Below, piece by piece: positions 1 through 40,793 of a stretch of DNA of 40,793 bases. The stretch is taken from positions 1 to 40,793 of the forward strand of contig JAFWEW010000021.1 in assembly GCA_017512725.1 (NCBI GenBank), read 5' to 3'. This stretch comes from Solobacterium sp. (GTDB taxonomy: Bacteria; Bacillota_I; Bacilli_A; Erysipelotrichales; Erysipelotrichaceae). The notes beneath the pieces were generated by a model. It was not told where the DNA came from. It did no database searches and worked only from the letters and a program-made list of their open reading frames with translations. Each line of letters begins with the position of its first letter. The first letter of the stretch is position 1. The position numbers and the translations under genes were made by a program.

Positions 1-147
1 ATTGACTGCGGCAGAGAGCTTTTCAAAGTTCGTATCATTCAATCCCATGTCTACAAGCCGCAGATAAATATCTTCATTGTTCATACAGCGGTTAAGACCT
101 TCCTTGGTATCCGCGCCAAAACGGTTAAGTGCTTCAATCGTCAACAT
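1..147 (-). CDS. Hpt domain protein, N-terminal part (cut by window edge)
   Basis: The reading frame opens with MLTIEALNRFGADTKEGL and continues with an acidic stretch, NNEDIYLRL, to the window edge, giving 49 visible codons. This opening resembles stand-alone histidine-containing phosphotransfer (Hpt) proteins, which pass phosphoryl groups between receiver domains. The phosphorylated His lies beyond the edge and cannot be checked. The ATG is preceded by a purine-rich AAAGGATGGG ribosome-binding site. It lies 37 nt after the stop of the hybrid histidine kinase on the same strand, so the two are probably one transcript and one phosphorelay. The Hpt call rests on N-terminal resemblance and context. 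Confidence 0.6.
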   Translation of the reverse strand, partial: MLTIEALNRFGADTKEGLNRCMNNEDIYLRLVDMGLNDTNFEKLSAAVN

Positions 148-184
148 ATCATCCCATCCTTTCTTATTATTCTGATTTAAGGCT

Positions 185-2842
185 TCAGGCCTCAATCATG
201 TTTTCCAGTGTTTCGAAAAGTGTATTCGGCTGGACCGGCTTCGACAGATGCGCATTCATTCCTGCCTGCAGGCTGCGCTGTACATCCTCGTCAAAAGCAT
301 TAGCCGTGAGTGCAATGATCGGAATGTTCTTTGCGTCAGGCCGATCCATTGCCCGGATCTTTCGTGTCGCTTCAAGGCCATCCATCTCCGGCATCCGAAG
401 GTCCATGAGAATAGCATCATAGTAACCCGGTTCATGTTCAGCGAACAGTTCCACCGCAATCTTTCCGTTCTCGGCAGCGTCCGCAGTCATCTGCCGCATC
501 TGAAGAACCATCAACATGATTTCTGTATTTACTTTAACATCTTCCGCAAGCAATATATGGCGTCCGGTCAGATCCGCTTTCGGTTTTCCCTTATTGGTCA
601 GACCTTTCCGCTTGATTGCGGCCTTAAACTCATCAAGGACCGGTGATGCAAACAGCGGTTTTGCGATAAAGCTGTCCACACCGGCTTCGACTGCATGATC
701 CAGAATATCATCCCAGCGGTACGCTGTAAGGATTATGATAGCAGATTCATTTCCGACGATCTCCCGGATCTGTCGTGTGGTTTCTACGCCATCCATCTCC
801 GGCATCTTCCAGTCAACCAGGATCAGGTTGTACGGATCCATTCGTGCTTTCCGCAGCTTCACCATTTCTACGGCCTGTTTGCCGGATTCTGCTGTCTCCG
901 AGGAGATTCCCGCTTTCTCCAGCACAAGCTTTGCATGTTCACAGGCGATCGGATCATCATCAATGATCAGCACAGCCATATCACCCGGGTGTATTTCAAC
1001 GGAGTCATCCTCGTTATGTTTCCGATCAGAATCCATCAGCGTCACGATAACGGTAAAGATGGTGCCTTTCCCCTTCTCGCTTTCCACTTCGATCGTGCCG
1101 TTCATCATTTCGATAATGTTCTTCGCAATCGCCATGCCAAGACCAGAAGAATTATACTGGCTCGTGGAAGCGGTGTTCTCCTGACTGAACGCATCAAACA
1201 GATGCGGCAGATATTCTTCGCTCATTCCGATTCCGGTATCCGCAATCTGAAAACAAAGGGTTGTCATACCGTCATACTGAGCTTTGCGTGCTACCGTAAA
1301 ATCAATCTTTCCTCCCTCAGGCGTAAACTTTACGGCATTGCCAAGAATGTTGATCAGCACCTGACGGAGTTTCATGTTATCGCCAATGTAATAATCATCT
1401 ACTTCGTTTTGAATATGGCACTGATACTCCAGGCCTTTGTCATTGCACTGACCGCTCACAATGGTATTGATGGCTTTCAGAAATTCCGGGAAGGAAAATT
1501 CTTCATTCTTAAGAATCATGCGCCCTGACTCAATGCGGCTCATGTCCAGAATATCATTGATGAGATTCAGCAGATGTTCTGCAGAAGCATCAATCTGTTC
1601 AAGATAATCCCGTGTCGTATCCGAGATCGTCGGATCATTCAGAGCAATATTATCCAGACCGATAATCGCATTCATCGGTGTTCGTATTTCATGGCTCATG
1701 TTGGAGAGGAAAACCGTCTTGGCTTTATTGGCTTCTTCTGCGGTTGCCAGCGCGTCACTGAGTGCCTGGCTCTGTTCTTCCAGCTTCTCCTGAAGCAGGA
1801 TACGCTGTTCCAGTTCTTCCTGCTTCCCCCGCATCTCCGCTTTGACGGTTTCGGTCTCCAGCGTCAGTTCTGCATTTTTCCGGTTCTGCGAATAAATGTA
1901 ACTGAACATGCCGATCAGCACGATCGCTGTCAGCAGTGACTGGATCACACTCCGCCGGATAATGCCTTCCGAAACAGGACTGATCTGTTCACTGATCAGA
2001 CTTTCCCTTATCAGATATGTCAGCATCCAGTTCGTACCGGTCACCTGCTTGTAGCTCAATGTTTCCCGGATGCCGTCATAGGTAAAGGAAACCTCCCGGT
2101 CATTTCCCTCTTCAAAATCCTTAACGACCTGATCATAGGAATAGCCTTCTTCAAAATCCGCCTTTTTCAGTGCTTCCAGCAGATTATCTTCGACCGCAAG
2201 ACCGCCCAGTACGGTATTGCTGAGCGCAATTCCATCATTGGTGTATATATTGCAGAAGGTTGAATCCGAGCTCTGCGCATTCATGGAAACCCCGGCAAGC
2301 ATTTCTTCCATATTGATTTCCATGAAGCAGACGGTCAGCTCTTCTCCATTAAACTTGAGCGGTTCAATTGGTACGGCTATGACCGCCTTCCGGTCTTTTG
2401 ACTTCGGATTGAATACAAAAATGATCGGCTCTGTAAGGGACGAGTAATCAAAATCATATTCATCGATATTGGTCTGCTTGCCTTTTGAGGTGTAGATCAG
2501 CCCATCCCTGTCCACAAATGCAAACTTTTCGAGATGGAACAGCTGCTTCATTCTTGCCTGATAAGCCTGCAGATGTTCCGCATCTTTTAAGTCTTCCTCT
2601 GTCATCAGCGAAACCGCGACACGGATCACTTCAATTTTGTCCTGAAGATTCTTTTCGACAACCTGTTCCCGGCGGCCTGCCAGTTCATCAAGGTAAAGCA
2701 GGCTGACGGAATGAACTGCGGTCTCCGTGCCTTTTTTCGCACTCTGCCCCATCCAGATCGTACCGACAACCAGTATGAAAGCACTCACTGCAATACCTGC
2801 AATCGCTATGGATGCCATGTTGCTGTGTCTGATCTTTTCCAT
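185..2842 (-). CDS. Membrane hybrid sensor histidine kinase with two receiver domains
   Basis: An 885-residue sensor kinase. A membrane helix (about 10-31) is followed by a roughly 265-residue extracytoplasmic region resembling Cache/PAS-type sensors, a second helix (about 298-317) and a coiled coil (about 325-372). HisKA carries the phosphorylated His384 in NMSHEIRTPM. The ATPase domain has its N box near 498-502, G1 DTGIGM at 535-540 and G2 GLGM at 567-570. Receiver 1 has acidic residues 628-630, Asp677 and Lys728; receiver 2 has Asp768, Asp814 and Lys868, so both look competent. There is no built-in Hpt domain; the Hpt gene 37 nt downstream probably supplies it. The start has GAGGGGGA just upstream. 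It is a paralogue of the kinase at 8493-11336 with a different sensor. The ligand is unknown. Confidence 0.93.
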   Translation of the reverse strand: MEKIRHSNMASIAIAGIAVSAFILVVGTIWMGQSAKKGTETAVHSVSLLYLDELAGRREQVVEKNLQDKIEVIRVAVSLMTEEDLKDAEHLQAYQARMKQLFHLEKFAFVDRDGLIYTSKGKQTNIDEYDFDYSSLTEPIIFVFNPKSKDRKAVIAVPIEPLKFNGEELTVCFMEINMEEMLAGVSMNAQSSDSTFCNIYTNDGIALSNTVLGGLAVEDNLLEALKKADFEEGYSYDQVVKDFEEGNDREVSFTYDGIRETLSYKQVTGTNWMLTYLIRESLISEQISPVSEGIIRRSVIQSLLTAIVLIGMFSYIYSQNRKNAELTLETETVKAEMRGKQEELEQRILLQEKLEEQSQALSDALATAEEANKAKTVFLSNMSHEIRTPMNAIIGLDNIALNDPTISDTTRDYLEQIDASAEHLLNLINDILDMSRIESGRMILKNEEFSFPEFLKAINTIVSGQCNDKGLEYQCHIQNEVDDYYIGDNMKLRQVLINILGNAVKFTPEGGKIDFTVARKAQYDGMTTLCFQIADTGIGMSEEYLPHLFDAFSQENTASTSQYNSSGLGMAIAKNIIEMMNGTIEVESEKGKGTIFTVIVTLMDSDRKHNEDDSVEIHPGDMAVLIIDDDPIACEHAKLVLEKAGISSETAESGKQAVEMVKLRKARMDPYNLILVDWKMPEMDGVETTRQIREIVGNESAIIILTAYRWDDILDHAVEAGVDSFIAKPLFASPVLDEFKAAIKRKGLTNKGKPKADLTGRHILLAEDVKVNTEIMLMVLQMRQMTADAAENGKIAVELFAEHEPGYYDAILMDLRMPEMDGLEATRKIRAMDRPDAKNIPIIALTANAFDEDVQRSLQAGMNAHLSKPVQPNTLFETLENMIEA

Positions 2843-2864
2843 ACCATCCCCCTCACTTCAAAGA

Positions 2865-2892
2865 GAAGCAGTCTCTTTTGCAAAACTGCTTC
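2865..2892 (-). other. Hairpin in the 149-nt leader of the hybrid kinase gene
   Basis: An 8-bp perfect inverted repeat (GAAGCAGT / ACTGCTTC, 12-nt loop) lies about 23 nt upstream of the kinase start codon. The T content after it on the minus strand (CTCTTTG) is too poor for a standard terminator. It could terminate the upstream PAS/GGDEF/EAL transcript weakly or structure the kinase leader. The rest of 2843-2991 shows nothing I can name. Confidence 0.35.
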
Positions 2893-2991
2893 CTGATTGC
2901 CGGAATCCGTCGTAATTCATACCGGTTACCCTATGGTGAATGTTAACGTTCCTTCTTCTGGGTTTCTGTTATCGGAATTGGCTGTACCGTT

Positions 2992-5900
2992 TTACTCCAC
3001 GGGTTTCCAGCCAAGAAACTGTTCCAGCGAAAGCGGCTTGGCATAGTAATACCCCTGGAAGCTCTTCACGGAATAGGACTTCAGGATCTCCTTCATGCCC
3101 TTTGTTTCAATTCCTTCCACACAGACTGCGGACCCGCAGATTGATCCAAGCGACGTTATATTCTGAACAATCTTCTTATCAACATCGTTTTCTTCAATCA
3201 GCTGTACAAAGCTCCGGTCAATTTTGATGGTGTCAAACGGAATCTCCTTGACGATCCCGACGGAAGAAAAACCGGTTCCAAAGTCATCCAAAGCAACCAA
3301 TATGCCTCTGGACTTCAGTGTAATAACTACATTTTTCAGCAGTTCAATATCCAGCAGTCTGCACCGTTCGGTTACCTCCAGACAAAGATTCTCCGGCGGG
3401 TATTCGAGATCGTTCAGGATCTTCAGCACCGAGTCAACAAAATTCGGCTTCTCCAGCTGGGAATAGGACAGGTTCACGTTCATGATAAAATCCGGATGGG
3501 TTCCCAGAACCTGTTTCGCCGCAAGAACAGCTTCCCGGATGATCCATTCGCCCAGTTCCGGGAACAAAGGATCGGATTCCAGTACCGGGATAAACTGATC
3601 CGGAGGAACCATTCCATAGCGGTCGTTACTCCAGCGAAGCAGTGCCTCTCCTCCAATCAGCTGTTCGGTCCTTGCGTCTACGACCGGCTGATACAGCAGA
3701 TAGAATCCTTCATAGCCATGCATGATGGAAGCGCGGATCGCATGAAGTTTTTCCAGCCTCTGCTGATTATCTTCATTCAGGTCATTCCGGAACCAGACGA
3801 TATCGCCCTTCTGCTGTTTTTTGGATTCTTCATAGGCAAAATTCAGACATGCGTAAGCCGTCTGGGAATCGATATCAAAGGCGTCTACCCGCAGAGCACC
3901 GCAGTTGAGATCCAGTATTACTTTTTTGCCGTCCAGTTCCAAGCCGTCATGCAGGACACCCCGGAAATGTTTGTATTGTTCTTCGATTTCTTCTGCGGAA
4001 AGTGAATTGGTGATAACCGCAAACTTCGTGCCGTCGATCCGGTAAACATGCCCGGTATTCCCGACCTGTTCATAGATCTTTCTGGCATAATTCTGCAGCA
4101 CCCGGTTGCCGATATGATAACCGAACATCTCGTTGATCTCTGAGAACCTGCTGATGCCAAGCAGTACCACGTTGGTTCTCGCACTCCGCTTGATCCAGCT
4201 GTCGAGATCTTCAAAGAACCCGTACTGGTTCCGCAGTCCAGTCAGTGTATCAACATGTCCCTGCAGACCGTGATTATGGATGGTACCGACAAAGTAATCC
4301 GGTTCGCCGGAAGGATCGTGTATTACCACACCGCGGCACGTACATACGTCATATTCTCCCGTAATGCGCTTTGCCCGATACTGCATGTCATGTCCGGCGC
4401 TGTTTCCGGAGAATATCTCATCGATGCCCTTATGGTAGGCCTTGCGGTCCTCCGGATGAATCTGGTTCTCCCAGATATCCCCTGCCCCATACATGTATTC
4501 CGACGGAAGACCGAACATATCCACTGCATTTTTCGACCAGCGTGAGAAATCATATTTCATATCGCAGACATACACATAAGTGCCTTCCGCAACGATCTCG
4601 AATGCCCTGAACAGAGTATCGAGCATGATCCGCCGGTCTTCTGTAATGATCCGGATATTCGCCTTCTCTTTTAAGGTGCGGCTCTCCTGCAGCAGTTTCA
4701 TCTCTTTCAGAGAAGTCTTATCAATATACATTTGGTTATCCGCACGATTGAACACTTCTTCCACGGTCCGGTCTTCTCCCGGCCGGAAATCCGCAAATCC
4801 GGAAGCCACAACCGGACCTTCTCCGACCCGGATATTCTCTTCTACCTGTTTACGCATACTTGAAAGAAGCTTCTGTCCGTCCGTGAATTCCTTTCCTTTG
4901 AGAATCACAACGAATTCATCTCCGCCGATGCGGAATACCGGACTGTGGCTGAACGTTCTGCAGATCAGAAGACAGGAATTCCGGATATAGTCATCTCCTG
5001 CTTTGTGACCTTCTGTATCATTTATGGTTTTCAGGCCATTGATATCACAGACCACGATGCCGAACGGCTCACATCCTTCGTCGATATTCTTCTGCAGTTC
5101 CGCCTCCATCTCGCGGTAAGCAGTCTTGTTTTTGGTGTGGGTCAGTTCATCCCGCCTTGCAATTTCATTGGCCAGCGTCAGTTCTGCCAGATGTTCTTTT
5201 TCCCTGCGGACATCTTCATCACGGTTTTCAACGCAGATAATAAAGTGGCTGTGATCAGAGGAATACGTTACCGTCATGCGCGTATACTGCAATTCTCCGC
5301 CCTCGATTATCATGCGGTAATCTTCCGTAAGCTGTCTGCGGTTCTCAAGCCTGGAAATCAGATTATCCCGATCCAGAAACAGTTTGATGCGGTCCCGGTC
5401 CTCCGGATAAATCAGACGGTCGGCATTGATCCTGGACGCCAGGAAGAAATCATCTCCTTCGCCCTGCACCTTCAGCTCACCGGATTTCTTTTTTGTAGCA
5501 AGTTCCGCATAATTGTAGGTTTCACAGTCGATGTAATAGATCAGATCGTAATGATCTGCCAGCCTCTCAGCAATCTGTGTAAATGTTACGGATTTTTTCT
5601 GGTCCGCTTTCCTGGCAAGCTCTGCCTGCACCTCCGCATCGATATTCTCGATACAGACGACGATGTGCTTCCGGTCCTTTGCCATGATCTCCGTATGCCG
5701 GATATTGCTGACCTGACCATTCACCACGAGACGATAGGAAATCGAAAACGAGTTCCTGTCTTTCAGATTCTCCAGCATGACATCTTTATAATGCACGCTG
5801 AGTGCTTTCTCCTGGTCTTCGGGATGAACATATTTCCGGATACTTCTTCTGCTCTCCGCAAAGAAGTCATTTCCGGTAGCCGGTACATTCAGCTTTTTGT

Positions 5901-6495
5901 AATCATCGGTGGAAGAGATCTCCTGGTAAAACCCGGTCGCGATTTCGATGTAGTACAGCGTGTCATACTGTTCCGCAAGACTGATGGTAATCTGGTCAAA
6001 GATCTCTTTCTGCCGTTCGATTTCCGCATTCTTTTCCCGCTGCCGGTACTGTGCGTCGACATTATTGAGACCTACGATCAGACGCGGCCCTTCCTGTTCT
6101 TCCACCATGGCCGCATTCATCTGAACATAAATCGGTTTCCCGTCCATCAGGAGCCGGTAGACAAAGGTAAAAATACCGTTTTCCTTTATCTCTCTCAGAA
6201 TGTTTTCCTTGGTGAAGACCAGCAGGAACGTATTAAGATCCCTCGGATCGTTAAATTCATGCGCTTCCTTCCGGGCTTTTTCAAAGAAGTCCGTTCCGTC
6301 TTTTGCCTGTGCCAAAAACGCCGTATAGTCATCGGTTGCCGAAAACTCACGGTAACGGTCCGTTTCCGGATCAACCACATAAACACAGATAAAGTTTCCG
6401 GTGATGGCATGGAGACGGGCGTACACAAGCCGTTCTTCCTGAATGCGTTCAATTTCCTGAAGCAGGTCATTATTGTCTTTTGTCTTATTATCCAT
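2992..6495 (-). CDS. Soluble multi-PAS protein with two GGDEF domains and an EAL domain
   Basis: An 1167-residue cytosolic protein without membrane helices. Three related PAS-like modules (about 30-150, 170-290, 310-430; each with an FF...HPED/YPED-type segment) precede GGDEF domain 1, whose GGDEF site is intact at 524-528 and which lacks an upstream RxxD inhibition site. A further PAS domain (about 635-745) leads to GGDEF domain 2, where the signature has decayed to DGTKF (821-825), suggesting a regulatory or GTP-binding role. The EAL domain keeps EALLR (950), NVN (1006-1008), ExTE (1040-1043), DDFGTG (1070-1075), Lys1091, Glu1127 and QGY (1147-1149), so c-di-GMP phosphodiesterase activity is likely. 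Net activity is probably set by the PAS modules. It is followed by the hybrid kinase after 149 nt and is divergent from the GH13 gene. Confidence 0.93.
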   Translation of the reverse strand: MDNKTKDNNDLLQEIERIQEERLVYARLHAITGNFICVYVVDPETDRYREFSATDDYTAFLAQAKDGTDFFEKARKEAHEFNDPRDLNTFLLVFTKENILREIKENGIFTFVYRLLMDGKPIYVQMNAAMVEEQEGPRLIVGLNNVDAQYRQREKNAEIERQKEIFDQITISLAEQYDTLYYIEIATGFYQEISSTDDYKKLNVPATGNDFFAESRRSIRKYVHPEDQEKALSVHYKDVMLENLKDRNSFSISYRLVVNGQVSNIRHTEIMAKDRKHIVVCIENIDAEVQAELARKADQKKSVTFTQIAERLADHYDLIYYIDCETYNYAELATKKKSGELKVQGEGDDFFLASRINADRLIYPEDRDRIKLFLDRDNLISRLENRRQLTEDYRMIIEGGELQYTRMTVTYSSDHSHFIICVENRDEDVRREKEHLAELTLANEIARRDELTHTKNKTAYREMEAELQKNIDEGCEPFGIVVCDINGLKTINDTEGHKAGDDYIRNSCLLICRTFSHSPVFRIGGDEFVVILKGKEFTDGQKLLSSMRKQVEENIRVGEGPVVASGFADFRPGEDRTVEEVFNRADNQMYIDKTSLKEMKLLQESRTLKEKANIRIITEDRRIMLDTLFRAFEIVAEGTYVYVCDMKYDFSRWSKNAVDMFGLPSEYMYGAGDIWENQIHPEDRKAYHKGIDEIFSGNSAGHDMQYRAKRITGEYDVCTCRGVVIHDPSGEPDYFVGTIHNHGLQGHVDTLTGLRNQYGFFEDLDSWIKRSARTNVVLLGISRFSEINEMFGYHIGNRVLQNYARKIYEQVGNTGHVYRIDGTKFAVITNSLSAEEIEEQYKHFRGVLHDGLELDGKKVILDLNCGALRVDAFDIDSQTAYACLNFAYEESKKQQKGDIVWFRNDLNEDNQQRLEKLHAIRASIMHGYEGFYLLYQPVVDARTEQLIGGEALLRWSNDRYGMVPPDQFIPVLESDPLFPELGEWIIREAVLAAKQVLGTHPDFIMNVNLSYSQLEKPNFVDSVLKILNDLEYPPENLCLEVTERCRLLDIELLKNVVITLKSRGILVALDDFGTGFSSVGIVKEIPFDTIKIDRSFVQLIEENDVDKKIVQNITSLGSICGSAVCVEGIETKGMKEILKSYSVKSFQGYYYAKPLSLEQFLGWKPVE

Positions 6496-6730
6496 ATCCT
6501 GAGACCCTTGAATATAGTTTTATACTTATATTTATTCTGACAGATATTTTTAAAAAGAGCCATTATGACTTTATCCTTCTCCAGCAGGAAAAGGACCCAC
6601 GAATCCGATGAACCGGCCTTTAATTAAAAAGCAGAAATGAAATGTCTTTTCGGCAAAACCGGCACGATTCGCTGATATCATTAAAGAAAGAGATTTATTG
6701 ATCAGACATCAGAATCAGGGAGGAAAAACC

Positions 6731-8422
6731 ATGCGGACAAGATGGTATAAGAACGCTGTGATTTATCAGGTATATCCGTTCAGTTTTATGGATTCCAACA
6801 ACGACGGATGGGGCGACATTGAAGGGATCATATCTCGTCTGGATTACATAAAGAATCTTGGGGTTACTGCAATCTGGTTTTCGCCGCTGTATCCCTCACC
6901 GGACTATGACTACGGATATGACATCAGCGACTACCGGGGAATCGATGAAAAGTTCGGAACCATGCAGGATTTTGAACGGCTGGTGGAAGAGTGCCATAAG
7001 CGGAACCTGAAAGTGATCATGGATATGGTATTTAACCATACCTCGATCGAACATGAATGGTTCAAACAGGCAATTGCGTCGGAAGACTCTCCCTATCGCG
7101 ACTACTACATCATCCGCAAGGGAAAACGGATAAAAGGAAAGCTTCTGCCTCCTTCCAACTGGGAATCCACCTTTACCGGCAGTGCCTGGGAGAGGATCGG
7201 AGACAGCGATGACTTCTATCTCCATCTTTTCTGCAGAGAACAGCCGGATCTCAACTGGGAGAATCCCGAAGTCCGGAAAGAAATGGCGGATATTCTCTGT
7301 TACTGGATGGATAAAGGCGTTGACGGGTTCCGCTTTGATGTCTTCAACATGTTCTCCAAAGTGTATCCGATTCAGGATGACAAAGATCCGAAAACTTATC
7401 AGAAGGGAGCGCAGTATTTCGTTGACGGGCCGCGCATGCATGAATTTCTGAAAGAACTCAACGAACGTGCCCTTTCGCATTATGACTGCTTCACGGTCGG
7501 AGAATCGTTTCATCCATCCCCGGAAAATGCGCTGGAGTATGTCAAAGAATCCAATAATGAACTGGATTCGATCTTCTGCTTCGGGCATTTCACCTCGGAC
7601 AATATTGCCGGCAAACAGTTCTTCTGGAAGCCGTTCAATCTGCTCGAGTTCAAAGACGGTCTGCTGGAACCGCAGAAACTCAACCGCCCGGAAGGCTGGA
7701 ACACACTGGTTCTGGAAAACCACGACAATCCAAGAAGCGTCAGCCGCTTCTCCATCGATACAAAACACTACCGCTATGAAGCCTCGACAATGCTGGCAAC
7801 GATCACGTATCTCGGGTTCGGCACCCCGTTTATCTACATGGGTCAGGAAATCGGCATGCCAAATTCCGATTTCCGTTCCATGGATGAACTGAAGGATCCG
7901 GTCAGTCATTTTGTCTATGACCTGATGTGCAGCTATCATCTTCCGAAACCGGTTGCCTTCGCCTTTATCAAATACGGCGCAAGAGACCATGCCCGGGTTC
8001 CAATGGCCTGGGACAATACGGAAAACGCCGGCTTCAACAAAGGTCATGAACCCTGGCAGTGCCTCAATACCTCCTGTATGAAAATCAATGTGGAAAAGGA
8101 TCTGGCAAGTGAAAAATCCATCTACCGCTACTTCCAGAAACTGCTTGCCCTTCGCAAGAGCAGAGAACTCTTTACATACGGCAGCACGGAAGAATATGAT
8201 CACGAAAACAAGCGGGTGATCGCCTACAGCAGAACCTGGGAAGGACAGCGGATATTTGTCGCAGGCAATTTCTGCAGTAAAAACACCAAGTATCAGCTCC
8301 CGGAATGGTGTGCCAATGCCTCGGTTCTCTTCAGCAATTATGACCGGTTTGACAGTGACGGGCTGGCCATTACCCTCCGGCCGTATCAGGCGGTGGTTTT
8401 TGAAGAAGCCGCTGATCGCTGA
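6731..8422 (+). CDS. GH13 alpha-glucosidase, oligo-1,6-glucosidase type
   Basis: A 563-residue cytoplasmic glycoside hydrolase family 13 enzyme, the usual length for bacterial oligo-1,6-glucosidases. The start ATG is chosen because AGGGAGG lies 7 nt upstream; an in-frame ATG 33 nt earlier has no such site. The Ca-binding loop DSNNDGWGD is at 21-29, the nucleophile is Asp203 in GFRFDV, the acid/base is Glu258 in VGES and the transition-state Asp332 is in ENHDN. Val204 directly after the nucleophile is the residue associated with alpha-1,6 over alpha-1,4 preference in this subfamily, so isomaltose-type oligosaccharides are the likely substrates (inference). It is a single-gene unit between two minus-strand signalling operons, with no sugar transporter or regulator beside it. 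The 235-nt upstream gap contains no promoter I would defend. Confidence 0.93.
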   Translation: MRTRWYKNAVIYQVYPFSFMDSNNDGWGDIEGIISRLDYIKNLGVTAIWFSPLYPSPDYDYGYDISDYRGIDEKFGTMQDFERLVEECHKRNLKVIMDMVFNHTSIEHEWFKQAIASEDSPYRDYYIIRKGKRIKGKLLPPSNWESTFTGSAWERIGDSDDFYLHLFCREQPDLNWENPEVRKEMADILCYWMDKGVDGFRFDVFNMFSKVYPIQDDKDPKTYQKGAQYFVDGPRMHEFLKELNERALSHYDCFTVGESFHPSPENALEYVKESNNELDSIFCFGHFTSDNIAGKQFFWKPFNLLEFKDGLLEPQKLNRPEGWNTLVLENHDNPRSVSRFSIDTKHYRYEASTMLATITYLGFGTPFIYMGQEIGMPNSDFRSMDELKDPVSHFVYDLMCSYHLPKPVAFAFIKYGARDHARVPMAWDNTENAGFNKGHEPWQCLNTSCMKINVEKDLASEKSIYRYFQKLLALRKSRELFTYGSTEEYDHENKRVIAYSRTWEGQRIFVAGNFCSKNTKYQLPEWCANASVLFSNYDRFDSDGLAITLRPYQAVVFEEAADR

Positions 8423-8447
8423 CCGCTTCGGATTACTGTATTCGTGT

Positions 8448-8488
8448 AAAAAAACAGAGTCGGAATTGTGCTCCGGCTCTGTTTTTTG
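8448..8488. terminator. Bidirectional intrinsic terminator between convergent genes
   Basis: A stem ACAGAGTCGG / CCGGCTCTGT with one G-U pair is flanked by an A run on the left and a T run on the right. It can therefore terminate both the plus-strand GH13 gene and the minus-strand hybrid kinase. Confidence 0.85.
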
Positions 8489-8492
8489 TCTG

Positions 8493-11336
8493 TTATTTTC
8501 CCTCTTCCGCCTCGTAGATCAGCTCACCCAGGGTCTGGTACAGATGATCCGGTTCAACCGGCTTGGTCAGGTGCGCATTCATTCCGGCCTGCAGGGAACG
8601 CTGTACATCTTCATCGAAGGCATTGGCTGTCAGGGCAATGATCGGAATCGTCTTGGCATCCGGTCTTGAAAGTGCACGGATCGCAGCTGCGGCCTCCAGA
8701 CCATCCATCTCCGGCATTCTCACATCCATCAGAATTGCATCATACGTCCCCGGTTCATGATCAAGGAACATCTCCAGTGCAATTCTTCCGTTCTCGGCAT
8801 GATCCGTTTCCACTTCTTCCATCTCCAGGATATCCATCATGATCTCTGCGTTCTGTTCAATATCTTCCGCAAGGAGAATATGTCTTCCGGCCAGTTCTGC
8901 CCGACGCTTCTCTTCAAACAGATTCCGGTTCGTATGACGGGCGATCCGTTCAAATTCCGCTATGACACTCGAAGCGAACAGCGGCTTGGCCAGGAAGCCG
9001 TCGACACCTGCTTCAATGGCTTCTTCACGGATATCATCCCAGGTATATGCCGTCAGGATAATGATCGTATGTTCATTCGGGAATGTATTGCGGATCAGCT
9101 TCGTCGCTTCGATTCCGTTCATCTCCGGCATCGTCCGGTCCATCAGGATCAGATTGTACGGTTCCTGCTTTGCGTTCTGCGTTTCCAGCATCTGCAGTGA
9201 CTCTTTGGCATTCAGACAGATATCCGCACGGATGCCGGCATCGTCCAGAACCATTCTGGCATGTTCTGCCGCAATCAGTTCATCATCAATCACCAGGACA
9301 TGGATCTTTCCGTGGTCCACACTGTTTTCCAGAACCGCGGGCTGTGCTTCACAGTTCTTCAGGGTAAGGATCACCGTGAATTCGGTTCCGACGCTCTTTT
9401 CTGATTCCACCGAGATCGTACCGTTCATCATCTCTACGATATTCTTGGTGATTGCCATTCCAAGACCAGTACTTCCATACTTGTTCTTCCGGGTGCTGTC
9501 TTCCTGTGAGAACGGTTCAAAGATCTTCGGAATATATTCCTTGTCCATTCCGATACCGGTGTCTTTGACGCAGAACTTCAGCGTAGACTGATCTTCAAAT
9601 TCCGCAGTCCGCTCGACCGTCAGCGTGACACTGCCCGGGGCTTCCGTGAATTTGATCGCATTGGAGAGAATGTTGATCAGCACTTCCTTGATCTTGGTGT
9701 CATCCCCGATATAGCAGTCATTTACCTGCGAGAGAATGCGGCACTCATAGGTAAGTCCCTTATCCTCACACTGCGAGGTAACCATGGTATTGATCTGTTC
9801 CAGCATATCGCTGAACGAAAACTCTTCTTTGTTCAAAACGATTCGTCCGGATTCGATCCGGCTCATATCCAGAATGTCATTGATGAGGCTCAGCAGGTGC
9901 CGTGCGCTTCCGCCGATCTTTTCAAGATATTCACGGGTCTGTTCCGACAGATTTTCATCATGCAGGGCAAGCGTATCCAGGCCGATGATGGCATTCATCG
10001 GCGTACGGATCTCATGACTCATATTCGACAGGAAAGACGTCTTCGCAAGGCTGGACTCTTCTGCGACAGCCAGTGCTTCCGCCAGTGCCTCATTCTTCGC
10101 CATGGTCTCATGCATTTCCGTATCAATTACCGTAAGGCCCAGACCAATGGCATGTACAATATGGTCATCACGTTCCTCGGCACGCCGTACACCCGCGGCA
10201 CGGATCATTTCATAGTATTCACGTTCTCCCCGTTTTGCGAGGTACCGGTAAGCGATGATCGGCTGCGTTGCCAGCCGGCTGCGGATGTTGTCCGGATTGA
10301 CGAATTCCAGGAAACCCTCCCGGTACATTTCGGTGACACAGTTTTCGGCATACCAGGTAATCCGCTCCAGATACGGAAAGTGGATCCCGACCGGTGTCTG
10401 ATCCGGATCGGACGGATCATCCCGGTAACAAACACAGTCATCCTCATCGAGGTTGACATAATAAACACAGCGGTAGTCGGAAGCCATTGCGGTGATCAGA
10501 CCGTTCGCCTGGGTATTGCTGTGACTGATATGCTGGTGCAGATTGTCCCGCAGGGCGGCAATCCGGTCTTTCATATTCACAATGGTGTCATTCTGCTGCT
10601 GAACACGTGTGGTTCCATTACCGGAATCACTGGTGTCTTCGGTCAGCTCTTTCATATCATTTTCCAGTTCCGTCAGACTGTTGTCGATGTCCTCTATCAC
10701 CTTTGAATATCTCTTTGACAGCACGACCAGCAGGAAAATGCCGACTGCCAGCGTCAGAAGACATGCGGTTACAACAATCTGTACATTCTGATTCAGCTGC
10801 TTTGTATACCATTCTGCTTCAAAATCTACGGTAACGATCGCAGCCACTTCTCCGGCTGAAGTAAAAACCGGACTGTAAGCACTGTAAAACTCTCCCCACT
10901 GGTCTTCATAGGGAACTTCATCCACCGAAGGAATGCCTTTGCTTGCCTGATACAGCGCGTCGGTATAGGCGACCGGAGAACCGAACTCCGCCGGAGACAC
11001 CGGATCGGAATCAATGCCAAAGGAAAAACGACCGTCTCCTTCCGAACGAACGTAGTAAATATAGGCAAGATTGATATTATCCCGAAAGGTAGCCAGTGTA
11101 TTCAGTGCTTTTTCGTATTCCGAAGATCCCTTGTCTTCGGCCTTCAGACGGTACAGTGCATCTCCGTCCATCATGGCCGCGGCGGTATTGGCAGCGTCCA
11201 GCATACGCTGATCGATCAGCGTTTTCATTGTTTTCTGTGACTCCCGGATCAAAGTGAACCCCAGACCCAGATTCATTACGGTCATGAAAATCGACGTCAT
11301 CAGAACGATGCGTCCGCGCATACCAAGTTTCTTCAT
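8493..11336 (-). CDS. Membrane hybrid sensor histidine kinase with cytosolic PAS-like module and two receivers
   Basis: A 947-residue kinase. Helices at about 10-30 and 186-206 enclose a roughly 155-residue outer sensor with YIYYVR and FGIDSDPVSP segments. A coiled linker leads to a cytosolic PAS-like module (about 285-405) related to the modules of the 1167-residue GGDEF/EAL protein. HisKA has His441 in NMSHEIRTPM. The ATPase domain has DTGIGM (592-597) and GLGM (624-627). Receiver 1 has Asp733 and Lys784; receiver 2 has Asp871 and Lys925. Kinase and receiver parts closely resemble the kinase at 185-2842, so they are paralogues with exchanged sensors. It is the second gene of an operon with the diguanylate cyclase 63 nt upstream, whose outer sensor looks related. 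AAAGGACG precedes the ATG. Confidence 0.93.
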   Translation of the reverse strand: MKKLGMRGRIVLMTSIFMTVMNLGLGFTLIRESQKTMKTLIDQRMLDAANTAAAMMDGDALYRLKAEDKGSSEYEKALNTLATFRDNINLAYIYYVRSEGDGRFSFGIDSDPVSPAEFGSPVAYTDALYQASKGIPSVDEVPYEDQWGEFYSAYSPVFTSAGEVAAIVTVDFEAEWYTKQLNQNVQIVVTACLLTLAVGIFLLVVLSKRYSKVIEDIDNSLTELENDMKELTEDTSDSGNGTTRVQQQNDTIVNMKDRIAALRDNLHQHISHSNTQANGLITAMASDYRCVYYVNLDEDDCVCYRDDPSDPDQTPVGIHFPYLERITWYAENCVTEMYREGFLEFVNPDNIRSRLATQPIIAYRYLAKRGEREYYEMIRAAGVRRAEERDDHIVHAIGLGLTVIDTEMHETMAKNEALAEALAVAEESSLAKTSFLSNMSHEIRTPMNAIIGLDTLALHDENLSEQTREYLEKIGGSARHLLSLINDILDMSRIESGRIVLNKEEFSFSDMLEQINTMVTSQCEDKGLTYECRILSQVNDCYIGDDTKIKEVLINILSNAIKFTEAPGSVTLTVERTAEFEDQSTLKFCVKDTGIGMDKEYIPKIFEPFSQEDSTRKNKYGSTGLGMAITKNIVEMMNGTISVESEKSVGTEFTVILTLKNCEAQPAVLENSVDHGKIHVLVIDDELIAAEHARMVLDDAGIRADICLNAKESLQMLETQNAKQEPYNLILMDRTMPEMNGIEATKLIRNTFPNEHTIIILTAYTWDDIREEAIEAGVDGFLAKPLFASSVIAEFERIARHTNRNLFEEKRRAELAGRHILLAEDIEQNAEIMMDILEMEEVETDHAENGRIALEMFLDHEPGTYDAILMDVRMPEMDGLEAAAAIRALSRPDAKTIPIIALTANAFDEDVQRSLQAGMNAHLTKPVEPDHLYQTLGELIYEAEEGK

Positions 11337-11399
11337 GTTTTCGTCCTTTTGCTGTATTAAGAAGCAGTTCCAAATGATTCCGTCAATTTGACAGACGGA

Positions 11400-12803
11400 T
11401 CAGCGGTAATTGCCGTGCGTTTTGTGAAAAGCTTCCTTTGCGGCATACATCTGCTCATCCGCACGTTTCAGCACCTGATGGACAGAACCATCCTCTGGCG
11501 TGTAGACTGCAATGCCGGCAGATGCAGAATAGCGCTCCCATGGACTGTCATCCGGATTATGCAAAGCCTCTTCGAATTCGTTCTCGACGGCACGGAGCAG
11601 TTCTTCCCGGTTCGCGTAATCCATACTTCTGAGAATAACCACAAACTCATCTCCGCCGATCCGGTAAACCGGGGAATGCTTAAAGTGTTCACAGATGATC
11701 CTGCAGCAGCCTTTGATGTAATCATTCCCGCGGTCATGTCCGCAGGTATCATTTACATATTTGAGATTATTGATATCAAAAATGACCAGGCCGAATTTCG
11801 CCATGTCTTCCTGAATCTCTTCGTCCAGCATTTCGCATTCCCGCCGGAAGGCAGAAGAACTGCCGACACTGGTTAAGGAATCCTGATAGGCATGTTTGCT
11901 GATCTCGTTGATCTGTACATCTTTATCCAGAATATCGTTGATCGCAAGGGACAGATTGGCCGTTGCCATATAGCTGTCGGTTGCGACATTCTTCAGCATC
12001 TCATAAACCGTTTCGATCTCATCTCCGGTATGAATATTCACTTTTTCGAGCAGGTCAATATTGTTCCTTCGGTCTTCTTCTGTTTTGTATGCAAACTTTT
12101 CTGCACAGTGTGAAAGCTCATCAATCGGTCTGGTTACCCATTTTTTGATGATAACGGATTCTGCCGTAAACAGAATCACCGCAATTAAAAGAAGGATCAG
12201 GAACAGATTCCGGGTGAAAACAATATCTGCTTTCTCGACATAATCGAGTGAAAAATCAACGCATGCACTGCAGGCATAGCTGCCGTCACTGCGGTAGATC
12301 GGCCGGATGTAGGAATAGAGAAAACCGTCCTCCTGCGAATGAACCGCATATCCCGGCGTTTCTTCTCCTGCCACAATATGAGGCACCTGGGAAAGAAACG
12401 GTTCTTCCAGTTCATACACATAGCCGGCATCATAGGCCTCGCCGTTCTCAACCCCTTCAGCGTCGATATCAAATATAATATGACCTCCGTCTTCCGCAAT
12501 CCGGCAGACGTAGATATAAAGAATGTCGGGATAGTTCTCCTTTAGTTTCCGCAGATAATCTTCGATTTCCCGATACTCTTCCAGCTCATAATTCTTCTCG
12601 ATATATTCCTCAACCTTATCTCCGTCAATGGCATCTGCCATAAGCTGGGTGGCTCCGCGGGCAAGACGGGAATAGTCATCGATCATCCGGTTGTAAAAAC
12701 GGGAATAAACCAGCGGAATAACGACAGCCATGGTGATAATCAGAGAAAGCAATAATAAAAGAGGAAGCCGTACCGATAAAGACTTCATGTTTTTCTCTTT
12801 CAT
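11400..12803 (-). CDS. Membrane diguanylate cyclase with outer sensor, HAMP and GGDEF
   Basis: A 467-residue inner-membrane enzyme making c-di-GMP from GTP. TM1 is at about 13-33, the extracytoplasmic sensor at about 35-197, TM2 at about 198-215, HAMP at about 217-272 and the GGDEF domain from about 300 to the end. The active site RIGGDEF is intact (383-387) and FDINNLK...ND...GHDRGND matches the substrate-binding part. The RxxD inhibition site is absent (FKHS at that position), so product feedback through it is unlikely. AAAGGAG precedes the chosen start; an in-frame ATG 18 nt earlier lacks such a site. The outer sensor shares a YIY...FDID pattern with the kinase encoded 63 nt downstream, so both may read the same signal. 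About 165 nt upstream separate it from the DUF1232-like gene. Confidence 0.92.
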   Translation of the reverse strand: MKEKNMKSLSVRLPLLLLLSLIITMAVVIPLVYSRFYNRMIDDYSRLARGATQLMADAIDGDKVEEYIEKNYELEEYREIEDYLRKLKENYPDILYIYVCRIAEDGGHIIFDIDAEGVENGEAYDAGYVYELEEPFLSQVPHIVAGEETPGYAVHSQEDGFLYSYIRPIYRSDGSYACSACVDFSLDYVEKADIVFTRNLFLILLLIAVILFTAESVIIKKWVTRPIDELSHCAEKFAYKTEEDRRNNIDLLEKVNIHTGDEIETVYEMLKNVATDSYMATANLSLAINDILDKDVQINEISKHAYQDSLTSVGSSSAFRRECEMLDEEIQEDMAKFGLVIFDINNLKYVNDTCGHDRGNDYIKGCCRIICEHFKHSPVYRIGGDEFVVILRSMDYANREELLRAVENEFEEALHNPDDSPWERYSASAGIAVYTPEDGSVHQVLKRADEQMYAAKEAFHKTHGNYR

Positions 12804-12970
12804 GGCTTCTCCTTTCTGCATAAACCTGCCGCTTTAACACTGTTCGCTGTCCCTGTGGATTCCTCAGGATAATTTCATCATATCAAATGATCTTCTGCCC
12901 CGTGCTGTTTCTTTCTGGAAGCAGTCGCTGAAAACGGAAAACGGAACTCGTTACCATTTTCCGCAGAACT

Positions 12971-13351
12971 TCATTTTCCAAATGCCTGCAGTTCCGGCTT
13001 CACCCGTTCAAGTGCCGCCCAGATGACCGCCATGTCATCCAGAAGACCGATCACCGGTGTATTGTCTAAGAAGTAATCTTCGGACTCCGTAAGATACCGA
13101 AGCGCACCTGTCATTACCGCAGCACTTTCTTCAGAAAGTCCGGAGCCGTTCCCATATACATAGCTTCTGACCGCATTGATCATTGCAGAAAGGCCTTCTA
13201 CCGAAGCCAGAGCTTCCGAAGAACGAATCTTTTCTTCCGCATTTACAAGCACTCTCACCATCTCTTCCCGGTTGCCGAGAATGGACTTTGCCTTCTGTGC
13301 CTGTTCCTCCAGGATCTGATTCACCTTTTCATTATTCAGCATTTCACTCAT
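12971..13351 (-). CDS. Small DUF1232/YkvA-like protein
   Basis: A 126-residue protein with a charged helical N-terminal half and a C-terminal segment, NTPVIGLLDDMAVIWAAL, matching the core of the DUF1232 (YkvA) family, in which the paired Asp after a glycine is conserved. The function of that family is not established. The start is chosen because AAGGAG lies 9 nt upstream; earlier in-frame ATGs lack a site. No secretion signal is visible. It appears monocistronic, with a possible TATAAT promoter just upstream, and is divergent from the CPBP-like gene. Confidence 0.72.
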   Translation of the reverse strand: MSEMLNNEKVNQILEEQAQKAKSILGNREEMVRVLVNAEEKIRSSEALASVEGLSAMINAVRSYVYGNGSGLSEESAAVMTGALRYLTESEDYFLDNTPVIGLLDDMAVIWAALERVKPELQAFGK

Positions 13352-13382
13352 CGCAAAAGACTCCTTCATTTTGTTATTCCTC

Positions 13383-13412
13383 ATTATAATGCGAGATTGG
13401 CATTCCGGTCGA
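13383..13412 (-). promoter_or_regulatory. Candidate promoter of the DUF1232-like gene
   Basis: A perfect TATAAT (13388 down to 13383, minus strand) lies 18 nt from TCGACC, a 4-of-6 match to the -35 consensus. Transcription would start about 25 nt before the start codon. The core ATTATAAT is its own reverse complement, so a weaker rightward promoter is also possible. Confidence 0.4.
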
Positions 13413-13543
13413 AGCCAAAATCCCAAGATCTATTATGCAGGTTACGGTGCAATTCCGATTCTGTGCGATGTAATATGTCCTTTTCTTTTCTGTCATTCTG
13501 CATACAATGGACAGTAAGAGTCAGAAAGGAACCAGAGAACTCT

Positions 13544-14233
13544 ATGAGAAAGAACAAGTTCAATATTTCCGTGGCAATGACGATGCTGCTGTATTCAACC
13601 ATCCTAATTGCCCTTACTACATTCAACATCCGTCTGTACAGTGTGATTTCCAAAAGCGATGATCTTGCGCTGACAAGATTTTACGGCAGCAAGGCAATGA
13701 TGGTGACCGTTGTTGTTGTAACAGCATTTTTCCTGCTGCTTACTCCACTCAAAATCAATCTGAAATCGCTTCGTCCTTCCAAAGAAATCTTCATCAAACA
13801 GATGAAACCCAGCGCACTGATCTCCGCTTTCGTACTGCTGCTGTTCATCGGTTTCCGCTTTTACATGCAGAGCAAGGATCCCTCGATTGCCGAGATTCCC
13901 TACTTCGGTCTGTATCTCAACATGAATACCCGCTGGTTTTATCCGGTCAGTATTGTTCTTCAGGAGATCTTTATCAAAGCAGTCGTTCAGGATAACTTCA
14001 GCGATGCATTTGAACGGAAGCACATTCATATGACCGTCTGGGTCACTGCACTGTTCTTCTTTATCATCCACTTCCAGTATCCTCTGTATTACATGACCGG
14101 TGCGATGGTACTGTGCATGATCACTGGCTATCTGTATGAAAAATACCCGAGCATCTGGGGACCGGTACTGATCCACTTTGTGATCGGGTTCCTCCCCCGC
14201 TGCCTTGGAATCCTTCAGATCATTGAACGCTGA
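13544..14233 (+). CDS. CPBP-like integral membrane protein with degenerate protease motif
   Basis: A 229-residue protein with about six hydrophobic helices. The C-terminal half has the layout of CPBP/CAAX-protease-like proteins: a motif-1 region (139-146), a His in a helix (His176) and a final helix with His211 after SIWGPVLIH. Motif 1 normally reads EExxxR; here it is QEIFIK (Gln140, Glu141, Lys145), so one of the paired acids and the Arg are replaced. It may be inactive or altered. The start is the ATG of MRKNKFN, since the segment before it is not hydrophobic or conserved-looking, although the nearest AAAGGA is 13 nt away. A terminator starts at its stop codon. Confidence 0.75.
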   Translation: MRKNKFNISVAMTMLLYSTILIALTTFNIRLYSVISKSDDLALTRFYGSKAMMVTVVVVTAFFLLLTPLKINLKSLRPSKEIFIKQMKPSALISAFVLLLFIGFRFYMQSKDPSIAEIPYFGLYLNMNTRWFYPVSIVLQEIFIKAVVQDNFSDAFERKHIHMTVWVTALFFFIIHFQYPLYYMTGAMVLCMITGYLYEKYPSIWGPVLIHFVIGFLPRCLGILQIIER

Positions 14234-14257
14234 CGCAGAAATGCGTCACGTTTTTTT
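14231..14257 (+). terminator. Intrinsic terminator overlapping the CPBP-like stop codon
   Basis: A perfect 7-bp stem TGACGCA / TGCGTCA with a GAAA tetraloop is followed by CG and seven T. The first three stem bases are the TGA stop codon. Confidence 0.9.
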
Positions 14258-14265
14258 CGAGCGTA

Positions 14266-14299
14266 AAACAGGCGGTCTGTCCGGACCGTCTGCTTTTTT
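14266..14299. terminator. Second hairpin terminator, probably serving both strands
   Basis: An imperfect stem formed by GGCGGTC and GACCGTC-type arms has a six-T run on the plus strand and four T on the minus strand. It backs up the previous terminator and may end the minus-strand phosphodiesterase operon whose stop is at 14336. Confidence 0.65.
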
Positions 14300-14335
14300 C
14301 GTTATATCGTGCTGATTCCCTTTCTGCCGTTTATT

Positions 14336-16222
14336 TCATTGTCCCATCGTGGCGATTTCGTGCAGGATGATGTGAAACAGTCTGTTAAACCCACCCTTAT
14401 AGTCCGCAACACTCAGAGCTTCCATGATTGAAAGCGGATCATTGGTACCGATAACGTCTACACCGCAGCTGACCAGATACTGCACATCATCCATGGAATC
14501 CACGGTCCAGCAGAATACCTGGACCCCTGCATCGTGCATCTCTCTGACCAGATCCGCGTTGACGCCGTTATCGGATATGGAAAGATTGGTTTTATACGGA
14601 ACATCCTTATAGCCTTTCCATGCCGCATTGACACAGACTGCCGTCTTAATTTCGGGATCAAGTTCATGGATCCGCTTGATGGCATTTCCCCAGAGAGAAA
14701 TAACCATACAGCGGTCTTCCAGTTCATATTTATGAATCAGACGGATGACCTCTTCTTCCAGATTCTGATCCGTAGCCTGCGGCTTCAGTTCGATCTGAAT
14801 GCTGGCTCCGGATTCTTTTGTCAGTTTCAGTAATTCATCCAAAGTCGGAACATGAACGGAACCGTACTGTTTCTGACCCGGCACCCAGGATCCCATTTCG
14901 TATTTCTGCAGTTCTTCATACGTTGTTTTTCCGATGACCACATTTGCACCGGTAACACGCGCAAGCGAAGTATCATGCGAGCAGACAATAACACCGTCCT
15001 TTGTCATCAGAACATCGGTTTCTACCCATGGCAGCATTTCCGAGAATGCAAGTTCATATGCCGGAATGGTATTCTCCGGCGCATGGACATTATCCCCGCG
15101 GTGCGCACAGACCTTAGGCAGTGACGCGACGGGTTCCATCAGATAGCGGTAATGCCAAAGGAGGCCTGCCGTCATGGCAGTCAGAGTAACCGTGACGACC
15201 GTTATTCCAAAACGGAGTTTTTTCCTGTCCGGTTCGACAAACTGGAACATCCGCCGGTCAATCTTCGTGAATTCATTCTTTTCTTCCAGATAGGTATAGA
15301 ACAGAACGGTCAGCGCAGCGGTATTCAAAGCGGGTCCGATGGTCGATTTGATGACCTGCCGCAGCGCATAAACATAGGATCCGATGATCTGCTGTTTAAC
15401 CGTAACGGACTGTTTTGCGAACATTGCGACCAGTTCAGCGATATTGACCGGAATAATCGAAGAGATGGAATTGATCGAGAAATTCACCAGAATCGTAAAC
15501 AGAACCAGCGTCAGGAACGTATTCATCAGGTGCCATTCACCAAGCTTCCGGCTGCGCTTCAAAGCCGCAGTAAACGTAGTTCCCTCCATGACATATACGA
15601 CGATCGCAAACAGATAGATCAGTTCCACGAACAGAAGCAGTGCATAGGCAATCAGGCTCAGATACTTAAATCTGGGGTTTGACTGAATTCCCTGCGTAAT
15701 AAAATACGGTACCGCCGCCTTATAGCCCGCTCCGGAAAGCGGAAAGACTTTGGTAAGCGGCATCAGAATGATCAGGAAGATGATAATACCCCAATTCTTC
15801 GGGTTCAGTGTCCGCCTGCAGGTACGATAGCCTGCCAGCATCATGTTTACAAAATTGGTATCCCGCCCGACCTGTGCCATGGAATATACATGAAGCAGTC
15901 CGCCAATCTCAAACAGCGAAAAGAACGTCGCACAGATCAGAACCAGAAAGACTGCGATATAGGTAAACGGAGACCCTGCCACTTCCACCATGTTTCCCAT
16001 ATTCACAAAGGAAAAACCGGAAAGCTTTGTGAACAGAAAGGAAATAATATAGTCCTGGTACCGTCCTCCGACGATGGAAAGGAACGAACAGAAGAGGGTA
16101 AACAGCAGAATAGTCTGCCCGTCTTTCTTTTTGAAGAACAGGATCAGGTTTTTCAAAAACAGCTTAAAACCAGACCAGAAGGTCTTTGCATTGCCTTTCA
16201 GTTTTTGAACCCGTTCTTTCAT
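14336..16222 (-). CDS. Membrane-anchored glycerophosphodiester phosphodiesterase
   Basis: About 628 residues. The N-terminal ~360 residues hold roughly seven to eight membrane helices of the type fused to GDPD enzymes in Bacillota (GPDPase membrane domain). A last helix (about 337-357) precedes an outward-facing GDPD domain (about 370-611). The domain keeps HRG (His374), ENT (Glu383), ETD (Glu401, Asp403), SHD (His416) and an IELK motif. It should hydrolyse glycerophosphodiesters from lipids or teichoic-acid turnover at the membrane surface (inference). The start is uncertain: the chosen ATG has GAGGGG only 2 nt away, and an in-frame TTG 9 nt upstream has AGGGGAG at a more normal distance. 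It follows the small membrane protein gene by 71 nt in the same direction. Confidence 0.88.
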   Translation of the reverse strand: MKERVQKLKGNAKTFWSGFKLFLKNLILFFKKKDGQTILLFTLFCSFLSIVGGRYQDYIISFLFTKLSGFSFVNMGNMVEVAGSPFTYIAVFLVLICATFFSLFEIGGLLHVYSMAQVGRDTNFVNMMLAGYRTCRRTLNPKNWGIIIFLIILMPLTKVFPLSGAGYKAAVPYFITQGIQSNPRFKYLSLIAYALLLFVELIYLFAIVVYVMEGTTFTAALKRSRKLGEWHLMNTFLTLVLFTILVNFSINSISSIIPVNIAELVAMFAKQSVTVKQQIIGSYVYALRQVIKSTIGPALNTAALTVLFYTYLEEKNEFTKIDRRMFQFVEPDRKKLRFGITVVTVTLTAMTAGLLWHYRYLMEPVASLPKVCAHRGDNVHAPENTIPAYELAFSEMLPWVETDVLMTKDGVIVCSHDTSLARVTGANVVIGKTTYEELQKYEMGSWVPGQKQYGSVHVPTLDELLKLTKESGASIQIELKPQATDQNLEEEVIRLIHKYELEDRCMVISLWGNAIKRIHELDPEIKTAVCVNAAWKGYKDVPYKTNLSISDNGVNADLVREMHDAGVQVFCWTVDSMDDVQYLVSCGVDVIGTNDPLSIMEALSVADYKGGFNRLFHIILHEIATMGQ

Positions 16223-16293
16223 ACCCCTCAATGATACTGATTCTCCCCTTTTTATACAAACCGTAACAATCTGCCAGATCCTGGTGCGGTGAA

Positions 16294-16791
16294 TCACGCA
16301 CTGGTGCATTCAAATACAACCGTACTGTTCTCTTCCAGTTCTTTGAGAAAATATTTCTTTGCTTTATTGACCGGCATATCCATGACAAAGATGCCGGCAG
16401 CTCTTCCAAGCGCAACCGACCCGAGTACGGGGATGATCGTACTGGAAAACACATTGCTGTATTTTGAGAGATAGATGCTCAGAACAATGAACAACGAGGC
16501 AGCTACCAGCATGGATATCAGAGTGCGGCTGGTTATTTTCTCTTCGCGTGTGAATAATGTCCCTTCCTCCCGGATCCAGTTTTTGACAGCAGTACGGAAT
16601 TTCGCCTCATCCATATCAGACGGCGACTTTACGATCAGCCGGATCCCGTTTCCGGAATTCGCTTCAGTTGTTTTTGAACGGATATAGCTTTTAATCCCTT
16701 CGCTGAAAATACTTTCCGGACTGTACGGGACATACAGACTGTTCTCGTCATTCACAATGACTGTAATGTCTTTAATTTCCTTTTCTTTCAT
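16294..16791 (-). CDS. Small membrane protein of unknown function
   Basis: A 165-residue protein I do not recognise. The N-terminal half is soluble and alpha/beta-looking; two hydrophobic helices follow (about 88-108 and 117-137) and the C-terminal tail is charged. The start ATG has AAGGAG upstream. It is directly upstream of the GDPD gene on the same strand and probably cotranscribed. Nothing supports a specific role. Confidence 0.7.
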   Translation of the reverse strand: MKEKEIKDITVIVNDENSLYVPYSPESIFSEGIKSYIRSKTTEANSGNGIRLIVKSPSDMDEAKFRTAVKNWIREEGTLFTREEKITSRTLISMLVAASLFIVLSIYLSKYSNVFSSTIIPVLGSVALGRAAGIFVMDMPVNKAKKYFLKELEENSTVVFECTSA

Positions 16792-16831
16792 CTTTCCGCT
16801 CCTTTTTCCCGACCGAACTTTGTCTGTGCTT

Positions 16832-16858
16832 AAAAGACACCCGTCGGACGGATGTCTC
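16832..16858 (-). terminator. Intrinsic terminator of the codA-MFS operon
   Basis: On the minus strand, arms AGACATCCGT and ACGGGTGTCT pair over about 10 bp with one wobble around a 3-nt loop, followed by TTTT. It sits just after the MFS stop codon. Confidence 0.8.
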
Positions 16859-16865
16859 TTTCGTT

Positions 16866-18092
16866 TCAGTTTTTGTGCTTCGCTGCGTTCCCTTTGCGGA
16901 TCGCCGCCATTGTAAAGAAGATGCCAAGCACACCAATGACGATCGCTACCAGAATCATTGCACTGTAGCCAAGGTTGTCATAAACGACACCGCTGATCAG
17001 ATTTGCCGCGATACCGGATACCATCAGAGCCATTGCCATATAAGACTGGGCGGTATTCTTATCTTCCGTATCAACATTGTGATCCGCATAGTAAACGATT
17101 GCCGGTGCGATGATCGCAAAGGAGATACCGGAAAGCGCACTTCCAAGCAGCGCCATCGGAACATTGTTTGCGAAGAGAAAGACGACCATGCGGATCAGAA
17201 ATCCGATCGCTCCGAACAGGATCATCCGATCCACCGTGAACTTTTCCGCCAGCTTGGAAAAGAAGAAGATCATCGGTACTTCACAGAAGGCACCGATCGC
17301 CCCGCATACTCCGACGGTATGGGTATCCCCGCCGGCATGATTGACAATCTGGGTCAGATAGGCGCTGGCAACATTCTGTTCATACAGGATCAGAAACACG
17401 GCAATTACCATGGCGATGAATGTCGGATACTTCTTCGCAAAGAATTCCCGGTTCTCTTCTTCGATCAGTTTTCCTTTCGGGTTTTCCTTGCGTTTCTTCG
17501 CCAGGCTCAGCGGTTTGTCTTCAAAGCGCGGCAGCAGATAGACAATCACCGCGAATACCGCACAGGTCATAACGACCGCATACGGAACCGCCGTATTGCC
17601 AAAAGAACGGATCAGTACGCCCATGGCATAAGAGCCCAGCGCATAGGAAATGGAGCCAAGCGCGCGGATCTTTCCAAAATCAACCTTGATGCCGTAGCGT
17701 TCGTAATAGAACGGTGATGCAAATACGAACGGATTCATGCAGTTAACGCCGACCATAAACAGACCAAACAGAATGGCAGATGCCGTCTTTGTCTGAAAGA
17801 TCAGTGCCAGTACTGCCGTCACTTCAACACCAACCGAGATGATCAGCAGCTGCTTCTTCCAGTCAAAGTACTGGGAGCGGTCTGCCAGTCGTCCCAGGAT
17901 CGGCTGAAGAACCGCAGTCAGGATTGCAAAGCCTGCTGACAAAACACCTACTTCGCTGGAAGTACATCCCTTATCCAGCAGGTAGGCCATAACAAATCCA
18001 AGTGCACACGCCTGGATCACATACAGCATGCACATCAGGATCTTATCGAGTATCTGAACCCGCCGGACTACCGCAGCATTTATTTCATTCAT
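16866..18092 (-). CDS. MFS transporter linked to cytosine deaminase
   Basis: A 408-residue permease with 12 hydrophobic helices and a charged central loop (about 200-225). The GRLADRS segment after helix 2 is the MFS loop 2-3 signature. The overall look is that of LacY/nucleoside-symporter-like MFS members rather than the NCS1 family to which CodB belongs. It lies 70 nt after codA on the same strand and shares its terminator, so a nucleobase or nucleoside substrate is the natural inference. GGGGGAG precedes the start. Confidence 0.85.
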   Translation of the reverse strand: MNEINAAVVRRVQILDKILMCMLYVIQACALGFVMAYLLDKGCTSSEVGVLSAGFAILTAVLQPILGRLADRSQYFDWKKQLLIISVGVEVTAVLALIFQTKTASAILFGLFMVGVNCMNPFVFASPFYYERYGIKVDFGKIRALGSISYALGSYAMGVLIRSFGNTAVPYAVVMTCAVFAVIVYLLPRFEDKPLSLAKKRKENPKGKLIEEENREFFAKKYPTFIAMVIAVFLILYEQNVASAYLTQIVNHAGGDTHTVGVCGAIGAFCEVPMIFFFSKLAEKFTVDRMILFGAIGFLIRMVVFLFANNVPMALLGSALSGISFAIIAPAIVYYADHNVDTEDKNTAQSYMAMALMVSGIAANLISGVVYDNLGYSAMILVAIVIGVLGIFFTMAAIRKGNAAKHKN

Positions 18093-18162
18093 CGTTTATC
18101 TCCCCCTTCGATCGTTTTTATTATTTAATACATTTCATCCCTGCAGGATTGCTGTTTCCGGA

Positions 18163-19395
18163 TCAGAAGAATGCCGTTTTGGAAGACGGTGTATTCTCTG
18201 CAATCTTTTTCCCGTCCTTCCAGGAGGAAAGCACCACCGCATCCTTTACCAGTGCATCGTAGTAATTCTCTGCGTCCAGCACAATGAAGCTTGCCGGCTT
18301 CCCTTCTTCCAGTCCGTAGCGGTCTGAAATATGCAGGGTCTTTGCGGCATTATGGGTAATCAGCTTGTAGGAATCCTGTATTTCCTGATATCCCATCATC
18401 TGGCATACATGCAGACCGACAAACACCACATCCCGAAGACTCCCGTTTCCCATCGGGTACCACGGATCAAAGATATCATCGTGCCCAAACGAGACATTGA
18501 TTCCTTCCGCAAGGAGTTCTTTGACCCTGGTAACGCCCCGGCGTTTCGGATAGGTGTCGATTCTTCCCTGCAGGTGCGTATTGACCAGCGGGTTTGCCAC
18601 AAAGTTGATCCTGCTCATTTTCAAAAGGCGCATCAGCCGGAGCACATAGGCATTGTTGTAGGAATGCATGGCAGTTGTATGAGAGGCGGTCACCTTATCA
18701 TACAGGCTAAGTTCCAGCGCTCTTGCGGCAACGGTTTCCAGTCCGCGGGAAGCTTCATCATCGATCTCATCACAGTGCACATCGACAAGTTTGTTTTCCT
18801 CCGCCGCCAGTTCCAAGGCAAAGTTCAATGACTCAACACTGTATTCCCGGGTGAATTCAAAGTGCGGAATCGCGCCTACCGCATCTGCGCCCATGCGTAC
18901 CGCATCGATGAGCAGCTGTTTCCCGTTGGGATAGGAAAGAATTCCTTCCTGCGGGAACGCGACGATCTGGATGTCCATTATATCCTTCAGTTCTTCCCGC
19001 AGTTCGATCATGGTGCGCATGGCAATCAGGGACGGATCCGTAACATCGACATGGGTGCGGATATGCTGGATGCCGTTGACCGCATACATGCGTACCGCCT
19101 TATTCACCCGTTCCCGGATATCCGCTTCACTCAGCTTTTCTTTCCGTTTGTTCCAGCACTCGATTCCCTCAAACAGTGTTCCGCTCATATTCCAAACCGG
19201 ATCCCCTGCGGTCAGGCACGTATCAAGATGAACATGTGACTCAATAAACGGAGGCAGCACCAGTTTCCCGCAGAGATCAATGACCTCTTCTCCTTCGTTT
19301 GAATGAAACGTTCCCTTCTCTTTAATAAGACCGTTTTCCACCCGGAAATCGGCCGGTTCTTCTGCATTTTCGATCCGCGCATTCTTAAACAGCAT
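18163..19395 (-). CDS. codA: Cytosine deaminase
   Basis: A 410-residue cytosolic amidohydrolase converting cytosine to uracil and ammonia for pyrimidine salvage. The metal site matches E. coli CodA residue for residue with a constant offset of seven: His54 and His56, His207, Glu210, His239 and Asp306, plus Gln149 in FPQEG for substrate contact. Other near-identical blocks are TAGDP.WN.SGTLFEGIE, SHTTAMHSYN and GHDD.FDPWYP. AGGAG lies upstream of the ATG. It heads a two-gene operon with an MFS transporter. A likely -10 (GATAAT preceded by TG) and a perfect 14-bp palindrome lie upstream, so regulated expression is probable. Confidence 0.95.
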   Translation of the reverse strand: MLFKNARIENAEEPADFRVENGLIKEKGTFHSNEGEEVIDLCGKLVLPPFIESHVHLDTCLTAGDPVWNMSGTLFEGIECWNKRKEKLSEADIRERVNKAVRMYAVNGIQHIRTHVDVTDPSLIAMRTMIELREELKDIMDIQIVAFPQEGILSYPNGKQLLIDAVRMGADAVGAIPHFEFTREYSVESLNFALELAAEENKLVDVHCDEIDDEASRGLETVAARALELSLYDKVTASHTTAMHSYNNAYVLRLMRLLKMSRINFVANPLVNTHLQGRIDTYPKRRGVTRVKELLAEGINVSFGHDDIFDPWYPMGNGSLRDVVFVGLHVCQMMGYQEIQDSYKLITHNAAKTLHISDRYGLEEGKPASFIVLDAENYYDALVKDAVVLSSWKDGKKIAENTPSSKTAFF

Positions 19396-19421
19396 TCTTG
19401 TTTCTCCTGTATCTGTTTTCC

Positions 19422-19430
19422 ATTATCCCA
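19422..19430 (-). promoter_or_regulatory. Candidate extended -10 element of codA
   Basis: On the minus strand TGGGATAAT gives an extended -10 (TG-N-GATAAT) placing the transcript start about 20 nt before the codA ATG. No good -35 is present at 16-18 nt, consistent with an extended -10 or activator-dependent promoter. Confidence 0.4.
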
Positions 19431-19456
19431 TTTTTTGAAGGATACTCCTGCAAATC

Positions 19457-19470
19457 TGACCGATCGGTCA
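19457..19470. promoter_or_regulatory. Perfect 14-bp palindrome upstream of codA, candidate operator
   Basis: TGACCGATCGGTCA is fully self-complementary. It lies about 30 nt upstream of the candidate codA -10 and 35 nt after the GNAT stop. The form is typical of sites bound by dimeric regulators such as TetR-type proteins. No regulator gene is adjacent, so the binder is unknown. Confidence 0.45.
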
Positions 19471-19505
19471 AACCCGAATCGGTTTTTGTTCCCCGGCATA
19501 AAAAG

Positions 19506-20003
19506 TCATGCATGCGGATTCAGATCGCATATCATGATCCGCTCTTCTTCATTCTCCGCAACATCCCGGAACCCGAGCGCTTCATACATCCTGCATGCAT
19601 AGTTTGCCTTCTGTACGGAAAGCGAGACTGCTGAAAATCCGTTTTCCTTCAAAAGCTTCAGCATTTTCTTCATCAGCCGGGTCCCGATTCCTCTGCCCCG
19701 GTATTCTTCCACCAGGGAAATCGCAAGGGACGGCGTTTCAGCATCTACGTGACCATAGTCGTTCATGATCCGTGTCCACACCGCTCCGATCACTCTTCCA
19801 TTTTCCTCTGCCGCAATACAGTAATCGGCTCTGCCGCTGCCAAACCCTTCGTAATACAGCGAAAGCTCCGGCTGTTCAAGGATCCTGCGGTCAGGCTTCT
19901 CCATGCCTGCAGGAATAAAGATTGCCTCATACGTAAAATCTTTCAGCAGATCATATTCTTCCGGTTCCAGTTTCCGATACGTTATCTCCATACAGCTTCT
20001 CAT
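19506..20003 (-). CDS. GNAT family N-acetyltransferase
   Basis: A 165-residue acetyl-CoA-dependent acetyltransferase. The acetyl-CoA loop is EEYRGRGIGTRLM (Q/RxxGxG/A type), followed by the helix KMLKLLKENGF and the C-terminal ANYACRMYEALGF motif. The acceptor is unknown. The start has GGAAGG 7 nt upstream; a second ATG 12 nt later is also possible. The gene begins 35 nt after the EAL gene stop, on the same strand, so cotranscription is likely. Confidence 0.85.
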   Translation of the reverse strand: MRSCMEITYRKLEPEEYDLLKDFTYEAIFIPAGMEKPDRRILEQPELSLYYEGFGSGRADYCIAAEENGRVIGAVWTRIMNDYGHVDAETPSLAISLVEEYRGRGIGTRLMKKMLKLLKENGFSAVSLSVQKANYACRMYEALGFRDVAENEEERIMICDLNPHA

Positions 20004-20038
20004 GAAAAAGCCTTCCGGGAAGGAAAGCCGTTTCGTTA

Positions 20039-21928
20039 TCACTTTCCGTATTTTTCTACAAACTCAGGGATCGGCAGCGGTTTCGAGAAATAATAGCCCT
20101 GCAGGAAATCACAGCCAATCTCCTTCATGGCTTCTGCCATATCTTTCGTCTCAATTCCCTCCGCCGTAATCGAGAGCTGCAGCTGTTTGAATGCCGTTAC
20201 GATTGCCGGAAGAAGTACATCCTTTTCCCGGAAATAATCCCAGACGACTTCCATATCCAATTTGATGTTGATAAACGGATAATGCTTTACCCGTGTCAGA
20301 TTGGAATAACCGGATCCATAGTCATCAAGCGCAAACTGGAATCCATTGGTCTTGAGCGTAGCGATCTGTTTCTGCAGCATCGACAAATCGATCATGGAAG
20401 CTTCCGTGATCTCGAGATGAATCTGATCTGCCCGGACATAATATTTTTCCAGGATCTCAGAAAACTCTGCCGAAAGGTCTTTTTTCATGCACTGGATCGG
20501 AGAGAGGTTCACATTCAGCCAGGAAAGACCGGTTTTTTCCAGATTTCCTTCACTGATGAACCGGCACGCCTTTTCAAATACCTGCGCACCCAGACGGTTG
20601 ATCTGACCGTTCTGTTCCGCAATCGGAATAAACACGGCGGGAGAAAGCACACGGCCGTCTTCATTTGTGATGCGGGCCAGTACTTCCGCCCCGATCATCG
20701 ATCCGCTTTCACTTTCGATCAGCGGCTGCAGATAGATCTCCACCTGATCCGTATCGATCGCATGTTCCAGAGCACGCTTGACGTCCACATTCCGGTCAAC
20801 CTCATGAATCTGGTCCAGGTCGATCAGAATGCCTGAGGCTCCGATCTTTTTCCCGGCTTCACTGAACGCTGCCAGCAGCCGGTCAAGAATCGTATCGACA
20901 TCTTCGTGATCCGCATCCGAACTGATCCGTACAAAGCCGACATTCAGAAACAGATCCGCTTCATCTGCCGTCCACGGCTTCTGGAACCGTTCCTGGATCG
21001 TTTCCTGCATGCCGGTCCAGTCCAGCGTGGTATCGCCGAGAATCGCAAAACAGCCGTTCCGCAGATAGAAAATATGATCTTTTGGAAAGGTCCTTGCGAG
21101 GAATTCACTGATCAGGGTAATGCCCTGGTCCATCTGATTGTAGCCATAGATCTCGCGCTCATCGTTATAGTTCCTTAAGACAAACGCCAGCACCCGGAAC
21201 GGACCCTGATCTCTTGCCTCTTCCAGCATGATGCGGAACGCTTTCTGGTTCAGTGTCGGCCCCCGGTCTGACGTATAAAGATCCGGGTTCTGGAACGTCA
21301 GGTAAATGATCAGGATCGCCATCAGGCAGAACGTATTCATCACCAGATACTGCGGCATCAGGAAGCGGACGATATTGCCGGCGATAAGGATCAGATTATA
21401 AGCCACCGCACTGATCAGTTCATACCTGGTGAGACGTTCCGAATAAAACCACAGCAGCAGTAATGAAAGAAAAATATAAAAGACAAAACTGACATAAATA
21501 ATGTTGTAGGATGGCCCGGGATGATATCCGGCCGCGTCAAAGTAGAAAACATCCCCGGTGAACAGGCTCATGAAGGTGATCAGCTCAGCAAGCACAAACA
21601 CTGCCCCGAAAACCACTTTAATGCCCTTCAGCCCGTGGAACTGCATGTGCAGGATATTGACGGTATACAGGTAGAACCAGAAGCTTCTGGCGATAAAGAA
21701 CGCAAAGTAGAAATAATTCAGCAGCTTCAGTGCCAGGAGCGGAACGATCTGTGCGTTCGAATCTGCTTCACTCGAAAGAATATCAAAAATGATGACCAGA
21801 CAGTCGATCAGAAGAAGCACGATAAAAGTGCGGTTTATCCGGATCGATACCTGCGGTCTGGAAACGTAATAGACCAGCAGGATCAGCAGAATCGCAAAAC
21901 TTGGCAGTACAAAGTTGTAATTCCACAT
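20039..21928 (-). CDS. 7TM membrane protein with degenerate GGDEF and active-looking EAL domain
   Basis: A 629-residue protein. Seven hydrophobic helices (about 8 to 212) form a receptor-like N-terminal module. A GGDEF fold follows in which the signature is lost (RNGCF, 290-294), so no cyclase activity is expected. The EAL domain (about 385-625) keeps EVL (Glu415), NVN (472-474), EITE (506-509), DDYGSG (535-540), Lys556, Glu590 and QGY (610-612), consistent with c-di-GMP hydrolysis. The 7TM part probably senses a ligand in or outside the membrane. GGAGAGGG lies just before the ATG. The GNAT gene follows. Confidence 0.92.
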   Translation of the reverse strand: MWNYNFVLPSFAILLILLVYYVSRPQVSIRINRTFIVLLLIDCLVIIFDILSSEADSNAQIVPLLALKLLNYFYFAFFIARSFWFYLYTVNILHMQFHGLKGIKVVFGAVFVLAELITFMSLFTGDVFYFDAAGYHPGPSYNIIYVSFVFYIFLSLLLLWFYSERLTRYELISAVAYNLILIAGNIVRFLMPQYLVMNTFCLMAILIIYLTFQNPDLYTSDRGPTLNQKAFRIMLEEARDQGPFRVLAFVLRNYNDEREIYGYNQMDQGITLISEFLARTFPKDHIFYLRNGCFAILGDTTLDWTGMQETIQERFQKPWTADEADLFLNVGFVRISSDADHEDVDTILDRLLAAFSEAGKKIGASGILIDLDQIHEVDRNVDVKRALEHAIDTDQVEIYLQPLIESESGSMIGAEVLARITNEDGRVLSPAVFIPIAEQNGQINRLGAQVFEKACRFISEGNLEKTGLSWLNVNLSPIQCMKKDLSAEFSEILEKYYVRADQIHLEITEASMIDLSMLQKQIATLKTNGFQFALDDYGSGYSNLTRVKHYPFINIKLDMEVVWDYFREKDVLLPAIVTAFKQLQLSITAEGIETKDMAEAMKEIGCDFLQGYYFSKPLPIPEFVEKYGK

Positions 21929-22075
21929 GGTCCCTCTCCAAAACGCCTGCCGGTCTCAGGAACCGGCGGTCTGAAGCCGTGCGCTTTTAAGTAAAACTAT
22001 CATGCATGAGTTTACACAAAAAGGCAACTTTAAAGGTTGGCCCCTTTTTCCGGAGCACCTGAAAATCCGCCCAGT

Positions 22076-22108
22076 AAAAAACCGAAGCCATTGGTCAGCC
22101 TCGGTTTC
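22076..22108 (-). terminator. Intrinsic terminator of pfp
   Basis: On the minus strand arms AACCGAGGC and GCTTCGGTT pair over 9 bp (one G-U) around a 9-nt loop, followed by a T run. It lies 12 nt past the pfp stop. The remaining gap to 21929 holds no gene. Confidence 0.87.
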
Positions 22109-22120
22109 TTTGAGTATTCC

Positions 22121-23782
22121 TTACTCGCCCTTTTCCAGTGCGAGTGTTCTGGTGGTCAGATCACAGACCGATGGAGCTCCGTAGTACTGGATCGCACCCG
22201 GGAACAGGTAGCAGGTTTCCTTCGCCCATTCTGCACGGTGTGCTTCGAAGAACTTGAACGGCTTGCCGTCGAGTTCTACCAGTGCCTTTCGGATAACCGG
22301 CTTGTCTTCTCCGTGACGGCGTTCCATGTTCATCATCTTGGTGATCGGCATGCCGCCTGCGACCCACTCTTCTGCCGGCTTCGACAGATTGGAGATCTTG
22401 GAAAGATAGCCGTTATAGCCATACTGGATTAACATGAACGCATTGTAGCCGAGCGAATAGCAGTAATCCGCATCAAAGTTGGACGGGAATGCGCATCTTC
22501 CTTCGTAACCGAAGAAGTGGTGCAGCGGGGAGAACTTGCCGTTATAGGTGCCGGCCTTCTTCCGTTCCTCCAGCTTTGCCTTTACAAGCGCAGAGAACAG
22601 CTTTTCCGATTCGATCAGAGATACCTGTACGTTTCCGTGCGGGTCACGCTCCAGGAAGAGCTGCTGCTGGATCGTCTCCGGCAGGATCGCAAATACTGCC
22701 ATGGACTCTTTGGTCAGACCCTTCTCGATGAAGGCATACTTGTCTTTCCAGGTCGGCAGTGCGTTGAACTCGTCTGCCTTCGCACCGGCCAGAAGCTCAT
22801 TGATCTCTGCAATCAGAACCGAGAACTCCGGTACAAACTCAACCACGCCTTCCGGAATGATCGCAACGCCGAAGTTGTTGCCGTCTGCGGCACGGTCTGC
22901 GACCGAGTCAGCGATATAGTCTGCGATGGAAGAAAGGGACATCTTCTTTTCCGCAACTTCTTCCGAGATCAGGCAGATATTCGGCTGTGTCTCAAGAGCG
23001 CACTCCAGCGCGACATGGGAAGCGGAGCGGCCCATGACCTTGATGAAGTGCCAGTATTTCTTTGCGGAGTTCGCATCACGCTCGATGTTTCCGATCAGTT
23101 CACTGTAGGTCTTGGTTGCAGTATCGAAACCGAAGGAACATTCGATATCTTCATTCTTAAGGTCGCCGTCAATGGTCTTCGGGCAGCCGATGACCTGAAC
23201 GCCGGTGCCGTGTGCCGCAAAATACTCTGCCAGTACTGCCGCATTGGTATTGGAGTCATCACCGCCGATGATTACGATCGCTGTGATGCCGTGCTTTTTG
23301 GCGACTTCTGCCGCTACTGCAAACTGTGCTTCTGTCTCGAGCTTTGTGCGGCCGGAACCGATGATGTCGAATCCGCCGGTATTGCGGTAAGCATCGATGA
23401 ATTCATCGGTGAACTCTACGTAATCATCTTCCAGAAGTCCGCTCGGGCCGCCCTTGAAGCCATAAAGAACATTATCGGGATTGGTAGCCTTCAGAGCGTC
23501 ATAAAGACCGGAGATAACGTTGTGTCCGCCCGGAGCCTGGCCGCCGGAAAGGATAACGCCGACAACCTGTTTTTTCGCTTCAGAGGTATTCGTTCCTTTT
23601 TCAAATGTGATTTCGTTTTTTCCGTACGTGTTCGGAAACAGCGCCTTGATCTTTTCCTGATCTGCGACACTCTGTGTTTCTTGGCCTTCCTTAACCGAGA
23701 TCTCGGCAATGCCGTTTCTCAGCATGCCCGGAAGCTTCGGGGCATACAGAAGCCGTTCTTTCTGTAATGGTGAAATCGTCAT
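22121..23782 (-). CDS. pfp: PPi-dependent 6-phosphofructokinase, long form
   Basis: A 553-residue cytosolic enzyme interconverting fructose-6-phosphate and fructose-1,6-bisphosphate with pyrophosphate/phosphate. The length fits the long PFP clade found in spirochaetes, plants and some Bacillota. Motifs: [10 protein letters not shown] (79-88), GGPSG (111-115), GSGR (142-145), GGDDSN with Asp175/Asp176 (the acidic residue and the following Lys202 mark PPi rather than ATP use), PKTIDGDL (201-208, base Asp205) and MGRSASH. AAAAGGAG precedes the ATG. It is monocistronic, bounded by its own terminator, and separates the signalling genes from the pilus locus. A reversible glycolytic step suits a fermentative anaerobe (inference). 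Confidence 0.95.
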
Positions 23783-24072
23783 ATTATACTCCTTTTCTGA
23801 TAAGCAAATGTTAAGTCATTTCATGCACAAAGTAAACTCAGAAAACGTGCCCGATCGTGTAAACTCATTGCGGAATAAATAAAGCGGTAAAGCCTTACAA
23901 TTGGGTTGTCGAGACTCAATGAAAGGTATACCGCTATGGATATTCTAACACGTCCTGAATTTAACCTGCTTTTCAAAATGATTTCTTTCCCCTGTCTGCC
24001 ATACACAGCAGGTCAATAGTGCAGCTGTTTAAAACGGATTATGATTCTTTATCATCTCCGATCAGCCAATTA
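23783..24072. other. 290-nt gap between pfp and the pilus operon
   Basis: The gap holds the possible pfp promoter, two direct copies of GTAAACTCA (23832-23840 and 23859-23867), an AGCGGTA...TACCGCT inverted repeat (about 23883-23934) and a 27-codon plus-strand frame (23936-24019) preceded by AAAGG. I recognise no known protein or insertion sequence. It could be the scar of a mobile element at the edge of the pilus locus. Confidence 0.35.
23808..23836 (-). promoter_or_regulatory. Weak candidate promoter of pfp
   Basis: On the minus strand TTTACT and TAACAT (each 4 of 6 to consensus) are 17 nt apart, with the -10 about 26 nt upstream of the ATG. The -35 overlaps one copy of a repeated GTAAACTCA (plus-strand) motif, which also occurs at 23859-23867. 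Confidence 0.3.
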
Positions 24073-24891
24073 TCAGGACTGGAATATCGTACGCAGTACA
24101 ACTGCAATCGTAAAGAACACAATCATGATAATGGTCAATGACAATGCAACAACACGATTATCAAGCGGTCTTGCCCCACTGTTCACCTGCACATGAAGAC
24201 TTGCATTATCATTACGGTGCCCTCTTACAAGCAGGCGATGGGTATTAACTCCATATGGAGTACAGGTTACCAGTGTGCAGTAGTCCTCCCCCTCAACAAT
24301 TTCTATATCCTCCAGCTGATACGGCAGTACGATACGAATCTGGTCCACCTCATAGGTCAGTGTTTTTCCCAATGTTTCAATCAGAAAAATATCCCCTTCT
24401 TTCAGCTCGTCAATATTCGTGAACAGCTTTGCACTTGGAAGTCCACGATGCCCGGATATAACACAGTGTGTTGATTCTCCTCCAACCGGAAGTGAAGTGC
24501 CCTGGATATGACCAATCGCTACCTGAAGCACCAGTTCATCCGTACCGTGATAAATCGGAAGGACTACTCTCAACTTTGGAATATCGATATAGGACATGAT
24601 TCCTGTACCATCAATATTCAGCGTATTGTCATAGTAATTCTGATCTTCTTCATCAGGCATATAACGGGTTCTGTCTCCGACCAATGCAGCATTATATGCA
24701 TCCGCTTCTTTCCACATTCGTTCGGAGTTCTCATTAGAAATATTCGCAACTGTCGCAACATATACATTAACGATTCGACTCTGATGTACGCTGTTCCAGA
24801 GATTTGCGACTGTCGGATACAGCAAAAGTCCCAGCCCGAAAATCATCAGGCAGGTCAGTATCACATTTGTTTTATCTATCTTTCGCTTCAT
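24073..24891 (-). CDS. srtC: Class C (pilin-polymerising) sortase
   Basis: A 272-residue membrane transpeptidase that links pilin subunits through LPxTG cleavage. It has an N-terminal helix (about 9-27) and a C-terminal helix (about 247-267), the two-anchor form typical of class C. The catalytic residues are His148 in SGHRG, Cys210 in TLVTC and Arg219 in THRLLVRG. The segment PIYHGT (112-117) is characteristic. The lid region (about 78-92) lacks the usual DPF/DPW-type aromatic. It is the only sortase in the window and the last gene of the pilus operon, starting 2 nt after the stop of the signal-peptidase-like gene. Confidence 0.93.
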   Translation of the reverse strand: MKRKIDKTNVILTCLMIFGLGLLLYPTVANLWNSVHQSRIVNVYVATVANISNENSERMWKEADAYNAALVGDRTRYMPDEEDQNYYDNTLNIDGTGIMSYIDIPKLRVVLPIYHGTDELVLQVAIGHIQGTSLPVGGESTHCVISGHRGLPSAKLFTNIDELKEGDIFLIETLGKTLTYEVDQIRIVLPYQLEDIEIVEGEDYCTLVTCTPYGVNTHRLLVRGHRNDNASLHVQVNSGARPLDNRVVALSLTIIMIVFFTIAVVLRTIFQS

Positions 24892-24893
24892 AC

Positions 24894-25499
24894 TTACTGA
24901 ATAAAACCAAACCGGCTGAACGGCCAGATCGTAAACAGAATTTTTGAAAACACCTGATCATAGGCAATACAGCCTATCTCCTTCATCCTGCTGTCTGCAG
25001 AATAGCTTCTCTGATCGCTCAGTACAAACAGCCGTTCTTCAGGAACCTGAAACGGAAAACTGATATCATGCATCCCCTGATCCTTTACTGCAACGTAAGG
25101 CTCCTCCAATGGTTCTTCATTAACAAATACGGTTCCATCTTCATCAATGTTCACCCAGTCACCACCAACCGCAATCACTCTTGCGACCAACATTTTATCT
25201 TTGTGGAAGAACGAAATCAGATTCCCCGGTTTCACATTTTCTGTTCGAAATGACAGTACAACATCTTCATCTTCCAATGTAGGATACATGGAAGGGCCAA
25301 AAATAGTAGAAATAGAAATCATCTGTGTCGACAGAATCATTGCGACTGCCGCAATAATAACAAACGCACAGAGTGTGGACACCAACGCCTGATGAAACGA
25401 TTTATGATATTTCACGCGTTTCAATTCCGATTCGATTGCTTCCGAATTCGGAAAATCGCCAATTTCGATTGTATTAATATTTAAGTTCTTCTGCCGCAT
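24894..25499 (-). CDS. Type I signal-peptidase-like protein lacking the catalytic Lys
   Basis: A 201-residue S26-family protein. An N-terminal cytosolic part (1-38) precedes one membrane helix (about 40-63). The Ser box is intact: GPSMYPTL with Ser70. The box that normally reads (Y/L)VKRVI..GD is LVARVIAVGGD, with Ala106 (codon GCA) in place of the general-base Lys. The later box is SDQRSYSADSR instead of GDNR.xSxDSR. Without the Lys, normal Ser/Lys proteolysis is not expected. Streptococcal pilus islands encode signal-peptidase-like SipA proteins that lack catalytic residues yet are needed for pilus assembly, so an assembly role fits. AGGT lies 6 nt before the chosen ATG, which is 7 nt after the minor pilin stop. 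Confidence 0.88.
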   Translation of the reverse strand: MRQKNLNINTIEIGDFPNSEAIESELKRVKYHKSFHQALVSTLCAFVIIAAVAMILSTQMISISTIFGPSMYPTLEDEDVVLSFRTENVKPGNLISFFHKDKMLVARVIAVGGDWVNIDEDGTVFVNEEPLEEPYVAVKDQGMHDISFPFQVPEERLFVLSDQRSYSADSRMKEIGCIAYDQVFSKILFTIWPFSRFGFIQ

Positions 25500-25506
25500 A
25501 ACCGAC

Positions 25507-26430
25507 CTATGACTTTCTATGCAGCATATAGCTTGCGGCAACTGCACTTAACAGCGAAACAGCCAGAATTACCAGTAATTCATCCACAAGAAGAGTGTCT
25601 CCGGTATTTGGTGCTTCTTCATCCGGTTTCTTTCCCTGATAGACATTCTTCATTGTAAATTCTGCCCCGGATTTTGTACTCACCAGTGAATATCCATCCG
25701 GTATGCTGACTTCTTTTACAGAATATGCAATTCCGTCCTTAACATCACTCCAGGAATAGCTCCAGTTATTCTCTTTATTCAGCACGACAGTAAAAGACTG
25801 TCTATTTCCTTTATATACTGCTACCGTAATTTCTTTTGGCCGCACCGCTTCACTGTCGTTTACCCATACTTTTTTCACACTGTAGTTCACAGTGTCATCA
25901 GAAGGATCCGGCAGTGTCTCTGTCCATTTCTTCGGCTCGCAGGCAAACTGATATACCCAGGCACCATTACTCCATTGCGGCACCATTACAAAGGTTGGGA
26001 TTGGATGATAGATTGTTCTTCCAATGGTTACAGAATCACCAACCATGAGATACAGCCCAAGCGGTATATTCTTTATCAGATGTTTGCCATCTGTTATCTT
26101 CCCTTCAAAGTCTGCAGTAAGACCATCGTCGTTTATTGCCTCTGCCAACGCTTCAGCGATTGTCTGCCATTCTTCTGCAGAATGATCAAACCCATCAAAT
26201 ACAGACGGCATATATTTACTGTACTTTTCATTAACTGTAAAGTTCACATTCTTATCTACATCAGCAATCTGATATAGATCGAAAGTCGTGCCTTCCCCTT
26301 CATATTCAATTGTTACAGCACCAGCTCTCCATGTTTCAATCTCACTGTAATTCTCTGCACTTACAGGCATGACGAAAACTGCTGTCATCAAACAAATCAG
26401 TAATGTCATAACACGCTGCAGTTTACGCAT
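25507..26430 (-). CDS. Minor/basal pilin with APNTG sorting signal
   Basis: A 307-residue secreted, wall-sorted protein. A signal peptide ends near VSA (23-25). An N-terminal pilin-like region follows, then a Cna-B-like beta domain (about 180-268) with VKKVWVND and VKEVSIPDGY segments of the isopeptide-forming type. The C-terminus has APNTG (273-277), a hydrophobic helix and a basic tail. The motif departs from LPxTG in its first residue; base pilins of other operons also carry variant motifs, so it may be anchored by a different sortase or act as chain terminator (inference). A very strong AGGAGG site precedes the ATG, with two hairpins just before that. Confidence 0.9.
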   Translation of the reverse strand: MRKLQRVMTLLICLMTAVFVMPVSAENYSEIETWRAGAVTIEYEGEGTTFDLYQIADVDKNVNFTVNEKYSKYMPSVFDGFDHSAEEWQTIAEALAEAINDDGLTADFEGKITDGKHLIKNIPLGLYLMVGDSVTIGRTIYHPIPTFVMVPQWSNGAWVYQFACEPKKWTETLPDPSDDTVNYSVKKVWVNDSEAVRPKEITVAVYKGNRQSFTVVLNKENNWSYSWSDVKDGIAYSVKEVSIPDGYSLVSTKSGAEFTMKNVYQGKKPDEEAPNTGDTLLVDELLVILAVSLLSAVAASYMLHRKS

Positions 26431-26444
26431 ACCTTCCTCCTCAT

Positions 26445-26482
26445 CTGTCTTAAAGGCTGAGAGTTCTCAGCCCCTAAGACAG
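26445..26482 (-). other. Long intercistronic RNA hairpin before the minor pilin gene
   Basis: Outer arms CTGTCTTA / TAAGACAG (8 bp) and inner arms GGCTGAG / CTCAGCC (7 bp) are perfect, separated by a 2x2 internal mismatch, with a 4-nt loop. It ends just upstream of the AGGAGG site. It lacks a T tract, so it is not a standard terminator. It could stabilise or process the pilin mRNA. Confidence 0.75.
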
Positions 26483-26485
26483 AAG

Positions 26486-26503
26486 CACGGGAGAAAACCC
26501 GTG
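26486..26503 (-). other. Second hairpin between major and minor pilin genes
   Basis: A perfect 6-bp stem CACGGG / CCCGTG with a 6-nt loop lies 15 nt after the major pilin stop and 3 nt from the larger hairpin. The minus-strand tail after it is CTTCTGTC, too T-poor for efficient termination but possibly a partial terminator. Confidence 0.6.
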
Positions 26504-26517
26504 AATCTGTATTTTGA

Positions 26518-28221
26518 TTAATTAGAAATTCTGTTCTTGGAAATCAGCAATACAGCTGCCACTCCAACCAGCAGTCCACCTACTACATAGAACACGGTTG
26601 TACCGATGCCACCGGTGATAGGAAGGACAACACCTTTTTCATTTTTAATACTAGCAGTCAGGCTGGCATCTGTATTAGAAATTGTTGGCGTCATAGAGAT
26701 TGTACCGGATTGATCTGTACCAGATAACGATTTGATTTCTTTTCCATCATGAGTTGCTACAACCTGGAATTTTATCGGATCAATGGTGTTGTATCCAGCC
26801 GGTGTAGTTGTTTCGGTCAGTCTGTAATAGCCATCATCTAATCCGCTAAAGGTAAAGGTTGATCCGTCATTAGTCGTTGCCTTGCTTGGATTGCTTACCG
26901 ATTCACCGGTATGTAACGCAGTCACATCTGTCCAGGTTCCAATATAGTTTATATCATCGATTTTTTCGCTAGCTGGCCCTTGTTTATCGTTAATAAACTT
27001 CTCGAGTTTGAAATCCGCACCTTTCAATGAAGCACCGTTATCATCTGTTTTATTAAAAATCAGTTTGTAAGTGAAAATGATATTTACATCATCCGGAGTT
27101 ACTGTAGTACTACCTTCGACAATTGGGTTATTGGAGAATTCAATATGATAGCTGTTTCTGTTCCCAATACTGTTTATAACTGCATTGCTGTTTAATACCG
27201 CATTATACTTTACAGTTATCACATCTAAAGGCTTCAGTGTTGTTGGAATTGTTATTGCACTTGTACTTGCTTTGAGATCTGATATCTCATACTTGTAAAC
27301 GGTTCCCCCATAGATCGAAGCATCAGTAGTCTCACCAAATGTAATTGATTGTCCAACTGTATCACTTGACCCAAAATAGATAGTCGCGCTACGATCCCAC
27401 GTCAATCCCGAGCAAATATCATCAATAAACACCAGCTTATATTTCGTGTATTTATCGTAGTCTTCTGGAAGCGTAGCTGTCAGTGTAAATGGAATCGTAT
27501 CGCCAATATCATAATCGGCTGTTTTAGTTACTTCCTGTCCACTGTCGATCAAATTGTTAGAATCATTGATATCTGCTGTTGATTTGTTTGAAGACGGGAC
27601 TGCATTCTTGGTTTGAACAGTAACATCTTCTCCTACAATCTGAACAATAAAGTCACTGTTTGTTTTCCCCGTCGGTACTGCTGTATTTCTGACGAGATAG
27701 TATCCAGGGGTTACTGATACTTCATATCCATATTTAGCACTCTCGCCTGACCCCTCTGAATACCATGTCATCTTTTTTCCTTCTTCTAAAGACGAACCAT
27801 CAGAAACTCCCATCATGTTCAAAATGTCATGAAACACTCCGGTATTATTATTTTCCTTCTGTTTCTGCATCCATCTCGCAAACTCGGCAGCACTAGTGAT
27901 ATTTGAGCCGTCATCATTTTTGATCTTTGCGTATAATTTATCGATTGCGACCTGTTTAACATCATCTCCCCATTGAACGTTGGAAAGAACCCATTCATTC
28001 CCGGATTTAGACAGATCACCTTTCAGCATTTGGAACGCGTAATACTCATATCCTCTCCCATCTGTAGTAGCATCTTCGTTTTCAACTCTCAATTTATATT
28101 TTGTTTCCGTTGTTGCAGTTGTACTGGTGCTGCCATCCCCTTCTGCATTGATCGGACTTCCGATTCCAACAATAAGCAGGAGTGCCGCAAATAATGCGAG
28201 AATTCTTCTGATTTTATTCAT
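26518..28221 (-). CDS. Major (backbone) pilin with LPITG sorting signal
   Basis: A 567-residue pilin that forms the pilus shaft. A signal peptide ends near INA (about 24-26). An N-terminal domain is followed by a fimbrial isopeptide (D2-type) domain (about 225-375) starting EVTKTADYDIGDTIPF and a SpaA/prealbumin-like domain (about 385-525) with KLIFNKTDDNG, the catalytic-Glu segment LTETTTPAGYN and a late ISNTD. These are the Lys, Glu and Asn positions of intramolecular isopeptide bonds. LPITG is at 533-537, followed by a membrane helix and SKNR tail. GAAAGGA precedes the chosen ATG; the ATG 15 nt earlier belongs to the same purine-rich stretch. The Lys used for polymerisation is not certain. 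Confidence 0.93.
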   Translation of the reverse strand: MNKIRRILALFAALLLIVGIGSPINAEGDGSTSTTATTETKYKLRVENEDATTDGRGYEYYAFQMLKGDLSKSGNEWVLSNVQWGDDVKQVAIDKLYAKIKNDDGSNITSAAEFARWMQKQKENNNTGVFHDILNMMGVSDGSSLEEGKKMTWYSEGSGESAKYGYEVSVTPGYYLVRNTAVPTGKTNSDFIVQIVGEDVTVQTKNAVPSSNKSTADINDSNNLIDSGQEVTKTADYDIGDTIPFTLTATLPEDYDKYTKYKLVFIDDICSGLTWDRSATIYFGSSDTVGQSITFGETTDASIYGGTVYKYEISDLKASTSAITIPTTLKPLDVITVKYNAVLNSNAVINSIGNRNSYHIEFSNNPIVEGSTTVTPDDVNIIFTYKLIFNKTDDNGASLKGADFKLEKFINDKQGPASEKIDDINYIGTWTDVTALHTGESVSNPSKATTNDGSTFTFSGLDDGYYRLTETTTPAGYNTIDPIKFQVVATHDGKEIKSLSGTDQSGTISMTPTISNTDASLTASIKNEKGVVLPITGGIGTTVFYVVGGLLVGVAAVLLISKNRISN

Positions 28222-28236
28222 ATTTTTTCCTTTCAT

Positions 28237-28349
28237 TTTCTATTAGTCTTTTCCTTTAGTTCTGTTGTACTATCCATCGGCGATTCTCACCCTCCATGGA
28301 TCATAGCCAGGTGGTGACCCTCGACCAAGATGCTTTCTTCGAGGTGTTT
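28237..28349 (-). other. Structured spacer between tip adhesin and major pilin genes
   Basis: The spacer holds three inverted repeats: CCTCGA / TCGAGG (28319-28324 with 28339-28344), TCACC / GGTGA (28287-28291 with 28313-28317) and ATCCAT / ATGGAT (28272-28277 with 28296-28301). The last two interleave, so only one can form at a time. No T-rich terminator is present. Confidence 0.45.
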
Positions 28350-31300
28350 TCATTCGTTCTTCACCTCGCTTCGTTTCCTGCTCAAGAGGAGAATCCCGCA
28401 GATGCACATCAGCAATCCGCCGCCTCCCTTGAACAGCCAGTCCCCTGGTCCGCCTGTTTCCGGAAGCTCAAATTCCGGAATATTGGTTAACCATGTATCC
28501 ACAAAGTGAATCACGGTATTTGGTTCTTCATGTGATTGTGCATTCGCAGTAAGAATCAGTTCTTCTGTCTGTCCATTATCAGTCACCTGATAAATTCTTA
28601 ATTCATCGTTTTGTATGATCCCTTTTAGTACATAATCCGGAATCCGATATCTATTCGGGGCTCTTGTTTCTACGAGATAGTATGATCTTCCCGGAATCAG
28701 ATCTTTAAATCGGAATATACCATTGCTTGAGGTATAAATATAACCACCATCCGGATCAGTCATTTTTCGAGTCCATTCTTCATGAACTTCCAGATCTGCC
28801 TCCTGCCTTTTCGAAGAATCAAAGTAATCGTAATAAACCTTAAATTCCGCCCACGCCAATGGATTATAGGTTGAGATAAAGCCATTCGTTTCACTGGAGT
28901 ATTTAGGAATCCAATAGTTATAAGCCTGTTTTGCATTCTTTGCATCAATAGGATCCAGTTTTGCAAAATTCAGTTCATAGGAGGGTGCAATGTTGAAGTA
29001 AATAGCCGCATTGGATTCAGAAGAGCCTCTTTCCAGATACATAAATTCCATTTGATGATTTCCCGAGCTTAACACTCTGTTGATGGACTCTCTTGAAACT
29101 CCCTGAGCAGTTAATATACTCTCAAATGACTGCACGGTAACCGCAACTTCTTCTTTTCCTTCATATCCGCCAGGAACTTTCGAATATGCAGTTTTTACTA
29201 AATAGCCATTGGCTTGCAATTGGGCTTTGTCTGATTCTGATAAATCCAAATCAAGCAGTGTGAAGTCCGTACCGGCATATGAATCATATTTTCCAATTGC
29301 CGCATTCTGGGCAATCGTTACTGTCCCTTTTGAAAAATTGATTTCTCCATAGACGACGTCATGAATTCCTCCCAAATCCAATAATGTCACTCCATCCACC
29401 TGAACCCAGACATCGTCATCACCGGAGAATCTGTATACCATATCTTCGCCAATAACAGATTTATTGCCATCAATCGAGGAATCAACCGTATTTGGAAGGA
29501 AGAAATTGATTACAGACTTCATCCCAAACCAGTAGTTTACATACCGATTTTCATCAATACTTCCCTGGCTGTCATTAAACGGAAGAAAGTCTGTCGAATC
29601 GATATTGTTACTCGCACTGGAATAGTTCGTGTAATCATGAACGAAAAACCTGGTATTCCCTGATCCATCCGTGCCAAAGGTTGCCGCATTCTTTTTAGAA
29701 TCGTAATAGTAGTATCCGGTTACCGGGTCAAAACGATACAGGTTGTTCCCTGTGCCCATATAGCGTTTTCCGTATGTGTTATTCCCTTCCGAAGGAATAT
29801 CAAACAGTCTGTTTTTCAGACCCGTAATACGATTCAGTATTCCGGAAGACACTCTGCCGGTAAAAGAGCGGATGCAGTCTTCTTTTTCTTTCTCCGGATT
29901 TGCACCGCTTGGGGCATTATATGCATCCCGGTAATATCCGTTATTGGTATTTGTATCGCCACTGATCGAATAATCACGTCGATTCTTCGGGTTCCAAATT
30001 GCATCAATCCCCGCAGAATAAACAAACAGATAGTCCTGATCCGCAGGAGTCAGCATTTCCCACAGCGCCGCAGCTTTTGAATCTGTAACATTCTTCTGGT
30101 ATAAGTTAACGCTTGGAATATTAAAGAGTTCCGAATAATCAAATACATCTGTATGAATAAACGAAGGATTAATTGTATTGACTACGTGCTCCTGTGATAC
30201 ATCTGTTATTGGGGCAAACCAGTCTGCATAAAAGATAGTATCTCCATATACAGGCGCAGAGATCTCACCATCCGTCACAGAATAATAAGTATTATTGACA
30301 ATGTCATACCAGCCACCAAGCACATAATCATATCCCCATGGATTGTCTTTTCTGACTTCTTCTTCCGACAGCAGCTGAACTCGCAGCTGAACGTTTTCAT
30401 CCAAATAGACTTTTTCGGAATGATTCGGCACTTTTACATTCGCATAGCGCATGGAATAATATCGGTCTCCTGTATTTGTGCCATCAAACCAGATATTCCA
30501 GGACAGTTTATATAGTTGTTCTCTCCATCCATTATGATTTTTTGGATCCTGTTCAGTTCCTCCAGTGTTGAAAAGGTAATAATTAGCATTCAGATAGGTA
30601 CCAGAAACATTATCTTTAATATAAAATCCTTCATCGGCGTTGCTGCCGATTTGCATCAAATTATTTTCTGCTTTCTGAGACAGATAAGTTCCGTCTATAC
30701 ATTGAATTTTGTAGCCAGTAAACTCATTTTCTCCAGAATACTGCGGAGTAATATGCCATATATTCTTCTCCGTAATGGTTGAAGAAGCGATGATTCTGCC
30801 TGGACCAATGTAAGAAATAGAATCATGATTATAGATTACTCGGTCTTTCCCGGGATCATGCCAGAATTCAGACGCCAATGCAGAATTCCCGCATAGAATG
30901 AGATAATAACCTTCACTCAGGACGTCTGATGTTGGTGTAACTCTTGTTGCATAATCATTAATATCCACATCATATACAACCTTTGCGAGCATCAGCGCAT
31001 TTCCAGTTGAACCATTGCCAGCTATTCTTTCGTTATTGCTGACGGTTATGTACTTACCGGATGATGAACGGAGTAAAACCCCTCCATTTGACACTTCGTA
31101 ATCAACAACACTTTGAGTTGTTGAATATCCTTTTGCTTCATCAGGATTAATGTAGACGCCATTACTGACAAATATATTCCCCGTTCCTGGCCAGGAAAGG
31201 TCCCAGACAATATCCCTGCTGAGATTGGTAATCTTCACTATGCCATCTTCTGTTTTATATGAATGACTGCTTAACGTTCCATCATTATTCAGCACCCGAT

Positions 31301-32363
31301 ACTCTGTACCCACCTGCCGAAAAAGGACATACTTACCAGCATCATTAATCCTGTCAGTAATTGTTATCGGTGTCGCAACAATAGCACTGTTATATTCAAC
31401 AATATCGTCATTAATAATTGGGCTGTTGACAGAAGCTTTCGAAATCAGGATGCCGCTTACGCTGAAACTCTCCTGTGTAAATGAGAAGGTATCGGTTTCA
31501 GATACAGCCGTCTCATTCGTTGTCAGCCGCAAATTCTCTTCTTCGGTATCAGCAGGTGCGTTCTCCAGATTTGCGGAGCTTACAAGCTCTGCTTCAATGA
31601 TTTCCGTCTCTTCTTCCGCAAAGTGAACGACACTCGGTACTGCTTCCTCGGATACTTCTATCTTTTCTGCAAGCGTGATTAATACATCCACCTTTGCCTG
31701 TGGTTCTATTTCTATCTGTTCATTATCCTGAATCTGTATAAAGCTGATATCAAAGAATCTTGCAAACTCAATGACTGTGATTTCATTCTCTTTGGTGTCC
31801 TGATCCAGCCTCCCCTGTGAGAGATCATAATAAGACTGGTATTCTTCCGTTCCTTCCGGTATTTCTCTTACTTCCAATACAGCATCTTCCGGAATAACTG
31901 CATCTTCTGCATAAGAAACAGTCACTTTGAAATCATCTTCCTTTTCAAAGCTTAACTGACTAATCTTTGGTTCAGGTTCAATGTTTAATTCAGAAGAAAC
32001 CTCTTCCGCAGAAGATTCCGCGACTGTCACCTCAGATGTATTATCTGGTTCTTCTTTCAGCGTTTCGTCTTCACCAACATGTTCTTCCTCTTCCTGTGAG
32101 GCGTGGTCTGGTTCTTCCTGTTCAGCAGACAGTTCTCCCTCTGATTCTTCAGCCGTCTCTTCACCTTGCTCTGTTTCCGGTTCTTCCTGATCGAGGTGAA
32201 GCATATAAGAATGCGCTTTTGCGATGGTTTCCGTTGGTAAAGACAGATAATACTGCACACCAAAAAAGGTAACGAAGGTACATATGCAAATAATCAATTC
32301 AAGTATTCTTCGTCTGTTTCTTCCTTTTATAAAGGATGACACCCTGTTTCGAAAATTGTGCAC
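28350..32363 (-). CDS. Large ancillary/tip pilin adhesin with fibro-slime domain and LPETG
   Basis: About 1337 residues, first gene of the pilus operon. The order is: basic N-terminus and hydrophobic signal segment; Glu-rich low-complexity stretch of about 75 residues; a beta-rich module with an ARFFDISFI segment; a long central adhesive region; an InlB-repeat-like segment (GGWYDI...YADW); a fibro-slime/PA14-like domain with FSGDDDVWVQVDG; a SpaA-like domain with LVETRAPNRY; and LPETG 33 residues from the end, then helix and RKR tail. The GTG start is preferred because GGAG lies 7 nt upstream; an ATG 78 nt further upstream (32441) lacks a clear site. Many Tyr and Asn residues suit glycan or protein binding, but the ligand is unknown. 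Base composition is AT-richer than the flanks. Confidence 0.88.
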   Translation of the reverse strand: MHNFRNRVSSFIKGRNRRRILELIICICTFVTFFGVQYYLSLPTETIAKAHSYMLHLDQEEPETEQGEETAEESEGELSAEQEEPDHASQEEEEHVGEDETLKEEPDNTSEVTVAESSAEEVSSELNIEPEPKISQLSFEKEDDFKVTVSYAEDAVIPEDAVLEVREIPEGTEEYQSYYDLSQGRLDQDTKENEITVIEFARFFDISFIQIQDNEQIEIEPQAKVDVLITLAEKIEVSEEAVPSVVHFAEEETEIIEAELVSSANLENAPADTEEENLRLTTNETAVSETDTFSFTQESFSVSGILISKASVNSPIINDDIVEYNSAIVATPITITDRINDAGKYVLFRQVGTEYRVLNNDGTLSSHSYKTEDGIVKITNLSRDIVWDLSWPGTGNIFVSNGVYINPDEAKGYSTTQSVVDYEVSNGGVLLRSSSGKYITVSNNERIAGNGSTGNALMLAKVVYDVDINDYATRVTPTSDVLSEGYYLILCGNSALASEFWHDPGKDRVIYNHDSISYIGPGRIIASSTITEKNIWHITPQYSGENEFTGYKIQCIDGTYLSQKAENNLMQIGSNADEGFYIKDNVSGTYLNANYYLFNTGGTEQDPKNHNGWREQLYKLSWNIWFDGTNTGDRYYSMRYANVKVPNHSEKVYLDENVQLRVQLLSEEEVRKDNPWGYDYVLGGWYDIVNNTYYSVTDGEISAPVYGDTIFYADWFAPITDVSQEHVVNTINPSFIHTDVFDYSELFNIPSVNLYQKNVTDSKAAALWEMLTPADQDYLFVYSAGIDAIWNPKNRRDYSISGDTNTNNGYYRDAYNAPSGANPEKEKEDCIRSFTGRVSSGILNRITGLKNRLFDIPSEGNNTYGKRYMGTGNNLYRFDPVTGYYYYDSKKNAATFGTDGSGNTRFFVHDYTNYSSASNNIDSTDFLPFNDSQGSIDENRYVNYWFGMKSVINFFLPNTVDSSIDGNKSVIGEDMVYRFSGDDDVWVQVDGVTLLDLGGIHDVVYGEINFSKGTVTIAQNAAIGKYDSYAGTDFTLLDLDLSESDKAQLQANGYLVKTAYSKVPGGYEGKEEVAVTVQSFESILTAQGVSRESINRVLSSGNHQMEFMYLERGSSESNAAIYFNIAPSYELNFAKLDPIDAKNAKQAYNYWIPKYSSETNGFISTYNPLAWAEFKVYYDYFDSSKRQEADLEVHEEWTRKMTDPDGGYIYTSSNGIFRFKDLIPGRSYYLVETRAPNRYRIPDYVLKGIIQNDELRIYQVTDNGQTEELILTANAQSHEEPNTVIHFVDTWLTNIPEFELPETGGPGDWLFKGGGGLLMCICGILLLSRKRSEVKNE

Positions 32364-32611
32364 TAAAAAACTCCGCTGCTTCCAGCATCCATATTTTACT
32401 GTATGTAACCTGTTTTTAATTAAAAAAATACCTTTCAGCATCGCTTTTCATGCCAGAAGCGGCAACAGATCTTTTCGGTTTATCGCACGTTTCGCTTAAT
32501 TGAGCTTCGCACAGCAGACACAATCAGCAATACCAATACAATTACCACTTTTCATAGTGTCTGGATAATTCCGTTTGTTTTTTTATCGAAACAGAACTTG
32601 CCCAGACTATT

Positions 32612-32645
32612 AAAACCGGCAGGTACGCTCCCGTACGCTGCCGGT
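32612..32645 (-). terminator. Strong terminator of the tsaE-to-membrane-protein operon
   Basis: On the minus strand ACCGGCAG / CTGCCGGT pairs fully and the inner GTACG / CGTAC arms extend the stem; TTTT follows. It lies 4 nt past the stop of the membrane protein gene and insulates the pilus operon. The downstream gap (32442-32611), which must carry the pilus promoter, shows no convincing -35/-10 pair. Confidence 0.88.
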
Positions 32646-32649
32646 AATC

Positions 32650-33291
32650 TTAATGCCGGTTTTTGAAGCGGATCTTCGCATTCACGCACCGCTTTATGAT
32701 TTCATCCCGGATCATCGGATAATAAGGGTCATCCGCATAGATCATGTTGCAGGTAAACGGATGCGAAAGGCCGATGAAATGGTGTTCCGGATCAATGATG
32801 ACCCTGCGGACCTGTTCAAATGCAGAATAGGTGCCGGTGTTGCTGCCGATCTGCGCGTTCACCGCCAGCATTCCGTACTGATGCGTAAGGGCACCGGTAA
32901 TGGCAGCGGCACTGGCCAGCAGCTTTGTCTTTTCTGCCTGTTCCGTTACTTCAGTAACCCGGATGCCGGTTTCATCCATGTCATAGACCATGTAGTACAC
33001 ATCGTCATACAGCATCCGCATGAACCGGAAGACAAGGACTACAACAATGCCTGCGACCACAAAACATGGGATCACGATCTTTATTCCCCACAAAAACTGT
33101 TCCTTTGTAAGGGCAATGGCCATGATCAGCACGATCAGGACGAGCAGGGCGGCCAGAACCTTCAGGAGCACATACATAGGATGCAGGTTGGTCCGCATAT
33201 CCAGACCATAGATCCAGTGGTACTGTCCGTTTTCATCCGTCTTCAGCCCTTGCGGGCAGCGTTCCGTTTCTGTTCTCTGCTGTTGTGTCAT
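32650..33291 (-). CDS. Two-helix membrane protein of unknown function
   Basis: A 213-residue protein not recognised. The N-terminus is hydrophilic (1-40), two helices follow (about 41-62 and 68-89), and a C-terminal cytosolic domain of about 120 residues alternates beta-like segments (YYMVYDMDETGIRVTEV, VRRVIIDPEHHFIGL), suggestive of a small PH-like fold. Its ATG overlaps the ABC-F stop in ATGA, a translational-coupling arrangement, so it is expressed with the ABC-F protein. Confidence 0.75.
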   Translation of the reverse strand: MTQQQRTETERCPQGLKTDENGQYHWIYGLDMRTNLHPMYVLLKVLAALLVLIVLIMAIALTKEQFLWGIKIVIPCFVVAGIVVVLVFRFMRMLYDDVYYMVYDMDETGIRVTEVTEQAEKTKLLASAAAITGALTHQYGMLAVNAQIGSNTGTYSAFEQVRRVIIDPEHHFIGLSHPFTCNMIYADDPYYPMIRDEIIKRCVNAKIRFKNRH

Positions 33292-35159
33292 GATTTCTCT
33301 TCACTCAGCCGTTCCCACTCTTCCATGAGATGGGCAAGATCGTTATGGATCTGATCGATTTCTTCATCCAGTTCACTCATCTTCCGATAGTCCTGGTAAT
33401 ACTCCGGTTCATAGCGCAGCTGCCGTTTCTCTTCCAGCAGTGCTTCTTTTTCCGTTATGCGCCGCTCCGTCTTCTCGATCAGCCGGCGTTTTCCTTCCGG
33501 AGAGAGCTTTTTTGATTCGGCTGCCGGTTCCGGTTTGTCGTTCTTTGGCTCCTCCGGGATTTCCAGAAGTGCAGAAGCACGGTTTTCCTCGTATTCCTGA
33601 TAGGTCAGCGGATAATAGGCCGCTGTGCCGTTTTCCATGATCAGCAGGCTGGTTGCGAGCCGGGAGATGAAATAACGGTCATGTGAGACAAACAGGATCG
33701 TTCCCGTAAAGCCTTTCAGTGCGTCTTCCAGTGCTTCCTTGCCGGGAATATCCAGATGGTTCGTCGGTTCATCAAGAATCAGCAGATTCGCATGCTGAAG
33801 CAGCAGCTTTGCCAGCGACAGCCGCACCTTTTCTCCGCCGCTGAGCACATCGACGGTCTTGAACACATCGTCTGCCGAAAACAGGAACCGCCCGAGTACG
33901 GAACGGATCTCGGTCCGGTCGAGATCGGGATAATCATCCCAGAGTTCTTCCAGAACGGTCTTCCCGCTGGAGAACTGGGCCAGCTGCTGGTCAAAATAGC
34001 CCGGTTCGATCTGGTGTCCATACAGATATTCGCCCGAGAGTTTTGGAACGAGACCCATGACGGTCTTCACAAAGGTCGACTTGCCGCAGCCGTTGGGTCC
34101 GATCACCGCGACCCGGTCCCCCCGGCGCAGATTGAATGTCACTTCCGCCAGCGGATGGTCATAGCCAATCCCGAGCCGGTCGATCGTCAGTACTTTTTCT
34201 CCGCCTTTGGTCCGGGGTGAGAACTGCACATGGAAAGTCTTCTCATCTGCTGCATCCGGCTTTTCGATTTTCTCCATCCGGTCCAGATACTTGATTTTGG
34301 ACTGCGCAAAGGCAGCCTTGTTTTTCTTGTACCGGAATTTTTCGATCAGTGCTTCCAGGCGTTCGATATCTTTCTGCTGACGCTGGTAAGCCGCCATGCG
34401 CCGTTCCAGATTGTTCTTTTTCTGTTCCGTAAAGGAGGTATAGTTGCCCACGTAGCGGGTCATCGTACCGTATTCCATGTCATAGACCACATCTGTCACA
34501 TGATCCAGAAACATCCGGTCATGGCTGACCACTACTACGGCCTTCGGATACTTACGGATATAGCCTTCCAGCCATTCGATCGTTTCGAGGTCAAGATGGT
34601 TCGTCGGCTCATCCAGCAGAAGAATATCCGGCTTCGACAGCAGGAGCCGTACAAATGCGATCCTGGTCTTCTGTCCGCCCGAGAATTCCCCGATCCTGCG
34701 GTTCAGATCTTCCGGCGCAAATCCGAAGCGGGTAAATACCGTCCGCATCTCGGATTCCCAGTTATACCCGTTCATGGTTTCAAATTCTTCCTGGACCCGG
34801 GCATACTTCTGCAGCACTTTCTCGCTGGCATCCGTTGCCATCAGTTCACTGATGCGGTTCAGTTCTTCCTGCATCGCAAAGACCGGCGCAAATACCATGC
34901 GCAGTTCTTCCTCAACGGTACGGTCGTCATTTTCCAGCACCTTCTGTGCCAGATAGCCGATTGATACCCCGCTCATGACGGATACCGTGCCCTTGTCAAA
35001 GTTCATCTCTCCGGAAAGGCATCGCAAAAACGTCGTCTTACCGCAACCATTGCGGCCGACGATCGTTATTTTTTCGGTGCCTTTGATTTCAAACTTCACG
35101 TCTTCGAAGACCGGATCGGCTCCGAAGTATTTACTGCCGTGAGATACCTGATAAAGCAT
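33288..35159 (-). CDS. ABC-F family ATPase
   Basis: A 623-residue soluble protein with two ATP-binding domains and no membrane segments. Domain 1 has Walker A GRNGCGKT (35-42), signature FSGGQ (159-163) and Walker B with Glu184 and His213. Domain 2 has GPNGCGKS, LSGGE and ILDEPTNHLD. A charged inter-domain linker (about 240-320) is the P-site tRNA interaction motif region of ribosome-acting ABC-F factors, and a coiled coil ends the protein (about 550-615), as in the YdiF/Uup type. It probably acts on ribosomes in translation; antibiotic protection cannot be inferred. It begins 5 nt after licD. Confidence 0.93.
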   Translation of the reverse strand: MLYQVSHGSKYFGADPVFEDVKFEIKGTEKITIVGRNGCGKTTFLRCLSGEMNFDKGTVSVMSGVSIGYLAQKVLENDDRTVEEELRMVFAPVFAMQEELNRISELMATDASEKVLQKYARVQEEFETMNGYNWESEMRTVFTRFGFAPEDLNRRIGEFSGGQKTRIAFVRLLLSKPDILLLDEPTNHLDLETIEWLEGYIRKYPKAVVVVSHDRMFLDHVTDVVYDMEYGTMTRYVGNYTSFTEQKKNNLERRMAAYQRQQKDIERLEALIEKFRYKKNKAAFAQSKIKYLDRMEKIEKPDAADEKTFHVQFSPRTKGGEKVLTIDRLGIGYDHPLAEVTFNLRRGDRVAVIGPNGCGKSTFVKTVMGLVPKLSGEYLYGHQIEPGYFDQQLAQFSSGKTVLEELWDDYPDLDRTEIRSVLGRFLFSADDVFKTVDVLSGGEKVRLSLAKLLLQHANLLILDEPTNHLDIPGKEALEDALKGFTGTILFVSHDRYFISRLATSLLIMENGTAAYYPLTYQEYEENRASALLEIPEEPKNDKPEPAAESKKLSPEGKRRLIEKTERRITEKEALLEEKRQLRYEPEYYQDYRKMSELDEEIDQIHNDLAHLMEEWERLSEEKS

Positions 35160-35164
35160 AGTTC

Positions 35165-35986
35165 TTACAGTTTAATATCAACAATATGTTTTGCGACGCG
35201 CTTGTCTTCCGGCGGCGGCGTCATGTAGGACGGTGCGATCGCCGTGCAGAGATACTCATGCGGATGATTGGCAATCGGGAATTCCGTATCTTCAAACTTA
35301 ATATAGTGCGGCGGGAAAATATCCTCCCTGCGGAAAATAAACGGCTTGAACGGCGTTTTCCAGACCCAGGTCAGGTCAAACCCGACATACGGGCTCCCCT
35401 GCTTCTCGCAGATCCGGCTGTAGCGGTCTGCCACCTTCATGATGGCGCTCTTGATATGAACCGGATTGATATGGAATACATTGTCTGCGATGATCTCCGG
35501 TACCATCAGAATATAGTTGGCAAGCCGGAACGGCAGATCGATCCATTTATTCGTGGTCGCATAATCCCATACAAAGATGTCGATGAAGATGCCGTCACAC
35601 CCGTCATATCCGGTACACCGGTTGGACAGGAGCGTATTGACTTCTTTCAGATACGTTCCCTTTTTGCGGATCTTCATGCCCGGGATCAGAACGTTGTACC
35701 GCTTGTCCGTATACCAGCACTGGAATACGTATTTGTCCTGTTTTTTCATCACTTCAATGAAGCGCATGAAGTCTTCCTTCATCATGAAGAAGTCCGCATC
35801 GTCATCCCAGGGAATAAAGCCCCCATGGCGCACTGCACCAAGTGCGCTTCCGCCCGAGAGAAAATAAGGGATGTCATTCTCCCTGCACAGTTTGTCGATA
35901 TCCTTCATCATTTCCAGAAGAACACGCTGAACATCACTGACCAGCACTTTTGTGCCGTCACTGTTTTCCTTGAGAATATATTCCAT
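35165..35986 (-). CDS. LicD family protein
   Basis: A 273-residue cytosolic protein. The core SGGSALGAVRHGGFIPWDDD (GGS at 45-47, Asp61-63 and Asp65) is the nucleotidyltransferase-like signature of the LicD family, members of which transfer phosphocholine or related groups from CDP-activated donors to teichoic acids or glycans. No choline uptake or CTP-transferase genes (licA-C) are present here, so the donor is unknown. GAGGAG precedes the ATG. It is packed between asnS (14 nt) and the ABC-F gene (5 nt). Confidence 0.9.
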   Translation of the reverse strand: MEYILKENSDGTKVLVSDVQRVLLEMMKDIDKLCRENDIPYFLSGGSALGAVRHGGFIPWDDDADFFMMKEDFMRFIEVMKKQDKYVFQCWYTDKRYNVLIPGMKIRKKGTYLKEVNTLLSNRCTGYDGCDGIFIDIFVWDYATTNKWIDLPFRLANYILMVPEIIADNVFHINPVHIKSAIMKVADRYSRICEKQGSPYVGFDLTWVWKTPFKPFIFRREDIFPPHYIKFEDTEFPIANHPHEYLCTAIAPSYMTPPPEDKRVAKHIVDIKL

Positions 35987-36000
35987 CCCTGACTCCTCAC

Positions 36001-37386
36001 TTAGAAATTCAAGTTGCGCGGTGTCCGTGCAAACGGAATGACATCACGGATGTTTTCCATTCCGGTCACATACATCACGAAACGCTCAAAGCCCAGACCA
36101 AAGCCGGCATGTTTACAGCCACCGAAACGTCTCAGATCCAGGTACCACTGGTAACCGTCCAGCTTCATGCCAAGATCCGTCATGCGCTGCTCCAGCACAT
36201 CCAGACGTTCTTCTCTCTGGCTGCCGCCGACGAGTTCGCCAACCCCCGGTACCAGAAGATCACATGCCGCAACCGTCTTTCCGTCGTCGTTGAGGCGCAT
36301 GTAGAATGCCTTGATCTCCTGCGGATAGTTGATCAGGAATACCGGACCATTTACAACCTTCTCGGTAATGTACCGCTCATGTTCGGTCGCAAGATCCATT
36401 CCCCATTCGATTTTGCTGTTTTCAAACTTCACATCGGCATTCTTCAGGATCTCGATTGCCTCGGTATACTCCATGCGGCGGAACTCGCTGTTCTTGACCG
36501 CATCCAGCCGTGCCAGCAGATCCTTGTCCACAAAGGAGTTGAAGAACTCCATCTCAGCCGGGCAGTTGTCCTGAACATACTGAATGCAGAACTTGATCAT
36601 ATCTTCGATCAGATCCATGTCATCTTCCAGATCCGCAAATGCGATCTCCGGTTCGATCATCCAGAACTCTGCCGCGTGGTTTGTCGTATTGGAGTTTTCT
36701 GCACGGAAGGTCGGTCCGAACGTGTAGATATCACGGAACGCCAGGGCATAGGCTTCTCCCTGCAGCTGACCGGATACCGTCAGGCTTGCGTGCTTGCCGA
36801 AGAAATCCTCATCGTATTTCGCATCGCTGCGGGTCGTAACCGTAAAGGTTTCGCCTGCACCTTCTGCATCGTTGCCGGTGATGATCGGTGTGTGTACATA
36901 TACAAATCCCTGGCTCTGGAAAAATTCATGAATCGCCATTGCCAGTACAGAACGGACCCGGAATACCGCAGAGAATGTGTTCGTACGGGGACGAAGATGC
37001 CCGATCTCGCGAAGGTATTCAAACGAATGCCGCTTCTTCTGCAGCGGATAGGAGTTGTCGCAGACCCCTTCGACTACAACTTCCGTCGCCTGGATCTCAA
37101 ACGGCTGCTTGTTCTCCGGCGTCGCAACATATTTTCCGGTTACACTGATCGCAGCACCGGTCAGCAGCTTGCCGATTTCCGCATAGTTGGAAAGCGTATC
37201 GGAATATACGATCTGGGCATTCTTGAAATAGGTTCCGTCGTTCAGTGCGATGAAGCCGACATTCTTGCCGCACCGGTTCGTGCGGATCCAGCCCTGCAGA
37301 TAAACGTATTCAACCTGATCTTTTTCCATATCCGAACCGTCGATGGTCATTTCGTACAGTTCTCTTACCGTCATGTCACTCAGCAT
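36001..37386 (-). CDS. asnS: Asparaginyl-tRNA synthetase
   Basis: A 461-residue class IIb synthetase charging tRNA-Asn. An N-terminal OB-fold anticodon-binding domain (about 25-115) with [11 protein letters not shown] is followed by the catalytic core: motif 2 around [15 protein letters not shown], and motif 3 [15 protein letters not shown] near the end. The C-terminal PRNLNF is typical of AsnRS. The ATG overlaps the end of rex by 11 nt and has AAGGGG 9 nt upstream, so it is translated from the rex transcript. Confidence 0.96.
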
Positions 37387-38032
37387 TATTGATTCCCCTT
37401 TTCTTGTTTATACTCATCGAATTTGCCTCAAATACCAGTTCCTGGATCGATGAGACCACATCTATCTGTTTTACGCGCACCCCCTCCGGTACGCTGAAAT
37501 GTTCACTGGCGAAACTGACGATTCCCGTGATCCCGTTGTCGATCAGGAAATCTACCGTTTTCTGAATATCTTTGGAAATACACAGGATCGCGATCCGGCA
37601 TCCCGGCGGCTTCTTGGATACAAACTCATCCAGTGAATAGACCGGCACCTGTGTCTTTCCGACATTCTGCGGATTGAGGTCAAATGCGCAAACGATCTCT
37701 CCGACAACGTGGTTCCACTGATTATAGTTCAGCAGCGCCTTTCCAAGATTACCGGCTCCAACCAGAATGATCTTCTCATCAAAGTTCATTCCAAGCTGTT
37801 CCGAGAATACCCGGATCAGATCATCCACGTTATAGCCATACCCCTGTTTTCCGAGATTTCCGAGAAAGGAGAAATCCCGGCGGATCGTCGTAGGCTCAAT
37901 CGCTACATATTCCGCAAGCTCACGCGACATTACCCGTTCGATACCTTCCGACTTCAGATGACGGAGTGCTTTCAAATAAATGGGATATCGGTGAAGCGTC
38001 GCTTTTGGTACTTCCTTAATAATTTCCATCAT
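37376..38032 (-). CDS. rex: Redox-sensing transcriptional repressor Rex
   Basis: A 218-residue homodimeric repressor that senses the NADH/NAD+ ratio and controls fermentation and respiration genes. The N-terminal winged helix (about 1-80) contains [20 protein letters not shown] and [10 protein letters not shown]. The Rossmann domain begins [10 protein letters not shown] (about 90-99), and the C-terminal helix swaps between subunits. AGGTG lies 4 nt before the start. A promoter with an overlapping candidate Rex site lies directly upstream, suggesting autoregulation. The gene overlaps asnS by 11 nt. Confidence 0.96.
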
Positions 38033-38048
38033 TAATCACCTGCCAAAA

Positions 38049-38077
38049 AGAATATCACCTTGTGAATGTGAAAACAA
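38049..38077 (-). promoter_or_regulatory. rex promoter with overlapping candidate Rex operator
   Basis: On the minus strand TTGTTT and TATTCT are 17 nt apart, about 17 nt upstream of the rex start. The 18-mer TTGTTTTCACATTCACAA (38060-38077) covers the -35 and most of the spacer. Its right half TTCACAA is a perfect half of the Rex consensus TTGTGAAnnnnTTCACAA; the left half keeps TTGT. Occupancy would block RNA polymerase. Confidence 0.55.
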
Positions 38078-38078
38078 G

Positions 38079-39095
38079 TTAATATTCTCCCGGCATCTCC
38101 AGACTGGGATCCGCCGCATCCGCAAAGCTGCCAAACTGCTTATGAAGATAAGCGACATAACCGGATGCCCCGATCATCGCCGCATTGTCCGTACAGTATT
38201 TCAGCGGCGGGATCACCAGTTCGCATTCCGGTACTGCTTCTATCTTTTCCCTGATCAGTTCCCGCAGTCTGGAATTGGCCGCAACACCCCCTGCCAGCAC
38301 CAGCATCTTCGGTTTCTTTTCCCGTACGGCATTGACTGTCTTATCCGTCAGGGACTGCAGTGCCGTCTCCTGGAAGCACCAGGCAAGATCGGCCGGTACG
38401 ACCTCGATACCGTTCCGCTTCAGTCTGTCATTCAGCTGCAGCACGGCCGTTTTCAGACCCGAAAACGAGAAATCGTACGGTTCATCGGTTTTGGGGGTCG
38501 GAAGTTTATAAAGCGGATCTGCTTTGCCCTCTTTTGCCAGCCTGTCGATGGCCGGACCGCCGGGATAACCAAGATCCAGTACTCTGGCAACCTTGTCGTA
38601 AGCTTCTCCGATCGCATCATCTGCAGTTGTGCCGATGACTTCAAAGTGATAGTCATCTTCCATCCAGACAAGCTCGGTATGCCCTCCGGAAACCACCAGT
38701 GCCATGAGCGGGAATTTCAGTTCCGTCACAAACGCATTGGCAAAGATATGGCCCGTAATATGGTGTACCGGGACAAGCGGCTTATGGAAGGCAAATGCGA
38801 CCGTCTTCGCGGCCATTACGCCCACATGAAGACTTCCGATCAGTCCCGGCCCCTGCGTATAGGCAACCGCGTCGATATCATCCATGGACAGACCGGATTC
38901 CTTCAGTGCCTCACAGATTACGGCCGAGATATTCTCCACATGGATCCGGCTGGCAACTTCCGGCACGACCCCTCCATACAGCGTATGCACATTGATCTGA
39001 CTGCTCACGACATTGGAAAGGATCTCATTCCCGTTCCGTACAACTGCACATGCGGTTTCATCGCAGCTTGATTCAATTGCCAGTATCGTCGTCAT
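38079..39095 (-). CDS. tsaD: tRNA t6A threonylcarbamoyltransferase TsaD
   Basis: A 338-residue ASKHA-fold protein that transfers threonylcarbamoyl to A37 of ANN-decoding tRNAs, working with TsaB and TsaE. It has IESSCDET near the N-terminus, the metal motif HITGH (112-116), SGGHTEL, FSFSGLKTA and LAGGVAANSRLR, with the late metal Asp in CTDNAAMIG. Length is normal for the family. The ATG lies inside the 3' end of rimI (23-nt overlap), so the two are coupled. Confidence 0.96.
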   Translation of the reverse strand: MTTILAIESSCDETACAVVRNGNEILSNVVSSQINVHTLYGGVVPEVASRIHVENISAVICEALKESGLSMDDIDAVAYTQGPGLIGSLHVGVMAAKTVAFAFHKPLVPVHHITGHIFANAFVTELKFPLMALVVSGGHTELVWMEDDYHFEVIGTTADDAIGEAYDKVARVLDLGYPGGPAIDRLAKEGKADPLYKLPTPKTDEPYDFSFSGLKTAVLQLNDRLKRNGIEVVPADLAWCFQETALQSLTDKTVNAVREKKPKMLVLAGGVAANSRLRELIREKIEAVPECELVIPPLKYCTDNAAMIGASGYVAYLHKQFGSFADAADPSLEMPGEY

Positions 39096-39534
39096 AGGTA
39101 CCTCCCAGAGGAAGAACCATCAGGATCGCGTCTTCCCCGTTTTCGTAATAGTTTTTTCGCATCGCAGCGTCAATAAATCCAAACTGATGGTAGAGACGGA
39201 TCGCCGGCTCATTGGATACCCGCACTTCCAGACTCAGTATTTCACATCCGTTTTCTTCCGCATGCGCGATGCATTTCTTCAGCAGCTTCCGGCCGATTCC
39301 CTTCTTCTGAGCCTTTGCGGCAACTCCGATATTGGCAAGCTGTGCCTTCTCGTAAAGGATCCACCAGTCGATATAGCCGATGATCTCTCCGTTTTCTTCT
39401 TCCACCCAGAGATTGGAAAACGGATTCTCATGCAGTTCATAAAGAAATTCGGATCTCGGCCATGGGCTTTCCGGGAAAAGCTGTTCTTCCAGCGCAAGAA
39501 CCGCAGGCAGATCCTTTTCTTCCATTTCTCTCAT
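39073..39534 (-). CDS. rimI: Ribosomal protein N-alanyl acetyltransferase RimI
   Basis: A 153-residue GNAT enzyme. The acetyl-CoA loop is AAKAQKKGIGRKLL, with LEVRVSNEPAIRLYHQFGF near the end, the usual RimI pattern. It is encoded between tsaB and tsaD with overlaps on both sides (4 nt and 23 nt), the conserved Bacillota arrangement, which supports the name more than sequence alone. RimI acetylates the N-terminus of S18 in E. coli; the substrate here is not shown. Confidence 0.9.
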   Translation of the reverse strand: MREMEEKDLPAVLALEEQLFPESPWPRSEFLYELHENPFSNLWVEEENGEIIGYIDWWILYEKAQLANIGVAAKAQKKGIGRKLLKKCIAHAEENGCEILSLEVRVSNEPAIRLYHQFGFIDAAMRKNYYENGEDAILMVLPLGGTYDDDTGN

Positions 39535-40136
39535 TGTTTTTTCACCAGATAGGCTTCCGCCGGTTTCAGATAATCCGGGGTAAGCAGATGTACATTTTCA
39601 ACCGGCTTCCATTCCGGTTTCAGAAGCAGAAAATTCTGCGCGAGATCCGGCCAGCAGTCTTCCTGACCGATCAGATGCCCTTCTCCCAGCACGGTTTCGC
39701 TTTCCTGAATGGAATCCCGCAGTTCATCGACATCGGCCGCCTGCGGCCCGGAAACCGCCTTTCCGCCCTCATAAACGGCATGATAGGCCCGATGCCCTCT
39801 GGCATCCATAAGCACATGTACATGCGGTTCTGTACCAGCAATCAGCTGCAAAGAGCCCAGTGTATACAGCGGGATATCCTTCATTGCCGCAAATACCTTG
39901 GCCACCGTCATGGCGATCCGTACACCTGTATAGCTTCCGGGTCCGGAAGTGATCACAATTTCAGAAAGATCTTCCGTTTTAACGCCGTTTTCATCCATCA
40001 GACGGATCAGCTGCGGAAACAGTTCCTCGCTCTGCCGCTTCCAGCAGGTCTCCTGTACCGAAGCCAGAACCTGATCTTCTTTCAGCAATGCCAGAACCAG
40101 AAATGTCTGGCTTGTATCCATACATAATGTAATCAT
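39531..40136 (-). CDS. tsaB: tRNA t6A biosynthesis scaffold TsaB
   Basis: A 201-residue ASKHA-fold partner that dimerises with TsaD. It has CMDTSQTFLVLAL at the N-terminus and the hallmark SGPGSYTGVRI at about 64-74, and lacks the TsaD metal-binding His pair. Both ends overlap neighbours by 4 nt (tsaE upstream, rimI downstream), indicating coupled translation. Confidence 0.94.
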   Translation of the reverse strand: MITLCMDTSQTFLVLALLKEDQVLASVQETCWKRQSEELFPQLIRLMDENGVKTEDLSEIVITSGPGSYTGVRIAMTVAKVFAAMKDIPLYTLGSLQLIAGTEPHVHVLMDARGHRAYHAVYEGGKAVSGPQAADVDELRDSIQESETVLGEGHLIGQEDCWPDLAQNFLLLKPEWKPVENVHLLTPDYLKPAEAYLVKKQ

Positions 40137-40588
40137 GCGATTTCCTCCAGAAGCGCTTCATACTGCGCTCCAACAGCCTCTAAGACAAACTGCCGGGCAT
40201 CTTCTTCCAGCAGAGTGATCTTCACGGAGAGATACTCCTCTGGAATCAGCTGCGGGGCATACTGTGCCCACTCGATTACGGTCAGCCCCCCGTCATACAT
40301 ATATTCTTCGAAGCCAAGATCCTGATCGAGCCCTTCCAGACGGTAGGCGTCAATATGGTTCAGCAGGATCCGTCCCCCGCGGTACAGCTTCTGGATCGTA
40401 AACGTCGGAGAAGTCACGTTCCGCCGGATCCCAAGTCCTTTTGCGATTCCCTGGGTCAGTGTGGTTTTTCCGGCTCCAAGGTCTCCGGACAGTAAAAAAA
40501 CCATGTTTTCTTTCGCATGTCTTCCAAGCTGTTCGCCCAGCGCATGGGTCTCAGCCCTGTTTTCGGTTCTTCGTATCAGTGTTTTCAT
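40133..40588 (-). CDS. tsaE: tRNA t6A biosynthesis ATPase TsaE
   Basis: A 151-residue P-loop ATPase needed to recycle the TsaB-TsaD complex. Walker A is GDLGAGKT (35-42); SPTFTI (60-65), HIDAYRL (78-84) and IEWAQY (105-110) are TsaE landmarks. The start is set at the ATG of MKTLIRR, which gives the usual short leader before the first conserved Thr. An ATG 18 nt upstream (40606) is part of a TATAAT promoter element, so it would not be in a transcript from that promoter. A still longer frame would run into the 5S rRNA gene and is rejected. First gene of the operon ending at 32650. Confidence 0.94.
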   Translation of the reverse strand: MKTLIRRTENRAETHALGEQLGRHAKENMVFLLSGDLGAGKTTLTQGIAKGLGIRRNVTSPTFTIQKLYRGGRILLNHIDAYRLEGLDQDLGFEEYMYDGGLTVIEWAQYAPQLIPEEYLSVKITLLEEDARQFVLEAVGAQYEALLEEIA

Positions 40589-40604
40589 ATCATTTGCCTG
40601 ACTC

Positions 40605-40632
40605 ATTATAGCCGTTCTCTTGTAAAAAACAA
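40605..40632 (-). promoter_or_regulatory. Promoter of the tsaE operon, inside the rRNA terminator tail
   Basis: On the minus strand a perfect TATAAT (40610 to 40605) is 16 nt from TTGTTT (40632 to 40627). The -35 lies in the T tract of the rRNA terminator. The transcript would start near 40598, leaving about 10 nt before the chosen tsaE ATG. Confidence 0.6.
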
Positions 40633-40656
40633 AAAAAAGCCCGGAAATAACTCCGG
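40627..40656 (-). terminator. Intrinsic terminator of the rRNA operon
   Basis: On the minus strand CCCGGA and TCCGGG arms enclose GTTATT-type loop bases and are followed by a run of eight T. It starts 4 nt past the 5S 3' end. Confidence 0.88.
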
Positions 40657-40660
40657 GAAA

Positions 40661-40772
40661 CCGGCAACGTCCTCGATTCACTATGGCAGGCATAGCTATT
40701 TTTGGCCCTGGAGTGCTTAACTTCTGTGTTCGGGATGGGAACAGGTGTGACCACTCCGGTATCGTCACCAGA
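40661..40772 (-). rRNA. rrf: 5S ribosomal RNA
   Basis: The minus strand reads as a bacterial 5S rRNA: 5' CTGGTGAC pairs with 3' GTTGCCGG to form helix I, and the conserved CCCATCCCGAACACAGAAGT and TTAAGC segments are present at the expected places. Length is about 112 nt; ends are set from the helix I pairing and may be off by one or two bases. As the last gene before the terminator, it implies a 16S-23S-5S operon continuing past the right edge; 40774-40793 is the 23S-5S spacer. Confidence 0.96.
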
Positions 40773-40793
40773 TCTTTTTCCAGGGATCGCTCC

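What the first reader, a model, noticed from the sequence alone, without database searches (positions are those of the whole stretch)
24894..25499. Pilus-operon signal peptidase homologue with Ser but no catalytic Lys
The Ser box GPSMYPTL is intact, but the position of the general-base Lys (VKRVI in active enzymes) is Ala106 (VARVI), a change of at least two bases from a Lys codon. Streptococcal pilus islands encode inactive signal-peptidase-like SipA proteins needed for polymerisation. Here only one of the two catalytic residues is lost, so this could be an intermediate or a differently working pilus-assembly chaperone.
Basis: partly seen in the sequence, partly recalled or inferred. Interest (0 to 1): 0.72.

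Follow-up and report, generated by a model that had tools for sequence, protein, structure and literature searches.

The report
Catalysis-dead signal peptidase in pilus operon
In the middle of a bacterial pilus operon sits a copy of the enzyme that normally clips export signals off proteins, but it has lost the lysine the reaction needs, so it most likely helps assemble pili instead, as SipA does in streptococci, through a separate and less complete loss of the active site.

Summary
On the minus strand (25499–24894) a 201-aa signal-peptidase-I homologue keeps Ser70 but has Ala (GCA) where the general-base Lys belongs. The gene lies 7 and 2 bp from its neighbours in tip–major pilin–minor pilin–SPase–class C sortase. 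The genome has two intact Ser-Lys enzymes: a housekeeping SPase and a 47%-identical paralogue heading a second pilus operon. All 55 closest Lys-type pilus relatives have a complete dyad; no other Lys is placed to replace it. Best explanation: a proteolytically dead, SipA-like membrane assembly factor. It is not SipA by descent: SipA-type proteins from the same genus branch elsewhere. Seven more Lys-less relatives turned up in the order. The best outgroup tree has four Lys losses, at least two forced. All four relatives with a Lys-less homologue directly upstream of the class C sortase have also lost Ser; a fifth, heading its operon, keeps Ser with Lys→Arg, like a halfway stage. Whether the window's loss is independent of that clade is unresolved. 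New variant of a known kind; function inferred, not shown.

The parts
24894..25499 (-). Signal-peptidase-I-like protein, 201 aa: N-terminal helix 19-58 (membrane anchor), S26 domain about 59-198; S70 kept, K to A106, G to S161 (LepB Gly272 position), H to Q163, G to S185; S167, D169, S170, R171 kept
25182..25184 (-). GCA codon of Ala106, at the position of the catalytic Lys (LepB Lys145)
25275..25298 (-). Ser box GPSMYPTL (residues 68-75), nucleophile Ser70 retained
24073..24891 (-). Class C (pilus) sortase, 272 aa; its ATG lies 2 bp after the SPase-like stop; TCTPYG...HRLLVRG motif present
   Evidence: NF033745 276.5 bits, cut-off 160
25507..26430 (-). Minor (probably basal) pilin, Cna_B domain, APNTG sorting motif; stop 7 bp before the SPase-like ATG
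26518..28236 (-). Major pilin (GramPos_pilinBB and SpaA domains, LPITG)
28350..32441 (-). Tip protein/adhesin, 1363 aa, SpaA domain and a weak fibro-slime match, LPETG

Best explanation
The gene encodes a former pilus-dedicated type I signal peptidase that has lost proteolytic activity and now acts without catalysis in assembly of the pilus encoded around it. The N-terminal helix anchors it in the membrane. The S26 domain keeps the fold, the nucleophile loop and most of the positions conserved in its relatives, but cannot deprotonate Ser70 because the Lys is Ala and the glycine beside it is Ser. By analogy with SipA it would bind a membrane-held pilin precursor, a sorting signal or the class C sortase and hold it in a state suited to polymerisation. 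Cleavage of the pilin signal peptides would be left to the two intact SPases of the genome. Shown here: the sequence changes, the operon, the intact SPases elsewhere, the relationship to Lys-bearing pilus SPases. Inferred: loss of activity (very likely), binding and assembly role (likely).
For: Lys is present in all 55 Ser-Lys relatives and replaced by Ala here. The coupled Gly161 to Ser parallels SipA Asn140; PMC4049620 states that any side chain at LepB Gly272 would clash with Lys145. Gly is kept in 80 of 81 Lys-bearing rows but replaced in 6 of 11 Lys-less rows. The protein is not visibly decayed: full-length ORF, 27 of 34 near-invariant positions kept despite a long branch, tight spacing inside an intact operon. 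The genome has a canonical SPase (C22) and an intact pilus SPase (C28 operon). Closest solved structure to the AF2 model is SipA 4n31, Z 16.2, above LepB 13.6 and SpsB 12.7. Four related loci with the homologue directly upstream of a class C sortase carry versions without either residue of the dyad. Precedent: SipA is essential for polymerisation, and D61A, D61S and D61A/K98A mutants still polymerise (PMC4049620), so such a protein can work without the dyad and with a Ser in place.
Against: No functional data. Ser70, Ser167, Asp169 and Arg171 are retained, so the active site is not erased. Only one genome of the species is held, so purifying selection could not be tested (dN/dS against about 47% identical relatives would be saturated). 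Conserved cleft and fold could be inheritance rather than use; in SipA a cleft-occluding V99R mutant still polymerised and pull-downs found no partner, so cleft binding is unproven even there. The AF2 model is moderate (pLDDT 69).
Confidence: 0.64

Rival explanations
1. It is still a protease: another base (K100 or K102 of KDKM, His99, or a substrate or partner residue) activates Ser70, perhaps with narrow specificity for the pilins.
For: Ser70, Ser167, Asp169 and Arg171 are intact; K100 is a change specific to this protein and H99 nearly so.
Against: K102 is at a column that is Lys in 43 of 55 relatives that also carry the catalytic Lys, so it is not a compensating change; K100 sits at the hairpin tip between strands 94-99 and 102-110, six residues from position 106. 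In SipA a closer Lys (two residues away) was solvent-exposed and dispensable (PMC4049620). Position 104, the SipA Lys83 equivalent, is Leu in the window and in all 55 relatives. No His stands at the Lys position as in SipW/ER-type enzymes.
Confidence: 0.08
2. It is a decaying, functionless duplicate: redundancy with the C28 pilus SPase relaxed selection, and the lost Lys is the first visible step of pseudogenisation.
For: Long terminal branch (1.3-1.4 against medians 0.41 and 0.28); a functional-looking paralogue exists; no orthologue in about 316 related species genomes.
Against: No stop or frameshift; 27 of 34 near-invariant positions kept; kept between co-directional genes with 7- and 2-bp gaps; parallel Lys-less copies persist in four species of another family of the order, directly upstream of the sortase.
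Confidence: 0.22
3. On origin (compatible with the best explanation): the Lys-less state is old and shared; the window protein and the clade of L075-L078 and L094 descend from one Lys-less ancestor.
For: Same gene order in the window, L088, L089 and L159; without outgroups and without the trait columns the Lys-less rows fall together, though weakly (46/66), and AU does not reject it (p 0.36).
Against: With outgroups the window falls among the Lys-bearing rows and Lys is lost four times on the best tree, at least two forced. The window's sortase groups with sortases of its own genus including its own C28 operon (98) and apart from those of that clade (99), though AU does not reject union there either (p 0.28). 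The replacing residue differs (Ala against Arg).
Confidence: 0.3

Closest known systems
SipA/LepA of Streptococcus pyogenes FCT pilus operons (PDB 4n31, 4k8w)
   Same: Pilus-operon SPase homologue without the Lys (Gly there, Ala here) and with a side chain at the LepB Gly272 position (Asn there, Ser here); best structural match; membrane-anchored, small non-catalytic domain
   Different: Ser kept here (Asp in SipA); class C sortase here, class B in the SipA operons discussed in PMC4049620; not in the SipA-type branch of the tree; SipA's Ser278 equivalent is Arg, here Ser
Lys-bearing pilus SPases of Erysipelotrichales-like and Lachnospiraceae genomes (would be annotated signal peptidase I), e.g. 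the paralogue at G000:C28:41480-42037
   Same: Up to 49% identity over nearly the full length, shared N-terminal ELxRxxxxK region and WVNIDEDG motif; where context was read, linked to pilins or class C sortase
   Different: They keep Lys and GD(H/N)R; where context was read most stand at the head of the operon before the tip gene, not before the sortase
Lys-less homologues L076/L077 (Ala/Arg), L078 (Asp/Arg), L094 (Ala/Arg) and L075 (Ser/Arg), same order, another family
   Same: Lys-less pilus SPase homologues; four of the five lie directly upstream of a class C sortase
   Different: Arg instead of Ala at the Lys position, Gly272 position kept, Ser lost except in L075 (which heads its operon)
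Type I signal peptidases SpsB and LepB
   Same: S26 fold, Ser box, box E Asp and Arg
   Different: Catalytic Lys and its neighbouring Gly missing here
Pilus SPases of Streptococcus suis and S. agalactiae that keep the dyad (mentioned in PMC4049620)
   Same: SPase homologue in a pilus gene cluster
   Different: [quoted passage not shown] not compared by sequence here

Membership tests
Type I signal peptidase (MEROPS S26, TIGR02227/PF10502) | Family profile match and fold | tested here: met
   PF10502 86.9 bits (cut-off 22.9), TIGR02227 103 bits (cut-off 47); Z 12.6-13.6 to LepB and SpsB
Type I signal peptidase (MEROPS S26, TIGR02227/PF10502) | Nucleophile Ser in SM box | tested here: met
   Ser70
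Type I signal peptidase (MEROPS S26, TIGR02227/PF10502) | General-base Lys | tested here: not met
   Ala106
Type I signal peptidase (MEROPS S26, TIGR02227/PF10502) | Invariant Gly next to the Lys (LepB Gly272) | tested here: not met
   Ser161; one Lys-bearing relative (L099) also has Ser, so not decisive by itself
Type I signal peptidase (MEROPS S26, TIGR02227/PF10502) | Signal peptide cleavage | not testable with these tools
   needs an assay
SipA (streptococcal pilus-assembly SPase homologue) | SPase fold, encoded in a sortase/pilin operon | tested here: met
SipA (streptococcal pilus-assembly SPase homologue) | Both catalytic residues replaced | tested here: not met
   Lys lost, Ser kept
SipA (streptococcal pilus-assembly SPase homologue) | Common descent with SipA-type proteins | tested here: not met
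   Three SipA-type proteins of the same genus (L030-L032) branch outside the 63-row pilus-SPase group, 100/93; streptococcal SipA itself was not in the tree
SipA (streptococcal pilus-assembly SPase homologue) | Operon with class B sortase (as discussed in PMC4049620) | tested here: not met
   class C sortase, NF033745 276.5 bits
SipA (streptococcal pilus-assembly SPase homologue) | Required for pilus polymerisation | not testable with these tools
   needs a deletion strain
SipW/ER-type Ser-His signal peptidase (TIGR02228) | His at the general-base position and profile score | tested here: not met
   Ala at the position; 26.1 bits against cut-off 51.85
Pilus-dedicated SPase subfamily defined here (Lys-bearing clade) | Position in the sequence tree | tested here: inconclusive
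   Inside the clade with outgroups, with other Lys-less rows at its edge without them; long branch

The most novel reading that the evidence does not exclude
Pilus-dedicated signal peptidases have repeatedly turned into non-catalytic pilus assembly factors outside the SipA lineage, in pili built by class C sortases, losing Lys before or with Ser and settling between the basal pilin and the sortase; the window protein and L075 are caught at the Ser-only stage.
Probability: 0.33. Interest if true: 0.65.

Novelty: new variant of a known kind. Interest (0 to 1): 0.48.

Why it matters
How SipA promotes pilus polymerisation is an open question, and PMC4049620 links its need to class B sortases. Lys-less SPase homologues sitting beside class C sortases, derived from a different SPase branch, would show that this role is more general and arose more than once. 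A genome with one apparently dead and one apparently live pilus SPase in two parallel operons allows a direct comparison. It also flags an annotation error: the NCBI equivalog model TIGR02227 would name this protein, and the relatives lacking both residues, signal peptidase I.

Tried and rejected
Sequencing error: rejected, two bases from any Lys codon and further changes in box E. Pseudogene by frameshift or stop: none. Rescue by K100/K102: rejected on alignment and strand positions; the tool gave no coordinates, so no atom distances were measured. Independent-pairs test of coupling between Lys loss and Gly loss: too few independent pairs to be significant. AU tests could not place the window protein (with the L075-L078/L094 clade p 0.36; with its own paralogue and L015 p 0.39). 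A strict rule 'homologue before a sortase means Lys-less' fails: L057 and L021 stand before a sortase with Lys kept, though not in the order minor pilin-SPase-sortase. Viral contigs gave no relative and plasmids only distant lepB genes. No paper on such operons in Erysipelotrichaceae was found. The species was not identified; Erysipelotrichaceae is a guess from one housekeeping-SPase neighbour (L044).

Full report
What is there. The finding lies on the minus strand. The ORF 25499–24894 gives 201 aa with GPSMYPTL (Ser70) and VARVI (Ala106). It matches Peptidase_S26 and TIGR02227 well above their cut-offs. The codon (25184–25182) is GCA, two changes from Lys. Box E reads SDQRSYSADSR: the glycine that packs against the Lys in active enzymes is Ser161; Ser167, Asp169, Ser170 and Arg171 (LepB Ser278, Asp280, Ser281, Arg282) are intact (LepB numbering of box E partly from general knowledge).

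Surroundings. The operon reads, 5' to 3' on the minus strand: tip protein (1363 aa, LPETG), major pilin (LPITG), minor pilin (Cna_B, APNTG), the SPase homologue, class C sortase. The minor pilin stop is 7 bp before the ATG and the sortase ATG 2 bp after the stop, which suggests one transcript and coupled translation (inference). By eye the minor and major pilins end their signal peptides in VSA|EN and INA|EG, and the tip protein has AKA|HS, ordinary AxA-like sites that a housekeeping SPase should cleave (inference from the translations).

The genome. G000 (2.72 Mb, 45 contigs) has two other S26 proteins: a canonical housekeeping SPase at C22 (SMYPTL, VKRVIGLPG, GDNR) and a 197-aa protein at C28 with SMSPTL, VKRVI and GDHR. 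The C28 gene heads a second pilus operon: SPase, tip, major pilin, minor pilin, class C sortase. It is the window protein's best hit among the genomes of its order (47% identity); a Lachnospiraceae protein (L037) is slightly more similar, 49%. So the cell need not depend on the window protein for signal-peptide cleavage (inference).

Relatives. Searches of the genus, family and order (up to 316 species genomes), the class (395) and genome contigs gave 63 distinct proteins of the pilus-SPase type, the window included. Fifty-five have Ser and Lys. The exceptions besides the window are L075 (Ser, Arg), L076 and L077 (Ala, Arg), L078 (Asp, Arg) and L094 (Ala, Arg), all from one other family of the order, and L073 and L074 (Asp, Arg, box E LADER) from the window's own family. 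Three SipA-type proteins of the window's genus (L030–L032: Asp, Tyr or Asn at Ser, Gly at Lys, Asn or Ala at the Gly272 position) fall outside this group; one of them (L079) is flanked by a SpaA-type pilin and, downstream, by a DUF7601 protein and a sortase-domain protein.

How many losses. On the 92-row tree with outgroups the Lys is lost four times, with at least two losses forced by well supported branches, and the count is the same when the trait columns are left out. Without outgroups and trait columns the Lys-less pilus proteins fall together with weak support (46/66), and an AU test does not reject union of the window with the L075–L078/L094 clade (p 0.36). It equally does not reject union with its own paralogue and L015 (p 0.39). 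The window branch is long (1.3–1.4). The neighbouring sortase groups with its own genus, including the C28 operon (98), apart from the other family (99), although AU does not exclude union (p 0.28). I lean to an independent loss, but it is not settled.

Operon position. The order tip–major–minor–SPase homologue–class C sortase occurs in the window, L088, L089 and L159, and in part in the truncated contig L090; all are Lys-less. Where context was read, Lys-bearing copies mostly stand before the tip gene or elsewhere. L075 (context L085) stands at the head and has Arg. Two Lys-bearing copies stand before a sortase but without a minor pilin upstream (L057, L021). These loci are related to each other, so the association is suggestive and I give no probability.

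Active site. Gly is kept at position 161 in 80 of 81 Lys-bearing rows and replaced in 6 of 11 Lys-less rows. The SipA structure paper says a side chain there would clash with the Lys and that SipA has Asn (PMC4049620). The change here fits a site released from that constraint; it is not proof, since L099 has Ser there with Lys kept. K102 of KDKM is Lys in 43 of 55 active-type relatives, K100 is new but lies at the tip of the hairpin before strand 102–110, and position 104 is Leu throughout. So no alternative base is evident. The AF2 model is moderate (pLDDT 69) but its core matches SipA best (4n31, Z 16.2), then LepB (13.6) and SpsB (12.7).

Mechanism. SipA is essential for polymerisation, has no detectable peptidase activity, and its Asp and nearby Lys can be changed to Ala or Ser without effect (PMC4049620). 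A protein with a Ser and no Lys is therefore functionally plausible as an assembly factor. I propose the same role here: a membrane-tethered, non-cleaving binder of a pilin precursor or of the sortase. Shown: sequence, operon, family, other SPases. Inferred: inactivity (about 0.9) and an assembly role (about 0.64 overall). Decay of a redundant copy is the main rival (0.22); conservation of 27 of 34 near-invariant positions on a long branch and the intact operon argue against it.

What is new. The kind, a dead SPase in a pilus operon, is known from SipA. The variant differs in descent, in keeping Ser, and in its class C sortase, where PMC4049620 associated SipA with class B. NCBI's equivalog model would mislabel it as signal peptidase I.

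Noticed in passing
L086:12753-13502 (G119:C23:40405-40950) and L087/L073: A separate Lys-less pilus-SPase homologue with Asp at Ser, Arg at Lys and LADER in box E, next to a sortase-domain protein and a SipW-like protein, about 9 kb from a Lys-bearing pilus SPase in the same genome.
   Followed up: partly
L079:5977-6510, L080, L081: SipA-type proteins (no Ser, Gly at Lys) in three other species of the same genus; in L079 between a SpaA-domain pilin and a DUF7601 protein followed by a sortase, resembling FCT/PI-2-type islands.
   Followed up: partly
L085:8488-9102 (G282:C1:1934493-1934975): A second Ser-kept, Lys-lost (Arg) pilus SPase homologue, at the head of its operon, sister to relatives that lost both residues.
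   Followed up: partly
L160:6807-7376 (G447): A Lys-bearing pilus SPase with Ser at the otherwise invariant LepB Gly272 position (SDNR), which contradicts a strict clash rule.
   Followed up: no
window 32650-33291: 213-aa membrane-protein-like ORF upstream of the pilus operon on the same strand, with no Pfam match.
   Followed up: no
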